This document shows, in pieces, positions 1 to 63,020 of a stretch of DNA of 63,020 bases (the stretch's first letter is position 1; each line of letters opens with the position of its first letter). The notes beneath the pieces are model-generated. The model worked only from the letters and a program-made list of their open reading frames with translations, was not told the DNA's origin and did no database searches. Source of the stretch: Gammaproteobacteria bacterium (GTDB taxonomy: Bacteria > Pseudomonadota > Gammaproteobacteria > DSM-19610). The stretch spans positions 1-63,020 of the forward strand of contig JAPHQV010000001.1 in assembly GCA_026197075.1 (NCBI GenBank). The letters run 5' to 3'. A program made the position numbers and the translations under genes.

Positions 1-161
1 TCGATGATGCCCTGCTCGTTGACCTTGATCTGCAGCTTCATCACGTCGCCGCAGGCCGGTGCGCCCACCATGCCGGTGCCCACACCACTGTCATGCTTGT
101 CGAAGGATCCCACGTTGCGCGGGTTCTCGTAGTGGTCCAGTACTTTTTCGCTATAGGCCAT
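1..161 (-). CDS. iscU: IscU Fe-S cluster scaffold (5' part, runs off the left edge)
   Basis: IscU is the cytoplasmic scaffold on which [2Fe-2S] clusters are built before transfer to apo-proteins. Only the first 53 codons are here. They begin MAYSEKVLDHYENPRNVG and include the GAPACGD segment, whose Cys37 is the first cluster ligand; the other ligands lie beyond the window. The match to enterobacterial IscU is nearly residue for residue. The ATG at 161-159 is preceded by a GGAGAG ribosome site. The gene lies 115 bases downstream of iscR on the same strand, and no iscS lies between them, unlike the usual iscR-iscS-iscU order. Confidence 0.96.
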   Translation of the reverse strand, partial: MAYSEKVLDHYENPRNVGSFDKHDSGVGTGMVGAPACGDVMKLQIKVNEQGII

Positions 162-199
162 GGTGCTTAACTCTCCTGCAGATCAGACTGCAAGTCCAC

Positions 200-228
200 C
201 TGTAGGTTGGGCTGAAGCCCGACTACAG
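200..228. repeat. Palindromic intergenic repeat between iscR and iscU
   Basis: A short imperfect palindrome bounded by CTGTAG and CTACAG, with the inner segment GGGCTGAAGCCC. It lies in the iscR-iscU gap, where iscS is usually found. A related element with the same TTCAGCC core lies at 26707-26771, so this is a dispersed family in this genome. Confidence 0.6.
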
Positions 229-276
229 ACAGACCTGCAGAAAAATCATGGTTATGTAATGACGTCAGCTGCCGGC

Positions 277-729
277 TCAGGCCGCGCTGCGCTGGAAGCT
301 TGGCGTGAAGGCCGGCCGCTCCGTGCCCGTGGGTGCGGAGCGCTGCTGGTCGATGGCATCGGCCAAGCTGATGTCGTCCAGGAAGCCATACATGCGGTCG
401 CTCAGGCGGTTCCACATCACCAGGCTCTGGGCCCATTCCTCGCCGGGGATGGGTTCGCGGCGGGTGGGCAGCACATCATCCACGGCTTCCAGGATCTGGG
501 CAATACTGATTTCGCTGGCAGGGCGTCGCAGGCAGTAGCCGCCACCGGGACCACGCAGACCGGTGACCAGGCCGCTCTTGCGCAGGCGCGCGAACAGCTG
601 CTCAAGGTAGGAAACGGATATGGACTGCTCGACCGAGATGTCCGCCAGGGTAACGGGACCATCGCGGTGGCGCAGGGCGAGTTCCATCATCGCGGTTATG
701 GCATGACGGCCTTTGGTGGAAAGTTTCAT
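277..729 (-). CDS. iscR: IscR-type Rrf2 family regulator lacking the cluster cysteines
   Basis: An Rrf2-family winged-helix repressor of the isc operon, 150 residues. The DNA-binding half (about residues 1-75) is very close to E. coli IscR: MKLSTKGRHAITAMMELAL, SYLEQLFARLRKSGLV, and GPGGGY in the wing. The [2Fe-2S] loop is different. Between EAVDD and the LSDRMYGFL helix, E. coli has three cysteines and a histidine; here the stretch reads TRREPIPGEEWAQSLVMW, shorter and without Cys or His. The only cysteine nearby is in the wing (GGYC). The chosen ATG (729-727) follows a GAGAGG ribosome site and matches the family N-terminus; the longer reading from 789 has no support. It probably responds to something other than its own cluster, or is a permanently apo-like form. 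Confidence 0.88.
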   Translation of the reverse strand: MKLSTKGRHAITAMMELALRHRDGPVTLADISVEQSISVSYLEQLFARLRKSGLVTGLRGPGGGYCLRRPASEISIAQILEAVDDVLPTRREPIPGEEWAQSLVMWNRLSDRMYGFLDDISLADAIDQQRSAPTGTERPAFTPSFQRSAA

Positions 730-813
730 GGCAAACCTCTCAGTTTTCACGGTTAAAGAGTAGCGCGAGAAGGTATCTGGATTCCCCATCGCAGTGATGG
801 GAATAGTTTTATA

Positions 814-837
814 ATACTTGACTTAATTAGTCAAGAT
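814..837 (-). promoter_or_regulatory. IscR type-1-like operator over the iscR promoter
   Basis: A perfect inverted repeat, CTTGACT-N5-AGTCAAG (817-835), resembles the E. coli type-1 IscR site. Read on the minus strand it contains TTGACT followed about 15 bases later by TATAAA, so the operator would cover the -35 region of an iscR promoter. It lies about 90 bases upstream of the iscR start. Confidence 0.7.
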
Positions 838-1003
838 TAAATTCCGACCATTTCTGTCAACCACTCCCGGGGCGCCGGCTGGTTGCCGCCCGAGTGAAAA
901 TTCAGCAATATAGGGCCCGAGGCTGAAATTTTCCGGATTACAGAGCCTTAACCAGGGCGACCGGGTATAAAAAATAGACAATACCGCGAGGAGTGGAGTG
1001 ACA

Positions 1004-1465
1004 ATGGCTGCAAACGAGCAAGACAAGCTGAAACAGGAACGGCGTGGCGCGGTTCGGGACAAACTGGCAACCCTGGTGCAGACCCGCACCGAGGCCCTGG
1101 CATTGTTCAGCGACCTGATCAGCCGTCGACCCTTTGCCGTGGACCCCGAGGTTCGGAACGCCCTGCAGGAATTCTGTGAGGCGCTCATCGACTATACCGC
1201 CAGTGCCCACTTTCAGCTCTACCGCTTCCTGGAAACCAATATCGAACGGCGCGAACCCGTATTGAAGGTGGCCGACGAGGTGTATCCCCATATCGTGCGT
1301 ACCACGGATGCCATCCTGGAATTCAATGACAAGTACGAAAAGGCCCCCCTGGAAGACTGTGTCGACTGCCTGCCAGAGGACCTGTCGCGCCTCGGCGAGG
1401 CCCTGGCGGACCGCATCCAGCTCGAAGACCGCATGATCGGGGTGCTGTCCGGCGCCCGTCACTGA
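1004..1465 (+). CDS. rsd: Rsd/AlgQ family anti-sigma-70 regulator
   Basis: A 153-residue all-helical protein of the Rsd/AlgQ family, cytoplasmic proteins that bind region 4 of the housekeeping sigma-70 factor and free core RNA polymerase for alternative sigma factors. Family features seen: a basic N-terminal helix, the DLISRRPF segment near residue 42, FCEALIDYTASAHFQLYRFL in the middle, and the ADEVYPHI motif. Length is typical. The ATG at 1004 is chosen because GAGGAG lies 10 bases upstream; a GTG at 998 in the same frame is possible. The gene diverges from iscR and its last 7 bases overlap the convergent gene. Confidence 0.88.
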   Translation: MAANEQDKLKQERRGAVRDKLATLVQTRTEALALFSDLISRRPFAVDPEVRNALQEFCEALIDYTASAHFQLYRFLETNIERREPVLKVADEVYPHIVRTTDAILEFNDKYEKAPLEDCVDCLPEDLSRLGEALADRIQLEDRMIGVLSGARH

Positions 1466-2103
1466 TCCTCTCCCTCCACTAACTGGCGCGCCTGTTCCTT
1501 GGACAGGTAGCGCCAGGGCCTTGGCACCAACCCCGGTACCCGCGCCCGGTAGCGCAGGTAGACCTCGCCCAGTTCGCGCACCAGCTTCCGTTCTTCCAGG
1601 TGCGAACCTGCCACCAGGTAGGCGGTGATCCACAGGGCCGATACCAGTCCGGCGGCATTCATGTCCCGCGTCCAGAGGATCACCAACCCGAAGCTGTACC
1701 AGGGATGGCGCACGAAGCGGTGCCAGAAGGAGAGCCCGAATTCACCTGGTCGGGTCCGGCGCTCCCGCCACTGACGCAGACCGAGGAAATCCAGCTTGTC
1801 GTAGGCACGGCTGCTGTGCAGGAAGCCCAGCAGGGCCAGCAGGGCCAGGCCGTTGGCCAGCCAGGCCCAGCCACCTGACCAGCGCCACAACAGCGGCCCC
1901 GGGTATTGCAGGAACAGCCACAGGGGAACGCCGAGCAGCACCAGGGCCAGCAGGTTGTAGCCCAGCCGGTAGCCGGGCCGCAGGCGCGGCCAGTGCCGGG
2001 CCACCCAGTCCTTGCTGGCAGGGCTGGCCAGTAGCGAATGCAGCCCGAAATACACCAGCCAGGCCAGGCTCAGATAAATCAATAAGATGTGATGTTCATC
2101 CAT
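1459..2103 (-). CDS. NnrU/isoprenylcysteine-methyltransferase-like membrane protein
   Basis: A 214-residue inner-membrane protein with about five hydrophobic segments (residues 6-25, 47-66, 78-95, 135-150, 152-165). The C-terminal half has the pattern of the NnrU/PEMT/ICMT superfamily: SFWHRFVRHPWYSFGLV, then SHLEERKLVRELGEVYLRYR, where family members place the SAM and membrane-methyl-acceptor residues. The substrate cannot be told from sequence. It is convergent with rsd, overlapping its stop by 7 bases, and stands alone on its strand. Confidence 0.75.
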   Translation of the reverse strand: MDEHHILLIYLSLAWLVYFGLHSLLASPASKDWVARHWPRLRPGYRLGYNLLALVLLGVPLWLFLQYPGPLLWRWSGGWAWLANGLALLALLGFLHSSRAYDKLDFLGLRQWRERRTRPGEFGLSFWHRFVRHPWYSFGLVILWTRDMNAAGLVSALWITAYLVAGSHLEERKLVRELGEVYLRYRARVPGLVPRPWRYLSKEQARQLVEGEDQ

Positions 2104-2223
2104 GGGCAGGCTGATCGTGTCGAGGTTAATTCAAAGCTTGAGAATATACTGATATACTTACCGGCTAAATCTTTTTCGTGCGCCAAGGGCGCGTAAGCCA
2201 ACACCCCGACCGAGGATTACAGT

Positions 2224-3261
2224 ATGGATCACGGCACCACCCTGACCCAGTTCATTATCGAGGAGCAGCGTCGCATCCCTGGCGCCACGGGTGATTTCAC
2301 CTCCCTGCTCAACGACGTGCTCACCGCCTGCAAGAAGATCGCCTGCGCCGTCAACCGCGGTGGCCTGATCGGCATCCTGGGCTCCGCCGGCAGCGAGAAT
2401 GTTCAGGGCGAGACCCAGAAGAAGCTCGACATTATCTCCAACGACGTCATGGTCAACTCCCTGGAATGGACCGGTCACCTGGCCGGCATGGCCTCCGAAG
2501 AGATGGATGATCCCCTGTCCATTCCCGATATGTATCCGCGTGGCAAGTACCTCATCCTGTTCGATCCCCTGGACGGCTCCTCCAACATCGACGTGAACGT
2601 CTCGGTGGGTACCATTTTCTCCATCCTGCGCGCCCCCGAAGGTTGCGAGAACCCGACGGTGGAGGACTTCCTGCAGCCCGGCACCAAGCAGATCTGCGCC
2701 GGCTACGCGGTGTACGGACCGGCCACCATGCTGGTGCTGACCTCCGGTCACGGCGTCAACGGTTTCACCCTGGACCGCTCCATCGGCGAGTTCATCCTGT
2801 CCCACCCGGACATGACCATCCCCGCCGATACCCGCGAGTTTGCCATCAACATGTCCAACCAGCGCCACTGGGAAGCCCCCGTCAAGCGCTACGTGGACGA
2901 GTGCATCCAGGGCCAGGAAGGCCCCCGTGGCGAGGATTTCAACATGCGCTGGATCGCCTCCATGGTGGCCGAGGTGCACCGCATCCTCACCCGTGGCGGC
3001 ATCTTCATGTATCCCATCGATGAGAAGCTCAAGTCCAAGGGCCAGGACGGCAAGCTGCGCCTGATGTACGAGGCCAACCCCATGGGCTTCATCGTCGAGC
3101 AGGCCGGCGGCGCCTGCAGCACCGGCCGCGAACGCATCATGGAACTCGAGCCCACCGGTCTGCACCAGCGCGTACCCGTGATCCTCGGCTCCCGTAACGA
3201 AGTGGAACGGGTGGTGGCCTACCATCGCGAAACTGATGGCGGTAAGCAGCAGGTGGCGTGA
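2224..3261 (+). CDS. fbp: Fructose-1,6-bisphosphatase, class 1
   Basis: Hydrolyses fructose-1,6-bisphosphate to fructose-6-phosphate in gluconeogenesis and, in autotrophs, the Calvin cycle. The protein is 345 residues, normal for class 1 enzymes. The metal/phosphate motif [11 protein letters not shown] is at about residues 114-124, and the substrate-binding [14 protein letters not shown] and [16 protein letters not shown] segments follow. The ATG is preceded by GAGGA. The gene is monocistronic, closed by a strong hairpin terminator. An autotrophic role is an inference from the probable lineage only. Confidence 0.97.
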
Positions 3262-3276
3262 ACCCAGTGCTAACCC

Positions 3277-3310
3277 AATGAAAAAGGCGGCTTAGGCCGC
3301 CTTTTTCATT
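3277..3310 (+). terminator. Rho-independent terminator of fbp
   Basis: A 15-base perfect stem (AATGAAAAAGGCGGC / GCCGCCTTTTTCATT) with loop TTAG, starting 15 bases after the fbp stop. A-tract and T-tract on the two sides make it potentially bidirectional. Confidence 0.9.
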
Positions 3311-3355
3311 GGTGGCAAATGCGCTAGATTGCATCTTTCATTCCGGCACTATTCG

Positions 3356-3379
3356 TCATTCCGGCGAATGCCGGAATCC
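3356..3379. repeat. REP-like palindrome, CATTCCGGC family
   Basis: The palindrome CATTCCGGCGAATGCCGGAAT lies just upstream of mazG. The same unit occurs at 41601-41622. It makes an artificial N-terminal extension (RRMPES) in the mazG frame. Confidence 0.75.
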
Positions 3380-3397
3380 ATGTGTAAGGTCATTTCT

Positions 3398-4207
3398 ATG
3401 AACCACCATTTGCCCGAAAGCAAAGACATCCAGCGCCTGCTCGACATCATGGCACGGCTGCGCGATCCCGATGGCGGCTGTCCCTGGGACCGCGAGCAGG
3501 ACTTCGCCTCCATTGCGCCCTACACCATCGAGGAGGCCTACGAGGTGGCGGAGGCCATTGCGCACCAGGACGAAGAGGAACTGCGCGACGAACTTGGTGA
3601 CCTGCTGTTCCAGGTGGTGTTCCATGCGCGCATGGCCGAGGAACGCGACTGGTTCGGCTTCGACGACGTGGTGGAGGCCATCTGTGACAAGATGATCCGC
3701 CGCCATCCCCATGTGTTCGCCGATGCGGAAGTGGCCGACGCCCGTGAACAGACCGAGGCCTGGGAGGACATGAAGGCGCGCGAACGGGCGCGCAAGCAGC
3801 AGGACAGCAGCATCCTGGCCGGCGTCTCACTGGCCCTGCCGGGGCTGACCCGCGCGCGCAAGCTGCAGGCCCGTGCCGCGCGCGTCGGCTTCGATTGGCC
3901 GGAACAATCCGGCGTACTGGCCAAGGTCCACGAGGAGTTACGGGAAGTGGAACAGGCGCTGGAGAGCGGCACCACGGAGGCCATCGAGGAGGAACTGGGC
4001 GACCTGTTGTTCGCCGTGGTCAACCTGGCGCGTCACCGGGAGGTGGACCCGGAAGCGGCGGTGCGTGCCGCCAACAGCAAGTTCACGCACCGCTTCCAGC
4101 GCATGGAGCAATGGGCGAAGGAATCCTGCAACGACCTGTCAGGCCTTGCTGCGGAAGCCATGGATGCCCTTTGGGAAAAAGCAAAGCAGGAGGAGCGGGG
4201 CGGCTGA
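3398..4207 (+). CDS. mazG: Nucleoside triphosphate pyrophosphohydrolase MazG
   Basis: MazG hydrolyses (d)NTPs to monophosphate and pyrophosphate, cleaning nucleotide pools and influencing ppGpp in some bacteria. Two tandem MazG domains are seen, each with the metal-binding EExxE...ExxD pattern: EEAYEVAEAI...DELGDLLFQVVFHA (about residues 40-75) and HEELREVEQAL...EELGDLLFAVVNLA (about 180-215). CPWDREQ near residue 28 is a family signature. The ATG at 3398 is chosen (269 residues); the longer reading from 3329 only translates the palindromic repeat. Confidence 0.95.
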   Translation: MNHHLPESKDIQRLLDIMARLRDPDGGCPWDREQDFASIAPYTIEEAYEVAEAIAHQDEEELRDELGDLLFQVVFHARMAEERDWFGFDDVVEAICDKMIRRHPHVFADAEVADAREQTEAWEDMKARERARKQQDSSILAGVSLALPGLTRARKLQARAARVGFDWPEQSGVLAKVHEELREVEQALESGTTEAIEEELGDLLFAVVNLARHREVDPEAAVRAANSKFTHRFQRMEQWAKESCNDLSGLAAEAMDALWEKAKQEERGG

Positions 4208-4219
4208 CGTCCCCCCCCC

Positions 4220-4287
4220 TGTAGGAGCGGCCTTCGGCCGCGAACGCTGGTGGCACACCGGTTCGCGGCCAGAGGCCGTTCCTACAG
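4220..4287. repeat. Paired REP palindrome, GTAGGAGCGGCC family
   Basis: Inverted arms CTGTAGGAGCGGCC... and ...GGCCGTTCCTACAG enclose GGCCGCGAACG and GTTCGCGGCC. Related pairs lie at 7828-7900 and 49837-49901. The right arm runs into the thioredoxin gene and supplies its stop codon. Confidence 0.85.
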
Positions 4288-4632
4288 GCGCGCGTGTTTG
4301 GTAATAAAGTCGATCACGAACTGGAAGGACTGGGCGCTGCTGAAGCGACCCTGTACCTCACCGTCCTGGAACAGCAGGATGGTGGGGAAGCCGCGCACCT
4401 GGTGCCGGCCGGCGATCTTCATGTTATCCCCTTCGTCCACTTCCACCTTGGCCAGGGCCACGGCGCCGTCATGGTGCTGGATCACCTTGTCCAGCACCGG
4501 CGCCAGCGCCAGGCAGGGCGGGCACCAGTCGGCCCACAGGTCCACCAGGATGGGGCGCTGGCGCGAGGCCTCGATGACCTTCGCGTCGAAGTCTTCCAGG
4601 TTTACGTCGAAGATGTGCGGACTTGTGCTCAT
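4282..4632 (-). CDS. Thioredoxin-domain protein with a WCPPC active site
   Basis: A 116-residue cytoplasmic thioredoxin-fold protein without signal peptide. The redox motif is [18 protein letters not shown] near residues 33-50, so the usual WCGPC is replaced by WCPPC, which would change redox potential or partner choice. The cis-proline segment GFPTILLF is present at about residues 80-87. The closest general description is a thioredoxin or the N-terminal half of the YbbN co-chaperone, but the long YbbN C-terminal part is absent. The stop codon lies inside the REP palindrome at 4220-4287. tRNA-Pro is just upstream on the same strand. Confidence 0.85.
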
Positions 4633-4685
4633 GGAACGGCCATAAAAAATCCGGCTTGTGGCCGGATTCTGCTAAACAGGGAATT

Positions 4686-4762
4686 TGGTCGGGCATGCAG
4701 GATTTGAACCTGCGACCCCCTCGTCCCGAACGAGGTGCGCTACCAGGCTGCGCCAATGCCCG
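4686..4762 (-). tRNA. tRNA-Pro (anticodon CGG)
   Basis: A complete 77-base cloverleaf on the minus strand: acceptor CGGGCAT pairs with ATGCCCG, the anticodon arm is CCTCG-TTCGGGA-CGAGG with anticodon CGG, and the T arm contains GGTTCAAATCC. The CCA end is encoded. It lies 2 bases from the ispB stop, so it could be cotranscribed with ispB. Confidence 0.97.
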
Positions 4763-4764
4763 AG

Positions 4765-5781
4765 TCAGTAGTTCCGGTTGACGGAGAACTCCGCCAGCCC
4801 ATACAAGGCATCCTTGTAGGGTGACTCCGGGAGTGGTGCCAGTGCTGCGATTGCCAGGTCGGCCTCCTCCCGCGCGGATTGCGAAGTGTACGCGATGGCC
4901 TGGGTGGATTCAATGGCGGCCCGGACCTCCTCGATACGCTCCAGGCCGCCTTTTTCGATGGCGTTGCGGATGATTTCGGCCTGCTCCGGGGTGCCGTTGC
5001 GCATGGCGTGGATGAGCGGCAGGGTGGGCTTGCCCTCGGCCAGGTCGTCGCCCAGGTTCTTGCCCATCTCCGCCGCCGAAGCGCTGTAGTCCAGGGCATC
5101 GTCGATGAGCTGGAAGGCGGTGCCCAGGTGCATGCCGTAACGGGCCATGGCCTGTTCGATGACCTCCGGTTGCCCGCCCAGCACGGCGCCGAGTTGCGCG
5201 GCGGCCTCGAACAGCTTGGCGGTCTTGTAGCGGATCACCTCGCGATAGCGTTCCTCGCTGGTGTCGGCGTCGTGGCAGTTGAGCAGTTGCAGCACCTCGC
5301 CCTCGGCGATGATGTTGGTGGTGTGGGAGAGGATCTCCATGACCCGCATGCTGCCCAGGCCGACCATCATTTCGAAGGCGCGGGAGTAGAGGAAATCACC
5401 CACCAGTACGCTGGCCTCGTTGCCCCAGATGGCATTGGCGGTCTGCTGGCCGCGGCGCAGCACGGAGGCGTCCACCACGTCGTCGTGGAGCAGGGTGGCG
5501 GTGTGGATGAACTCGATGATGGCGGCCAGGTGGATATGCTGCTCGCCCTGGTAGTCGCAGGCCCGGGCCGCCAGCAGCACCAAAAGCGGGCGCAGGCGCT
5601 TGCCGCCGCTGTTAACAATGTACTGGCCCAGCTGATTGATCAGCACCACCTCGGAGCGCAGCTGCTCGTGGATATAATGGTCCACGGCCCGGGCATCCGC
5701 TGCGGTGAGCGCGCGGATGTTGTCGAGGTCGATTGTAGTGCTTTGATTAGAAAGCGTTTCTTGCATTCGTGGCATGGGCAT
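4765..5781 (-). CDS. ispB: Octaprenyl diphosphate synthase
   Basis: A trans-polyprenyl diphosphate synthase that makes the ubiquinone side chain from FPP and IPP. It has both aspartate-rich motifs, LLHDDVVD at about residues 98-104 and QLIDDALDY near 224-232, plus GGKRLRP near residue 59. Length 338 is close to E. coli IspB. Several ATGs lie close together; MQETLSN at 5766 is as likely a start as 5781, and none has a good ribosome site. It diverges from rplU, as ispB does in E. coli and Pseudomonas. Confidence 0.95.
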
Positions 5782-5978
5782 GGGGTGCGTAACCCGGGTT
5801 GGTGGCCGGGGGGTCCTGTGCCGTCCCCGGGCCGGGGGTCATGGGCTTGCCGTCAGGCCGGGAAGTGTACCCCGGAAGCCGGACGGGCACCAGATGAATC
5901 GGGTTTGACCGCCGGGCCGGGAGCCTATAGAATTGCCGGTCTTTCGGGCTGCTGTAATTACGTTTTGGAGATTCAGCC

Positions 5979-6290
5979 ATGTATGCGGTAATCAAGACCG
6001 GTGGCAAACAATACCGGGTTGCAAAGGGTGACACCCTGCGCGTGGAAAAGCTCGCCGGCGCCGAAGGCGATGCCGTGGAGCTGGACAAGGTGCTGATGGT
6101 AGCCGATGGCGACGACATCAAGGTCGGCGCCCCCTACCTGGACGGCAGCAAGGTGACGGCCACGGTCAAGGCCCAGGGCCGCGGCAAGAAGGTGGAGATC
6201 ATCAAGTTCCGCCGCCGCAAGCACCACATGAAGCGCCAGGGACATCGTCAGTCCTACACTGAACTGGAAATCACCGGTATCACCGGCTGA
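5979..6290 (+). CDS. rplU: 50S ribosomal protein L21
   Basis: A 103-residue large-subunit protein that binds 23S rRNA. It starts [14 protein letters not shown] and contains the basic [16 protein letters not shown] tail characteristic of L21. A GGAG site lies 8 bases before the ATG. It is first gene of the conserved rplU-rpmA pair, 17 bases upstream of rpmA. Confidence 0.99.
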
Positions 6291-6307
6291 GCACGAGGTA
6301 GAGCAAC

Positions 6308-6565
6308 ATGGCACACAAAAAGGCAGGCGGCAGTACCCGTAACGGCCGCGATTCGGAAAGCAAACGCCTGGGCGTGAAGATGTACGGTGGCCAGACCGTT
6401 TCCGCCGGTAACATCATCGTGCGGCAGCGTGGCACCCGCTTCCACCCCGGCCTGAACGTGGGCTGCGGCAAGGATCACACCCTGTTCGCCAAGGCCGACG
6501 GCGTGGTGACCTTCGTGGTGCGCGGTGACAAGAACCGCAAGTTCGTGGACGTGGTCACGAACTGA
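6308..6565 (+). CDS. rpmA: 50S ribosomal protein L27
   Basis: An 85-residue protein whose N-terminal tail reaches the peptidyl-transferase centre. It starts [16 protein letters not shown] and keeps the [10 protein letters not shown] and [10 protein letters not shown] segments. Cotranscribed with rplU and followed by a strong terminator, so obgE has a separate promoter. Confidence 0.99.
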
Positions 6566-6589
6566 TCGCGACGACATGACGCGATTCTG

Positions 6590-6617
6590 AAAGCCCCGTT
6601 TCGTGCGGGGCTTTTTT
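6590..6617 (+). terminator. Terminator of rplU-rpmA
   Basis: AAAGCCCCG...CGGGGCTTTTTT, a 9-base stem with a 7-base loop followed by a T run, 25 bases after the rpmA stop. Confidence 0.93.
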
Positions 6618-6657
6618 GTTTGCATGAGCAGTGTGTCATATGGCCTGGTGGCCACGG

Positions 6658-7825
<1,168 letters not shown>

Positions 7826-7827
7826 TA

Positions 7828-7900
7828 CCTGCAGGAGCGGGCTCTGCCCGCGAATTGGCGAACCTCAAAACCCTTCGCGGGCAGAGCCCGCTCCTGCAGG
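7828..7900. repeat. REP pair with perfect 27-base arms
   Basis: Arms 7828-7854 and 7874-7900 are perfect reverse complements (outer CCTGCAGGAGCGGGCTC, inner GCCCGCGAA) around a 19-base loop, immediately after obgE. It belongs to the GTAGGAGCGG family. It lacks a T tract, so it may act as an mRNA-stabilising end more than a terminator. Confidence 0.88.
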
Positions 7901-7951
7901 GGGATTGCATGGCAAGGCCATGTCCCGCCGCTGGCGCAAATCCCCGAGAGC

Positions 7952-8075
7952 CGGTATCTTGCCAGTCTTTACATACCACACCACACATCCATGAAAAACC
8001 GCCAGCAACTCGGAGCCAGCAAGCGCTGGGTGATCAAGGTCGGCAGCGCCCTGGTGACGGCCAACGGCCGTGGCC
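7952..8075 (+). repeat. Left copy of a 124-base direct repeat (proB 5' region)
   Basis: Matches 17380-17503 at 121 of 124 positions. It covers 39 bases upstream of the proB ATG and the first 28 codons. The identity starts and ends sharply, at C7952 and C8075, and marks the left border of the inserted segment. Confidence 0.97.
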
Positions 8076-8128
8076 AGGCGGTACTGACTGGTACTCGATA
8101 CCATCGATCTCAGATATCCCAAAATTGA
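7991..8128 (+). pseudogene. proB: Truncated proB (first 28 codons) at the island's left border
   Basis: The reading frame begins [18 protein letters not shown] exactly as the complete proB at 17419, runs to codon 28, then enters foreign sequence (QAVLTGTRYHRSQ...) and stops at 8126-8128. It would make a 45-residue peptide from the original obgE-side context. It lacks almost all of glutamate 5-kinase and cannot be active. The intact gene lies on the other side of the island. Confidence 0.95.
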
Positions 8129-8329
8129 GATTCCGGCTTTCACAAGATATTTAACATTCTGAAATTCAATCAGATGCGTATTTCCCCTTGCCCTATCAGC
8201 ACTGCGTAGATCTAGTGCCATGATATAAAGATTGGTACCTGGATTTGTAAGATTCACGGCGAAATACTAGTATTCGGGAGAATTCAAAGAACGGCAGTGC
8301 TCCAATACCAACAACACCAAGGGGGAGTC
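8129..8329. other. Left-end non-coding segment of the island
   Basis: About 200 AT-rich bases between the proB fragment and the large secreted-protein gene. No convincing gene is seen. The minus strand is open from 8257 across the repeat junction with a protein-like composition (start MNLTNPGTNLYIMALDL), but I recognise nothing and its end is antisense to the proB copy. A promoter for the downstream genes probably lies here. Confidence 0.4.
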
Positions 8330-9337
8330 ATGCAGGGACTGCATGGGCTGCAGGAATGCGGGGGCATTCGCGCGCCGATAACTAAGCGTAGTCTTTTTTT
8401 GCGCTCACGTTGCTGTTTATCTGCCATCTGTCCATTTTGCTGGCCATACCATCCATGGCCAGTGGGACGGAAATTCCGGCGGGCGACCTTGCTCCGCTCG
8501 ACAATCCTGACGGCGAGCTCAATGTCGCCGATTTTCTCATTCTTCAAAAATTTGTTCTGGGCACGTTGATCCCGACGCCGGAACAGCTCCTTATTGCCGA
8601 TGTAGCACCTCTCGGGAATCCAGACGGCGAACTGAATGCGGGTGATATGGTTGTGCTTATGCGGGCTATCCATGGCCTTGTTAGCCTGCCACCGATACAG
8701 ATCGGCCCGAACGCGCCGGTACTGACCGTTGCAAATGGGACTACTGATCAGAACCCCTATTTCTTGACGGGTGAATCAGATCCTGGCCAGGAAATCCGCA
8801 TTTACCTCAATGGTGAACCATTCGCGTCAACAGGGTCATCCGTCCTTGATGGCACCTTTGGTGTGCAACTTATTTTGGAAGATGGCGCTAACAGCATCTA
8901 TGCAGTTGTCGTTGATTCGGGGGTCGAAGGACCGCCGTCAGACATGGTTGCATTGGAGTATGAGAATAACGTTCCCCGCGATCAGGATGGCCTGATCGAT
9001 ACAAATTCTGTTTGGACACCTGGAACATCGAACGAACCGTATGTGATTGGTGCCGGCGTGACGGTGGCTCCTGATACGACGCTCACATTAATGCCGGGTA
9101 AGGTATTGAGTTTTGGAGCTGGTGCTTCACTGGTAGTCGAAGGCACCTTGGAGGTGAAAGGTACAGCATCTAATCCAGTCAGGTTTACATCCGGCTCCAT
9201 ATGGCCAGCCAGGGGGGATTGGGAAGGGATAAATGTAAAACCAGATAGTGGCGGCGCCGTGATTGATGGTGCGATTATCGAGTATGCAAGAAACGGGATA
9301 AGTGGAGAGTTCCTTCGAAAAAGTGGACACCCATTGG

Positions 9338-10147
9338 TTAGGAAAACGCACGCTCGAACTCCATTGGCGACTGGTAACCCAGCGACGAATGTAGCCGTAC
9401 GCGATTATAAAAATCGATATAGGACCTGACTGCATCACGTAACGACTTGTCACTTTCAAATGTCTGCCGGTGGTACATGTCCGATTTCATCGATTTATTC
9501 CATGATTCCATGTGGGCATTATCCGTCATGCGACGTGGGCGATTCATGCTCTGGGTGAGTCCCGCCTTCCGCAGGGAACTTTTCATGACGGACGCCAGGT
9601 ACTCTACACCTCGATCACTATGAAACAGCGTCCCCTCTTGTGGTCGGCGCAGCTTTAGCGCGTGCCGTAATGCCCGTCGTGTTAGTGTGGCTGTCTTCTC
9701 CTGCCCCAGCGCCCACCCCAGCAGTCGCCGCGAACAGCGGTCCATCACCGTGGCAAGATACCGCCATTGCCCGCTGACTTTCAAATAGGTTACGTCCGCG
9801 ACCCAGACTTGATCTGGCCGGGTCACTTCGATCTTGTGCACCCGATTCTCCACGCTGGTGAAGAATCGGCCCAGGCCAGGCATGCGACGGTACAAGGTTG
9901 CCGAGCAGGCGCGGATGCCGTTTTCCCGCATCAATCGCTCAATTCTGCGCCGTCCCACTGATTCTCCCGCCCGATCCAGGACTGCATGGATGCGAGGGCT
10001 GCCATAGGTCTCCCGGCTCGCCTTGTGCGCCCTCCGGATGGTCTTTACCAGGCGTTCATCTTCTACTGCACGCTCGCTTGGCGGTCTACCGAGCCATGCA
10101 TAATAGCCACTCGGACTCACGCTATAGAGCTTGCACATCAGCCTCAC
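9338..10147 (-). CDS. IS3-family transposase OrfB (DDE catalytic part)
   Basis: 269 residues with the HTH_21 region ([29 protein letters not shown]) and an rve integrase core. The DDE triad is visible as VADVTYLK (first D), HSDRGVEY (second D) and [14 protein letters not shown] (E). The frame is open upstream of its ATG into the orfA region ([17 protein letters not shown]), so the active protein is normally an OrfAB fusion made by -1 frameshifting near 10191-10196, where the minus strand reads AGAAAAG. Confidence 0.93.
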
Positions 10148-10500
10148 CGGGAAGGACTCCTGGTGCGCTTTGATAAATGCGAAGATGTCTCTTTTCTGGC
10201 GGAAGTGAACTCGATGGCTTTTTTTAAAATTTCATGCTCAATTTTCAGGCGCTCGTAGTCGCGCTTCATGCGGCGCAGCGCTTTGAGCTCGGCAGCAACG
10301 TCCTTATCCACTTCGACACCCTTGGTCATGATCATCCCCTCGCGCGCTTCTTTTCGCCAACGAGACAACATAAACGGGTGGATGTAAAGTGCTTCGGCAA
10401 CATCCTGCACGGCAACCCCACCCAATTGACTCAACCGTACTGCTGTTGCCTTGAATTCTTCACTGTACTTATAGGTTGTTCTTGGTCCTGGCTTTGGCAT
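10144..10500 (-). CDS. IS3-family transposase OrfA (HTH and leucine zipper)
   Basis: 118 residues: an N-terminal helix-turn-helix ([20 protein letters not shown], then LSRWRKEA) and a C-terminal coiled coil ([22 protein letters not shown]), as in IS3-family OrfA. The ATG at 10500 follows AGGAG; a GTG at 10509 is less likely. It overlaps OrfB by 4 bases. Confidence 0.92.
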
Positions 10501-13500
10501 TTTAGACACTCCTGGCTAGTTAGCTCAGGGTGTCCACTAAACCGTAGGAACTATCGTGTCGATACATCGCAGCTTGTTATAAAAAACTGCCATATAAGCA
10601 ATTTTGGTGCGAACTTTACCGAACATGGGGTTGGTTTTTTTAACGGTGCAGGAGGAGTCGTCGAGAACTGCGTGATCGATAATCAAGCAAGCTCTGGAAA
10701 TAATTGGTCGAGAGGGATTTATGTTGCGAATTCATCAGCTCCTGAAATCAGAGAGAACCATATAAAAAATACCGGAATCGGTATTGTTATATGGAACTCT
10801 TCCCCGTGGGTTGTCGGCAACTTGGTCGAGAGAAATGTAACGGGTATTTATTCGTATGGGGATTCAAGCGCACTTATCAATGGCCAGAATGTCATAACCG
10901 AAAATAGTCAGGCGGGGCTGGAGTTTGGCGCGGTTGATGGTGGCGTGAGTCCAAATTGCATTGTTAAGAATAACAATATTTTTAATAACAAATGGAATGT
11001 GATGACAGACGATTATGATAGGGCGATTGAGCTCGAAGTCGATGTTTCCGGGAACTGGTGGGGGGCGGCCTCTCCTTCAGTAGTATCTTCTGGGATATTC
11101 GATTTTAAAGTTATCCAGGAGGCTTCTCCGCCAGTGAAGGTCGTGCCATTCCTGGATGCGCCGAACGGCAATCCTGTGCAGGGAAATTTTCTTAATGGTC
11201 GGGTAGATCAAGATACAACGCTATTGGCAGGTGAAGCATACACAGTAGTGGGGTCGTATGTAATCATTCCGAATACAAAGCTTACGGTTCAACCAGGCGC
11301 GAGGCTGGAATTTTCAAGCACCGCATTGCTTTATTCAATGGGTGATATTGATGTGGTAGGGACGGAAGGTTACGAGGCCACATTCATAACCGCCGGCCAC
11401 GCGGGCGATCTTCCTGTTGGAGGTGGCGTGGTCATTTCAGGTGTTGCTGAAGCTGCTATCGAGTGGGCACATTTCGAGAATTTGAATTGGGGGCTGTATA
11501 TTTTGGCATCAGAAGTTGTTGTCAAAAATAGTAAGTTTTCCAATAATCAGCGCGCTTCCATATCGGCAAGTAACTCCAATGTTTCCATCATCGATAATAT
11601 ATTCGAAAGAAGCGGGCGTGAATTTTGTGACTATGGTTGTATAGGTGTGGACTTGTACGGTAGCGGAAATGTTTCGATAGAAAGAAATAATTTTAGTGGT
11701 GGAAATGTTGGGATATTTGTAAGTAACGGTAGCCCTGAGATAAAGGAAAACACGATTACTGGTAACAACTATGGAATTTCTCTTGACGAAAGCGGTTACG
11801 CATCTTGGACGAGTCCAGTTATAACGAATGGAAATGTAATCGCAAACAATGATTATGGGGTGTACTCGAATAATATTACCCGTGGATCGGTTTCGGTAAA
11901 TGGCAATAATATTCATGGGAATGGATTCAATTATTACAAGACGAGATCAAGTCATGTCGAGGATGCCACTAACAACTGGTGGGGGTCTGCAATCGAGTCT
12001 GAGATTGCGGGCACCATTTACACTCAACACGCGGGAGCCGTGGCCTACGTACCATTCTTAGCGGGCCCGGCTCCAATCGCGCCACAGCTTTCTTCGGGCG
12101 CTCAATATACCGCTGAAAGTGCTTTTTCGGTTACGGGTTCGGCCCAACCCGGAATTCAAGTAAGGTTGTATGTAAACGGCGTGGAGCATCTGGTTGTAGT
12201 GGCAGACCAGGGCGGCGCGTTCAGCGGAACCGTGGCCTTGGACGAAGGTGAGAACCATATCCATGCGGAAGCCTTTAATCAAACCACGGTAAGCAGCGCT
12301 TCCAATTCCATTTCGGTCATCCTGGATACCATTCCACCCAGCATCTCGATCGCACGACCTTTCAACGGCGATCGTCTCAATGCCAACCCGATATTTTCCG
12401 GCACTGTGAGCGAGCCAGTATTTCTGACGATTGCGGGTGAGTCGGTGCTGGTGTCGGTAACCAATGAATTTACCCATGGGCCTGTCAGGTTAAGCGAAGG
12501 CCTTAATTCCATACCCATTATTGCAGAGGATATTGCCGGGAACGTCACATTACAGACTATTGATCTGGTAATGGATACCACACCACCAGAGAATCCGGAT
12601 ATGAACCTGGTGGTCTTTGGTCCTTTGCTGGGTGGTGTCGTAAACGTCACGGGCGGCGCCGGCGCGGTGGAAGCAGGAGTTCAGGTGTACGTGGCAAATT
12701 CGCGCACCGGAGTGGTAAGTATGGTGGTGTCGAATGGCGATGGAGGGTTCTCGGCTGTTATCGACGCGCAACCTGGTGACGCGCTGACACTGACGGTCGC
12801 CGATGATCTGGGGAATCAGGCCATCTGGAACCATGAAATCATAGAAGGTGTACCAGCCGCATTATCCATAAGCAATGTTAGTCCTATAAATGGTTCCGCG
12901 ATTAATGGCGACCGGGTAACGATTTCCGGTGAATTCGATGGGCCAGAAGGCCTTGGCATCGTCGTTGCCGGTCAGTCTGCCGATCTTTACGGTAACCGGT
13001 TTGTCGCTAGTGATGTTCTGTTGTCAACCGGATTGAATTCGATAGAAATCACGGCATCAAGCCCCGACGGACAAGTTTATACCCATGATCTAACGCTAAC
13101 GAGTAGCGGTGAAATACCCTTCAAGGTAAGTGTTTCGCCGGAAAGTGGATTGCTGCCATACATTGGAGAATTGATTGTAACCAATGAGACCGGTCAGCCA
13201 ATGCAGTCGGTGGAAATCGATATCGATAACGATGGAGTATTCGATGGAAGCTTTTTCAATCTGAATTATTCAGAAGCGTCGTGGGATATTTGGTATGGAA
13301 CACCCGGTTTGCATATTGGCCGTGTACGGATAGTCGATTATGCTGGTGTTTCCCATGAGCTATCGTATGGCCTCATGGTGGAAGAGTTGGTGGGTAAGCA
13401 ATCCAGATTGCAAATGGTATACCGAAACATGATGAGCAATCTTGCCTCGGGAAACATAGAGGGAGCCTCGGCGCGTATCGCGGGAACATCACGAGAGCGT

Positions 13501-13747
13501 TATGACGAGATATTTACCATGCTCGGAAGTGACCTTGGGGCGATTGCTCAGGATTTTGGTGAAATTAGAAATATAGTTCTCGGCGATGGTTGGGCAGAGT
13601 TGCTGCTGGTTCGTGAATCAGGTGGAGTTAAAACGGCTTATCGAATCAATCTGTTCCAAGGTGAGGATGGAGTGTGGCGAATTGAAAGCATGTGATCTCG
13701 GTCAGCATGGCACGATTTCACGTGTATGAGCTGGAAATATTTTATGA

Positions 13748-13785
13748 AAGGAAATGGCAGATTATTCGAATCGGGGGTTCATCAG
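13748..13785 (+). repeat. 38-base repeat copied from the downstream hydrolase gene
   Basis: The segment matches 15430-15467 at 34 of 38 positions (shared core GATTATTCGAATCGGGGGTT). It lies just before the lipoprotein start and lengthens that open frame artificially, which argues for the later start at 13804. Confidence 0.85.
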
Positions 13786-13803
13786 GAAAATGGTGATAAA
13801 GAC

Positions 13804-14436
13804 ATGACGAGGCAGCGATATGCGATTCTGATTGCCGTATTGGCGTGGGTCTTGGTTTTGCTGTCGGCTAGTTGCGCTTTGGCCCCGCCACGTGAAGTTC
13901 CACCGCAGACAGGGCGCGTGTTGGATGTGGAAACCCAGCAGCCGATCGAAGGCGCGATTGTTGTATTGCGCTGGCAGGGTGTGGGGACCAAGGCATTCGT
14001 CGATACACAAACGGTCTGTTATCACGTCGAATCGGCGGTGACGGATACGGAGGGGCGCTATAAGACAGACGGATGGCGGGAAGCGCCAATATATCGGGAT
14101 CTGAGTATGAAGCAGGTCCTGCATACTGTCTATAAGCCAGGCTACCGGCATGTGCGGACGGATATAGCGACAGGTGATCAGTATCTGGAGAAGGATGCAA
14201 GAAGTGTGAAAGAACGGTTGGAGTATTTGATATCCACCTCTGTAAGTTGTAGTGCCGTGGAAGACAAAAAACTGTCAAACCTGTATCGAAGCCTGTACTC
14301 AGAAGCAGAAAGTGTTGCGACAACAAAGGAAGAAGTGGCGATTGCGCTAATATTGCTAATCGAAGTCGAGAAACAAGAGGTCGGATCAACTGAGGCGTGG
14401 CGTCGTTTTGAGCAAAGGAAGCTCGAATTGAGGTGA
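13804..14436 (+). CDS. Predicted lipoprotein with a carboxypeptidase-regulatory-like domain
   Basis: About 210 residues. The N-terminus is a lipoprotein-type signal (MTRQRYAILIAVLAWVLVLL then SASC), with the cysteine as probable lipid site, though the residue three before it is atypical. After it comes TGRVLDVETQQPIEGAIVVL, the start of a CarboxypepD_reg (Ig-like, transthyretin-type) fold, and a helical, lysine/glutamate-rich C-terminus. The frame is open from 13726, but that part is a copied repeat, and ATG 13804 fits the signal peptide. It is followed 6 bases later by the hydrolase gene, so the two are probably cotranscribed. Function unknown. Confidence 0.72.
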   Translation: MTRQRYAILIAVLAWVLVLLSASCALAPPREVPPQTGRVLDVETQQPIEGAIVVLRWQGVGTKAFVDTQTVCYHVESAVTDTEGRYKTDGWREAPIYRDLSMKQVLHTVYKPGYRHVRTDIATGDQYLEKDARSVKERLEYLISTSVSCSAVEDKKLSNLYRSLYSEAESVATTKEEVAIALILLIEVEKQEVGSTEAWRRFEQRKLELR

Positions 14437-14442
14437 TATGAG

Positions 14443-16785
14443 ATGAGTAAAAAGAGCGTTCTGTTTGTTGCGTTGATTTTGTCTGTTCCAGGATATGGAT
14501 ATGAGCTGGCGACGCATGCTCGCTTAACAAATGCAGCCTACTTACGCTCTGTTCTAACTTTAGATGAGACCTTCATGTTTGGGCTCGGTATTCAAGCTCA
14601 TGGGGATGTCTTTGGTGAGGATTATTTCGATATTTATCGTGGTGATATCTATACGCGTTCTAAAAATGATTTTGAAGAGACGTCCAAACGTATGCCGGCT
14701 GGAATAAATCCACTTTCTATTACAGGTTGGCTCATGCGCGGTGCGATCCGCGAGGATGACCATATTGGGCGTCGTGCGCCCAACCCGCAGGATGATCCCT
14801 ATAACAATAATGACCTGATTCTCGATAACCGCCCGCTGCATCACTTCTATGATCCGCGCAATGATCGCGGGCTCCAGGTGGGGCTACGCATCGGCCAGAA
14901 GGCGCCGGACTGGGCTGTTGGCGCCACAAACGTTTTTGTGGACTCCAACCATGCCAACGAGTGGCGCCGTAATCACTTCACGGTTTTCGATGCTCGCGAA
15001 GCGATGTTCCGGGCATTGACCGGCATGGACCGCAATGGTAGTCCCGCAATCGGAGCAGGTGGAAGTACGCCGGTCACGGCCGAGGATAAACTGGCGGTTC
15101 GAAAGGCATACTGGGCCACGACCTTTCGGGCGTTGGGCGATCTGGTGCACATGGTTCAGGACATGGCGCAGCCGCAACACACACGAAATGACCCCCATGC
15201 GGGTAGTGACGACTATTCACAACAGGCCGGACCGGCGGGGCACAAGAGTTTCTATGAGATCTATATTGATCAGCGGGCAAAACAGTCTGAAATCACGGAA
15301 GCTAATGGCCATAGCTATATGCCCGATTCGCTGGTGTATGACACGAATCCATCGTACCCGATCCCGCAGTTCAATAGCTATGTGGAGTATTTCAGTACGC
15401 AGCATTTGCAGTCCAATGTGATGGTCCGGAAGGGGATGGCGGATTATTCGAATCGGGGGTTCTTCAGTGTGGGCAAGAATCTGTGGCAACAGGAGTATGA
15501 CCAGCCACCCACGAGTATCAGTGGAGGATTCTATTCGCCGGATCCCCGTGAGGTCGGCAATGATGGAACAAAGGTCGCCATTCTGTCGGGCGAGGTTCAT
15601 GACGCGTATTTGGGGGTGGCGGAGCAGAATGTGCCGCTGACCGCATTCGGTGCGTGGAATGATGCCATTCAACAAAAAACAGGAATGGATGCCCCCATCT
15701 TGATTCGGGAAAACTACGACGCCATGGCGGATTTGCTGGTCCCCCGGGCGGTGGCCTACTCAGCCGGACTGATCGATCATTTCTTTCGGGGGCGGATGGA
15801 AATCACGCTGCCGGAAGATGGTGTGTTTTCGGTCCTGGATCATGCGGTGGAAAATGGTCTTGAAGATGGGTTCAGGAAGATAAAGCTCAGGCTGCGTAAT
15901 ACCACGCCCACGATCAATGATGGCCAGAATAGTTATCCACATCATATGACCGGAGGTGCCCTGTTGGCCGTGGCAAAGTTTCATCGCAATGGCTGCTATC
16001 AGCCTGATTTTCTCGGTGAGCCAGGTGTGGCTGACTGCAATTATATGGCGACCTATGGGGCTGAAGAAATCTCCGTATCACAACCAATCGAGATTCCATA
16101 CCTGGATGTGGACCAGGCGCAAGAGTTTGTTTTCGATTTTTCCACCACCCCGATACCTGTTAATGCGACCAGTGTTGTGCTGCAAGTCGTTTATCGTGGG
16201 GAGTTGGGTCCCGAGAGCGATGCCGTGGTGGTTGCTAGCCGGGAGATCTCCGCGCCTACCACATTTTTGTTTATGAATTCGACGGATTACTTCATGTTGG
16301 ATGGTGTTTTTTATAGACCGAATGAAATATTGAACGACCCAGTGTTGTTTCAGCGTATCGACCTAAATGGAAATGGAATATATGATCCCGAGGCTGAAGT
16401 TAATGCTGACATCAATATAGACCCAGAAGTCACCGTATATACCTTTAATTTCGGTTCCCAGGAAGTGGGGAATGCGGAGCTCCCGCCTGCCTCGTTTCTA
16501 CGGTTTTCTGTGTTGTCTGATCTGCCGACTATAAGGATCAATGTTCGTGCCCAGGAGCATGGATCAGCAATCTGGTCGGTATTCGATAGGGATATGGAAA
16601 TCCGGAAGTATGATCCGTCAATACAGGATTTCATCTGGACTGCATATACCACGGTTCGAGGGGCCAGCGCCTTTCATCGTGTCAGCCGGTATAGAAAAAC
16701 AGGGAGTTCTGGAACGGAGCAGGACGCAAGCGTTTTGGATGATATTGAGAATACAGCACCAGTGGAGATTATCCTTAATTTTTAG
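14443..16785 (+). CDS. Secreted zinc phospholipase C / P1-nuclease-like protein
   Basis: 780 residues with a signal peptide (MSKKSVLFVALILSVPGYG). The mature protein has the pattern of the zinc-dependent phospholipase C/S1-P1 nuclease fold: an early His (His25 in YELATHARLTN), His133-His134 (RPLHHFYDP), and above all LVHMVQDMAQPQH, where H236-x3-D240-x5-H246 equals the HFIGDMTQPLH zinc motif of P1 nuclease. The C-terminal half, from about residue 450, looks beta-rich and may bind substrate or surface; a calcium-like loop DLNGNGIYDPEAE is near residue 645. Substrate (phospholipid or nucleic acid) cannot be told. The ribosome site is GAGGTGAT. AT-rich codon use marks it as acquired. Confidence 0.7.
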   Translation: MSKKSVLFVALILSVPGYGYELATHARLTNAAYLRSVLTLDETFMFGLGIQAHGDVFGEDYFDIYRGDIYTRSKNDFEETSKRMPAGINPLSITGWLMRGAIREDDHIGRRAPNPQDDPYNNNDLILDNRPLHHFYDPRNDRGLQVGLRIGQKAPDWAVGATNVFVDSNHANEWRRNHFTVFDAREAMFRALTGMDRNGSPAIGAGGSTPVTAEDKLAVRKAYWATTFRALGDLVHMVQDMAQPQHTRNDPHAGSDDYSQQAGPAGHKSFYEIYIDQRAKQSEITEANGHSYMPDSLVYDTNPSYPIPQFNSYVEYFSTQHLQSNVMVRKGMADYSNRGFFSVGKNLWQQEYDQPPTSISGGFYSPDPREVGNDGTKVAILSGEVHDAYLGVAEQNVPLTAFGAWNDAIQQKTGMDAPILIRENYDAMADLLVPRAVAYSAGLIDHFFRGRMEITLPEDGVFSVLDHAVENGLEDGFRKIKLRLRNTTPTINDGQNSYPHHMTGGALLAVAKFHRNGCYQPDFLGEPGVADCNYMATYGAEEISVSQPIEIPYLDVDQAQEFVFDFSTTPIPVNATSVVLQVVYRGELGPESDAVVVASREISAPTTFLFMNSTDYFMLDGVFYRPNEILNDPVLFQRIDLNGNGIYDPEAEVNADINIDPEVTVYTFNFGSQEVGNAELPPASFLRFSVLSDLPTIRINVRAQEHGSAIWSVFDRDMEIRKYDPSIQDFIWTAYTTVRGASAFHRVSRYRKTGSSGTEQDASVLDDIENTAPVEIILNF

Positions 16786-16796
16786 GGGCGTTGAAA

Positions 16797-17339
16797 ATGA
16801 TGCTGAAATTTCTTTTGACGGGGTCTCGAAGGTTCGTGCTTGTTATGGCCCTGCTTGTGGCGTGCCCATCTCATGGTCAACCCGATAGCATGCAGGAGTC
16901 GGAATCGGTGCTTGCATTGCGTACAGCCCTGCACAATCTACATGCGGCAGTTCGGCACGGCGATGCGCGGGCTGTCGAGCATGAGCTGGCTGGAGGGGTG
17001 GACCTAAATCAAAGCGCTGCCCTCGAATTGGCGATTCTGATGGGCCATGGCGATATTGTGGATCTTCTGATTGCACGCGGCGCTGACGTCAATCGTCCAG
17101 GCCTCAGTGGCAATCTGCCGATTGGGCTTGCGGTGCGGCGCGGCCAGACGGAATTGGTGCGGCGACTCATTGACCAGGGGGCGGATATCAATCTGCGTGA
17201 TCGACGCGGGCAAATCGCCATGGATCATGCGCGGAAAGCCGGGCGTGCCGAGATGATACAGCTTCTGCAGGGGGGCGATTCGCAGGTGCACCACGAGGGA
17301 GTGGGTTCGGGGAGAGGTGCCTGGATTCGGAGGGATTGA
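16797..17339 (+). CDS. Exported ankyrin-repeat protein, probable lipoprotein
   Basis: 180 residues: an N-terminal signal with LVAC lipobox (residues 16-26 region, ending ACPSHGQ), then three ankyrin repeats ([40 protein letters not shown] and [19 protein letters not shown]). ATG 16797 follows AGGGG; a TTG at 16791 is possible. It begins 11 bases after the hydrolase stop. Ankyrin lipoproteins next to secreted hydrolases can be immunity or inhibitor proteins; that role is only inferred here. It ends 40 bases before the right repeat. Confidence 0.82.
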
Positions 17340-17379
17340 GAGGCCCCCTTATAATCGTGTGGAACAAATCTTGAATTAT

Positions 17380-17503
17380 CGGTATCTTGCCAGTCTTTAC
17401 ATACCACACCGCACATCCATGAAAAACCGCCAGCAACTCGGAGCCAGCAAGCGCTGGGTGATCAAGGTCGGCAGCGCCCTGGTGACGGCCAATGGCCGCG
17501 GCC
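17380..17503 (+). repeat. Right copy of the 124-base direct repeat (intact proB start)
   Basis: Partner of 7952-8075, with three substitutions. This copy is joined to the rest of proB, so the island replaced the original upstream region of proB but kept 39 bases of leader. Any proB transcription must now start within the island or in these 39 bases. Confidence 0.97.
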
Positions 17504-18543
17504 TGGATCGCGAGGCCTTCGGTGCCTGGGTGCGGCAGATCGCGGCCCTGCGCGCCGCCGGCAAGGAAGTGGTGCTGGTGTCTTCCGGCGCGGTGGCGGA
17601 AGGCATGAGCCGGCTCGGCTGGACCCGGCGGCCCCACGCGGTCAATGAACTGCAGGCGGCCGCGGCGGTGGGACAGATGGGCCTGATCCAGGCCTATGAA
17701 TCCCGCTTCCAGGAGCATGGCCTGCACACGGCGCAGATCCTGCTCACCCACGAGGACCTGGCCGACCGCGAACGCTATCTCAACGCCCGCAGCACCCTGC
17801 GTTCCCTGCTGGCGCTCGGCGTCATCCCGGTGGTGAACGAGAACGACACCGTGGCCACCGACGAGATCCGCTTCGGTGACAACGACACCCTGGCGGCCCT
17901 GGTGGCCAACCTGGTGGAGGCGGACCTGCTCGTAATCCTCACCGACCAGGAGGGCATGTACGAAGAGGATCCGCGCGCCAACCCCGAAGCCACCTTCATC
18001 TCCGAGGCCCAGGCCGGTGATCCGCGCCTGCTGGGCATGGCCTCCGGTACGGGCGGTGCCCTGGGGCGCGGCGGCATGGCCACCAAGGTGCAGGCGGCGG
18101 CGCGCGCGGCCCGTTCCGGCACCGCCACCCTGATCGCCCATGGGCGCGGCGAGGACGTGTTGAACGCCATTGCCGCGGGCGGCGAGCTCGGCACCCTGTT
18201 CCATCCGCCCACCAGCCCCATGGCGGCGCGCAAGCGCTGGCTGGCGGGACATCTGCAGGCGCGTGGCCGGCTGGTGCTGGATGCGGGTGCGGTGCGGGTG
18301 CTGCGCGAATCGGGGCGCAGCCTGCTGCCGGTGGGGGTGGCGCGGGTGGAAGGCACCTTCCAGCGCGGCGAGCTGGTGATCTGCCAGGCCGATGACGGTA
18401 CGGAAGTGGCGCGCGGCCTGGTGAATTACAGCGCCGAGGAGGCGCGCCGCATCATCGGCAAGCCCAGCGACCAGATCGAGGCACTGCTGGGGTACGTGGA
18501 CGAGCCGGAGCTGATCCATCGTGACAACCTGGTGCTCAGTTGA
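17419..18543 (+). CDS. proB: Glutamate 5-kinase
   Basis: Phosphorylates glutamate, the first step of proline synthesis. 374 residues: the amino-acid kinase domain ([62 protein letters not shown]) occupies about residues 10-255. A PUA domain follows (about 280-360: [29 protein letters not shown]). It is complete and normal, with its start in the right-hand direct repeat. Its usual partner obgE is 9.6 kb upstream, beyond the island. Confidence 0.97.
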
Positions 18544-18562
18544 GCGGCGGAGCGACGGGCAC

Positions 18563-18590
18563 AAAAAAGCCGGTCAGCGACCGGCTTTTT
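18563..18590. terminator. Bidirectional terminator between proB and rpsT
   Basis: AAAAAAGCCGGTC-AGC-GACCGGCTTTTT: a 12-13 base stem with A and T tracts on the two sides, between convergent genes. Confidence 0.92.
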
Positions 18591-18614
18591 CGCGACACCC
18601 CCGGAGGGGTGGAC

Positions 18615-18881
18615 TCAGGCCTGCAGGTTGCGCAGGTGCTGGTTCAGGCGGCTCTTGTGGCGAGCGGCCTTGTTCTTGTGGATCAGACCCTTGCCGGCCA
18701 TGGCGTCGATCACGGGGACGGCCGCCTTGTAGGCTTCCTGGGCGCTGCCGGCTTCGCCGGTGGCCACGGCCTTCACCACGTTCTTGATGCGCGTGCGCAG
18801 CAGGGAGCGCTGGCCGGCGTTCTGCTGACGATGCTTTTCTGCCTGGCGGGCGCGCTTGCGAGCTTGTGCCGAATTAGCCAA
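18615..18881 (-). CDS. rpsT: 30S ribosomal protein S20 (TTG start)
   Basis: 88 residues, starting with TTG at 18881-18879 and continuing ANSAQARKRARQAEKHR, the S20 N-terminus. It ends KAARHKSRLNQHLRNLQA. An AACAGGAG ribosome site lies 6 bases upstream of the TTG. E. coli rpsT also begins with UUG, which takes part in S20 autogenous control, so the weak start is conserved. The ATGs further upstream give no S20-like sequence. Confidence 0.96.
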   Translation of the reverse strand: MANSAQARKRARQAEKHRQQNAGQRSLLRTRIKNVVKAVATGEAGSAQEAYKAAVPVIDAMAGKGLIHKNKAARHKSRLNQHLRNLQA

Positions 18882-19013
18882 GGTTCGACTCCTGTTAACC
18901 GTAAAATAAAGATCGCGTATCATGCGGATTTTTGACCCCGCTGTCAATGCTTGGCGGGCTGGGTCCGCAAGGGATTTCACCCGACCGGACGGTCACGGGC
19001 CTACAGGGCGGGC

Positions 19014-20582
19014 ATGAGCGAAAAACTCTTTAAAAACACCGCGACCGTCGGGGGTATGACCCTGGTTTCCCGGGTCCTGGGCCTGGTCCGGGACATGGTG
19101 TTCGCCCGTTTCGGGGTGGGGCCGGGCATGGACGCCTTCTTCGTGGCCTTCAAGATCCCCAACTTCATGCGCCGCCTGTTCGCCGAGGGGGCCTTCTCCC
19201 AGGCCTTCGTGCCGGTGCTGGCCGAATACAAGAAGACGGGCAGTCATGAGGAGGTGCGCTCGCTGCTGGACCGGGTGGCCGGCACCCTGCTGGGCGTGCT
19301 GGGCGGCCTCACCCTGCTGGGGGTGCTGGGCAGCCCGGTGCTGGTGACCCTGTTCGCCCCCGGCTTCCTCGACGACCCGATCAAGTTCGACCTGACGGCG
19401 GAGCTGCTCGGCATCACCTTTCCTTACCTGATGCTCATCTCCCTGGTGGCCATGGCCGCCGGCGTGCTCAACACCTATGGCCGCTTCGCCGCGCCGGCCT
19501 TCGCGCCGGTGTGGCTGAACGTCATCCTCATCGGCGCCGCCCTGCGGGGGGCGCCGCGTCTGGAGGAGCCCATGTTGGCGCTGGCCTGGGGGGTGCTGCT
19601 GTCCGGGGTGATGCAGCTGTTGTTCCTGCTGCCGGCCCTGGCGAAACTGCGGCTCATGCCAAGGCCGCGCTGGGGCTGGCGCGATTCCGGCGTGCGCAAG
19701 ATCCTGCGCCTCATGGGGCCGGGCATCCTCGGCTCCTCGGTGGCGCAGATCAACCTGCTGTTCGACACCCTGATTGCTTCCTTCCTGGTCACCGGCAGCG
19801 TCAGCTGGCTGTATTACTCCGACCGTCTGGTGGAGTTCCCGCTCGGCATCTTCGGCATCGCGCTCGCCACCGTGATCCTGCCCAGCCTGTCGCGCCACCA
19901 TGCCGCCGCCGACCCGGACCAGTTCGCCCGTACCCTGGACTCGGGCCTGCGCTGGGTGTTGCTCATCGGCCTGCCGGCGGCGGCGGGCCTGGCGCTCCTG
20001 GCCGCACCCACCCTCGCCACCCTGTTCCTGTACGGCGACTTCACGCCGGAAGATGTGCGCATGGCCTCGCTCAGCCTGATCGCCTACAGCCTGGGCCTGC
20101 CCGGTTTCATGCTGGTAAAGATCCTGGCACCGGCCTTCTATGCCCGCCAGGACATGCGCACGCCCGTGAAGGTAGCCATCACGGCGCTGCTCAGCAACAT
20201 GGTGCTCAATGTACTGTTCGTGGTGCCGCTGGTGCTGCTCGCCTTCGCCGGTCCCCACGCCGGGCTGGCGCTGGCCACCTCCATCGCCGCCTATGTGAAT
20301 GCCGGCCTGCTGTACCACCACCTGCGCAGGCAGGATGCCTATCACCCGCTCACGGGCTGGGGCCCCTGGCTGGCGCGCATCATTGTGGCCACTCTGGCAC
20401 TGGGCCTGGTGGTGGGAATCGGGGCGCCGGCCCTGGAACAGTGGGCTGACTGGCCGGCCCTGCAGCGCGCCTGGCACCTGTTGCTGTGGGTGCTGGCCGG
20501 TGTCGCCACCTACCTGCTGGTATTGCGCCTGCTGGGGATGAAGCTGCGGCACCTGTGGGCGCCGACACGGATGAATCCATGA
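19014..20582 (+). CDS. murJ: Lipid II flippase MurJ
   Basis: A 522-residue inner-membrane protein of the MOP/MATE-like MVF family that flips lipid II for peptidoglycan synthesis. About 14 hydrophobic helices are visible. Family motifs are present: SRVLGLVRDMVFARFGVG near residue 20, DAFFVAFKIPNFMRRLFAEG near 37, and SVSWLYYSDRLVEFPLGIFG near 260. Start ATG 19014 gives the family N-terminus MSEKLFKNTATVGG. It diverges from rpsT, the conserved arrangement. Confidence 0.97.
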   Translation: MSEKLFKNTATVGGMTLVSRVLGLVRDMVFARFGVGPGMDAFFVAFKIPNFMRRLFAEGAFSQAFVPVLAEYKKTGSHEEVRSLLDRVAGTLLGVLGGLTLLGVLGSPVLVTLFAPGFLDDPIKFDLTAELLGITFPYLMLISLVAMAAGVLNTYGRFAAPAFAPVWLNVILIGAALRGAPRLEEPMLALAWGVLLSGVMQLLFLLPALAKLRLMPRPRWGWRDSGVRKILRLMGPGILGSSVAQINLLFDTLIASFLVTGSVSWLYYSDRLVEFPLGIFGIALATVILPSLSRHHAAADPDQFARTLDSGLRWVLLIGLPAAAGLALLAAPTLATLFLYGDFTPEDVRMASLSLIAYSLGLPGFMLVKILAPAFYARQDMRTPVKVAITALLSNMVLNVLFVVPLVLLAFAGPHAGLALATSIAAYVNAGLLYHHLRRQDAYHPLTGWGPWLARIIVATLALGLVVGIGAPALEQWADWPALQRAWHLLLWVLAGVATYLLVLRLLGMKLRHLWAPTRMNP

Positions 20583-20599
20583 CCCTCTATACTCATGCC

Positions 20600-20871
20600 A
20601 TGAAGAAAAATCCTCATGCACCGCCAAGCAATTTCATGGATTTGCTGCTGGATGCGGTCCTTGCACTCGAGGATGAAAACGTTTTGACGATCGTTGATCG
20701 TGATGCGAATGAATTGATGTTCAAGACCCTCGGAATGGGGCCATAGCTGAACGTCCTTTATGTTGTGCACGCTGAGCACGGCGAAGACTGTATTCGCATT
20801 ATTCTGCTCGCCTCGCAACCAATCGTGAAATGAAGCAATATTATCAGGGTCTCGATTCTCATGGCGGATGA
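20600..20871 (+). pseudogene. Decayed BrnT-type toxin gene
   Basis: Translating through the lesions recovers the second half of a BrnT ribonuclease toxin: DAVLALEDEN...MFKTLGMGP, an amber stop (20744-20746), LNVLYVVHAEHGEDCIRII, a one-base loss near 20797, then SARLATNREMKQYYQGLDSH, which is the typical BrnT C-terminus. The N-terminal third cannot be recognised. It overlaps the antitoxin start by 11 bases, as toxin-antitoxin operons usually do. It lies just after murJ. Confidence 0.75.
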
Positions 20872-21109
20872 TTTCTCGAAAGGCAAGTGTGGCGCAGTCG
20901 TCAAGACCGACCCGAACAAGGTGCGCATTACCATCCGGCTCGATGCGGACGTGATCGAGCATTTCAAGCGTCGTGTGCATTCCGCGGGTGGCGGGAATTA
21001 CCAGACCCTGATCAACGATGCGCTCCGCGAGTACATTCGGGCACACGACAAGGAACTTGAAGATACCTTGCGGAAGATCATACGTGAGGAACTGAAGCGA
21101 GCGGGTTAG
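20861..21109 (+). CDS. BrnA/CopG-type antitoxin, orphaned
   Basis: 82 residues. Residues 18-60 are the ribbon-helix-helix region of BrnA-type antitoxins (KVRITIRLDADVIEHFK, then GGGNYQTLINDALREYI), followed by a charged helical tail. Such proteins bind their operator and neutralise BrnT. The toxin gene upstream is broken, so this antitoxin is either a relic or has another use, such as protection from related toxins. Confidence 0.83.
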   Translation: MADDFSKGKCGAVVKTDPNKVRITIRLDADVIEHFKRRVHSAGGGNYQTLINDALREYIRAHDKELEDTLRKIIREELKRAG

Positions 21110-21148
21110 GGTCCCGCTGAATATTCCAACCTGCTACTCCACGATGGA

Positions 21149-21751
21149 ATGAAACCAAATCCGCATATCCGTACAGCCAGCCCAGGAGATTGCCGTGCCA
21201 TCGCCGAGCTGGCCCTGATTGCAGGGGAGGGGATCCCGGCCTACTTCTGGGAACCCTCGCGCCGGCCCGGTCAGGCCATCGAGGAGGTCGGTGCCGCCCG
21301 GCTGCTTTCAGAAACGGAAAACTTCTCCTACCGGAACATCCAGGTCGCCGAGGTCGACGCGGCGGTGGCCGGCATGCTGCTGGCCTACCGTTTGCCGCCG
21401 CCCGGACCCGCGGAGGACCTGTCCGGCCTGCCGGACTTCATCCGGCCCCTGATCGAGCTGGAAGCGCAGGTAGCCGGCAGCTACTACATCAATATGCTGG
21501 CCTGCTTTCCCCGCTACCGGGGCCAGGGCATCGGGACGGCCTTGATGGGTGGCGTGGACGATCTGGCAAGACGGGAGGGTTGCGACCTGGCCAGTATCAT
21601 GGTGTTCAGTGAAAACCGGGGTGCCCTGCGGCTGTACCAGCGACTGGGCTATACGGTCGCGGCCCGGCGGCCGGTCATCCCCCACGCCTGCCATCCCTAT
21701 ACGACGGGGGAGGTGCTCCTGCTGACCCGGTCCGTTTCCGGGCATTTCTAG
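21149..21751 (+). CDS. GNAT family N-acetyltransferase
   Basis: 200 residues with the GCN5 fold. The acetyl-CoA motif A is CFPRYRGQGIGTALMGGV (about residues 118-135), followed by the B-region NRGALRLYQRLGYTVAARR. The substrate is unknown. It stands alone between a toxin-antitoxin relic and ribF. The 180 bases after it contain a perfect ATATTGT-AAA-ACAATAT palindrome (21756-21772), possibly an operator or weak hairpin. Confidence 0.9.
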   Translation: MKPNPHIRTASPGDCRAIAELALIAGEGIPAYFWEPSRRPGQAIEEVGAARLLSETENFSYRNIQVAEVDAAVAGMLLAYRLPPPGPAEDLSGLPDFIRPLIELEAQVAGSYYINMLACFPRYRGQGIGTALMGGVDDLARREGCDLASIMVFSENRGALRLYQRLGYTVAARRPVIPHACHPYTTGEVLLLTRSVSGHF

Positions 21752-21935
21752 AAAAATATTGTAAAACAATATGTTGCATATGCTTCGTCGTAACCTATGG
21801 GCGGCTCGACACGGCGCAGTCTGCGCTCGCGTGGCGTGCCGGCCTGAAACGGCAAGCCCCGTGGGCACTTACCTGCGGGAATCCATGACAAGCGCGCCAC
21901 TATCCTTATAATCTCCCCTTTTGGCGCGACCTCCC

Positions 21936-22868
21936 ATGGAACTGATCCGCGGACTCCACAATCTGCACCCCCGGCACCGGGGCTGTGCCGCCACCATTGG
22001 CAATTTCGACGGCGTGCACCTGGGGCATCAGGCGGTGCTGGGCCAGTTGTCGGAGCGGGCCGCGGAACTGGGGCTGCCCATGGTGGTGGTTATCTTCGAG
22101 CCCCAGCCGCAGGAATTCTTCAGTCCGGCCACGGCACCGCCGCGCCTGACCCGGCTGCGGGAAAAGCTCGAGGCCCTGCGCCGCTATGCCGTGGAGCGGG
22201 TGCTGGTGCTGCGCTTCGATGCGCGCCTGGCAGCGTTGTCCGCCGATGCGTTCATTCAACGGGTGCTGGTGGATGGGCTGGATGTTCGTTACCTGGTGGT
22301 GGGTGATGACTTCCGCTTCGGCCAGGGTCGCGCGGGGGATTTCCGCCTGCTGCAGGAGACCGGCGCGCGTGAAGGCTTCCAGGTGGTGAACATGCACACC
22401 TTCGCGGTTAGTGGCGGGCGGGTGAGCAGCACCCGGGTGCGCAGCGCCCTGGCGCAGGGCGACCTGGAGACGGCGGAGGCCCTGCTCGGTCGCCCCTATC
22501 GCATCAGCGGCCGGGTGGCGGCAGGCGAGCAGCGGGGCCGGACCATCGGCTTTCCCACCGCCAACATCCACCTGCATCGCCACCAGTCGCCACTGCAGGG
22601 GGTGTACGCCGTGGAGCTGTTCGGCCTGGAGCAGGAACCACTGCCTGGCGTCGCCAACCTCGGCCGCCGGCCCACGGTGGGCGGCACGCGCCTGCAGCTT
22701 GAAGTGCACCTGTTCGATTTCGACCGCGAGATCTACGGCCGCAACGTGCATGTGAATTTCCTGCGCCGCATCCGTGATGAGCGTACCTTCGAATCCTTCG
22801 ACGCCCTGCGCCGGCAGATCGACGCGGACGCCGCCCAGGCGCGGGCCTTTTTCGCATCCGCGCGCTGA
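21936..22868 (+). CDS. ribF: Bifunctional riboflavin kinase / FAD synthetase
   Basis: 310 residues: an N-terminal FAD synthetase domain (nucleotidyl-transferase, ATIGNFDGVHLGHQAV near residues 19-35, ISSTR-like VSSTRVRSAL near 162) and a C-terminal riboflavin kinase domain (GRTIGFPTANIHL near 205, GVANLGRRPTVGG near 237). It makes FMN and FAD. The ATG at 21936 gives the usual N-terminus. It precedes ileS and lspA in the conserved ribF-ileS-lspA-fkpB-ispH cluster. Confidence 0.97.
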   Translation: MELIRGLHNLHPRHRGCAATIGNFDGVHLGHQAVLGQLSERAAELGLPMVVVIFEPQPQEFFSPATAPPRLTRLREKLEALRRYAVERVLVLRFDARLAALSADAFIQRVLVDGLDVRYLVVGDDFRFGQGRAGDFRLLQETGAREGFQVVNMHTFAVSGGRVSSTRVRSALAQGDLETAEALLGRPYRISGRVAAGEQRGRTIGFPTANIHLHRHQSPLQGVYAVELFGLEQEPLPGVANLGRRPTVGGTRLQLEVHLFDFDREIYGRNVHVNFLRRIRDERTFESFDALRRQIDADAAQARAFFASAR

Positions 22869-22898
22869 AACCGATTTTCAGAATTCAGAGACAATGTG

Positions 22899-25739
22899 AT
22901 GGCTGACTACAAGCACACCCTGAACCTCCCCAGCACCGAGTTTCCCATGAAGGGGAACCTGGCGCAGCGCGAGCCGGAAATGCTCAAGCACTGGGAGGAC
23001 ATGGACCTGCTGGCGCAGCAGCGCGCCGCCGCCGCCGGCCGTCCGCGCTTCGTGCTGCACGACGGGCCGCCCTATGCCAATGGCGACATCCACATCGGCC
23101 ATGCCGTCAACAAGGTGCTCAAGGACATCATCGTCAAGAGCAAGAGCCTGAGCGGCTTCGACGCCCCCTACGTGCCGGGCTGGGACTGCCACGGCCTGCC
23201 CATCGAGCTGAACGTGGAGAAGAAGGTCGGCAAGGCCGGCCACAAGGTGGATGCGCCCACCTTCCGCAAGGCCTGCCGCGACTATGCCGCCAAGCAGGTA
23301 AACGGCCAGCGCCGCGATTTCATCCGCCTCGGGGTGATGGGCGACTGGCAGCATCCCTACCTGACCATGGATTACCGCTTCGAGGCCAATATCATCCGCG
23401 CCCTGGGCCGCATCGTGGAGAACGGTCACCTGCACAAGGGTTTCAAGCCGGTGCACTGGTGCACCGACTGCGGTTCGGCCCTGGCCGAGGCGGAAGTGGA
23501 GTACGAGGACAAGACCTCGCCGGCCATCGACGTGCGCTTCGCCGTGCTCGACGAGGAATCCCTGCTGGCGCGCTGCCAGCACGCGGAAGGTGTGCAGAAG
23601 GGCAAGGGCCCCATGTCGGTGGTGATCTGGACCACCACACCCTGGACCCTGCCTGCGAACCGCGCCGTGGCCCTCAACCCAGAGCTCGACTACGTCCTGG
23701 TGCAGTGCGACCTGGAACATGGCCCCGAGCGGCTGTTGGTGGCCGAACGCCTGCTCCATGCCGTCATGAACCGCTATGGCAGCGAGGAACACCAGGTGCT
23801 GGCCTACTGCAAGGGTGCCGACCTCGAACACCTGAAGCTGCAGCATCCCTTCTACGACCGCGAGGTGCCCATCATCCTCGGCGACCATGTCACCACCGAG
23901 GCCGGCACCGGCGCCGTGCATACCGCGCCCGGCCACGGCCAGGACGACTACGTGGTGGGTTCCCGCTATGGCATCGCCGTGGACAACCCGGTGGGCGCCA
24001 ACGGCTGCTTCCTGCCCGGCACGGAGCATTTCGCCGGTCAGCACGTGTTTTCCGCCAATGACGAGGTGATCGAGTTGCTCAAGGCCAAGGGCGCGCTGGT
24101 GCACCACGAGAGCCTGCGCCACAGCTATCCCCATTGCTGGCGCCACAAGACACCGATCATCTTCCGCGCCACGCCCCAATGGTTCATCAGCATGGAGCAG
24201 AACGGCCTGCGCAGTACCGCGCTCGCTGCCATCCACGGCGTGCAGTGGATGCCCGACTGGGGCCAGGCGCGCATCGAGGGCATGGTGGACGGCCGTCCCG
24301 ACTGGTGCATCTCGCGTCAGCGCACCTGGGGCGTGCCCATCGCCCTGTTCATCCACAAGGAAACGGGTGCCCTGCATCCCGAGACCCAGAAACTCATCGA
24401 GGAAGTGGCGCTGCGCGTGGAGCGCTTCGGCATCGATGCCTGGTTCGAGCTGGACACGGCGGACCTGCTCGACGACGCCGACCAGTACGAGAAGGTCACC
24501 GATACCCTGGACGTGTGGTTCGATTCCGGCGTCACCCACCACGCCGTGCTGGAGCAGCGCGGCGAGCTGGGCTTCCCGGCGGACCTGTACCTGGAAGGCT
24601 CCGACCAGCATCGCGGCTGGTTCCAGTCCTCGCTGCTCACCTCGGTGGCCATGCGCGGCGTTGCCCCCTACAAGGCGGTGCTGACCCACGGCTTCACCGT
24701 CGACGCCAAGGGGCAGAAGATGTCCAAGTCCAAGGGCAACGTGGTGGCGCCGCAGAAGGTGGTCAACAGCCTGGGCGCCGACATCCTGCGCCTGTGGGTG
24801 GCGGCCACCGACTACCGCGGCGAGATGAGCGTCTCCGACGAGATCCTCAAGCGCACCGCCGATGCCTACCGGCGCATCCGCAACACGACCCGCTTCCTGC
24901 TCGCCAACCTCAATGGCTTCGATCCCGCGCAGCATGTCCTGGCCCCGGATACCATGCTGGAGCTGGACCGCTGGGCGCTGGAGCGCACCCGGGTGCTGCA
25001 GGAGGAGATCCGCCAGGCCTATGACCGCTACGAATTCCACCTGATCTACCAGAAGGTGCACAACTTCTGCGCCGTGGACCTGGGCAGCTTCTACCTCGAC
25101 ATCATCAAGGACCGCCAGTACACCACCCAGGCGGACAGCGTGGCGCGGCGTTCCTGCCAGACCGCCCTGTACCATATCGTCGAGGCCATGACGCGCTGGC
25201 TGGCGCCCATTCTCAGCTTCACCGCCGACGAGATCTGGCGCCACATCCCCGGTGAACGCGGCGCGTCCGTGTTCCTCGAGACCTGGTACGCAGTGCCCGA
25301 GGTGTACGCGCCGGGCGCGGCGCAGGGCTTCGACCTGGCCTACTGGAACCGTATCCTGGCGGTGCGCGAGGCGGTATCCCGCGAGCTGGAGAAGATGCGC
25401 GTGGCCGGCGCCATCGGTTCGGGCCTGGACGCCGAGGTGGACCTCTATTGCGATGGCGAGTTGTACGAGGATCTGAACCGGCTCGGCGAGGAACTGCGTT
25501 TCGTGCTCATCACCTCCGAGGCGCGGGTGCATCCTGGTTCCGCACGCGATGAGCTGGCCCTGCCGGCCGAATGCCGCGCCGGCAGCCTGTGGCTGAAGGG
25601 CTCGGTGTCGCCCCACGCCAAGTGCGTGCGCTGCTGGCACCATCGTGCGGATGTGGGTTCCAACGCCGAGCATCCGGAACTGTGCGGGCGCTGCGTGGAC
25701 AATGTGTCCGGCGACGGCGAACCGCGGCGGTTTGCCTAG
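22899..25739 (+). CDS. ileS: Isoleucyl-tRNA synthetase
   Basis: A class I aminoacyl-tRNA synthetase, 946 residues. It has the HIGH motif ([11 protein letters not shown], about residue 66), the CP1 editing domain ([27 protein letters not shown]), the KMSKSKGN loop (about 606) and a C-terminal zinc finger with paired cysteines ([10 protein letters not shown]...CGRC). ATG 22899 gives [11 protein letters not shown] as in E. coli. A GTG and an ATG just upstream overlap it but do not fit the family. Confidence 0.98.
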
Positions 25740-25741
25740 CC

Positions 25742-26224
25742 ATGCTGAAATGGCTCTGGCTTTCCCTGTTCGTCATCCTGCTCGACCAGGCCACCAAGTA
25801 CCTGGCCGACAGCCTGTTGACCTGGGGGCAGCCGGTGCCGGTGCTGCCCTTCTTCAACCTCACTCTGTTGTACAACACCGGCGCCGCCTTCAGTTTTCTC
25901 AGTGATGCGGGCGGCTGGCAACGCTGGTTTTTCATTGTATTGGCCCTGGGCGTGAGCGTGGTGCTGGTACACTGGCTGCGTCGCCTGCCTCAGGAACAAC
26001 TGCGCATGGCCCTTGCCCTGTCCTTGATCCTGGGTGGTGCCATCGGCAATGTGATCGACCGGATCTGGTTCGGCCATGTGATCGATTTTATCCAGCTCTA
26101 TTATCGGGACTGGTACTGGCCGGCCTTCAATCTAGCCGACTCCGCCATTACCATGGGGGCCGTGCTGTTGATCTGGGACGGCCTGTTCGGCAAGCAGGAC
26201 CACACCGCTGAGGGGAAAGGCTGA
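25742..26224 (+). CDS. lspA: Lipoprotein signal peptidase (SPase II)
   Basis: 160 residues with four transmembrane helices. An inner-membrane aspartic protease that removes prolipoprotein signal peptides. The catalytic aspartates lie in [15 protein letters not shown] and [17 protein letters not shown] is the third conserved block. The start is 2 bases after the ileS stop, and its stop TGA overlaps the fkpB ATG (TGATG), so translation is coupled on both sides. Confidence 0.97.
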
Positions 26225-26685
26225 TGTTGTTGTATCCGGGGCGTATCCAGACGGGGTCGACGGTCACCCTGCATTTCACCATTCGCGCCACCGACGGCAC
26301 GGTGATGGAAAGCAGTGTCGGTGGGGAGCCGGAGACCGTCGTCATCGGGGACGGCAGTTTGTTCGAGGGCTTCGAGCTGGCCCTGGTGAGCCTCAAGGCC
26401 GGTGATCGCCAGACGATCACCCTGCGCCCGGACCAGGCCTACGGGCCGCGTGATCCCGATGCCCTGACCGTTTTGCCCCGTAGCCACTTCCCGCCCGAAC
26501 TGGCCATCGAGCCGGACGCGATGGTGGCGTTCACCACCGCCGAGGGTCACGAGGTGCCGGGCCGGATCCTGGGTCTTCGGGGGGATGCCGTGGAAGTGGA
26601 TTTCAATCATCCCCTGGCCGGCCAGGAAGTGGTGCTGGAGGTGGAGATACTGGAGGTGGTGGATCCGGTGATCGAGGAAGAATAA
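26224..26685 (+). CDS. fkpB: FKBP-type peptidyl-prolyl isomerase (SlpA/FkpB)
   Basis: 153 residues of the SlyD-like FKBP class with an inserted flap: VTLHFTIRATDGTVMESS, then GDGSLFEGFELALVSLKAGD, then GPRDPDALTVLPRSHFP. A cytoplasmic prolyl isomerase/chaperone. It starts inside the lspA stop codon and is followed by a palindromic repeat before ispH, the standard lspA-fkpB-ispH order. Confidence 0.94.
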   Translation: MLLYPGRIQTGSTVTLHFTIRATDGTVMESSVGGEPETVVIGDGSLFEGFELALVSLKAGDRQTITLRPDQAYGPRDPDALTVLPRSHFPPELAIEPDAMVAFTTAEGHEVPGRILGLRGDAVEVDFNHPLAGQEVVLEVEILEVVDPVIEEE

Positions 26686-26706
26686 CTTCTTCAGCAATGC
26701 GTTGCC

Positions 26707-26771
26707 GTAGTCGAGCTTCAGCCCGTCAACCCCAATAACCCGGACCTTTGTCAGGCTGAAGCCTGGCCTAC
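26707..26771. repeat. Palindromic repeat between fkpB and ispH
   Basis: GTAGTCGAGCTTCAGCCC at one end and GGCTGAAGCCTGGCCTAC at the other form imperfect inverted arms around a 30-base loop. It is related to 200-228. Confidence 0.65.
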
Positions 26772-26811
26772 AGGTGTACCCGGTGATTCCCTGACCGGTA
26801 TACTTCCGCCC

Positions 26812-27747
26812 ATGCAAATCCTGCTCGCCAATCCCCGTGGTTTCTGCGCCGGTGTCGATCGCGCCATCGAGATCGTCGATCGTGCCCTGGAGATCTTCGG
26901 GGCGCCCATCTATGTCCGCCACGAGGTGGTGCACAATCGCCACGTGGTGGAGGACCTGCGTGCCCGTGGCGCGGTGTTCGTCGACGAGCTGGACCAGGTG
27001 CCGGCGGGCGCCACGGTGATCTTCAGCGCCCATGGTGTTTCCCTGGCGGTGCGGGCCGAGGCGGAATCGCGCGGGTTGCGGGTGTTCGATGCCACCTGTC
27101 CACTGGTGACCAAGGTGCACCTGGAAGTGGCGCGCGCCAGCCGCGAAGGCCGCGAATGCGTGCTCATCGGCCACGCCGGCCACCCCGAGGTGGAAGGCAC
27201 CATGGGGCAGTATGATCGTGCTCAAGGTGGTGACATCCACCTGGTGGAAACACCGGAGGATGTGCAACATCTGCAAGTGAAGGACCCCGATACTCTCAGC
27301 TATGTCACCCAGACCACCCTGTCCATGGACGATACCGCCCGGGTGATCGATGCGCTGCGTGCCCGCTTCCCCGCCATCCATGGACCGCGCAAGGACGATA
27401 TCTGCTACGCCACCCAGAACCGCCAGGACGCGGTGCGCGAGCTGGCGGGTCGCTGTGATCTGCTGTTGGTGGTGGGCTCGCGCAACAGCTCCAACTCCAA
27501 CCGCCTGCGCGAGTTGGCGGAGCAGCAGGGCATCACCGCCTACCTGGTGGATGACGCCGATCAGATCGAACGCGGCTGGCTGGAAAACCGCGACCGCATC
27601 GGCGTGACCGCCGGGGCCTCCGCCCCCGAGGTGCTGGTGCGTGGCGTGGTGGAGCGCCTGCAGGCATGGGGCGCGAACCTGGCCGAGGAACTGCCCGGCC
27701 GGCAAGAGAACATCACCTTCTCCCTGCCCGTCGCCCTGCGTTCCTAG
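26812..27747 (+). CDS. ispH: HMBPP reductase (LytB)
   Basis: The last enzyme of the MEP isoprenoid pathway, reducing HMBPP to IPP and DMAPP with a [4Fe-4S] cluster. 311 residues. The three cluster cysteines are in GFCAGVDRA (Cys12), DATCPLVTK (about 96) and ICYATQNRQ (about 197); [10 protein letters not shown] is the substrate loop. Its stop overlaps the pilV stop by 4 bases on the opposite strand. Confidence 0.97.
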
Positions 27748-28160
27748 TCGAGCGTCCGTGCCGCCCAGGCAGGGTCGGTGGCCGGTAGCAGGGTGTCGAG
27801 CCATACCTGCCGGTTCAAACCCTGCGCATCCGTCCAGTGCGCACTCACCTGTACCGCATATCGCGCGCCGCCGGTGGCCGGCGTGATCGTCCAGTGCACA
27901 TCGAACCGGCCATTGCTGCCGGCCAGCCCCAGGCTGCTGCCGCTGGTGGCGCCATAGGGATCGGGTCGGGTGATGGTGCGCAGCTGCTCGATATGTGCCT
28001 GCGCCAGGGCCAGCGCCTCGGTGCGCGTCTTGCCCTGTCCCGTGGCCCGCAGCAGGTCCAGTTGCAGCTGGGCGACACCGGCGATCCCGAACGACAGGAT
28101 GGCCAGGGTGACCAGGGCCTCGGTGAGTGTGCAGCCGCGCTGCCGTTGCCTGGTCGCCAT
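27744..28160 (-). CDS. pilV: Type IV pilus minor pilin PilV
   Basis: 138 residues with a class III prepilin leader (MATRQRQRG, cut before CTLTEA), the Glu at mature position 5, and a hydrophobic helix [20 protein letters not shown]. The rest is a short variable head. The mature residue after the cleavage glycine is Cys in place of the usual Phe. Minor pilins form the pilus tip and prime assembly. It is last of the fimT-pilW-pilX-pilV cluster, 2 bases after pilX. Confidence 0.85.
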
Positions 28161-28162
28161 GG

Positions 28163-29251
28163 TCAGAAATCCCGCCAGGTACCGGGAATGCGCGCCACCC
28201 GTAAGGGCTTCAGGCGGGCGGCCAGGCCAGCTGGGTGAGCATGCTCGTAGTGATGATACTGCCCGCCTCCCGTCAGGTTCACGAGATCGCCTTCCACCAG
28301 CAGGCTGCCGTGCAGGCTGACCTGGCCCCAGCCCGAGGCATTGCATTGGCCCGACAGTCCCGTCTCGTAGTAGACGATGCCGTGGACGATCAACCCATCG
28401 GGAAGGTCCGGGCACTGGGCGGCAGCGGAAAACACGATCCATACCGGGTGCGACGGGTTGCCGAACTGGTCGGGCCACTGGCGGCTGCTGTCATCCACCC
28501 AGTAATAGGTGCGTTCATGGCTGGCCAGTTCCCCGGCCTGGACCGCCAGGCGCTCCTGTTCGGAGCGCTGGCGATGCTCCGCCTTGTTGATCTCGAACAG
28601 CGTCTCCCAGAGCTGGCCGGCACCGGGGTGCTGGTCCTCGATGTAGCCGCCTTGCAGGTGCAAGAGGCTGGCGTCGATACAGGTACCACTGGAATTGGAC
28701 CGCGTGGTGGCCAGGGCGACGGGCACCTGTTGGGGTGGAAAAAACTGGATGCCGCCACCCGCACCCGCCAGGCAGCCGTCCAGCAGCATGGGCGGCAGCT
28801 CGCGGGCCAGGCCCGGTTGCACCTGGACATACTGCCGCACCCGGGCCTGGATGCCGCTGTCGTTTGTGGCGGTGGCATCCAGCTCCAGGTACCCGGGTTC
28901 CAGTGTGCTGCGCTGCAATTGCAGTTCGTATTGATACGGTTCACCGCTGGAGGCGGTGGGCAACGTCAGCCCGGAGGCGCCCAGGCGGATGGACTCCTGG
29001 TTGGCAGTGCCGGGTTGCCATCCCGTGAGTGGTATCCCCTGGTAGTGCAGGCCAAGCAGGCCCCGTTCCAGCAAGGCCTCGGCACGCTGCAGGGCTTCCG
29101 TGGCGTGCAATTCGTTTTGCAGGATGCGCTGTTCCAGCAGGCTGGTTCGCGCCAGGGCGAAGCTCATGATGGTGGTGGCGATGAGCAGCACCAGCGCCGT
29201 GGCCAGGGTGGCGGCACCGGTCTGCGGAGGATGGACATGGGAGCGGGGCAT
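28163..29251 (-). CDS. pilX: PilX-like minor pilin, unusually long
   Basis: 362 residues. The N-terminus (MPRSHVHPPQTGAATLATAL, then VLLIATTIMSFALARTSLLE) matches the PilX_N pattern, with a hydrophobic helix from about residue 14 to 35 and no Glu5, as in PilX. P. aeruginosa PilX is roughly half this length; the extra part from about residue 150 on is a second domain with Cys pairs (DGCLAGAGG, GTCIDAS, AQCPDLPDG, GQCNASG). No pilY1 follows. The domain may take over part of a tip-adhesin role (inference). Confidence 0.8.
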   Translation of the reverse strand: MPRSHVHPPQTGAATLATALVLLIATTIMSFALARTSLLEQRILQNELHATEALQRAEALLERGLLGLHYQGIPLTGWQPGTANQESIRLGASGLTLPTASSGEPYQYELQLQRSTLEPGYLELDATATNDSGIQARVRQYVQVQPGLARELPPMLLDGCLAGAGGGIQFFPPQQVPVALATTRSNSSGTCIDASLLHLQGGYIEDQHPGAGQLWETLFEINKAEHRQRSEQERLAVQAGELASHERTYYWVDDSSRQWPDQFGNPSHPVWIVFSAAAQCPDLPDGLIVHGIVYYETGLSGQCNASGWGQVSLHGSLLVEGDLVNLTGGGQYHHYEHAHPAGLAARLKPLRVARIPGTWRDF

Positions 29252-29260
29252 GAAGTTCTC

Positions 29261-29983
29261 CTACAGGCTGGCAAGGTAGCGGTCATTGCGCACTCGCACC
29301 CGGTCATGGAGCGTCATGCGCACGCCGTGGTCGGCGTGCAGGCGACCGCTCAACTGGATGCGCACGCTGCGGATATAGAGGCAGGGTTCTCCGCCGGTGC
29401 AGGCGTTTTCCCCCTGCCGTGGATGCAGGGGTGTGCTGTCGAGCTGGAAATGCAGCCGCGTGATTTCCACGTTGCCATCGGTGACCGCCTGCCAGCTGCC
29501 CTGCGCGCAATCGAAGCCTGTGCCGCCGGCGCGCATCTGCAGCTGGCCCGCGCGCAGCCGGAACCCGAAGCGCTCCATGCCCGTGCCGCTGGACGTGAGG
29601 TTGCCGTCACCATCGAGGTCGTAGCTGTACAGGATGCAGGAGTCCGCACTTTCCCCCGGGTGCTGTCCCAAGCGGATGTCGTTGCGTTCCGTCGCGGCCT
29701 TGTTGGGATCGTCCGCATCGGTGAAGGGATTGGCGCGCAACCGGGGCAGGCCGGCGGTATCGGGCACCACTCCGTAGTAGCCGGCACGGCGCAGGTCCTG
29801 TTGCAGGATACCGAGCACGGCACGCAACTGCTGCTGGAGCTGGGCCGCGCGCAGACCTTCGCCGCTGCTGTGTACCATGGTCCCGTACAGGCCCAGCAGG
29901 GCGGACAGGATCAGCAGCCCCAGGGCGCTGCCGATCAACAGCTCGACGAGGGTGACGCCCTCCTGTGCCGGGCGCGTCAGCAT
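29261..29983 (-). CDS. pilW: Type IV pilus minor pilin PilW
   Basis: 240 residues. Prepilin leader MLTRPAQEG cut before VTLVELLIGSALGLLILSAL (Glu5 present). The head contains RRAGYYGVVPDT and cysteine pairs as in PilW. ATG 29983 sets the short leader; its first 7 bases overlap the end of fimT. It is 9 bases before pilX. Confidence 0.9.
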   Translation of the reverse strand: MLTRPAQEGVTLVELLIGSALGLLILSALLGLYGTMVHSSGEGLRAAQLQQQLRAVLGILQQDLRRAGYYGVVPDTAGLPRLRANPFTDADDPNKAATERNDIRLGQHPGESADSCILYSYDLDGDGNLTSSGTGMERFGFRLRAGQLQMRAGGTGFDCAQGSWQAVTDGNVEITRLHFQLDSTPLHPRQGENACTGGEPCLYIRSVRIQLSGRLHADHGVRMTLHDRVRVRNDRYLASL

Positions 29984-30543
29984 GCGGGGTAGCCTGGCAG
30001 GTAGGCAGTCGCCGGCGAGCACAGCCGTGCCCGTCCCAGGGGGCTGAGCACCACCCGGAGATCCTGCTGTAGCGCAAAGGTGGCATGACCGGCGCGGGCC
30101 ATGCCGCGCGCGGGATGAAACAGGGTGTAGTCATCGGCGCCGAAGGCGACATTGCGCAGCCGTACCGCCGGGAACTCCGTGGCGGAGACCACCTTCAGCA
30201 CCGGCACGCCGGCCCGGTCCAGTACGCAGGCATCCGGGTCGGTGATGTCGCGCAGGCGACAGTTGCAAGGGGCGCCCCGGCGCAGACCGAAACACCAGTC
30301 CCCGCTGTCCTGGGCATTGCGATACAGGCTGACATGAATCCGCTGCGCGGCATCGGGGTGCGCCAGGGTTTCGGCGCGGGCCTGGTGCAGGGTGGTGAAC
30401 AGGCTTTCCGCCGCGGCGCGCAGGCGGTTTTTCTGCAGGAGGTGATCCAGCGCCGGGATGCCGAGGGTGACCAGGATCGCCAGGATCGCGACCACCACCA
30501 GCAGTTCCAGCAGGGTCACCCCCCTGGGGATGTGCCGTTCCAT
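29977..30543 (-). CDS. fimT: GspH/FimT family pseudopilin
   Basis: 188 residues. Prepilin leader MERHIPRG before VTLLELLVVVAILAILVTLG (Glu5 present), then the GspH/FimT head with TLHQARAETLAHPD and two pairs of cysteines (CFGLRRGAPCNC). Such pseudopilins start pilus assembly and may bind DNA. It is the first gene of the minor pilin operon and diverges from pilE across a 146-base region holding the promoters of both. Confidence 0.9.
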   Translation of the reverse strand: MERHIPRGVTLLELLVVVAILAILVTLGIPALDHLLQKNRLRAAAESLFTTLHQARAETLAHPDAAQRIHVSLYRNAQDSGDWCFGLRRGAPCNCRLRDITDPDACVLDRAGVPVLKVVSATEFPAVRLRNVAFGADDYTLFHPARGMARAGHATFALQQDLRVVLSPLGRARLCSPATAYLPGYPAC

Positions 30544-30689
30544 GGCGATCCTCTCAGGGTTGCGGGTCCCGATCTTCCCCCGTTTCCGTTGGGGGAGGGC
30601 AAACGATTATACTGGCCGGGGCAGGATGCCCATAGGGACAATGGCTGATTTTGCCGTTGGCGCAGTCTTACATCAGGGAGGATTTTTCC

Positions 30690-31097
30690 ATGGACCGGAA
30701 CACCGGGAAGGGATTCACGTTACTGGAACTATTGGTGGTGTTGGCCATCATCGGCGTACTGGCGCTGCTCGCGCTGCCGGCATATTCCACGGCCATGCAG
30801 CAGGGGCGGCGCGCCGATGCCATCAGCGCGCTGCTGCGGCTGCAACTGGCGCAGGAACACTGGCGCGCCCATCATGCCCAGTACGCCAGCCTTGCCGACC
30901 TGGGGCTGGCCAGCCTCTCCAGCGACGGCCATTACCGCCTGACCATCACGGCCCGCACGGCCGCGGGCTACCAGGCCACCGCCGCGCCCCTGGCCAACGG
31001 AAACCAGGCGGGTGATGCCTGCGGCAGTTTCGCGGTGAACCAGGATGGCCCGGATCACAGCAGCGGCTATGCCAATGCCCGCTGCTGGAAACGATGA
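30690..31097 (+). CDS. pilE: PilE-type minor pilin
   Basis: 135 residues with leader MDRNTGKG before FTLLELLVVLAIIGVLALLA (Phe1 and Glu5 canonical). PAYSTAMQQGRRADAISALL is the typical PilE continuation, and the C-terminus has a disulphide pair (DACGSF, ARCWKR). ATG 30690 follows AGGGAGG-type sequence. In P. aeruginosa pilE closes the same minor-pilin cluster next to ispH; here it sits on the opposite strand. Confidence 0.88.
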   Translation: MDRNTGKGFTLLELLVVLAIIGVLALLALPAYSTAMQQGRRADAISALLRLQLAQEHWRAHHAQYASLADLGLASLSSDGHYRLTITARTAAGYQATAAPLANGNQAGDACGSFAVNQDGPDHSSGYANARCWKR

Positions 31098-31119
31098 CAG
31101 ACAAGAAGGTGGTAGTGCA

Positions 31120-32220
31120 GTGACGGATATCCTGGTAATCGGCGCCGGCCTGATCGGTATGATGTGCGCGCGCGAACTGGCGCATGAGGGTGCGCGGGTC
31201 ACCCTGCTGGAACGGGGCGAGGCCGGCCGCGAGTCCTCCTGGGCCGGCGGCGGCATCCTTTCGCCGCTGTATCCCTGGCGCTATCCCGATGCCGTCAGCG
31301 AGCTGGCGCGCTGGAGCCAGCAGGCCTACCCGGCCCTGGCCGAGGCCCTGCGCGAGGAAAGCGGCGTCGATCCCGAACGGCTCGACAGCGGCCTGTTGAT
31401 TCTGGACGCGGAGGAAAAGGTTGCGGCCAGGCAATGGGCCGACCGCTTCGATGCCCGGCTGGACCTGTGCGACGGCGCCCGGGTGCGGGCGCTGGAGCCG
31501 GCACTCGGCCTGACCGTGGAAGAGGCCCTGTGGTTGCCGGAAGTGGGACAGGTGCGCAACCCGCGTCTTACCCGCGCGCTGCGCGGCGCGGTGCTGAAAG
31601 CCGGTGCACGGCTTCAAGAGCATACCGAGGTGCGCGCCCTGCGCATCCAGGCCGGACGCATCCAGGGGGTGGAGACGGCGGACGGCTTCCTGAACGCGGA
31701 CCAGGTGGTGGTGGCGGGTGGCGCCTGGACCGCCGGCCTCCTCGCGGACACGGGACTGGAACTGCCCGTGGAGCCGGTGCGCGGCCAGATGCTGCTGTTC
31801 CGCGCCAGCCCCGATCTGCTGCGCCACATCAACCTGTACCAGGGCCGCTATGTGATTCCCCGCCGCGACGGCCGTGTCCTGGTGGGCAGTACCCTGGAGC
31901 GGGTGGGCTTCGACAAGTCCACCACCGGGACGGCACGCGATGACCTGCACCAGGCGGCCCTGCAACTGGTGCCGGCCCTGGCCGACTGCCCGCTGGAACA
32001 GCACTGGGCCGGCCTGCGGCCCGGTTCGCCCAGCGGCATCCCCTGCATCGGTCCTCATCCCCATTGCGAAGGGCTGTACCTCAACGTGGGGCACTACCGT
32101 AACGGCGTGGTGCTGGGACCGGCCTCGGTGCGCCTGCTGGTGGACCAGCTGTCGGGGCGTGCGAGTTTCACGGATACAAGCCCCTACCTGTTTGAAAACT
32201 CGATGATAAAAATCAAATAA
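31120..32220 (+). CDS. thiO: Glycine oxidase ThiO
   Basis: An FAD-dependent amine oxidase that makes iminoglycine for the thiazole of thiamine. 366 residues. The Rossmann motif VIGAGLIGMMCARELA is at the N-terminus, ESSWAGGGILSPLYPW follows near residue 42, and WAGLRPGSPSGIPCIGPH and YLNVGHYRNGVVLGPAS close the FAD site. GTG 31120 is chosen because AAGGTGG lies 8 bases upstream and the Rossmann motif follows at once. It is 22 bases after pilE. No other thi gene is nearby. Confidence 0.92.
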   Translation: MTDILVIGAGLIGMMCARELAHEGARVTLLERGEAGRESSWAGGGILSPLYPWRYPDAVSELARWSQQAYPALAEALREESGVDPERLDSGLLILDAEEKVAARQWADRFDARLDLCDGARVRALEPALGLTVEEALWLPEVGQVRNPRLTRALRGAVLKAGARLQEHTEVRALRIQAGRIQGVETADGFLNADQVVVAGGAWTAGLLADTGLELPVEPVRGQMLLFRASPDLLRHINLYQGRYVIPRRDGRVLVGSTLERVGFDKSTTGTARDDLHQAALQLVPALADCPLEQHWAGLRPGSPSGIPCIGPHPHCEGLYLNVGHYRNGVVLGPASVRLLVDQLSGRASFTDTSPYLFENSMIKIK

Positions 32221-32229
32221 TCCGGCACC

Positions 32230-32242
32230 TAGACTTTGTCTA
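32230..32242. promoter_or_regulatory. Palindrome upstream of the Fur-family gene
   Basis: TAGAC-TTT-GTCTA is a perfect inverted repeat 24 bases before the regulator's ATG, with GTATACTGG-type -10-like sequence just downstream. It may be an autoregulatory operator. Confidence 0.45.
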
Positions 32243-32265
32243 AGCCATGGGCGTATACTGGTTCC

Positions 32266-32694
32266 ATGGTAAAAACCGTATCCACACAGATGCTTAGCAG
32301 CGAGGACCTGGCCCAGCGCCTGGACGAGCACGGGATCCTGCCCACCCAGCAGCGCCTGCAGCTCGCCGACGTCCTGTTCTCCGCCCACCGGCACCTGTCC
32401 GCCGAGCAGGTCCTCTCCGAGGCCGGCACGCGTGGCTATTCGGTTTCCAAGGCCACCGTCTACAACACCCTGGGCCTGTTCGCCCGCAAGGGCCTGATCC
32501 GCGAAGTCATCGTTGACCCCAGCCGGGTGTTCTACGACCCCAACACCGGCCCCCATCATCACTTCTACAACCTGGACACGGGCGAGCTCATCGACCTGGA
32601 TCCGGAACGGCTGCCCATCGAGAACCTGCCACCCCTGCCCGCCGGCACCGTGGCCGAAGGCGTGGATGTCATCATCCGCGTGCGCAACCAGTAG
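32266..32694 (+). CDS. Fur-family transcriptional regulator without CxxC motifs
   Basis: 142 residues. The winged helix is clear (LPTQQRLQLADVLFSAHRHLSAEQV, SKATVYNTLGLFARKGLI), followed by the dimerisation part with PHHHFYNLDTGELIDL. The metal-sensor histidines are kept, but the structural zinc cysteines (CxxC pairs) of Fur, Zur and PerR are absent, which places it near the Irr/cysteine-free group. The regulated genes and metal are unknown. ATG 32266 is taken; 32236 is also open. It lies just upstream of tRNA-Thr. Confidence 0.85.
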   Translation: MVKTVSTQMLSSEDLAQRLDEHGILPTQQRLQLADVLFSAHRHLSAEQVLSEAGTRGYSVSKATVYNTLGLFARKGLIREVIVDPSRVFYDPNTGPHHHFYNLDTGELIDLDPERLPIENLPPLPAGTVAEGVDVIIRVRNQ

Positions 32695-32740
32695 CCTGGT
32701 TGTCTCGCCACCCCCCTTTATCTATACTCGCCCCTCTTTT

Positions 32741-32816
<76 letters not shown>

Positions 32817-33123
32817 TAAATCAAATACTTATAACTACAAAGATGTATCGCCTTTTCGTGTAGACGGAATGCAGACAATCGGCAGCATAGGCGTTCCCAT
32901 GAGTTTTCCTCATGTAATAGATGATGGTGGCGATACAATGCTCAGGATTCCATCTGGGCTGATTGCTTGGACACCAAAATGCTTTGGCGACCCCTAGAAA
33001 TTGTACAGATTCTGTTCCCTGATGTTCAAAAGGCTGGACAAATCATCGCGCGAAGGTTATGACTTCATGGAGTCAATAATCTTTCGTTGCAAGTCATCAT
33101 CCCTGAATAGATAAAAGTAAAAA
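32817..33123. other. Non-coding leader of the tRNA-Thr island
   Basis: 307 AT-rich bases between tRNA-Thr and the first island gene. A 32-codon open frame (32899-32997, MSFPHVIDDGGDTML...) has no ribosome site and no known relative. TGTATCGCC (32842 region) and GGCGATACA (32930 region) are inverted copies. The operon promoter should be in the 3' half, but no clear -35/-10 pair stands out. Confidence 0.5.
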
Positions 33124-33762
33124 ATGGATCTGATCGAACACGACGCAAGCATCGTATTGGTGGGTTCGTTAAACCCAGCTATTTTCCATCCGGAATGGCT
33201 AGCGAAACTAGATTTGATTTCTGCGCGAGATCTTGAGGGTGCAGAGGTGAATGTGGTGCATCCTGAGGTTTCGCTGTTTGATCTTCAGTGGGCGCGGTTT
33301 GATGTTCGGCAAGATCGTTTGATTGTTCGCAGCAATGATCCCGCTTATTTTTCACCTTTAAGGGATCTGGTTATTGGTATATTTTCATTTTTAGAGCACA
33401 CCCCAGTTACCGCTATGGGGATAAACTCAATTATTAAGTATGTAGTCCAGGATGAGGAAAACTGGCACACAGTCGGCCACACACTTGCTCCCAAAGAAAT
33501 CTGGAAAAATTACCTTTCTGGCCATATCGGCATGACGCGTTTGAGCATGAAGAGTGGGCGTAGTGATGATTTGCGAGGTAGTGTGAATGTCACAATTTCT
33601 CCGCTTATGGACAGAAATGGAATCGTTTTTGATTTGAATAATCACATTGTCCTTGAGTCTACGACGGAGATTCGTGAAATTCTTTCTGACCATTGGGAAA
33701 ATCTGCAGAAGGATGCGCTCGTGATTTCTAGGGGTCTATTGAAGGATGCTGGTGCGTTATGA
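33124..33762 (+). CDS. Unknown protein, first gene of the island operon
   Basis: 212 residues, soluble, no signal peptide or transmembrane segment. It starts MDLIEHDASIVLVGSLNPAI and has alternating beta/alpha structure with FSFLEHTPVTAMGINSIIKYV near residue 90. The pattern 'N-P-A-I-F-x-P-x-W' early and 'T-P-V-x-A-x-G-I-N' later recalls sporadically distributed defence-island proteins of the TIGR04255 type, but I cannot confirm membership. No catalytic motif is seen. Its stop overlaps the next start (ATGA), showing coupled translation. Its AT-rich codon use suggests transfer. Confidence 0.72.
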   Translation: MDLIEHDASIVLVGSLNPAIFHPEWLAKLDLISARDLEGAEVNVVHPEVSLFDLQWARFDVRQDRLIVRSNDPAYFSPLRDLVIGIFSFLEHTPVTAMGINSIIKYVVQDEENWHTVGHTLAPKEIWKNYLSGHIGMTRLSMKSGRSDDLRGSVNVTISPLMDRNGIVFDLNNHIVLESTTEIREILSDHWENLQKDALVISRGLLKDAGAL

Positions 33763-34295
33763 AATCAACAGAAATCAACCTAGAGTATTCGTCATCTACT
33801 GCGGCTAAAGATTTGCGTTTTTTGTCGCGGCAGCCATTCATAAAGAAATGGCATGCTGGAAATAGTTCGATCGATGTAAGTATTCGCGAAGGAAGTGCTG
33901 ATTCGGTTTTCGAGATTGAGGCAAAAACTCATCTGATATCGACGCCGTTGGGGAAATTAACGGGTAGCTTTCAGATGCTTCAGTTGTGGGAGGGGTATGT
34001 CGTATCTGTCTCCGATGAAGAGATGCTTTGTCGGATTTTTGATAAAACTAATGAAGAAAATCCTGTGGAAGAGGTTTCAATTCCACTAAAAGAAGTAGAG
34101 CCGGCTGAACTTCCTCTCGTGTACGCAGGTTCTGTTTTTTACTGGTCTATACGGTATGCAGATCAGCGTGGTCGTGGTAGGGCTCGCGAATCTCTTATTC
34201 GTTTTCGCCGACTACCGCCGATTAGCGTAACAAGTATAGAAAAATCGAAAGCACGGGCAAATTATCTTGAACAATTCTTTAGCGAAGCCAAATGA
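33759..34295 (+). CDS. Unknown beta-rich protein, second gene of the island operon
   Basis: 178 residues. The middle (LWEGYVVSVSDEEMLCRIFD, about residues 76-95) and end (YAGSVFYWSIRYADQRGR, then SLIRFRRLPPIS) look like a small beta-barrel, possibly SH3-like, and may bind a partner or nucleic acid. It overlaps the first gene by 4 bases and the third by 29, so the three are made together. No known family assigned. Confidence 0.72.
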   Translation: MKSTEINLEYSSSTAAKDLRFLSRQPFIKKWHAGNSSIDVSIREGSADSVFEIEAKTHLISTPLGKLTGSFQMLQLWEGYVVSVSDEEMLCRIFDKTNEENPVEEVSIPLKEVEPAELPLVYAGSVFYWSIRYADQRGRGRARESLIRFRRLPPISVTSIEKSKARANYLEQFFSEAK

Positions 34296-35391
34296 TGTTC
34301 CTCCTCTTGATCAGTTGGAAGTGTCTCTGTTTGGTCCCGGTGTAGGTGAATGTATTGTTATACATATTGGGAACGGTGAATGGGTCATTGTAGATTCATG
34401 CAAGGATTCTTCCGGTTCGCCAATTGCGCTTTCGTACCTTTCTTCCCTTGGCGTCGACCCTGCTTGCGCAGTTAAGTTTATAATTGTTAGCCATTGGCAT
34501 GATGATCATATCAAGGGTTTGGCTGAAACCGTGCGTGTCTGTGAAGGCGCAAGGGTTGTGTTTTCAGCTGCACTTATGAAAACAGAATTCTTGACTCTGG
34601 TAGATGTTATTAATACCCCGGATGCTCTGATCGATAGAGGTGTGTCTGGTCTTAATGAAATGGATTATGTGGTTAAGCAGTTGCATCGACGGATATTAAA
34701 AAATGGTGGGGGAAAAAATTCCAGTTTATATCTTACGCCAGCAACTGCAGATAAGCGGCTATATATATCCCATGATGTTGAGCTTTGGTGCCTATCACCG
34801 TCTGACGGTGATTTTGTAAATGCATTGAGTGAATTTGGATCGTTGACTAATCAGCTTTCTTCAAGGTATCGGGGCGTCATCCCATCCCCTACATCTAATC
34901 GGAATGCCGTTGCTCTTTGGGTAACTTTTGGGGAGATAGATATTTTACTTGGCGCGGATCTGGAGAATTCTCCACACCCCGATTTTGGGTGGTCTGCTAT
35001 TGTGAATTCTTCAGGTAGACCGAGACGTAAAGCGGCGATATTTAAAGTGCCACATCACGGCTCAAAAACGGCGCATAATGACGATGTAGTTGAGAATGTG
35101 TTATCTGATTCCCCAATATCCATGTTGACGACGTTTAATCGAGGAATAACGCCTATTCCAACGCAGGACGATGTTGATCGAATAAAGGCGTATTCGATGA
35201 ATACATTTTTGACTACCCCGCCTAAGGGGAAAAAACCCAGAAGGGATAGTGTGGTCGAAAAAATGATGAAGCAAGTAGTTACATCGCGAAATGTTATCAG
35301 CGGTGGTGCGGTTGGTCATGTTAGGGTTCGTGTTACCAAGACTGGGCATCCACAGGTTAGATTGGACGGTCCGGCAGTCTCTATTCCATAA
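34267..35391 (+). CDS. MBL-fold metallohydrolase, ComEC-like class
   Basis: 374 residues of the metallo-beta-lactamase fold. Metal ligands are visible: H76-x-H78-x-D80-H81 in SHWHDDHIKG, the aspartate D231 in LLGADLENS, and H263-H264 in VPHHGSKTAHN. The HHGS form is typical of the ComEC/Rec2 C-terminal nuclease-like domains, which suggests DNA or nucleotide hydrolysis. No transmembrane part is present, so it is not ComEC itself. It probably starts at TTG 34267, inside the preceding gene; the conserved part begins at LEVSLFGPGVGECIVIHIG. It is the only recognisable enzyme of the operon and so its likely effector. Confidence 0.85.
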   Translation: MNNSLAKPNDVPPLDQLEVSLFGPGVGECIVIHIGNGEWVIVDSCKDSSGSPIALSYLSSLGVDPACAVKFIIVSHWHDDHIKGLAETVRVCEGARVVFSAALMKTEFLTLVDVINTPDALIDRGVSGLNEMDYVVKQLHRRILKNGGGKNSSLYLTPATADKRLYISHDVELWCLSPSDGDFVNALSEFGSLTNQLSSRYRGVIPSPTSNRNAVALWVTFGEIDILLGADLENSPHPDFGWSAIVNSSGRPRRKAAIFKVPHHGSKTAHNDDVVENVLSDSPISMLTTFNRGITPIPTQDDVDRIKAYSMNTFLTTPPKGKKPRRDSVVEKMMKQVVTSRNVISGGAVGHVRVRVTKTGHPQVRLDGPAVSIP

Positions 35392-35401
35392 TGGATGGAT
35401 T

Positions 35402-35447
35402 AAGGGGTCAGTGGATCAATGGATCAAGGTGGATCAAGGGGTCAGAA
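35402..35447. repeat. Short degenerate repeat after the island operon
   Basis: Three imperfect copies of GGATCAA (GGATCAAT, GGATCAAGGT, GGATCAAGGG) lie between two AAGGGGTCAG units. It is too short and irregular for a CRISPR. The rest of the 243-base gap to the XRE gene holds nothing I can name. Confidence 0.6.
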
Positions 35448-35634
35448 TGCTTGAAATCGAGCACTTGAACTCCATCTGGATCCTCAATACTGGCTCCTCT
35501 GCTTTCCATTTAGTTCGCAAAAGGATTTGCGACATATCTTGATTCGCCATTTAGAGAAGTTTTCCCATTGCGGAGATCGGTGCGGCAAGCTATTCAAGAA
35601 GGTTTCAAGTGCTCTGCCTCCTTGACCGTGCAGA

Positions 35635-36594
35635 CTAGGGCGTGTCCAGTTCCTCTTCCGCACTCTCCATCGCCCCTTCATTGTACATGTGCTTGGGGAC
35701 CCAAATGTATTGGATCTCGGGTTTTCTGATCATCACTGTCCGATGATAGCCTTCAACGGGGAGATAGATCACATCGTCTATGTCATCTGGGTCGGTTTCG
35801 ATGAGAGAGAACGCTTCAAAGACGACACTGCTTTCTACAGCGCTTTCGCAACGCACCTTGCCCGATGATAGCTGCCAAGAAATACTTGTAGCACGGTCGA
35901 AAAATTTCTGTGTTTTCTCGGCAGCTTCTTTCTTCACTTTCTCGCGGTCTTCCGCTGAAATATCTCCTGACGCAACGAGCTTGTCCAAATCCTCAGCGGT
36001 CAGACAGACTTGGCGCAGAACTTCGTCGATTCTTGCCTCGTCTACTTCTTCCTCCAGACTGTCAGGAAAATTCATGTGTTCGACGATCTGCCAGAAATCA
36101 TCATCTGGCAGCACACCCATATGGTCTGTGTACTCCTCTGGCCCATAGGTGTCGTACGCCTCGCTCGAGAAGTAGACGTCCGTGACGGCTTCTCGGCGAA
36201 TATACACTAGTCGATTGTCTAACGATTCGGCGATGATGAATGCACTTTCGCTTTGAAACTGGTGATGCAAACTTGATCGCACCTCTTCTGATATCGGTAA
36301 GAGCAGCGCCCCTCCCGATGCAAAGTGGATCGCCGTCTCCCCAAAGTATTTCCGTGCGTCGCCCACATTGTCATCGATCCCGAGCAGGTCAAATGCAGGT
36401 TTTTTTCCCAAAATTTCATCAGCCGTTGTCTTCAGTATCCGAGCAAGTTTCTTCACCTTGGCGCTTGGAATTGGCGCAGACCCAGATTCCCAGCGCTGAT
36501 AGTTGGGTTGGCTGACACCCATTGCTTCAGCCACTTCAGCTTGGGTCATTCCCGCCCCCAGCCGTTTCCTTTTTAACGTCGATCGAGTCTTCAT
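35635..36594 (-). CDS. XRE-family regulator with a long acidic C-terminal domain
   Basis: 319 residues. An HTH_XRE domain fills about residues 5-58 (MTQAEVAEAMGVSQPNYQRW, then LARILKTTADEIL). The C-terminal 250 residues are acidic and partly helical (EEEVDEARIDEVLRQVCLTA) and belong to no family I recognise; they could sense a signal or bind a partner, as in two-domain repressors. ATG 36594 follows GGGG and starts just before the HTH. It is convergent with the three-gene operon and the last gene before attR. The promoter holds a matching operator, so it probably represses itself. Confidence 0.85.
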   Translation of the reverse strand: MKTRSTLKRKRLGAGMTQAEVAEAMGVSQPNYQRWESGSAPIPSAKVKKLARILKTTADEILGKKPAFDLLGIDDNVGDARKYFGETAIHFASGGALLLPISEEVRSSLHHQFQSESAFIIAESLDNRLVYIRREAVTDVYFSSEAYDTYGPEEYTDHMGVLPDDDFWQIVEHMNFPDSLEEEVDEARIDEVLRQVCLTAEDLDKLVASGDISAEDREKVKKEAAEKTQKFFDRATSISWQLSSGKVRCESAVESSVVFEAFSLIETDPDDIDDVIYLPVEGYHRTVMIRKPEIQYIWVPKHMYNEGAMESAEEELDTP

Positions 36595-36621
36595 CCTGTT
36601 TCCCCTGCTTGCGATATACGT

Positions 36622-36650
36622 ATAATATATACTCAACTGTATATTGTCAA
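36622..36650 (-). promoter_or_regulatory. Promoter of the XRE gene with built-in operator
   Basis: On the minus strand, TTGACA (36650-36645) and TATTAT (36627-36622) are separated by exactly 17 bases, a near-consensus sigma-70 promoter. The spacer and -10 edge contain a perfect inverted repeat, ATATAC-TCAACT-GTATAT (36627-36644), the right form and place for binding by the XRE protein encoded just downstream. Confidence 0.82.
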
Positions 36651-36676
36651 TGTGCAGGCGGTAGCATCCAACCGTC

Positions 36677-36708
36677 GTAGGTCGAGATTGATTCCTCTCT
36701 CCGGCACC
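36677..36708 (+). repeat. attR-like copy of the tRNA-Thr 3' end
   Basis: GTAGGTCGAGATT followed by GATTCCTCTCTCCGGCACC, the second 19 bases identical to the tRNA-Thr 3' end at 32797-32815. It marks the right end of the island. No complete tRNA surrounds it. Confidence 0.88.
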
Positions 36709-36712
36709 GTTC

Positions 36713-37024
36713 TTATCGATCCTTCCCCGTGCCCGCTGGTTTGCGGGGCGCCGTTCTGGAGAGTGCCGCGACCATGCGCGTCTGCCAGCCGGGACCACTG
36801 GCCTTCCAGCGCGCCAGGACCTCGGGCGGGATACGCAGGCTGATGGATACCTTGGCCTCCGGTGACCTGGGGCGACCGCGCGGCTTCAAAAACTGTTCCG
36901 CTATTTCCTTGCCAAGGATTTCCGGCAAGACCTCCCGTGCGGGACGGGCGCGCGCAAAGTCTTCGTCCGTCAACTCGGGGTTTTCGTCATCAATCAGTTC
37001 CGGGTCGGGCTTTTTCCGTTTCAT
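36713..37024 (-). CDS. brnA: BrnA family antitoxin
   Basis: 103 residues. The BrnA signature fills the C-terminal half: RGRPRSPEAKVSISLRIPPE, then VLARWKASGPGWQTRMVAAL, an atypical ribbon-helix-helix. The N-terminus is acidic (PELIDDENPELTDEDFARA), the part that normally wraps the BrnT toxin. It lies 5 bases outside attR. The toxin gene upstream is only a fragment, so the antitoxin is orphaned, as at 20861. Confidence 0.88.
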   Translation of the reverse strand: MKRKKPDPELIDDENPELTDEDFARARPAREVLPEILGKEIAEQFLKPRGRPRSPEAKVSISLRIPPEVLARWKASGPGWQTRMVAALSRTAPRKPAGTGKDR

Positions 37025-37157
37025 AACGTTGAATCTCTCTGCTATTGGCTTTACGCAAGCTGATTACATGCATTTCATCCATGCAGTAATTATTTTCGTG
37101 TATACAATAAATCAATCCTCCCCAAGCCGGTATCGGATTTCGCGGTGAGGCATATCC
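36990..37157 (-). pseudogene. brnT: C-terminal remnant of a brnT toxin gene
   Basis: The minus-strand frame reads GGLIYCIHENNYCMDEMHVI, then SLRKANSREIQRYE, the last strand and helix of BrnT toxins. The N-terminal two-thirds with the catalytic residues is not found upstream. It overlaps the brnA start by 35 bases, as in intact operons of this type. Confidence 0.68.
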
Positions 37158-37300
37158 CACACAGTTGCGTGATCTGCCTTGCCCTCGCCCTGCCATCCTT
37201 CCGCGAATCGCTCGCAATCAATTGATTTTCAATGCATCGTCTTGATGGTCCGATGCTTGCAATAGCCCGGTGATAATCACAAACCACCCGGGAGTTTTCC

Positions 37301-39577
37301 ATGAAGTATCCGTCGTTGCGGCATCGCCGCCTGTTGCTTGCGGCCTTGATTCCTGCCCTCCTGCACGGTCCGGCGCAGGCCGAGCAGACCCGCCTCGGGG
37401 ACGTGGTGGTCACGGGCGCGGCGCTGGACGAGGAACTGAACCGCACGGCCGTGGAGGCGGAAGAGCTGCGGGCGCTGCGGCCGGTCACCAGCGACACGGC
37501 CAATCTGTTGAAGTACACCCCGGGAGTCAGCCTGTACGGTGCCGGTGGGGTGTCCAGCCTGCCGGTCATCCATGGCCTGGGCGATGATCGCCTGCGCGTC
37601 AAGGTGGACGGCATGGACCTGATCTCCGCCTGCGGCAACCATATGAATGCCCCCCTGTCCTACATTGATCCCAGCAGTGTGGAGCGCATTGAGGTATTCG
37701 CCGGCATTGCGCCGGTCAGTGCCGGCGGCGACAGCATCGGTGGCGCCATCCTGGTGGAATCCGCCGCGCCGGAGTTTGCCGCGCCCGGTGAGGGAACCTT
37801 GCAGAAGGGCGAGGTCGGCGCCTTCTACCGCAGCAATGGCAGCGCCCGTGGCGGCCATGTAGCGGCGACCCTGGCAAATGAATCCCTGAGCCTGAACTAT
37901 CGCGGCTCCACGGCGCAGGCCGACAACTACAAGGCCGGCGAGGACTTCAAGCCGGCGGGGCTGGCCGCGGCGGGCCGCGGCTGGCTGGATGGCGATGAAG
38001 TGGGCTCCACCATGTACAAATCCACCAACCAGTCCCTCAGCCTGGGGTTGCAGCGGGACATCCACCTGCTCGAGTTCAAGGTCGGGGTGCAGGACATCCC
38101 CTACCAGGGCTGGCCGAACCAGCGCATGGACATGACCCGCAACGACAGCACCCAGCTCAACCTGGACTACGAGGGGGACTACGACTGGGGCCTGCTGGAG
38201 GCGCGCGTTTACCAGGAGAAGACGCGCCATGCCATGCAGTTCCATGACGACAAGCTGTTCTGGTACGGCTCCAACAGCGGCGCGCCCTTCCCCGATGGGG
38301 AACCCTGCGTGCCCAGTGCCGGCATGAACGGCTGTGCCGCCGGCATGCCCATGGACACGGACGCCAGCAACCGCGGTGTCCGGGTGCAGGGCGAGATCCC
38401 GATATCCGAGCGGGACCTGGTGCGCATCGGCGCCGAAGCCCAGCAATATCGACTGGATGACTGGTGGGACCCGTCCGGGAAGGGCATGTGGCCCGATACC
38501 TTCTGGAACATCCGCGACGGCGAGCGTGATCGCCTGGCCCTGTTCGGCGAATGGGAGGCGCGCTGGAACCCCGCCTGGCTGACGCAGCTGGGTCTGCGTT
38601 ATGAGCGTGTGGAAATGGATACCGGCGAGGTGCAGGGCTACAACGCCACGTACCTGGCCGATGCCACGGCCTTCAACGCCGCCGATCGCGAAAAGACCGA
38701 TGACAACCTCGACCTGGCGGCCCTGGCGCGCTTCACACCGGCGGACACGCGCACCGTCGAGTTCGGTTATGGCCGCAAGTCCCGTTCGCCCAACCTGTAC
38801 GAACGCTATGCCTGGTCCACCGGCGGCATGGCCATGCGCATGGTCAACTGGGCCGGCGACGGCAACGGCTACGTGGGCAACCTGGATCTGGAACCGGAAG
38901 TCGCTCATACCTTGAGTACCAGTATTGCCTGGCATGATGCCAACCAGACGCAATGGGAGCTGAAGGTCGCGCCCTACTTTACCTATGTGGAGGACTACAT
39001 CGACGCGGAGCGCTGTTCCGGCGCCATGACGGGCGAATGCACCGCTACGAACCTGACACGCACCGATGGATTCGTCTACCTGCAGTTCGTCGACCAGTCG
39101 GCACGGCTGTACGGTGTTGATGTCTCCGGTCACATGCCCCTAGGGGAAAGCGCGGACTATGGACGCTTCACGGCCACCGGGCTGCTCAACTACGTGCGCG
39201 GCAAGAACGCCACCACCGATGACAATCTGTACAACATCATGCCCCTGAACGCGCGGCTGGCGGTGGTGCAGGAGGTGCGGGACTGGACCAATACCCTCGA
39301 GGTCGAGCTGGTGGATGCCAAGACGGATGTGTCCGCCGAGCGCAACGAAGTCGCGACCGGTGGTTATGGCCTGCTGCACCTGCGCAGCAGTTACGAATGG
39401 AAGCAGCTGCGGCTTGATCTCGGCATCGAGAACGTCCTCGACCGCTTCTACAACCCGCCCCTGGGCGGTGCCTACCTGGGGCAGGGCAAGACCATGTCCG
39501 GCACCGGCGTTCCCTGGGGTGTGCCGGTACCCGGCATGGGCCGCTCCTTCTATGCCGGAGTGACCGTTCAGTTCTAA
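37301..39577 (+). CDS. TonB-dependent copper receptor, OprC/NosA type
   Basis: 758 residues: signal peptide (MKYPSLRHRRLLLAALIPAL, ending PAQAE), TonB box region (RLGDVVVTGAALDEELN), plug domain (VTSDTANLLKYTPGVSLYGA to about residue 150) and a 22-strand barrel ending in Phe. The Cu-binding pattern described for OprC (CxxxM with HxM) is present as C111-GNH-M115 and H310-A-M312, which favours copper over siderophore uptake. NosA/OprC homologues supply copper for nitrous oxide reductase or oxidases. ATG 37301 follows GGGAG. It is monocistronic, closed by a long hairpin. Confidence 0.87.
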   Translation: MKYPSLRHRRLLLAALIPALLHGPAQAEQTRLGDVVVTGAALDEELNRTAVEAEELRALRPVTSDTANLLKYTPGVSLYGAGGVSSLPVIHGLGDDRLRVKVDGMDLISACGNHMNAPLSYIDPSSVERIEVFAGIAPVSAGGDSIGGAILVESAAPEFAAPGEGTLQKGEVGAFYRSNGSARGGHVAATLANESLSLNYRGSTAQADNYKAGEDFKPAGLAAAGRGWLDGDEVGSTMYKSTNQSLSLGLQRDIHLLEFKVGVQDIPYQGWPNQRMDMTRNDSTQLNLDYEGDYDWGLLEARVYQEKTRHAMQFHDDKLFWYGSNSGAPFPDGEPCVPSAGMNGCAAGMPMDTDASNRGVRVQGEIPISERDLVRIGAEAQQYRLDDWWDPSGKGMWPDTFWNIRDGERDRLALFGEWEARWNPAWLTQLGLRYERVEMDTGEVQGYNATYLADATAFNAADREKTDDNLDLAALARFTPADTRTVEFGYGRKSRSPNLYERYAWSTGGMAMRMVNWAGDGNGYVGNLDLEPEVAHTLSTSIAWHDANQTQWELKVAPYFTYVEDYIDAERCSGAMTGECTATNLTRTDGFVYLQFVDQSARLYGVDVSGHMPLGESADYGRFTATGLLNYVRGKNATTDDNLYNIMPLNARLAVVQEVRDWTNTLEVELVDAKTDVSAERNEVATGGYGLLHLRSSYEWKQLRLDLGIENVLDRFYNPPLGGAYLGQGKTMSGTGVPWGVPVPGMGRSFYAGVTVQF

Positions 39578-39584
39578 AAGCTCT

Positions 39585-39637
39585 AAAAGGGGTCGGTGAC
39601 AAATGAGTCCAGTTATCATTTGTCACCGACCCCTTTT
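39585..39637. terminator. 22-base perfect hairpin after the TonB receptor gene
   Basis: Arms 39585-39606 and 39616-39637 are perfect reverse complements (AAAAGGGGTCGGTGACAAAT..., loop GTCCAGTTA), ending in a T run. It lies 8 bases after the stop. It probably terminates transcription, though the arms are longer than ordinary terminators and resemble a dispersed GGGGTCGGTGACA repeat. Confidence 0.8.
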
Positions 39638-39663
39638 TCATTTTTCCGCAGGCCTGACGGGTT

Positions 39664-39690
39664 GATCAAAGGTTCCTTGCTTCTTTGATC
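39664..39690. promoter_or_regulatory. Inverted repeat upstream of archease-rtcB
   Basis: GATCAAAG-N11-CTTTGATC is a perfect 8-base inverted repeat 12 bases before the archease ATG. It may be an operator or an RNA hairpin controlling the RNA-repair operon. Confidence 0.45.
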
Positions 39691-39702
39691 TAGAATGGAC
39701 CC

Positions 39703-40134
39703 ATGAGGGAGAGGGCACTTCCGGACTGGGAACACTTCCCCCATGAGGCGGACATGGGGGTGCGCGGCTATGGTGCCACCCGCAACCAGGCCTTCGAACA
39801 GGCCGGCCTGGCCCTGATGCAGGTGATCCTCGACCCGGAACGCGTCGAGGAGCGGGAATCCATCGAATTCCAGTGCGAGGCCCCCGACGATGAACTGTTG
39901 CTGGTGGACTGGTTGAACGCCCTCATCTACGCCATGGCCACCCGGCATCTCCTGTTTCGGCGTTTCGAGGTGCGCGGCGAGGGGCACGGCATCCAGGCCC
40001 GGGCCTGGGGCGAAGCCATCGACCCGGCCCGTCACCGGCCGGCGGTGGAGGTGAAGGGGGCGACCTATACTGAACTGTATGTGGGTCGGGAGGCGGACGG
40101 CCGCTGGCGTGCCCAGTGTGTGGTGGATGTGTGA
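39703..40134 (+). CDS. Archease, RtcB-activating protein
   Basis: 143 residues of the archease family, small metal-binding proteins that speed guanylylation and turnover of the RNA ligase RtcB. Family features: HFPHEADMGVRGYGATRNQA at the N-terminus with the acidic metal site, LLLVDWLNALIYAMATRHLL in the middle and EVKGATYTELYV near the end. It is 10 bases upstream of rtcB, so the two form an operon. Confidence 0.93.
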   Translation: MRERALPDWEHFPHEADMGVRGYGATRNQAFEQAGLALMQVILDPERVEERESIEFQCEAPDDELLLVDWLNALIYAMATRHLLFRRFEVRGEGHGIQARAWGEAIDPARHRPAVEVKGATYTELYVGREADGRWRAQCVVDV

Positions 40135-40144
40135 GGGGTGAGAC

Positions 40145-41575
40145 ATGGACCTGTCGCTGCTGGAACGCCGGACCGACCATGAATGGCATATCGCGCCCAG
40201 CGGCGCCATGCGCGTGCCGGGCATCCTCTATGCCAGCCAGGCCCTGGTGGAGGCCATGGACCACAAGGTCTACCAGCAGGTGTGCAACGTGGCGACCCTG
40301 CCCGGCATCGTGCAGGCCTCCTACGCCATGCCCGATGCCCACTGGGGTTATGGCTTTCCCATTGGCGGCGTGGCGGCCTTCGACGCGGAGGCGGGCGGGG
40401 TGGTGTCCGCTGGCGGAGTGGGTTTCGACATCTCCTGTGGTGTGCGCACCCTGCACACCGGGCTGACGCCGGGCGATCTCGAAGCGGTGAAACAGCGGCT
40501 GGCCGATCGCCTCTACCAGGACATCCCCGCCGGACTCGGCAGCACCGGCGCCATACGGCTCAACCATAAGGAAATGGATGCCATGCTGGCCGGCGGGGCG
40601 CGCTGGGCAGTAGAGCGCGGCTATGGCACGAAGGCCGACCTGGAACGCACGGAGGAAACCGGCTGCATGCCGGGCGCCGATCCCCGTGCCGTGTCCCGGA
40701 AGGCCAAGGACCGCCAGCGCGAGGAGGTGGGCACCCTGGGCTCCGGAAATCATTATCTCGAGGTGCAACGGGTGGAGGAGATCTTCGACGAAGAGGCCGC
40801 CCGGTCCTTCGGCCTGTGTCGCGACGAAATCCTGGTCAGTATCCACTGTGGCTCGCGTGGTCTCGGCCATCAGATCGGCACCGAGTTCCTGCGCCGCATG
40901 CTGGTGGCCGCCGGAGCACACGGCATTACATTGCCCGACCGGGAGCTTGCCTGCGCGCCGCTGCAGTCTGACCTGGGCCGGGAGTACCTCGGCGCCATGC
41001 GCGCCGGCATCAACTGCGCCCTGGCCAACCGCCAGGTGATCACCCATCTTGCCCGCCAGGCCTTTGCCGCTGTGCTGCCCCCGGCGGAGTTGCGCCTGCT
41101 CTACGATGTGTCCCATAACACCTGCAAGGAAGAGGTGCATGTGGTCGATGGCGTGAAAAAACGCCTGTTCGTGCACCGCAAGGGCGCCACCCGCGCCTTC
41201 GGCCCCGGCCATCCCGCCGTACCCGAGGCCCTGCGCGCCGCCGGCCAGCCGGTGCTGATCGGCGGCAGCATGGGTACGGCGTCCTACATCCTGGCGGGCA
41301 CCACGACAGGTATGGAGCAGTCATTCGCCTCCGCCTGCCACGGTGCCGGCCGCGCCATGAGCCGCCATGCGGCTTTTCGGCAATGGAAGGGCCGGCAGGT
41401 GATCGATGAACTGGCCGCGCGCGGCATCCTGGTGCGCAGTCCATCCTCGCGCGGGATCGCCGAGGAGGCACCCGGTGCCTACAAGGATGTGAGCGCAGTG
41501 GTGGACGCTGCCCACCAGGCCGGCCTGGCTCGCAAGGTGGCCAGGTTGTCGCCGGTGATTTGCATCAAGGGGTAG
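40145..41575 (+). CDS. rtcB: RNA-splicing ligase RtcB
   Basis: A GTP- and Mn-dependent ligase that joins 2',3'-cyclic phosphate to 5'-OH RNA ends, repairing tRNA and rRNA breaks such as those made by toxins. 476 residues. GGVGFDISCGVRTL (about residue 95) holds the metal cysteine; GSGNHYLEVQ, HCGSRGLGHQIG, DVSHNTCKEE, HRKGATRAF and GGSMGTASYIL are the further RtcB blocks. It is complete. No rtcA or rtcR is next to it, so it is not the sigma-54-controlled enterobacterial operon. RBS GAGGGGTGAG. Confidence 0.97.
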   Translation: MDLSLLERRTDHEWHIAPSGAMRVPGILYASQALVEAMDHKVYQQVCNVATLPGIVQASYAMPDAHWGYGFPIGGVAAFDAEAGGVVSAGGVGFDISCGVRTLHTGLTPGDLEAVKQRLADRLYQDIPAGLGSTGAIRLNHKEMDAMLAGGARWAVERGYGTKADLERTEETGCMPGADPRAVSRKAKDRQREEVGTLGSGNHYLEVQRVEEIFDEEAARSFGLCRDEILVSIHCGSRGLGHQIGTEFLRRMLVAAGAHGITLPDRELACAPLQSDLGREYLGAMRAGINCALANRQVITHLARQAFAAVLPPAELRLLYDVSHNTCKEEVHVVDGVKKRLFVHRKGATRAFGPGHPAVPEALRAAGQPVLIGGSMGTASYILAGTTTGMEQSFASACHGAGRAMSRHAAFRQWKGRQVIDELAARGILVRSPSSRGIAEEAPGAYKDVSAVVDAAHQAGLARKVARLSPVICIKG

Positions 41576-41600
41576 GGTTCCCTGCGTAAACCTCGTATCG

Positions 41601-41622
41601 TCATTCCGGCGCATGCCGGAAT
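41601..41622. repeat. REP-like palindrome, CATTCCGGC family
   Basis: CATTCCGGCGCATGCCGGAAT, nearly identical to 3358-3378, between rtcB and the methyltransferase gene. Confidence 0.75.
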
Positions 41623-41668
41623 CTGCTACCCTCGCGCACTGGTTTGAATGATAAAGGTGTGTGGCAGC

Positions 41669-42532
41669 ATGGCAGGCAAGGCAAAGAAATCCCGGCGCGA
41701 GCGCAAACAGGCTATTCAGGCCACGGTCAGTGGTGGCAAGTCCCGCGCTGCCGACCTGGCGGATCGCCATCGACTCTACGAGCTTTCGGTGCAGAACGTG
41801 GAGGGCGAATTCGAGTTCGTGGATGAAACCTACGAGAAGCTGCGGGGCCGCAAGGCCCGCATCCTGCGCGAGGATTTCTGCGGCACGGCGGCCATGGCCT
41901 GCGAGTGGGTGCGGCAACGGGAAGATAACCGCGCCTATGCCGTGGACCTGGATGGCGAAGTGCTGGGGTGGGGGCGCGAGCACAATGCCGGGGCCCTGGA
42001 CGGGAAGCAGGTGCAGCGGGTGGAGCTGATCCAGGACAATGTCCTGACCGCGAGCACCCCACCCGCGGACATCATCCTGGCCATGAACTTCAGCTACATG
42101 ATTTTCGAAACCCGCGACAGCCTGCGCGCGTATTTCGCCAAGGCGCGTGAGAACCTGGCGGACGATGGCGTGTTATTCCTCGATGCCTTTGGCGGCTATG
42201 ATGCCTACAAGACCATGAAGGAACGCACCAAGCACGACGACTTCACCTACATATGGGAACAGGCCAGCTACAACCCCATCAACGGCCACATGGTGTGCTA
42301 CATCCATTTCGGATTTCCCGATAAATCCAAGATGAAGCGGGCCTTCACCTACGAATGGCGCCTGTGGACCCTGCCGGAATTACAGGAATTGCTCAAGGAA
42401 GCGGGTTTCTCGAAAGTGAACGTCTACTGGCAGGGCTGGGACGAGGACGATGAGCCCGATGGCGATTTCCAGCCGGCCACAGAGGCCGATGCCGATCCGG
42501 GCTGGGTGTGCTTTCTTTCCGCAGAGAAGTAA
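41669..42532 (+). CDS. Class I SAM-dependent methyltransferase
   Basis: 287 residues. A basic N-terminus (MAGKAKKSRRERKQAIQA) precedes a Rossmann methyltransferase: ILREDFCGTAAMACEWVR (motif I, about residues 62-80), AVDLDGEVL (motif II), DIILAMNFSYMIF (motif IV) and GVLFLDAFGGYDAY. The substrate is unknown; the basic tail suggests nucleic acid or ribosome contact. ATG 41669 is preferred over 41648 because AAGGTG precedes it, but this is not certain. Confidence 0.85.
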   Translation: MAGKAKKSRRERKQAIQATVSGGKSRAADLADRHRLYELSVQNVEGEFEFVDETYEKLRGRKARILREDFCGTAAMACEWVRQREDNRAYAVDLDGEVLGWGREHNAGALDGKQVQRVELIQDNVLTASTPPADIILAMNFSYMIFETRDSLRAYFAKARENLADDGVLFLDAFGGYDAYKTMKERTKHDDFTYIWEQASYNPINGHMVCYIHFGFPDKSKMKRAFTYEWRLWTLPELQELLKEAGFSKVNVYWQGWDEDDEPDGDFQPATEADADPGWVCFLSAEK

Positions 42533-42550
42533 TCAGACCCTGTGCGCGGC

Positions 42551-44953
42551 TCACTGCCGGGCGACGACCTGTTGCGGTATCGGAGTGAATGCGCTTGTTT
42601 GTGCTTCCAGGGTTGCCAGTGCCTGCCGCAACGGTGTGGGCTGGTGGATGCCGTAACCCTGGCCGAAATCCACACCGAGCCGGCGCAGCAGCACGGCGGT
42701 GCGTCGATCTTCCACGTATTCCGCCACGGTCTGGATGCCCATTACATGGCCCACGCGGTTGATGGCCTCCACCAGGGCCAGGTTGGTCGCGTTCCCGCGG
42801 ATATCGCGTACGAAGTCGCCATCCATCTTCACCAGGTCCACGGGCAGGTTCTTCAGGTAGGAGAAGGAGCTCACGCCACTGCCGAAATCATCCAACGCGA
42901 TGCGACAGCCACGGTCCTTGAGGCGGGTGATCACTTCGATGGCGCGCCCCAGGTTGGCAATGGCCGAGGTTTCGGTGATTTCGAAGCACAACCAGCCCGG
43001 GTCGATATTCAGTTCCACCAGCTCATTGAGGACAAAATCCAGGAACTGTTCGTCGCACAAGGATTGAGCGGACAGGTTGATGGATACCCAGTCACCGGCT
43101 TGCAGGAATGTGGCACGTTGGCTGGCGAGCACCTGCAGGGTATTGCGAATCACCCAGCGGTCGACTTGCCCCATGAGGTTGTAGCGTTCCGCCGCGGGAA
43201 TGAAAGACATGGGTGGGACCAGCTTGCCTTCCGGATCGAGCATGCGCACCAGGATCTCGCCGCAGCGCGCGCGGTGACCGCGTTGCAATGGCGCGATGGC
43301 CTGGTAGTAAAGGGTAAAGCGACCCTCTTCCAGGGCGCTGTTGATATGGTGTACCCACTGCATCTCCCCATGTCGGCGGGCGATGTCGGCATCGTCGGGA
43401 CGGTAGAGGTGGATGCGGTTGCGGCCCGCCTCCTTGGCCAGGTAGCAGGCACTGTCGGCGGTGCTGAACAGCTCCTGCAGGTTACCGGAGGCACGGTCGA
43501 TGGGCACCACGCCCATGGAAAAACGGGTGGCGAAACGCTTGTCTTCCCAGATAAAGGGCATGTCCTGCATTTCCTCGCGGATGCGTTCCACCATGCGCAG
43601 GGTGCCCTCGGCGTCGTTGTTGCGGATCAGGATGGCGAATTCGTCGCCACCCAGCCGCGCCACCGTGTCTTCTTCGCGCAGGCGGCTGGATAGCGCGCCG
43701 GCCACCCGTTTCAGTTGTTCATCACCGGCCAGGTGTCCACAGGTGTCGTTGATGACCTTGAACTGGTCCATGTCGATGAAACACAGCCAGGATTCCCTGC
43801 CATGGCGCTGGGCATCCTCCAGGGCGCGGCTGACCCGGGCCTCGAATTCGCGCCGGTTGAGCAGGCCGGTGAGTTCATCGTGGCAGGCCTGGTAGGACAA
43901 CTGGCTGGCCAGGCTGCGCATCTGGGTGACATCGCGGAACACCAGGATGGCGCCCAGCTGCCGGTGATCCCGGTCATGGATGGGGGATGCCGTATATTCC
44001 ACCGCCAGGTCATTGCCGTCGTCACGATGCAGAATGGCCTTGTCATCGGAGGTAACCAGGCCACTGCGGCGCAACACCTGCTCCATCGGGTCCAGCAGGC
44101 TGGCAGGTTTTCCTTCCGGTGACAGATGCAGCACCTCGGCCACGGGCTTGCCCAGGACCTGCTCCGCATGGCGGCCCAGCAGGGAGGCCGCGGCGGCGTT
44201 CAGTTCCTCCACTTCACCTTTCAGGTTGGTACAGATCACCCCTTCCCCGATGGAGTGCAGGGTGACCTGGGCGTGCTCCTTGGCATTGAACAGCCGGCGC
44301 TCGGAGTCCAGGGCCTGGCGCTGCACATACCGGGCGATGAACAGGGTTACCAGGATAAAACCCGCCGCCAGACCCAGCATCAGGGCCAGGGTACGGTCGA
44401 ACTCGGCACGGGTTTCCTCGGCGGCGATACGGGCCAGATCCTTCTGGTAATCCGCCAGTTCGGTGAGCACGGTAAAGGTGCGGTCCTGTCCGGGCATGAT
44501 CTCTTCCATCAGGGCGCGGCGTGCCTCTTTGCGGTCACCGGTGCTGATATGGCGGGCCACCTCCCGCTGGGACGGGGCCACCTGCGCCGTCAGTGCCTGC
44601 TGCAGATCCAGTAACCGTCGTTCGACGGGACTCAGGGGCAGTTGCAGGATGTTCTCGCGGGCGGCCACGAACTGGCTGCCATAGGCGTTGAACTGCATCC
44701 ATTCCTCATCCTGATCGAAGGGATCGTCCAGCAGTAGCATGCGGTAGAGGTTGATGGTGCGCTCACGGGCCGAGTAGCGCATCTCGGATACCAGTTCGAT
44801 CTTGAGGTTATTGATATGGACGAGCTGATCCAGCCGCTGTTGGCTGTTATCCACCATGCGCACGCCGATGAGAAACAGGGCCACCATCAATACCACCACC
44901 AGGCTGAAGCCCAGGGCCACGACGTTTTTGGTGTTGGTGAGCGGTAATTTCAT
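42551..44953 (-). CDS. Membrane GGDEF-EAL protein with PAS domain (c-di-GMP turnover)
   Basis: 800 residues: transmembrane helix (about 9-31), a periplasmic four-helix region to about 190, a second helix (AGFILVTLFIARYV), a PAS domain (about 220-350), GGDEF (about 355-520) and EAL (about 530-785). The GGDEF site is intact (RLGGDEFAIL) with an I-site RxxD five residues before. EAL keeps the catalytic residues (FEITETSA, ALDDFGSG, VKMDGDF, QGYG), but the signature reads EIL. Both synthesis and hydrolysis of c-di-GMP are possible. Last of a three-gene operon, 6 bases after the previous stop. Confidence 0.92.
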   Translation of the reverse strand: MKLPLTNTKNVVALGFSLVVVLMVALFLIGVRMVDNSQQRLDQLVHINNLKIELVSEMRYSARERTINLYRMLLLDDPFDQDEEWMQFNAYGSQFVAARENILQLPLSPVERRLLDLQQALTAQVAPSQREVARHISTGDRKEARRALMEEIMPGQDRTFTVLTELADYQKDLARIAAEETRAEFDRTLALMLGLAAGFILVTLFIARYVQRQALDSERRLFNAKEHAQVTLHSIGEGVICTNLKGEVEELNAAAASLLGRHAEQVLGKPVAEVLHLSPEGKPASLLDPMEQVLRRSGLVTSDDKAILHRDDGNDLAVEYTASPIHDRDHRQLGAILVFRDVTQMRSLASQLSYQACHDELTGLLNRREFEARVSRALEDAQRHGRESWLCFIDMDQFKVINDTCGHLAGDEQLKRVAGALSSRLREEDTVARLGGDEFAILIRNNDAEGTLRMVERIREEMQDMPFIWEDKRFATRFSMGVVPIDRASGNLQELFSTADSACYLAKEAGRNRIHLYRPDDADIARRHGEMQWVHHINSALEEGRFTLYYQAIAPLQRGHRARCGEILVRMLDPEGKLVPPMSFIPAAERYNLMGQVDRWVIRNTLQVLASQRATFLQAGDWVSINLSAQSLCDEQFLDFVLNELVELNIDPGWLCFEITETSAIANLGRAIEVITRLKDRGCRIALDDFGSGVSSFSYLKNLPVDLVKMDGDFVRDIRGNATNLALVEAINRVGHVMGIQTVAEYVEDRRTAVLLRRLGVDFGQGYGIHQPTPLRQALATLEAQTSAFTPIPQQVVARQ

Positions 44954-44959
44954 GAGGGC

Positions 44960-46147
44960 TCAGCTGGATCGTTGCAGGCTGGTGTAGCACTGGCTCTGAT
45001 CGCGACCGCAGGCCTTTCCGTAATACAAAGCCTGGTCCGCCTGGCGCAGCAGGTGTTCCAGGCGGTCCGCCTGACCCGCCATCTCGGCATCGAGGGTGGC
45101 GATTCCAATGGAGGCGGTAATGCGCAAGTGCTGCTCACCGGCATTCAGTTGTAATGCGCGCAGTGAATCCAGGATGCGCGTGGCCATTTGCCGGGCACCG
45201 TCTTCGTCCGTGTTGGCCAGGGCCAGTACGAATTCCTCGCCGCCGAAGCGGGCCAGGATGTCGCCGTCACGGATCTGTGCCTTGAGCATCGCGGCGGTGA
45301 TCTGCAGCACCCGGTCGCCCATGTCATGACCATGGGAATCGTTGATGATTTTGAAATGGTCCAGGTCGATCATCAGCAGGCTGAAGGCATGGCCGTGGCG
45401 TGTCGCCAGGGCCAGGGCACTGGCGGCCTCGGCGAAAAAGAAGCGACGATTGTGCAGTCCGGTCAATTCATCGACGATCGATAACTGGTGGTAGCGACGC
45501 TTGAGTTCTTCCGCTTCATCCAGGGCCTGTTCCAGTTCCCGGGTGCGTCTGCGGATCTCCTCCTCCATGCGGTGGTAATAGCGCCAGTTGGCCAGAATCT
45601 GGGCGAGAAAGCCGGCGAATACCTGGAGGAGGCGTTCGTGTCCTTCGTGAAAAAAGCGGGTGTGGGGATGGGATACATTCACCACGCCAAGCACCCGGCC
45701 GTTGAGGCAGACCGGAACGCAGATCAGGGAGCCGATATTCCCGGAGGTGAATTGCTTGTCCGGTGGCAGGAAGCGACTCTCCACAGGACAGTCGCGGCAG
45801 TGCTGCAAACGCCCCGTCTCCGCCGCCATGCCGATGATGCCCTGGCCGAGACGAAAGACCATGGGTTTGCGCCCGGCTTCCTCGCGCAAAGAGGTGGGCT
45901 CCAGCAGGTCTTGCCAGTCCAGTCCGCTGGCGCACACCAGTTCCTCGTCCTTGAGCAGGAAGATGGAACAGCGTTCCAGGTCATGATTTTCCATCAATAC
46001 CCGCATCGCCCCGCGCAGCAGGCTGGTTTCATCGGCCTGCTGCAAGGACAGGGAGGACAGGCCGCGCAGGGCGGACAGGTCGTTCACCAGGCGCATGAAA
46101 CGCTGGCTCAGCTCCTGGTAGGCTTCAACGAAGGGTGTGCTGTCCAT
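44960..46147 (-). CDS. GAF-GGDEF diguanylate cyclase
   Basis: 395 residues, soluble. A GAF sensor fills about residues 25-190 (RCSIFLLKDEELVCASG, LICVPVCLNGRVLGVVNV, with HCRDCPVESRF cysteines), then a coiled coil (EEEIRRRTRELEQALDEAEE) and a GGDEF domain with active-site GGEEF (ARFGGEEFVLAL) and an RDGD I-site. It should make c-di-GMP. ATG 46147 lies 1 base after the HDOD gene's stop. Confidence 0.93.
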   Translation of the reverse strand: MDSTPFVEAYQELSQRFMRLVNDLSALRGLSSLSLQQADETSLLRGAMRVLMENHDLERCSIFLLKDEELVCASGLDWQDLLEPTSLREEAGRKPMVFRLGQGIIGMAAETGRLQHCRDCPVESRFLPPDKQFTSGNIGSLICVPVCLNGRVLGVVNVSHPHTRFFHEGHERLLQVFAGFLAQILANWRYYHRMEEEIRRRTRELEQALDEAEELKRRYHQLSIVDELTGLHNRRFFFAEAASALALATRHGHAFSLLMIDLDHFKIINDSHGHDMGDRVLQITAAMLKAQIRDGDILARFGGEEFVLALANTDEDGARQMATRILDSLRALQLNAGEQHLRITASIGIATLDAEMAGQADRLEHLLRQADQALYYGKACGRDQSQCYTSLQRSS

Positions 46148-46148
46148 T

Positions 46149-47042
46149 CTATGCTCCCCTTCCCGCGAGGGTGCGCGCCAGGGAGTGGGTTTGTTCCCCT
46201 TTGCTGCGCAAGCGTTCCAGCGCGGCAGCCACGGCATTCTCAGGCAACTCCAGCACGTTATGGCTGGTGATCAGATCCGGTATGGCATCGGATTCCATGG
46301 TGCAGTACTCCTTGCGTACCAGGTGGCTGCAATACCCGATCAGGCACACCGCGCGCCAGCTCTCGCCACGATACTGGTGGTCATGATGGTGACTGATGAC
46401 ATGCAGAATCCTTTCCGGCAGATGCCACTTGTGACCGAGGATCACTCCGGCCTCGCTGGCGCGCAGGCCGATGAGGTTCTGCTGCAATGCATCCACTGGT
46501 GTGGTCGGGCTGGCCTCGGTCTGACGCAGTACTTCACAGACCTGCTTGGGAAAACAGTGAGCCAGTACCAGGTCGCCAAGATTGTGCAGCAGGCCGCCGA
46601 GGAACAGATACTCGTTTGCACCGGGTTCCAGTTGCGCCTGTGAGGCGAGCTGGCTGGCCAGGGTCGATGTGAGCATGGCCAGGCACCAGTAGTGGTCGAG
46701 CCGAAAGGCGGGACAGGCGCGGGTGTCGAAGGGGGCGCTGAGGGCGATACCCAGGGACAGGCTTTTCACCAGGTTCAGCCCCAGCACCCGGATGATGGCG
46801 GTGGAGAGGTCGTAGATCGGTTCGCGCTGGCTGAAATAGGCGGAGTTCGCCACCCCGATCAGGCGGGCCGTCAGGCCCGGGTCCTGCTCGATGATCCGGC
46901 ACAGACGGTTGATATCGATCTCTTCCCGGTTCAGCTCCAGCAACAGTTCCCGGGCCACGGTCGCGAGCGGCGGCAGATGCGGCAGTTCCTGGATGCGGGC
47001 GCGCGGGTTGTCCGGATTTCCAGATTCGGGTTTGGTGCTCAT
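46149..47042 (-). CDS. HDOD domain protein
   Basis: 297 residues with an HDOD domain (LPHLPPLATVARELLLELNR, then DPGLTARLIGVANSAYF and FLGGLLHNLGDLVLA), a degenerate HD-hydrolase fold used in signalling and motility control. The metal-binding HD pair is replaced by HN (LLHNLGD), usual for HDOD. ATG 47042 follows GGAGG. First gene of the operon HDOD, GAF-GGDEF, GGDEF-EAL. Confidence 0.9.
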   Translation of the reverse strand: MSTKPESGNPDNPRARIQELPHLPPLATVARELLLELNREEIDINRLCRIIEQDPGLTARLIGVANSAYFSQREPIYDLSTAIIRVLGLNLVKSLSLGIALSAPFDTRACPAFRLDHYWCLAMLTSTLASQLASQAQLEPGANEYLFLGGLLHNLGDLVLAHCFPKQVCEVLRQTEASPTTPVDALQQNLIGLRASEAGVILGHKWHLPERILHVISHHHDHQYRGESWRAVCLIGYCSHLVRKEYCTMESDAIPDLITSHNVLELPENAVAAALERLRSKGEQTHSLARTLAGRGA

Positions 47043-47215
47043 GCCCGTCCTCCGGTCCGGCCTGTTGGCACTGCCTGGCCCCACTCGGGATGGTTGTTAT
47101 GAAATTCCACTAAATCAGTCACTTAAAAGTAGTCGAATGGCCGGTGGGATATGCAGGGGTTAGCGTCCGGTTGGTGGAAATATTTACCGCGTTTTCGGAT
47201 ATATAGAGGCGGGGA

Positions 47216-48052
47216 TCAGGTGAAGCGCATGGAGAGATCCAGGGCGCGTACATCCTTGGTCAGGCTGCCCACGGAGATGAAGTCGACACCGGTGATGGCG
47301 ATGCGGCGCACCGTCTCCAGGTTCACGCCCCCGGAGGCCTCCAGTTTGGCACGGCCGGCGGTGAGGGCCACCGCGGCCTCCAGGTCGGGGAGGGAGAAGT
47401 TGTCCAGCAACAGGATGTCGGCGCCGGCGTCCAGGGCTTCGCGGACCTGGTCGAGGGTCTCCACTTCCACCTCCACGGCCAGGCCGGTACCCAGGGCGCG
47501 CGCTGCCTGCACGGCCGCCGTCAGGCTGCCGGCCGCGGCGATGTGGTTTTCCTTGATGAGGATGCCGTCGTAGAGCCCGCTGCGGTGGTTGTGGCAGCCA
47601 CCGGTGCGCACGGCGTATTTCTGTGCCATGCGCAGGCCGGGGAGGGTCTTGCGGGTGTCGAGGATGCGTACCGGCAGTCCGGCCACGGCCTCGGCATAAC
47701 GGCGCGCCAGGGTGGCAGTGCCGGACAGGGTCTGCAGAAAGTTCAGGGCACTGCGCTCCCCGGTAAGCAGGGCGCGCGCCGGGCCCTCCAGCCGGCACAG
47801 CACCCGGTCCGGCGCCACGGCATCCCCGTCGCGCGCCTCCCAGTGGACCTGCACGCGCTCGTCCAGGCACTGGAACACGGCATTGAACCAGGCCGCGCCA
47901 CACAGCACGGCGTCCTCGCGGCTGATGACATGGGCCCGGCCCTGTGCCGCTTCCGGGATCAGGCGCGCGGTGACATCGCCCGTGCCCACGTCCTCGGCCA
48001 GGGCCGCGTGCACGGCCTGCTGGATCTGCTGGTCGAGGGCCTCCAGGAGCAC
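47216..48052 (-). CDS. nadC: Quinolinate phosphoribosyltransferase
   Basis: Converts quinolinate and PRPP to nicotinate mononucleotide for NAD synthesis. 278 residues. [14 protein letters not shown] (N-terminus), [36 protein letters not shown] and [14 protein letters not shown] are the active-site blocks. The start is GTG 48052-48050, whose G is the last base of the FKBP stop codon (TAGTG), so translation is coupled; the longer frame upstream is antisense-like and unrelated to NadC. Confidence 0.95.
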
Positions 48053-48405
48053 TACTCGGAGATCTCCAGCAGCTCCACCTCGAAGATCAGGGTGGCGTTG
48101 GGCGGGATCACGCCGCCGGCGCCGGCCGCGCCATAGCCCAGCTCCGGCGGGATGGTCAGCTTGCGCGTGCCGCCCACCTTCATGCCCTTGACACCTTCGT
48201 CCCAGCCCGGAATGACGTACCGGCAATCGAGGGGGAAGCTGAAGGGATCGTCGCGGTCACGGCTGGAATCGAACTTGGAGCCGTCTTCCAGCCAGCCGGT
48301 GTAGTGCACGGTCACGGTCTGGCCGCGGCCGGTGGCCTGGCTGCCGTCGCCGACACTGAGGTCTTCGTACTGCAGGCCGGAATCCGTGGTGATGGTCTGG
48401 GGCAT
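48052..48405 (-). CDS. FKBP-type peptidyl-prolyl cis-trans isomerase
   Basis: 117 residues, one FKBP domain: [46 protein letters not shown] and [15 protein letters not shown]. No signal peptide, so cytoplasmic. It overlaps nadC by 1 base and lies 3 bases after the symporter gene, so the three genes may be cotranscribed. Confidence 0.95.
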
Positions 48406-48408
48406 GGG

Positions 48409-49770
48409 TCACTCCGTACGTCGATGGGGCCGTGAAAAGTACTCGTTTTTGAGCCGCTTGACCAGACCGGCCAGCAGCCACAGGGCGATGAGATTCGGTA
48501 TGGCCATGAGGATGTTGGTGATATCCGCCAAGTTCCATACCAGCTGCAATGGTACCGCCGCGCCCACCACCACCAGCAGGGTGAAGACCACACGGTAGGG
48601 CATGACCGCGCGTTCGCCGAACAGGAAAAAGGCCGAGCGGTCGCCGTAGTAGGACCAGGCGATCATGGTGGAGAAGGCGAACAATGAAAGGCCACCGCCC
48701 ACCACCCAGGCCCCTCCCTCGCCCAGGGTGCCATGGAAGGCGTGGGCGGTCAGTGCCGCGCCCACGAGCTGCTCGCTGCGGTCGATATAGGCGCCGCTGA
48801 CGATGATCACCAGGCCGGTCATGGTGCAGATCACCAGGGTGTCGATGAAGGGTTCCAGCATGGCCACCAGGCCCTCGCGCACCGGTTCGTTGGTGCGCCC
48901 GGCGGCATGGGCCATGGCGGAGGAGCCGAGGCCCGCCTCGTTGGAGAACAGGCCGCGCGCCACCCCCCAGCGGATGGCCTCGCCCACGGCGGCGCCGCCG
49001 ACCGACCAGGGATTGAGGGCATGTTCGAGGATGAGCGCGAAGGCGGCGGGGATGGCGGCGGCGTGGGCGGCCAGCACCAGCAGGGCGGCGCTCACGTAGA
49101 AGATGGCCATGAAGGGCACGATGGTGCTGGCGACGCGGGCGATACGTTGCACCCCGCCCAGGATCACCAGCCCCACCAGGGTGGCCAGCACCACGCCCAG
49201 CAGCCAGCCGTCGTCCTTCAGTCCGGGGAAGATGTAGCTCAATCCGTCCACCACCGAATTGGCCTGCACCATGTTGCCGATGCCGAAGGAGGCCACCAGC
49301 GCGAACACCGCGAACAGGGTGGCCAGGCGCGGCATCTTCAGGCCGTGCAGCAGCGTGTACATGGGACCGCCGGCCACCTCGCCGCGCTCGTTCACCTGGC
49401 GGAAGCGCACCGCCAGGGTGGACTCGGTGAACTTGGTGGCCATGCCGAGCAGGGCCGTGACCCACATCCAGAACAGGGCGCCGGGGCCGCCCAGGGCGAT
49501 GGCGGTGGCCACGCCGGCGATGTTGCCAGTGCCTACGGTGGCGGACAGCGCCGTGGACAGGGCCTGGAAATGCGACACCTCGCCGACGTCCTTGTGGCTG
49601 CTGTAGCGGCCCCCGGTCAGGGCCAGGGCGTGGCGGAAGGCGCGAAACTGGACGAAGCCCGTGCGCAGGGTGAGATAGAGGCCGGTACCGAGCAACAGCA
49701 GCAGGGTGAGCGGGCTGCCCCAGAGCAGGCCGGACAGGTTCCCGCTCCACTGGGTGAGGGTGTCGATCAT
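48409..49770 (-). CDS. AGCS family sodium:alanine/glycine symporter
   Basis: 453 residues, about 10-11 transmembrane helices. AGCS signatures: TALSATVGTGNIAGVATAIA (about residue 75), GGPMYTLLHGL, and NEAGLGSSAMAHAAGRTNEP (about 265-285). Imports alanine or glycine with Na+. ATG 49770 (MIDTLTQWSGN) follows GGGGA and matches family N-termini better than 49800. Confidence 0.93.
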   Translation of the reverse strand: MIDTLTQWSGNLSGLLWGSPLTLLLLLGTGLYLTLRTGFVQFRAFRHALALTGGRYSSHKDVGEVSHFQALSTALSATVGTGNIAGVATAIALGGPGALFWMWVTALLGMATKFTESTLAVRFRQVNERGEVAGGPMYTLLHGLKMPRLATLFAVFALVASFGIGNMVQANSVVDGLSYIFPGLKDDGWLLGVVLATLVGLVILGGVQRIARVASTIVPFMAIFYVSAALLVLAAHAAAIPAAFALILEHALNPWSVGGAAVGEAIRWGVARGLFSNEAGLGSSAMAHAAGRTNEPVREGLVAMLEPFIDTLVICTMTGLVIIVSGAYIDRSEQLVGAALTAHAFHGTLGEGGAWVVGGGLSLFAFSTMIAWSYYGDRSAFFLFGERAVMPYRVVFTLLVVVGAAVPLQLVWNLADITNILMAIPNLIALWLLAGLVKRLKNEYFSRPHRRTE

Positions 49771-49836
49771 GGTGGTGGGTTCCCCTTCCGAATTACGCAA
49801 ACGGTACCCGGATCGGCAGGAGGATGCCAGCCGCAG

Positions 49837-49901
49837 TTCGCGGCCAAGGCCGCTCCTACAGTTTCCGGAAGCTACCCGTAGGAGCGGCCTCTGGCCGCGA
49901 A
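49837..49901. repeat. REP pair, GTAGGAGCGGCC family
   Basis: TTCGCGGCCAAGGCCGCTCC and GTAGGAGCGGCCTCTGGCCG form inverted arms around an 18-base loop, between the symporter and protease genes. Same family as 4220-4287. Confidence 0.85.
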
Positions 49902-49907
49902 TTTTAT

Positions 49908-50435
49908 TTACAAGGGATACTGGCGCAGGATCAGGATGTCGCCACGCTGGGTGAACTCCAGCTGCTTGAGCACGCTCATGCCGAGCAGAATGCCGATGTC
50001 GTTGACAGCGGGATTGATGCTGGCGCGTACGTCATACAAGACGATGTCGCCGATGCGCAGTTCGTCGAGCCGGGTGGCGTGGGCGGTGATGGGACCATTG
50101 GCCGTTTGGTAGATGCGTGGCGCGCCGGCTTCCAGCCGCAGCTGACGGGCGAGCGTGGCCGGGATGGAGACATCACTGGCGCCGGTGTCGAGCAGGAATT
50201 CCACCCGCTGCCCATTGATACTGCCGCTGGCCAGGTAATGACCGAAGCGATTGCGCTGCAAGGTGACCTCGCGCACACCCTGGGCATCCACCTGGCTCTG
50301 CAGAGACTGGTTGGGGTTGCGCTGGTGGTCGAGCACACCATTGAAAAACAGGGTCAGCAGGCCGAGCGCCAGCAGCCAGGCGATCCAGATGAAGGCGCGG
50401 CCCAGTTGTTGGGAGGATTCGGGTGGTGTGTTCAT
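49908..50435 (-). CDS. Membrane-anchored retropepsin-like aspartic protease
   Basis: 175 residues: one N-terminal transmembrane helix (FIWIAWLLALGLLTLFF, about 15-31) and a single retropepsin-type domain (clan AA, TIGR02281 type) with active-site VEFLLDTGASDVSIP near residue 80. A single domain must dimerise to be active. It follows egtB with a 4-base overlap, so it is in the egt operon, although a role in ergothioneine metabolism is unproven. Confidence 0.88.
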   Translation of the reverse strand: MNTPPESSQQLGRAFIWIAWLLALGLLTLFFNGVLDHQRNPNQSLQSQVDAQGVREVTLQRNRFGHYLASGSINGQRVEFLLDTGASDVSIPATLARQLRLEAGAPRIYQTANGPITAHATRLDELRIGDIVLYDVRASINPAVNDIGILLGMSVLKQLEFTQRGDILILRQYPL

Positions 50436-51586
50436 GGATAGACCAGGCGCAAGCCGGCGAAGATATGCCGTTTGTCGGTTTCGTAGAAATTACGGAAGCT
50501 GGGCCGTTTGATGCACGGCTGGGTATGCAGGCTGCCACCGCGCAGGCTGCGATGGCGCCCGTCGAACCAGGGCGTGGAGTATTCCGCGTAGGGGAAGGCC
50601 TTGAAGCCCTCGTAGGGGGCGAAGGGGTTGGCGCACCATTCCCATACCCGTCCACTGTCGTCGAGCAGGCCGATGCGGGAGGCCACCTCCCATTGGTATT
50701 CATGGGGAAGGCGGGCGCCGGCCCAGCGTGCGCAGGCTTCGGCTTCGTGGAAGCTCAGTCCCATGACCGGGGCATCGGCGGACAGGTCGCAGGGGCCGCG
50801 CACGCCGACACCATACCAGTGTCCCGCGCCATCGCGGCGCCAGTGGTCGGGGTGGATGATCGCGTTACGGGTGCGCCAGGCATTGCCCTCTTCACTCCAG
50901 AGTTCCTCGCGCTGGTACCCGTCGTCCTCGATGAAAGCCAGGAATTCGCCATTACTGACGGGATGGCGGGCGATGGAAAAAGGGTCCAGGGCCACATGCT
51001 GTTGTGGAAGTTCGTTGTCGAAGGCATCGGGAGCTGTGCCGCCGATAGGGTAGTGGCCACCGGCAACCTCCCGCACGTCGTGGCGCGGCGTACTGGCCCG
51101 CAACACCTCGCGCACCACATGATCCGCTGGCTGGGCGAGGGCGCGCTGGGTGAGTGCCATGAGCATGGTTTCGTAGTGCTGGCTGTGATGCTGGATGAGG
51201 AAGCGGGGCAGGTATTCATCGCGCAATAATTCATGATCAGCCCAAGGTTGTCCGTCACCCTTCAGCCAGTCGCGGTTGAATGCCTGCAGGCTGCGCGACC
51301 AGTGGAGCAGATCCGCCGGAGAAGGAATTCGTTCACCTCGCTCCGGTTTTGGAGTCAGGGGTGGGACATAGAGTTCCCGCAGTGGCCCCGTGACGCTGTC
51401 ATCACTACGTACCACTTCGTGGAGCCAATAGCACTCCACGTAAGTGCAATGACCCAGGTGCCAACCCAGTGCGCTGAGATCGGGATGGAACTGGCGCCGG
51501 TAGCTGTCCTCGTCCAGGTCCTCGACCAGCGCACACAGCAGCCCCTGCACCCGTTCCAGTTCGCGTATGGTCTCGGGTGAAATCAC
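50432..51586 (-). CDS. egtB: Ergothioneine sulfoxide synthase EgtB
   Basis: A non-haem iron enzyme joining (gamma-glutamyl)cysteine or cysteine to hercynine. 384 residues: DinB-like domain with iron ligands WHLGHCTYVE (about residue 43) and HHSQHYE (HxxxH, about 136-141), then an FGE-sulfatase domain (about 180-384: GGHYPIGG, WEWCANPFAPYEGFKAFP, SLRGGSLHTQP, NFYETDKRHIFAGLRLVYP). The adjacent egtC and egtD point to ergothioneine and not selenoneine or ovothiol. It overlaps egtC by 4 bases. Confidence 0.92.
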   Translation of the reverse strand: MISPETIRELERVQGLLCALVEDLDEDSYRRQFHPDLSALGWHLGHCTYVECYWLHEVVRSDDSVTGPLRELYVPPLTPKPERGERIPSPADLLHWSRSLQAFNRDWLKGDGQPWADHELLRDEYLPRFLIQHHSQHYETMLMALTQRALAQPADHVVREVLRASTPRHDVREVAGGHYPIGGTAPDAFDNELPQQHVALDPFSIARHPVSNGEFLAFIEDDGYQREELWSEEGNAWRTRNAIIHPDHWRRDGAGHWYGVGVRGPCDLSADAPVMGLSFHEAEACARWAGARLPHEYQWEVASRIGLLDDSGRVWEWCANPFAPYEGFKAFPYAEYSTPWFDGRHRSLRGGSLHTQPCIKRPSFRNFYETDKRHIFAGLRLVYP

Positions 51587-52362
51587 AGGGCGATCAGCTC
51601 CGGAGGCTCGTGGCGGTCGATGATCAACAGCTGATGCTCGGGCACCGGCTGCCAGTAGTCCGATGGGGTAAGGCGTTCGGAGGCGATGAGCTGGCCATCG
51701 GGAAAGCTGTCATCGTCCGTGGTGTAGTAGAGCGACGGACAGTCATGGTTCAGGGCGTGGCGCAGCGCGTAGAGCCGCTCGCCGTCGCTGAGCACGAAAT
51801 TCAGCAGGGCCTCTTTGTCTTCCAGCCAGAAGGTCAAGCGGGAGCAAAGCTTCAGCAGCGCATGTTCGATGGTCAGCTCCGGATCCTGGCGTAGCAGCTG
51901 GCGTAGCAGGGCGAACAGGTATTCCGAATCCGTGTTGCCATGGATCTCGGCGTGGATTTCCGGCATCAATTCGCGGTCGATGCGCAGGCGTGCCTCGGCA
52001 TGAAAGTTTCCGATATACCCATTGTGGGTGAACAGCAGTTCCCGGTCGAAGAAGGGCTGGGTGTTGCCCGGGCCGAGGGGGTTTCCGGCAGTGGCACTGC
52101 GCACCATGGCGAGGTACAGGCCATATTCCAGGCTGCGCCCCAGGGCGCTCAGGTTCACGTCATTCCAGATGGGTAATATATTGCGGTAGGTTGCCGGTTG
52201 ACCATCGGCGGCATACCAGCCGATGCCGAATCCATCCGCGTTCATCTTCGCGTAACGCAGCTCCTGCGGCGCCCAGGACTGTACCACCAGGCTGTGGGGC
52301 GGATCGAGCAGAAAGCGCTGCAGGGGGATCGGCGTACCGATATAGGCGGCAAGACGGCACAT
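51583..52362 (-). CDS. egtC: Class II glutamine amidotransferase, EgtC
   Basis: 259 residues. The N-terminal nucleophile is Cys2 (MCRLAAYIG), followed by KMNADGFGIGWY and FTHNGYIGNF, the Ntn-hydrolase pattern. EgtC removes the gamma-glutamyl group from the EgtB product in actinobacteria, so an egtC here implies that a gamma-glutamylcysteine route is used. No egtA is seen, so glutathione synthesis genes elsewhere may supply it. It heads the operon egtC-egtB-protease and diverges from egtD. Confidence 0.9.
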   Translation of the reverse strand: MCRLAAYIGTPIPLQRFLLDPPHSLVVQSWAPQELRYAKMNADGFGIGWYAADGQPATYRNILPIWNDVNLSALGRSLEYGLYLAMVRSATAGNPLGPGNTQPFFDRELLFTHNGYIGNFHAEARLRIDRELMPEIHAEIHGNTDSEYLFALLRQLLRQDPELTIEHALLKLCSRLTFWLEDKEALLNFVLSDGERLYALRHALNHDCPSLYYTTDDDSFPDGQLIASERLTPSDYWQPVPEHQLLIIDRHEPPELIAL

Positions 52363-52505
52363 GATGGGCTATATATCCTTACTGGCTGCCGGTTTGTGGT
52401 GCATGGCCCCGATGGTAGCCTATGGATCAAGTGGGTCCAAGGCCGGGTTGTGTTTTCGCCAGGCCCCTCGATGTTTTTGCCCCGGGAAGGGGAAAGGAGA
52501 CCACG

Positions 52506-53504
52506 ATGATACAGGATCGCACCCAACCTCATGCCCGCCTGTCCTGCCGGGCCGTGCGACCGGCCCGGATACTGCCGGGCCTGGTGGAGGATGTACAACA
52601 GGGTCTGCTGGAACCCCCGCGTTCGCTGTCGCCGAAATACTTCTATGATGAGCGCGGCTCGCAACTGTTCGATGCCATCTGCGACACCCCCGAATACTAC
52701 GTGACCCGCACCGAGGATGCCCTGTTGCTGGATTGCGCCGCCGATCTCATCGAGGGCCTGCGCCCGGCGCATATCATCGAGTTCGGCAGTGGTGCCTCGC
52801 GCAAGACCCGGCACCTGTTTGACCAATGTGCCACGGCGGGAAACGCGGCCGTCTACTGGCCTTTCGATGTCTGCGAGGAAATGCTCCTGCACAGCGGTAG
52901 GCACCTGCTCCACCGCTACGACTGGCTACAGGTCAATGCCCTGGTGGGGGATTACCTGGCGGGCCTGCGCCACCTGCCCCGCCCCGGGGGGCAGTGCCTG
53001 TACCTGTTCCTGGGTGGGACCATCGGTAATTTCATGCCCGAAGAGGCACTGGCCTTCCTGCGCGAGGTGCGGTCGGGCATGGGTCCCGGCGACCGTCTGT
53101 TGTTGGGCGCCGATCGCGTCAAGGCCCCGGAGATCCTGCACGCCGCCTACAATGACCGCGCCGGCATCACTGCCGAGTTCAACCTCAATCTGCTGCAGGT
53201 ACTCAATCGCGAACTGGAAGCCGATTTCGATCCCGATGCCTTCCGGCACGAGGCGGTCTATAACCTGGATGCCAGTCGCATCGAGATGTACCTGGTATCG
53301 CGCCGGAGCCAGACCGCTACCTTGGCGCGGCTCGATAAGGTGCTGAAGCTGGCGTCGGGCGAACGTATCCTCACCGAGATCAGCCGCAAGTTCACGCCGC
53401 GCAGTTTGACGGAGCTGCTGACGGCGGCGGGCTTTGCGGTGGAGCGCCATTTCCAGCCGGACAATGGCTTTTTCTCCCTGATGTTGGCGGCACCCGCCGA
53501 GTAA
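52506..53504 (+). CDS. egtD: L-histidine N-alpha-methyltransferase EgtD
   Basis: Trimethylates histidine to hercynine, the first step of ergothioneine synthesis. 332 residues: SPKYFYDERGSQLFDAICD (about residue 45), EFGSGASRKTRHL (SAM site), YLFLGGTIGNF and LLLGADRVK, the DUF2260/EgtD pattern. ATG 52506 is chosen over 52422 because AAAGGAGA lies 6 bases before it. Divergent from egtC with a shared 143-base promoter region. Confidence 0.93.
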   Translation: MIQDRTQPHARLSCRAVRPARILPGLVEDVQQGLLEPPRSLSPKYFYDERGSQLFDAICDTPEYYVTRTEDALLLDCAADLIEGLRPAHIIEFGSGASRKTRHLFDQCATAGNAAVYWPFDVCEEMLLHSGRHLLHRYDWLQVNALVGDYLAGLRHLPRPGGQCLYLFLGGTIGNFMPEEALAFLREVRSGMGPGDRLLLGADRVKAPEILHAAYNDRAGITAEFNLNLLQVLNRELEADFDPDAFRHEAVYNLDASRIEMYLVSRRSQTATLARLDKVLKLASGERILTEISRKFTPRSLTELLTAAGFAVERHFQPDNGFFSLMLAAPAE

Positions 53505-53538
53505 CCTTCCGGTAACAGTTGGCAGAGCCAGGCCCGTA

Positions 53539-53556
53539 CTGTCATCAAACCGTAAT
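53539..53556 (+). promoter_or_regulatory. Pho box upstream of phoB
   Basis: CTGTCAT-CAAA-CCGTAAT fits the PhoB-binding consensus of two 7-base direct repeats with a 4-base spacer, 44 bases before the phoB ATG. This is the expected autoregulatory site. Confidence 0.8.
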
Positions 53557-53599
53557 ATACATCCGCTTTAATGGCGTAATTGTAATACTATCGTGCGCC

Positions 53600-54292
53600 A
53601 TGGAAAACCGACGTATCCTGATTATCGAAGACGAGCCCGCCATTCGCGAGATGGTCTGTTTTGCCATGGAGCGTGCCGGATTTGACTGTGCCCAGGCCAA
53701 CGACGCCGAGGAGGGGCAGGCCTGTATCGCCGAGCGGGCGCCCGATCTCATCCTGCTGGACTGGATGCTGCCGGGCATTAGCGGGGTGGACCTGGCGCGG
53801 CGACTCAAGCGCGAAGAGCTGACCCGTAACATTCCCATCATCATGCTTACCGCCAAGGGCGAAGAGGCCGACCGTATCCGTGGCCTGGACGTGGGCGCCG
53901 ACGACTACGTGGTCAAGCCCTTTTCACCCCGCGAGCTGGTGGCCCGCATCAATGCCGTGCTGCGCCGCGTCTCGCCGGAGACCCCGGAACCGGTGCTGGA
54001 GGTGGATGGCCTGGTGCTGGATTCCGTCGGCCACTGGGTCAGTGCCAAAGGTCAGCGCCTGGAGATGGGGCCGACGGAATTCCGCCTGCTGCACTTCTTC
54101 ATGACCCATCCCGATCGGGTGTACAGCCGCGAGCAGCTGCTGGACCGGGTCTGGGGCCGGAATGTCTACGTGGAGGAGCGTACCGTGGATGTGCATATCC
54201 GGCGTCTGCGCAAGGCCATCGAGGCCCGCGGTCATGATAAACTCATCCAGACGGTGCGAGGCGCCGGGTATCGATTTTCCACGCGAGGATAG
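53600..54292 (+). CDS. phoB: Phosphate regulon response regulator PhoB
   Basis: 230 residues: receiver domain ([14 protein letters not shown], phospho-acceptor Asp in [25 protein letters not shown]) and an OmpR-type winged helix (about 130-228: [42 protein letters not shown]). Activates the phosphate-starvation regulon. ATG 53600 ([13 protein letters not shown]) is the family start. phoR begins 2 bases after its stop. Confidence 0.96.
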
Positions 54293-54294
54293 CC

Positions 54295-55614
54295 GTGTCC
54301 AACCCCTGGTTGCGGGAAATGTGGCGTGTGCTGGTCATGTTCGCCGCACTCCTGGTGACGGGGCTGCTGTTCGGCGCCGTGGCCTGGTTCCTGCTGCTCG
54401 GCCTGCTGATCTACCTCGGCTGGCACCTCTACAATCTCTATCTGCTGCAGCGCTGGCTGGTGGAGGGCAAACGCTTCCATCCGCCGGAATCCCACGGGGT
54501 CTGGGATGACGTCTTCGAACGCATCTACCGGCTGCAAAAGCGCAACCGCAAACGCAAGCGTAACCTGGGGCGCATGCTCAAACGTTTCCAGACCGCGACC
54601 GCCGCCCTGCCCGATGCCACCATCGTGCTGGGCCCGAACCGGGATATCGAATGGTGGAATGCCTCGGCCCGCGACATTCTCGAGCTGCGCTCTCCCCGTG
54701 ACATCGGCCAGCGCATCGACAACCTGCTCCGTCACCCCCGCTTCATCGAATACCTTAATAAAGGGGATTTTTCCCAGTCGGTCGTCATCCCCTCGCCCAG
54801 TGACTACAGCATCAGCCTGGCGGTCAGCGTCGTGCCCTACGGTGAGAACCGGCAGCTGGTGGTGGCGCGTGATATCACCCGGCTGGAGCGCCTGGAACAG
54901 GCGCGCCGTGATTTCGTTGCCAATGTTTCCCACGAGTTGCGTTCACCCCTGACGGTGATTTCCGGCTATCTGGAATCCTTGCTGGAAGAGCAGGGGGAGG
55001 ACCCGGTGTGGGGGAAATCCCTGCGTTCCATGAGTAACCAGACGGACCGCATGCGCGATATCGTCGATGATCTGTTGTTGCTGTCTCGCCTCGAAACAGG
55101 ACGACAACACGATGATCCCGAGACCGTCGACGTGCCAGGCATGCTGGCCCAGATCATGGAGGAAGCGGCCCGTATCAGCGGGGAGGAGGGGCACTGCTTC
55201 AAACGGGAAGTGAATACGAATCTGGGCCTGCGCGGTAATGAATTGGAATTGCGCAGCGCCTTTTCCAACCTGGTGTTCAACGCGGTACGTTATACCCCGC
55301 CTGGTGGGACGATCAACGTGCGTTGGAAGGAAACGGAAGCCGGCCCCTGTTTCGAGGTGGAGGATGCGGGTATCGGTATCGCCGCGCATCATATCCCACG
55401 GCTCACCGAACGCTTTTATCGCGTGGATGCCGGGCGATCCCGTCGTAGCGGCGGCACGGGGCTGGGTCTGGCAATCGTAAAACACGTGCTACTGCGTCAT
55501 GATGCCAACCTTGCGATCGAAAGCACCCCGGGCAAGGGCAGTACCTTTCGCTGCCAGTTTTCAGGCGAACGCAAGCTGGCCTTGCCGGGTGAGAAGGATC
55601 TCAGGCAGCATTGA
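54295..55614 (+). CDS. phoR: Phosphate regulon sensor kinase PhoR
   Basis: 439 residues: two close membrane helices (about 9-43), a PAS domain (about 95-190), the histidine box FVANVSHELRSPLTVISGYL, N box LVFNAVRYTP, and G boxes DAGIGI and GGTGLGLAIVKH. The inner-membrane partner of PhoB. The start is GTG 54295 with GAGGA upstream. Its last 14 bases overlap the convergent PilZ gene. Confidence 0.96.
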   Translation: MSNPWLREMWRVLVMFAALLVTGLLFGAVAWFLLLGLLIYLGWHLYNLYLLQRWLVEGKRFHPPESHGVWDDVFERIYRLQKRNRKRKRNLGRMLKRFQTATAALPDATIVLGPNRDIEWWNASARDILELRSPRDIGQRIDNLLRHPRFIEYLNKGDFSQSVVIPSPSDYSISLAVSVVPYGENRQLVVARDITRLERLEQARRDFVANVSHELRSPLTVISGYLESLLEEQGEDPVWGKSLRSMSNQTDRMRDIVDDLLLLSRLETGRQHDDPETVDVPGMLAQIMEEAARISGEEGHCFKREVNTNLGLRGNELELRSAFSNLVFNAVRYTPPGGTINVRWKETEAGPCFEVEDAGIGIAAHHIPRLTERFYRVDAGRSRRSGGTGLGLAIVKHVLLRHDANLAIESTPGKGSTFRCQFSGERKLALPGEKDLRQH

Positions 55615-55918
55615 GCATGTAGCGCAGGGCATCGAACTCGTGATAACCCACGTGCTGCAGCATCAGTCCCACACCCTCTTCACGGGAGTGCACCACGTAG
55701 GCGGGCAGGCGGTGTACCCGCTCCCGGTCACCGTGGCGGGTGATGAAGGATACTTCCAGGCGTGCCTGTTGCGGAATATCCTTGCCATCCGTTTCCACGT
55801 ACATGCCTTCCAGACTGATATTGCAGGTCTTGCCCTTGATGCTGCCGAGGGGAGGATAGAACAGGTTAACCTCCATGGCGATCGGCTTGCGCGGACTCCA
55901 GCGGTGTTCAACGGGCAT
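55601..55918 (-). CDS. PilZ domain c-di-GMP-binding protein
   Basis: 105 residues, a single PilZ domain. The c-di-GMP motifs are RxxxR (HRWSPRKPI, about residues 5-13) and NxSxxG (CNISLEGMYVE, about 35-45), both present, so it should bind c-di-GMP. ATG 55918 is chosen because the GGGGGG ribosome site is only 1-2 bases from the alternative ATG 55924. Convergent with phoR, overlapping by 14 bases. Confidence 0.9.
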   Translation of the reverse strand: MPVEHRWSPRKPIAMEVNLFYPPLGSIKGKTCNISLEGMYVETDGKDIPQQARLEVSFITRHGDRERVHRLPAYVVHSREEGVGLMLQHVGYHEFDALRYMLNAA

Positions 55919-56085
55919 GGTCATACCCCCCTTATGGTCAAAAAGTTGTTCAATTGATCGGTACGAAATAGTAAAGCAATCTCCGTGCCAGTTATCTGCG
56001 GAACATGGCCCGGGTAGCCGCAATCCCCATGCACTGCTAGAGTGCCCCCCGGTGCGGCGTTCCCGTATAACTAGTGTAGTAACTC

Positions 56086-57582
56086 TTGCCTGTGAATGAA
56101 ATCACTCCATCGGAAGATACTCTGGCGGCCGCGGATCTCGGCTCCAACAGCTTTCACCTGATCGTCGCCGGCCTGCGGCAGGGGCAGTTGCAGGTGCTCG
56201 ATCGCCTCCGCGAGCCGGTACGGCTGGCGGCCGGTCTGGACAAGAATCATCGCCTGCATCCCGAGGCCCGCACACGCGCGCTGGCCTGCCTGGAGCGCTT
56301 TGGTCAGCGCCTGCGGCATCTGCCCGCGCGCAATGTGCGTGTGGTGGGCACCAATGCCTTGCGCCAGGCGCAAGGCACGGGGAGCTTTCTGCGCGACGCC
56401 GAGGCCGCCATCGGCCACCCTATTGAAATCATCTCTGGAGTGGAGGAAGCGCGGCTCATCTACCTGGGCGTGTCCCACAGCCTTCCCGATGCCGGTGGCC
56501 GGCGCCTGGTGGTGGACATCGGTGGTGGCAGCACGGAACTCATCATCGGTGAGGGCTTCGAGGCCCTCTATCCGGAAAGCCTGTACATGGGTTGCGTGAG
56601 TTTCAGTGAACGCTATTTTCCCGACGGGCGGCTTGGCAAGGAGGGCTGGCGCGGTGCCGAGATCGCCGCCGGACTGGAGTTACGGCCGGTGCAGGATCGC
56701 TTCCGGCGCCTGGGCTGGGAATCCGTGGCCGGCGCCTCCGGCACCATCCGCGCTATTCGTGAGGTGCTGCAAACCAACCAGTGGTGTGAACAGGGCATCA
56801 GCCGCGACGGACTGCAGAAACTGCGCAAGACCCTGCAACAGCTGGAACATGTGGATGCCCTGAACCTGCCCGGCCTGGCGGATGAGCGCAAGCCGGTACT
56901 GGCCGGTGGCGTGGTCATACTCTCGACCCTGTTCGATACCCTCGGCATCGAGCAGATGCGGGTTTCCGATGGCGCCCTGCGTGAAGGCCTGCTCTATGAT
57001 GCCATCGGCCGTATCCAGCAGGTGGATGTGCGTGAACGTACGGTCAATTCCCTGATGGAGCGCTACCATGTGGATACAGCCCATGCCCTCCAGGTCGAAC
57101 AGACCGCGTTGCGGCTGTTCGACCAGGTGCGCAAGGATTGGAAGCTGGAGGATGACGAATATCCCGCCATGCTGCGCTGGGCGGCGCGCCTGCATGAAAT
57201 CGGCCTGGTCATCGCCCACAGCGGCTACCAGAAACATGGTGCCTACCTGCTGGCCAATTCCGACCTGCCGGGCTTCTCGCGCCGGGAGCAAAGTCTGCTG
57301 GCGGTACTGGTGCTCGGCCACCGGCGCAAATTTCCTGTTTCCGGCTTCGATTCCCACGGCAAGGCCGCGCAACGGCTCTGTGTGCTGCTGCGGCTGGCGA
57401 TCCTGTTGCATCGCAGCCGGGGACCGGAGGAGCCGCCGGCCATCTCACTGCGACCCAGCGGCACGAGCCTGGAACTGGTGTTCCCGGAAGCCTGGTTGGC
57501 GCAGCATCCCATGACCGAGGCGGACCTGGCGCGGGAGGTGGAGTTTCTCAAAGCGGCCAAGTGGAAACTGCAGGTAGCCTGA
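56086..57582 (+). CDS. ppx: Exopolyphosphatase, Ppx/GppA family
   Basis: 498 residues. The ASKHA phosphatase fold is shown by AAADLGSNSFHLIVAG (about 15-30), VDIGGGSTELIIGEG (about 144) and ASGTIRAI; the C-terminal helical HD-like part follows (about 310-498). It degrades polyphosphate or pppGpp. A TTG at 56086 gives MPVNEITPS, lining up with E. coli Ppx; GTG 56092 is the alternative. It converges with ppk, stops 5 bases apart. Confidence 0.93.
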   Translation: MPVNEITPSEDTLAAADLGSNSFHLIVAGLRQGQLQVLDRLREPVRLAAGLDKNHRLHPEARTRALACLERFGQRLRHLPARNVRVVGTNALRQAQGTGSFLRDAEAAIGHPIEIISGVEEARLIYLGVSHSLPDAGGRRLVVDIGGGSTELIIGEGFEALYPESLYMGCVSFSERYFPDGRLGKEGWRGAEIAAGLELRPVQDRFRRLGWESVAGASGTIRAIREVLQTNQWCEQGISRDGLQKLRKTLQQLEHVDALNLPGLADERKPVLAGGVVILSTLFDTLGIEQMRVSDGALREGLLYDAIGRIQQVDVRERTVNSLMERYHVDTAHALQVEQTALRLFDQVRKDWKLEDDEYPAMLRWAARLHEIGLVIAHSGYQKHGAYLLANSDLPGFSRREQSLLAVLVLGHRRKFPVSGFDSHGKAAQRLCVLLRLAILLHRSRGPEEPPAISLRPSGTSLELVFPEAWLAQHPMTEADLAREVEFLKAAKWKLQVA

Positions 57583-57587
57583 GCGGA

Positions 57588-59663
57588 TCACTCCGCCAGT
57601 TTTTCCAGCAGCGTGGCTTGCGCTGAGCGGGTCTTCTGGTTGCTCGCCGGCTTGAGGCGCTTGTATTCCCCACTGCTTTGCAGGATCCAGGCCTGGCTGT
57701 TGTCGCTGAGATACAGGTCCAGCGCCTCCTTGCGCATGCGTTCCCGCAGTCGCTCTTCCTTGATGGGGAAGCAGGCCTCCACGCGGCGGAAGAAGTTACG
57801 GTCCATCCAGTCGGCGCTGGAACAGAAGATCTCGTAGTCGCCCTCGTTGTGGAAATAGAAGACCCGGGTATGCTCCAGGAAGCGGCCGATGATGGAGCGC
57901 ACGCGGATGTTTTCCGATACACCGGCGATACCAGGGCGCAGGCAGCAGATGCCGCGGATGATGAGGTCGATCTTCACCCCGGCCTGTGAGGCCTTGTACA
58001 GGGCCTGGATGGCTTGTGGTTCCAGCATGGCGTTCGCCTTGATGATGATGCGCCCCTCCTTGCCGGCACGGGCGAGTTCGGCCTCGTGTTCGATCTTGCG
58101 CAGCATTTCCTTGTGCAGGGTGAAGGGTGACTGCAGCAGCTTCTTGAGTGGCTTGACCTTGCCCAGGCTGGTGAGCTGCTGGAAGATGGCGCGCACATCC
58201 TCGCCGATGATCTTGTCACCGGTGAGCAGGCCATAGTCGGTATAGAGCCGTGCGGTGCGGGCATGGTAGTTGCCGGTGCTCAGGTGCACGTAGTGGCGCA
58301 GGCGCCGGCCTTCGCGGCGCGTCACCAGCAGCATCTTGGCGTGGGTCTTGTACCCCACCACCCCGTACACCACATGGGCGCCGGCCTCCTGCAAACGGGT
58401 GGCGAGGCGGATATTGGCCTCTTCGTCGAAACGTGCCCGCAGCTCGATCACCACGGTGACCTCCTTGCCCGCCAGGGCCGCCGCCACCAGGGCATCGACG
58501 ATGGCGGATTCCGGACCCGTGCGGTACAGGGTCTGCTTGATGGTCAGCACCTGTGGGTCCGTTGCCGCCTGGCGGATGAAATCGATGACCGGGGCGAAGG
58601 ACTCGAAGGGATGGTGCAACAGCAGGTCGCCGTTGCGTATCACCGTGAACAGGTCCTTCTCGGTCTTCAGGCGGCGCGGGATACCGGGGGTGAAAGGCGG
58701 GTAGGACAGGTCCGGGCGTTCCACCAGGTCCGCCACCTGCAGCAGGCGGTTGAGGTTAACCGGGCCATTCACCTGGTAGAGGTCTTCGGGACCAAGTTTG
58801 AACTGGTTGAGCAGGTACTGGGCCATCTCGGGTGTGCAATTGTCCGCCACCTCCAGCCGCACTGCCTCCCCGTAGCGCCGCGACAGCAGTTCGCCTTCCA
58901 GGGCGCGTAACAGGTCGTCCACCTCTTCCTCGTCCACGAACAGGTCGCTGTTGCGGGTTACCCGGAACTGGTAGCATCCGGTGGAACTCATGCCCGGGAA
59001 CAGGTCCTGTACATGGGCATGGATGATGGAGGACAGGAACACAAAATCCTGTTGGTTATTGCGGGAGTGTTCCGCGGGCAGACGGATGATGCGTGGCAGG
59101 GCGCGGGGAGCCTGCACCACGGCCATGGCGCTGTTGCGGCCAAAGGCGTCCTTGCCTTCCAGCGACACGATGAAATTGAGACTCTTGTTCAGGGTGCGCG
59201 GGAAGGGATGGGAGGGATCCAGTCCCAGGGGACTGAGCAGGGGCAGCAGTTCCTGCGTGAAGTAGCGACGGACCCAGGCGTCCTGGCTGGCGTTCCAGTC
59301 GGTACGACGCAGGAAACGGATATTCTCTTTTTCGAGGGCCGGCAGCAGCACTTCGTTTAGAATACGATACTGGTTGTCTACCAGGGTGTGGGCGCTGGAG
59401 GCGATCTGCTGCAGTAATTCGGCGGGGCGCAGGTTGTCGGCCCCCGCCTGGACGGACCCGGAGGCCGCCAGTTGCTTGAGACCGGAGACCCGGACCTCGA
59501 AGAATTCATCCAGGTTGGTACTGGAGATGCAGAGGAACTTGAGTCGTTCCAGGAGCGGGGTTTCCGTGTCGTTGGCCTGGTCCAGGACCCGACGGTTGAA
59601 TTCCAGCAGGCTCAGTTCGCGGTTGATGTACAGCTCGGGTTGGGTCAGGTCCGGGGTGTTCAT
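57588..59663 (-). CDS. ppk: Polyphosphate kinase PPK1
   Basis: 691 residues, an inner-membrane-associated enzyme that makes polyphosphate from ATP. N-terminal YINRELSLLEFNRRVLDQAN, middle domain, then the phospho-histidine region VHLSTGNYHARTARLYTDYG, and RIIGRFLEHTRVFYF. It is complete. ATG 59663 gives MNTPDLTQPELY. It diverges from phoU, with a Pho box in the region between them, and converges with ppx. Confidence 0.97.
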   Translation of the reverse strand: MNTPDLTQPELYINRELSLLEFNRRVLDQANDTETPLLERLKFLCISSTNLDEFFEVRVSGLKQLAASGSVQAGADNLRPAELLQQIASSAHTLVDNQYRILNEVLLPALEKENIRFLRRTDWNASQDAWVRRYFTQELLPLLSPLGLDPSHPFPRTLNKSLNFIVSLEGKDAFGRNSAMAVVQAPRALPRIIRLPAEHSRNNQQDFVFLSSIIHAHVQDLFPGMSSTGCYQFRVTRNSDLFVDEEEVDDLLRALEGELLSRRYGEAVRLEVADNCTPEMAQYLLNQFKLGPEDLYQVNGPVNLNRLLQVADLVERPDLSYPPFTPGIPRRLKTEKDLFTVIRNGDLLLHHPFESFAPVIDFIRQAATDPQVLTIKQTLYRTGPESAIVDALVAAALAGKEVTVVIELRARFDEEANIRLATRLQEAGAHVVYGVVGYKTHAKMLLVTRREGRRLRHYVHLSTGNYHARTARLYTDYGLLTGDKIIGEDVRAIFQQLTSLGKVKPLKKLLQSPFTLHKEMLRKIEHEAELARAGKEGRIIIKANAMLEPQAIQALYKASQAGVKIDLIIRGICCLRPGIAGVSENIRVRSIIGRFLEHTRVFYFHNEGDYEIFCSSADWMDRNFFRRVEACFPIKEERLRERMRKEALDLYLSDNSQAWILQSSGEYKRLKPASNQKTRSAQATLLEKLAE

Positions 59664-59723
59664 GACGGTTCCATCGCTCGGGTATGCCGGGCTATTATGC
59701 ACGAAACAGGGGCGAAAAAGCCC

Positions 59724-59741
59724 TTGTAACAAATCTGTAAT
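59724..59741 (+). promoter_or_regulatory. Pho box between ppk and phoU
   Basis: TTGTAAC-AAAT-CTGTAAT, two 7-base direct repeats with a 4-base spacer, 103 bases before phoU and 60 before the ppk start. Could serve either gene; orientation favours phoU. Confidence 0.65.
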
Positions 59742-59844
59742 CTTCGCTGTCTATGCTTACGTAGGTTCCCCCGCGTCGGCAGGACAGGCGGGGGCCAGTC
59801 GAGGCCGCCAGAGGCGGACCGCCAACGGCAAGAGTGAAAAGACC

Positions 59845-60567
59845 ATGACCAACATGAATATCGGCCACCACATCTCTCAGCAGTACAACGAGGAGTTGGA
59901 GGAGATTCGCAACCGCGTCCTCTCCATGGGTGGCGAGGTGGAACAACAGCTGGCCAATGCGGTGACAGCGCTGGTGCAGGGTAACGATGAATTGGCCGAG
60001 TTGGTGGTCAGTAGCGACTACAAGGTCAACGCCATGGAAGTGGCTATCGACGAGGAGTGCAGTCGCATCCTCGCGCGTCGCCAGCCTGCCGCCAGCGACC
60101 TGCGCCTGATCGTGGCCGTCATCAAGACCATTACCGATCTGGAGCGCATTGGCGACGAAGCCGAGCGTATCGGTCGCATGGCCCTGCACCTGAGTGGAAA
60201 GACCGCCAGCGAGAAGCACTATACCCAGATCGAGCACCTGGGTAACCATGTGCGTGCCCTGCTTCATGACTCCCTGGACGCTTTCGCGCGCATGGACACC
60301 GAACAGGCCGTACGGGTATGGCAGGAAGATCGGAAGGTGGACCAGGAGTACGAGGCGATCATGCGCCAGCTCATCACCTTCATGATGGAGGACCCACGCG
60401 CAATTCCCCAGGTACTGGATGTCATGTGGTCTGCCCGTGCCCTGGAACGTATCGGTGATCGCGCCAGCAATATCTGCGAATACGTAATTTATCTGGTGAA
60501 GGGCAAGGATGTACGTCACACCAGCCTGGAAAGAACCGAAGCGGAGCCCGGCACGCCGGACAGTTGA
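59845..60567 (+). CDS. phoU: Phosphate signalling regulator PhoU
   Basis: 240 residues, two three-helix PhoU repeats: LSMGGEVEQQLANAVTALVQ and LERIGDEAERIG, then the second with RALERIGDRASNICEYVIYL (metal-binding ExxxDR pattern). It connects the Pst transporter to PhoR. No pst genes are beside it here. ATG 59845 starts MTNMNIGHHISQQYNEEL; the long open frame before it is antisense to ppk. Confidence 0.96.
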   Translation: MTNMNIGHHISQQYNEELEEIRNRVLSMGGEVEQQLANAVTALVQGNDELAELVVSSDYKVNAMEVAIDEECSRILARRQPAASDLRLIVAVIKTITDLERIGDEAERIGRMALHLSGKTASEKHYTQIEHLGNHVRALLHDSLDAFARMDTEQAVRVWQEDRKVDQEYEAIMRQLITFMMEDPRAIPQVLDVMWSARALERIGDRASNICEYVIYLVKGKDVRHTSLERTEAEPGTPDS

Positions 60568-60585
60568 ATACCTGCTCCCCGCAGC

Positions 60586-60617
60586 GACGAAAAAAGGCCG
60601 TTCTGGCCTTTTTTCGT
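60586..60617 (+). terminator. Terminator of phoU
   Basis: CGAAAAAAGGCC-GTTCT-GGCCTTTTTTCG, a 12-base stem with a T run, 20 bases after the phoU stop. Confidence 0.92.
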
Positions 60618-60702
60618 TGGGCTTGCTGATAGGTTCCGGCCACGGTCGTCCTCCCGCCGGCATCTGCTATCATTGGGACATTATCGCCGCTGGTTTATCA
60701 AC

Positions 60703-61722
60703 ATGCCGCTGTCCCGCCACCTGTGTTTTCTTCTCCTCCTGTTACCCGGTATGGGGCTGTATGCCCAGGTTGAGGCAGACATCGCCACCAGTCTGCAGGA
60801 GTGCGCAGCCCTGGAGGAGTCCACGTCGCGCCTTGCATGTTATGACGCCATGGCTGCCGAGCAGGAGGCCCTCGAGGTCAAGGAAGATCGACAGCTGGCG
60901 GAAACTGCCGCGCCTGATGAAGATGCGCCCTCGGCCGTCGAGCTGCGCATGAAACAAAGCCGGGTAATGCGTCACAACTGGTTCGCCATGACGCCTTATC
61001 GGCCCAACTATTTTCTGCCCGTGAGCTACAATCGTAACCCGAACCGGGTGCAATACGAGAACGGGCGTGATGACGCCGATATGGACCGTGCGGAGGCGAA
61101 ATTTCAGTTCAGCCTGGAATTCGATGTCTGGCGCAGTGTGCTCGGACAGGACATGGATCTCTACTTCGCCTACACACAGCAGGCCTGGTGGCAGTTGTAC
61201 AACCGCGACGACTCTTCACCCTTCCGCGAAGTCAATCACGAGCCCGAGCTCGGCATCATCCTGCGTCCAGAGGTGGGTTTCCTGGGGCTGCAGATGCGGC
61301 AATTGCGTTTTGGCGCCGTTCATCACTCCAATGGCCGTGATGGCGACAGGTCGCGTAGCTGGAACCGGGTCTTTTCCACCATGATCATGGATCGGGGCGA
61401 TTTCGCCACGGCTCTGCGGGTCTGGTACCGTATACCGGAGAGTGACTCCCGGGATGATAATCCCGATATCACTGATTATTACGGAAATTTCGAGTGGTAT
61501 ACCTTTTATAAATGGCGGCGCAATACGCTGGGTATCATGGTGCGCAATAATCTGCAAAGTGAGGACAATCGTGGTGCCCTGCAGGTCGACTGGAGTTACC
61601 CGCTCAGCGAACGGCTCAAGTTTTACATGCAGTACTTCAATGGCTATGGTGAGAGCCTGATCGATTACAATCATTCCACCCATCGACTGGGGATGGGCCT
61701 GATGCTGACGGACTGGCTGTAA
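60703..61722 (+). CDS. pldA: Outer membrane phospholipase A1
   Basis: 339 residues with a signal peptide (SRHLCFLLLLLPGMGLYAQ) and a beta-barrel of OMPLA type. The catalytic motif FGAVHHSNGRDGDRSRSWNR (about residue 208) has the H-x-S-N pattern and the distal Asn. It hydrolyses misplaced phospholipids in the outer leaflet when dimerised with Ca2+. It ends in a tryptophan-leucine strand (LMLTDWL). The N-terminal EADIATSLQECAALEES segment before the barrel is longer than in E. coli. Confidence 0.92.
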   Translation: MPLSRHLCFLLLLLPGMGLYAQVEADIATSLQECAALEESTSRLACYDAMAAEQEALEVKEDRQLAETAAPDEDAPSAVELRMKQSRVMRHNWFAMTPYRPNYFLPVSYNRNPNRVQYENGRDDADMDRAEAKFQFSLEFDVWRSVLGQDMDLYFAYTQQAWWQLYNRDDSSPFREVNHEPELGIILRPEVGFLGLQMRQLRFGAVHHSNGRDGDRSRSWNRVFSTMIMDRGDFATALRVWYRIPESDSRDDNPDITDYYGNFEWYTFYKWRRNTLGIMVRNNLQSEDNRGALQVDWSYPLSERLKFYMQYFNGYGESLIDYNHSTHRLGMGLMLTDWL

Positions 61723-61742
61723 GGACAACCAACGAGGTGAAC

Positions 61743-61931
61743 ATGAAAATGGAAGTCAATGGAATTCTGGGGTTGTTGCTGCTGGTGGCCATCGTGTATG
61801 CGCTGATCCAGATCGTGCAGAGTGCTGCCAGTACCGGTGCCAAGGTGCTGTGGTCGGTGCTGGTCCTGCTCTTTCCCCTCATTGGCGTGATCATCTGGTT
61901 CCTCTTTGGACCCAAGCCAGGCAAGGTCTGA
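61743..61931 (+). CDS. Small PLDc_N-type membrane protein
   Basis: 62 residues, two hydrophobic helices (LGLLLLVAIVYALIQIV and VLWSVLVLLFPLIGVIIWFL) ending FGPKPGKV, the PLDc_N (phospholipase D-nuclease N-terminal) pattern without any catalytic domain. Function unknown. ATG 61743 follows GAGG. It lies 20 bases after pldA. Confidence 0.82.
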   Translation: MKMEVNGILGLLLLVAIVYALIQIVQSAASTGAKVLWSVLVLLFPLIGVIIWFLFGPKPGKV

Positions 61932-61944
61932 GCCAATCCCCGGG

Positions 61945-62349
61945 ATGGCGGCGACACTCTATACCATCCTGGAATCACCGCGCCATCCGGATTTTTCGGC
62001 GCTCTATCGGCGCCGGGGCATCCGCGAGTTGCGCATGAGTTCCATGCGCAAGGCCATCAGTGAGTCGAAGCGCCACCCGCCGGATTTCGTCGTCGCGGAA
62101 TTCTTCTATGGCTACGGCAACAACTATGCCGGAGTCAATATCAGCAATCTCGATGTGCTGCTGTATTCCCTGCAGAGGTATGCCCCGCAGGCACGGGTGA
62201 TCGTGCTCGTGGACAAGTCCGAGCGTATCCATGTGGACAAGCTCAACGACATCCTGCCCCTGGCGGGTGTGCTGACCCATCCCGTGGCGGCAGGGGAGCT
62301 GGAGTCCCTGCTTGATGCAGGTCATGGTCCGGACCCTTCCGAGGACTGA
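61945..62349 (+). CDS. Conserved hypothetical, response-receiver-like fold
   Basis: 134 residues, no membrane segment. The alternating strand/helix run DFVVAEFFYG, LDVLLYSLQRYAPQARVIVL and DKSERIHVDKLNDILPLAGV looks like a receiver-type or nucleotide-binding alpha/beta fold, but no Asp-box is obvious. I do not recognise the family. ATG 61945 is taken; the open frame upstream overlaps the previous gene. Confidence 0.68.
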   Translation: MAATLYTILESPRHPDFSALYRRRGIRELRMSSMRKAISESKRHPPDFVVAEFFYGYGNNYAGVNISNLDVLLYSLQRYAPQARVIVLVDKSERIHVDKLNDILPLAGVLTHPVAAGELESLLDAGHGPDPSED

Positions 62350-62360
62350 CACTCCACACC

Positions 62361-62387
62361 TGGATGCCCGCATACGCGGGCATGACG
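62361..62387. repeat. REP-like palindrome, TGCCCGC family
   Basis: TGGATGCCCGCATACGCGGGC ATGACG, an imperfect palindrome before ubiT. Confidence 0.65.
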
Positions 62388-62418
62388 GCCTAATCGGCGT
62401 TTCACGGGAATATGCGAG

Positions 62419-62874
62419 ATGATGAACCTCCCCCTACCCGCCTTTCCCCTCGCACTGGCCCGTCCCCTGGGCCTGCTGCCGGTGGACCTGCACAGCCGGG
62501 TATTGGCACTAATTTGTAACCAGGTGTTGCGCGTGCCACTGCGCGAGGGGGAATGCGATTTTCTCCAGGGCAGGACCCTGGAGATTCATGTGCAGGATCT
62601 CGGTATTCGCTGCCGCGTCCGCCTGGCGGCGGGCATGTTACGTGCCAGCCGCGCCAACGCGGATGTGGTCATCGAGGGGAAGTGCGGGGACCTGCTGCTA
62701 TTGGCCAGTCAGCAGGAGGACCCCGACAGCCTGTTCTTTTCCCGTCGCTTGCGTTTGCAGGGCGATACGGAGCTGGGGCTGCATCTGAAGAACTTCCTCG
62801 ATGCCCAGGAAACCCCGCCGCCGCTGCGCCACCTGCTGGAACGGCTCAGCCGGGCCATCCCGCCCTCAGCCTAG
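62419..62874 (+). CDS. ubiT: Ubiquinone biosynthesis accessory protein UbiT (SCP2 domain)
   Basis: 151 residues, one SCP2 sterol-carrier-like domain (YhbT/UbiT): LPVDLHSRVLALICNQVLRV, DFLQGRTLEIHVQDLG, DVVIEGKCGDLLLLASQQED, LFFSRRLRLQGDTELGLHLK. UbiT works with UbiU-UbiV in O2-independent ubiquinone synthesis. ubiU and ubiV are not visible; they may lie to the right. ATG 62419 or 62422. Confidence 0.88.
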   Translation: MMNLPLPAFPLALARPLGLLPVDLHSRVLALICNQVLRVPLREGECDFLQGRTLEIHVQDLGIRCRVRLAAGMLRASRANADVVIEGKCGDLLLLASQQEDPDSLFFSRRLRLQGDTELGLHLKNFLDAQETPPPLRHLLERLSRAIPPSA

Positions 62875-62908
62875 GAGCCTGTCGGACTTGAGGCTGATCT
62901 ACTGCGCC

Positions 62909-63000
62909 GGTAGGAGAGCGGTCCATTTTTCCGATCCTTTTCGTCAAATAGCACGACTATTCTCCTCAAACGATCGAAAAAATGGCCTCACTCTCCCACC
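62909..63000. repeat. Palindromic element near the right edge
   Basis: GGTAGGAGAGCGGTCCATTT (62909-) and the complement-like TGGCCTCACTCTCCCACC (to 63000) are imperfect inverted arms with inner GATC...GATCGAAAAAATGG. It is a dispersed-repeat type structure. The sequence is cut off at the edge. Confidence 0.6.
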
Positions 63001-63020
63001 TTGCTCGCTACGATCGCTCA

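What the first reader, a model, noticed from the sequence alone, without database searches (positions are those of the whole stretch)
14443..17339. Secreted zinc hydrolase next to an ankyrin lipoprotein: possible effector-immunity pair
The 780-residue protein has the H-x3-D-x5-H core of zinc phospholipase C/P1 nuclease (LVHMVQDMAQPQH), a signal peptide and a long C-terminal beta part. The ankyrin protein follows 11 bases after its stop, exported and probably lipid-anchored. Genes for a secreted enzyme and a small envelope ankyrin protein, together on an island, suggest enzyme plus inhibitor or immunity factor. The substrate is unknown.
Basis: partly seen in the sequence, partly recalled or inferred. 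Interest (0 to 1): 0.66.

Follow-up and report, generated by a model that had tools for sequence, protein, structure and literature searches.

The report
Three-gene operon with alpha-toxin-like hydrolase
The window carries an exported zinc enzyme with the fold of Clostridium alpha-toxin; its regular partner is not the ankyrin protein next to it but a small variable envelope protein encoded just upstream, in a widespread three-gene operon for which I found no description and which looks like a secreted enzyme with its own antidotes.

Summary
Window 14443-16785 encodes a 780-aa Sec-exported protein whose predicted structure (pTM 0.87) matches zinc phospholipase C (C. absonum and C. perfringens alpha-toxin, Z 17.6 and 17.0; first unrelated match 3.8). 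Its candidate zinc ligands are conserved in 46 relatives, except that the usual H-x3-E histidine is missing and an invariant H252 stands near E272. No Pfam or NCBIfam model matches. The ankyrin ORF starts 11 bp downstream and is exported, but its lipobox is absent from its two relatives.

The pairing is only partly right. The ankyrin gene adjoins the enzyme in 3 of 82 full-length loci. The regular partners lie upstream: a small transthyretin/CnaB-like envelope protein ('B'; 58 of 67 loci, usually overlapping) and a large modular surface protein ('A'; 53 of 55). In 17 loci B genes, or B plus a truncated 5' enzyme gene, are repeated. Several repeats are mosaics: B's helical C-terminus and the enzyme's first ~105 residues vary between near-identical flanks, as in immunity-gene arrays. 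The island is mobile-looking (127-bp direct repeat, absent from relatives); an IS3 element breaks A here. Best guess: a secreted lipid or phosphodiester hydrolase, B as self-protection, the ankyrin as accessory. Substrate and B's role are inferred.

The parts
7952..8078 (.). left copy of a 127-bp direct repeat (5' end of proB and its upstream region)
   Evidence: 96.9% identical to 17380-17506
8410..9309 (+). gene A, 5' piece: signal peptide, dockerin-like and Ig-like parts of a modular surface protein, cut off by the IS
   Evidence: ORF and Pfam Dockerin_1 (E 8.5e-4, below cut-off); homologous to L036 gene A
9309..10551 (-). IS3-type element (HTH_Tnp_1 and rve transposase ORFs, imperfect terminal inverted repeats) inserted in gene A
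   Evidence: Pfam, sequence
10552..13695 (+). gene A, 3' piece: right-handed beta-helix, glucodextranase-B/Ig domains and the family's conserved C-terminal region
   Evidence: Pfam; C-terminal region found in 66 ORFs of the loci studied, at the extreme C-end in all but one
13726..14436 (+). gene B: small exported lipoprotein-like protein, transthyretin/CnaB-like beta-sandwich plus helical C-terminus (likely start at 13804)
   Evidence: upstream of the enzyme gene in 58 of 67 loci; AlphaFold2 pLDDT 90; CarboxypepD_reg below cut-off
14443..16785 (+). gene C: 780-aa exported zinc phospholipase C/P1-nuclease-fold hydrolase with beta-sandwich C-terminus
   Evidence: AlphaFold2 pTM 0.87, Z 17.6 to alpha-toxin 1olp, conserved ligands
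14500..14517 (+). predicted mature N-terminus Y20 and ligand candidate H25 (spacing +5)
   Evidence: Y/F in 43 of 46, H in 44 of 46; model residue 20 aligned to residue 1 of mature alpha-toxin
14755..14844 (+). ligand candidates D105 and H134 (GAIREDD ... HFYDP)
   Evidence: 45 of 46 each
15148..15180 (+). core motif H236-x3-D240-x5-H246
   Evidence: 46, 45 and 46 of 46
15196..15258 (+). H252 and E272, invariant, in place of the usual H-x3-E pair
   Evidence: 46 of 46 each; alignment to PlcB 8cqm puts K268 opposite the usual His
16797..17339 (+). exported ankyrin protein, lineage-specific accessory gene
   Evidence: Pfam Ank; 46% identical to the ankyrin downstream of the Thiogranum homologue; 3 of 82 loci
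17380..17506 (.). right copy of the 127-bp direct repeat; proB starts at 17419

Best explanation
Genes A-B-C (8410-16785) form a mobile operon. C is a Sec-exported zinc hydrolase of the phospholipase C/P1 nuclease fold, probably released through the type II secretion system, and its most likely substrate is membrane phospholipid. A is a modular surface or extracellular protein that shares only its C-terminal region with its relatives. B is a small envelope-anchored protein whose variable helical end recognises the variable N-terminal region of C and protects the producer, i.e. it acts as an immunity or inhibitor protein; extra B genes with truncated C remnants are retained copies. The downstream ankyrin protein is an accessory, recruited in this lineage, that most likely binds C in the periplasm as a second inhibitor or a folding/activation partner. 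Shown by computation: fold, ligand conservation, operon conservation, arrays, mosaics, purifying selection on extra B copies, mobility. Inferred: substrate, secretion route, that B or the ankyrin binds C, and that the outcome is protection. In this genome gene A is broken by an IS3 element.
For: Fold: pTM 0.87 and Z 17.6 to 1olp and 17.0 to 1ca1, with residue 20 of the model on residue 1 of alpha-toxin; first unrelated row Z 3.8. Profile hit to Listeria PlcB 8cqm, weak (E 0.013), through the motif. Ligand candidates conserved in 46 relatives. Operon: B upstream of C in 58 of 67 loci, overlapping in 48 of those 58 and by exactly 4 bp in 26; A-family gene upstream in 53 of 55. Of 95 genomes, 10 of 10 with C also have B, while B occurs without C in two. 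Arrays in 17 loci. Mosaics: in L110, B residues ~51-180 are 96-100% identical, B residues 181-236 33-44%, the start of C 24-66%, then C from about residue 100 is 100% again; L097, L122, L074, L036 and L155 behave similarly. dS jumps between the halves (L110 0.02 to 1.48; L097 0.28 to 1.06; L124 0.22 to 0.88; L122 0.19 to 0.63) while dN/dS stays below 1, so the tails were exchanged by recombination and the extra copies are maintained. Such arrays with remnants are the signature of retained immunity genes (PMC5361080; polyimmunity loci, PMC3482391). Own genome: type II secretion GspD present, no T6SS VipA. Ankyrin: same place and a short gap in three loci (11 and 27 bp), and a separate exported ankyrin protein inside the operon of L116.
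Against: No activity, toxicity or binding has been tested. Tandem duplication from upstream of B into the 5' part of C would by itself leave intact B genes and truncated C genes, so arrays alone do not prove immunity; only the mosaics and retained purifying selection go further. Across independent loci the divergence of B's C-terminus is not specifically tied to C residues 20-105 (partial r 0.25, against 0.28 for residues 281-380; the constant half of B gives 0.24). Nine of 67 loci show no recognisable B. Hosts are environmental bacteria where a scavenging enzyme is also plausible.
Confidence: 0.45

Rival explanations
1. C is a secreted scavenging enzyme (lipid or nucleic-acid phosphorus, necromass); A attaches the complex to a surface and B is a chaperone, foldase or envelope anchor. 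No conflict is involved.
For: Hosts are environmental sulfur oxidisers, nitrite oxidisers and soil bacteria; all three proteins are exported; A carries adhesin-type domains; no known immunity domain in B; B lies upstream of C, as a chaperone or anchor might.
Against: Recombined tails in B, tandem B copies under purifying selection and loci with three or four B genes are not expected of a simple chaperone.
Confidence: 0.25
2. One reading: the ankyrin protein is the cognate antidote of C, as in the Tle6/Tli ankyrin lipoprotein pairs, and B does something else.
For: Short-gap neighbour in the window and in two Thiogranum loci that lie next to an integrase rather than proB; exported; a separate exported ankyrin protein in the operon of L116; precedent PMC11470151, PMC10294624.
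Against: Absent beside 79 of 82 full-length relatives, so it cannot be the general antidote; lipobox not conserved; Tle6 is a serine lipase delivered by a T6SS, which this genome lacks.
Confidence: 0.15
3. B (with A) is an adaptor that carries or displays C, in the way the transthyretin-fold tip of VgrG1 binds the N-terminal extension of phospholipase Tle1; co-exchange of B's tail with the N-terminal part of C then keeps docking partners matched.
For: B's core is transthyretin/CnaB-like; B's tail and C's N-terminus are exchanged as one block in arrays; precedent for such docking in PMC9860674.
Against: Several B genes per single full-length C gene fit an adaptor less well; the family-wide test does not single out this pair of regions.
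Confidence: 0.15

Closest known systems
Zinc phospholipase C family (C. perfringens/C. absonum alpha-toxin, Listeria PlcB, B. cereus PLC; Pfam Zn_dep_PLC)
   Same: all-helical catalytic fold starting at an aromatic mature N-terminus, H-x3-D-x5-H core, GA..ED and HFY.P motifs, and a beta-sandwich after the catalytic domain in the region aligned with alpha-toxin
   Different: no Pfam hit; larger; usual H-x3-E histidine absent with invariant H252 instead; N-terminal spacing aromatic+5 His; extra C-terminal beta part; belongs to an A-B-C operon
S1/P1 nuclease family
   Same: same superfamily fold; aromatic N-terminus and His at +5, as recalled for P1 (W1, H6)
   Different: no Pfam match; not among the structure matches reported; last ligand pair differs
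Het-C toxin domain of polymorphic toxin systems (PMC3482391)
   Same: predicted member of the same PLC/P1 fold used in conflict systems
   Different: no Het-C Pfam match; here the enzyme is a separate Sec-exported protein, not a toxin tip of a PVC or T6 system
Tle6-Tli of Enterobacter cloacae (PMC11470151, PMC10294624)
   Same: phospholipase paired with an exported ankyrin-repeat protein
   Different: Tle6 is a serine lipase delivered by T6SS and invariably has the ankyrin partner; here a zinc-fold enzyme, no T6SS, ankyrin in 3 of 82 loci
Orphan immunity-gene arrays (V. cholerae T6SS, PMC5361080) and polyimmunity loci (PMC3482391)
   Same: tandem small genes retained beside effector remnants, mosaic by recombination
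   Different: the variable block lies in B's C-terminus plus the N-terminal part of the enzyme, and the copies lie upstream, not downstream

Membership tests
Zinc phospholipase C / P1 nuclease superfamily (fold level) | all-helical catalytic fold | tested here: met
   AlphaFold2 pTM 0.87 and Z 17.6/17.0 to 1olp/1ca1, next unrelated 3.8
Zinc phospholipase C / P1 nuclease superfamily (fold level) | N-terminal aromatic, His, Asp, His, H-x3-D-x5-H ligands | tested here: met
   Y/F20, H25, D105, H134, H236, D240, H246 conserved in 43-46 of 46
Zinc phospholipase C / P1 nuclease superfamily (fold level) | final H-x3-E/D ligand pair | tested here: not met
   E272 invariant but position 268 is K/P/other; H252 invariant and may replace it. 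Distances in the model could not be measured. The fold-level claim is kept; the claim of an unchanged ligand set is not
Pfam Zn_dep_PLC or S1-P1 nuclease (sequence family) | match over the curated cut-off | tested here: not met
   no family for P0001 at E<=1, none of these for 16 members at E<=0.1
Pfam Zn_dep_PLC or S1-P1 nuclease (sequence family) | hydrolysis of phospholipid or nucleic acid with zinc | not testable with these tools
   needs enzyme assay
Tle6/Tli effector-immunity pair | serine lipase catalytic triad in the effector | tested here: not met
   fold is zinc PLC
Tle6/Tli effector-immunity pair | T6SS in the genome | tested here: not met
   no PF05591 match in the 99.7% complete genome
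Tle6/Tli effector-immunity pair | ankyrin partner always present | tested here: not met
   3 of 82 loci
Polymorphic toxin / immunity-array system | conserved part plus exchanged variable part, by recombination | tested here: met
   mosaics and dS jumps in arrays
Polymorphic toxin / immunity-array system | tandem extra immunity-like genes with effector remnants | tested here: met
   17 loci with arrays; truncated C copies of 92-438 aa
Polymorphic toxin / immunity-array system | toxin neutralised by the small protein | not testable with these tools
   needs co-expression and binding assays
Bacterial lipoprotein (ankyrin protein) | conserved lipobox Cys | tested here: not met
   LVAC in the window protein only; absent in L053 and L054

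The most novel reading that the evidence does not exclude
A previously undescribed, Sec/type II-secreted conflict system found in several bacterial phyla: a modular surface protein, a zinc phospholipase-fold toxin and a small envelope immunity protein, in which specificity is renewed by recombining one cassette that spans the immunity protein's C-terminal helices and the toxin's N-terminal ~100 residues (not its C-terminus), while older immunity genes accumulate in arrays; ankyrin proteins are recruited as extra regulators in some lineages.
Probability: 0.3. Interest if true: 0.75.

Novelty: new variant of a known kind. Interest (0 to 1): 0.56.

Why it matters
A family of exported hydrolases with the alpha-toxin fold, without any Pfam or NCBIfam match for the window's member, is spread through environmental Beta- and Gammaproteobacteria and Rokubacteria, with single genomes labelled Nitrospirae and other phyla. 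It travels with two other exported proteins in an operon for which I found no description. If the small B proteins are antidotes, this is a secretion-dependent toxin/immunity system that does not need a contact-dependent injection machine, and its arrays record how specificity is exchanged. It would also give a function to large sets of unannotated genes.

Tried and rejected
T6SS delivery: no VipA/TssB in the own genome. Phage origin: no match in phages and no relative in IMG/VR by close search; one plasmid carries a broken relative. Known defence system: no PADLOC model for A, B or C; ankyrin-only hits. Ankyrin as universal partner: rejected by neighbourhood counts. B as a fast-evolving gene under positive selection: dN/dS below 1, rejected in favour of recombination. 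Family-wide co-variation of B's tail with C residues 20-105: not specific, inconclusive. Structural identity of B beyond a transthyretin/CnaB-like core: Foldseek hits are local, TM about 0.25. P1 nucleases did not appear among the structure matches reported, which does not exclude them. Zinc-site geometry could not be measured because model coordinates are not readable here, and a complex could not be folded. Literature: seven searches completed; none turned up a description of the A-B-C operon.

Full report
WHAT IS IN THE WINDOW. ORF 14443-16785 (+) encodes 780 residues with the stated LVHMVQDMAQPQH motif. An exported ankyrin protein starts 11 bp after its stop, at 16797. Two more genes lie upstream on the same strand: B, 13726-14436, ending 6 bp before the enzyme gene; and A, 8410-13695, a beta-helix/Ig-type surface protein whose reading frame is split by an IS3-type element at about 9309-10551. 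All of this sits in a low-GC stretch (45-55% against about 65%) between obgE (6803-7825) and proB (17419-18543). A 127-bp direct repeat of the proB 5' region (96.9% identical) lies at 7952-8078 and 17380-17506. In five genomes of the same family obgE and proB are adjacent; in the same-genus genome G001 the island is also absent, although proB there lacks its first 85 codons in the assembly. So this is an insertion. The genome holds one copy of the enzyme and one of B.

THE ENZYME. No Pfam or NCBIfam family matches it, nor (for Pfam) does a phospholipase or nuclease family match any of 15 relatives. An alignment of 46 sequences keeps an aromatic residue at 20 (Y/F, the predicted mature N-terminus), H25, E104-D105, H134, H236, D240, H246, H252 and E272. 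AlphaFold2 with that alignment gives pLDDT 83 and pTM 0.87. Among 994 Foldseek candidates re-aligned by VIA-align, only the Clostridium alpha-toxins stand out: Z 17.6 (1olp, 217 aligned, 2.9 A) and 17.0 (1ca1), then a drop to 3.8. Model residue 20 falls on residue 1 of mature alpha-toxin, so the N-terminal ligand position is kept. The aligned range reaches model residue 591-593 and alpha-toxin residue 349-350, so the first C-terminal beta-sandwich (about 452-602) probably corresponds to alpha-toxin's membrane-binding domain; this is inference from the ranges. A profile search finds Listeria PlcB weakly (E 0.013) and places K268 opposite the histidine of PlcB's H-x3-E pair. The invariant H252 may take that role. 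Fold-level membership of the zinc PLC/P1 superfamily is therefore met; membership of the Pfam families is not, and substrate is open. That phospholipid is the likelier substrate is inference from the closest fold.

THE PARTNERS. A scan of GTDB genomes with the alignment gave 80 loci, from Thiogranum and Thiohalobacter MAGs to Burkholderiales, Nitrotoga, Dokdonella, Methylocaldum and Rokubacteria, with single or few MAGs labelled Nitrospirae, Deltaproteobacteria and Thermoanaerobaculia. Some titles are surely misbinned names (a 'Klebsiella' and a 'Bordetella' MAG) and I draw nothing from them. Counting loci with enough sequence: B lies within 2.5 kb upstream of a full-length enzyme gene in 58 of 67, overlapping it in 48 and by exactly 4 bp in 26; an A-family gene lies upstream in 53 of 55. 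A shares only its C-terminal region, nearly always at the extreme end, while its N-terminal part varies (beta-helix, NHL, PKD, Big_7 and other domains). Of 95 genomes, the ten with the enzyme all have B, and two have B only, one of them possibly because of contig ends. The enzyme's own tail falls into two main types of 36 and 33 members. The ankyrin gene is beside the enzyme in the window and in two Thiogranum MAGs (46% identical over 147 residues to the one compared; gaps 11 and 27 bp), and in those two the module is followed by a tyrosine recombinase gene. L116 carries a different exported ankyrin protein between two B genes. So ankyrin proteins seem to have been taken up by this operon at least twice, but they are accessories. 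L053 keeps only a fragment resembling B before its enzyme gene; L054 starts at a contig end, and another contig of the same MAG (L155) carries A followed by four B genes at its end, which may be the missing upstream part (inference).

ARRAYS AND MOSAICS. Seventeen loci have repeated B genes or B plus a 5' fragment of the enzyme gene. Example L124: B-C'(337)-B-C'(334)-B-C(831). Comparing repeats within a locus shows a constant-variable-constant pattern. In L110, nucleotide identity runs at 95-100% through B's beta-sandwich half, falls to about 50% over B's helical C-terminus and the start of the enzyme, and returns to 100%. By residue, the variable block covers B from about 160-180 to its end and the enzyme from its signal peptide to about residue 105; L097, L122, L074 and L036 agree, and L155 shows the B part twice. 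Not every array does: L114, L091 and L066 repeats are diverged throughout. Synonymous divergence jumps with the block (0.02 to 1.48 in L110), so the blocks were exchanged by recombination; dN/dS below 1 in all comparisons means the extra B copies are kept functional. Across independent loci I could not show that B's tail follows enzyme residues 20-105 more than other parts, so the co-variation rests on the arrays.

INTERPRETATION. Arrays of small genes beside effector remnants are the known mark of retained immunity genes (V. cholerae T6SS arrays, PMC5361080; polyimmunity loci, PMC3482391). Lipoprotein antidotes of phospholipases are well documented (Tli1, Tli3: PMC9860674), and one group of antidotes is made of ankyrin repeats (Tle6/Tli: PMC11470151, PMC10294624). 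The PLC/P1 fold has been proposed in toxins as the Het-C domain (PMC3482391). On these grounds I take B as the most likely antidote and the ankyrin protein as a lineage-specific second factor. The main caution is that tandem duplication by itself leaves intact B genes and truncated enzyme genes, so retention alone is weak evidence. The own genome has a type II secretion secretin and no T6SS VipA, which points to release into the medium rather than injection; that too is inference.

VERDICT. The unit is a mobile, widespread A-B-C operon for which I found no description. In this genome it may not be fully working, since A is broken.

Noticed in passing
window 33000-36800: Second low-GC stretch just after tRNA-Thr (32741-32816): two small genes without Pfam hits, a metallo-beta-lactamase-fold protein similar to defence-associated MBL models (RTasMBL, LmuA; E about 1e-9 to 1e-8) and an HTH regulator; looks like a defence-type island.
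   Followed up: partly
window 9309-10551: IS3-type element with imperfect inverted repeats (GTTCCT..GTGGACACCC) interrupting gene A, so the operon's first protein is not made whole in this genome.
   Followed up: yes
window 7828-7900 and 4215-4292: Short palindromic dispersed repeat, about 80-90% identical copies near obgE and elsewhere, also in the same-genus genome G001; REP-like, not studied.
   Followed up: no
L149 (G001:C215) 7367-7543: In the same-genus genome the island is absent but proB lacks its first 85 codons, with the left repeat region joined to codon 86; assembly fault or scar of a lost island.
   Followed up: partly
window 10552-13695 and relatives: Conserved C-terminal region of gene A, without Pfam match in its last 190 residues, at the very end of otherwise unrelated modular surface proteins; a candidate sorting or docking domain.
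   Followed up: partly
L116 7561-9207: A 549-aa exported ankyrin protein with a further C-terminal domain sits inside the operon between two B genes, unlike the window's ankyrin gene in size and place.
   Followed up: partly
L033 8400-10184 (Pseudolysobacter antarcticus plasmid NZ_CP035703.1): A plasmid-borne copy of the enzyme gene broken into several ORFs; shows the gene also reaches plasmids.
   Followed up: no
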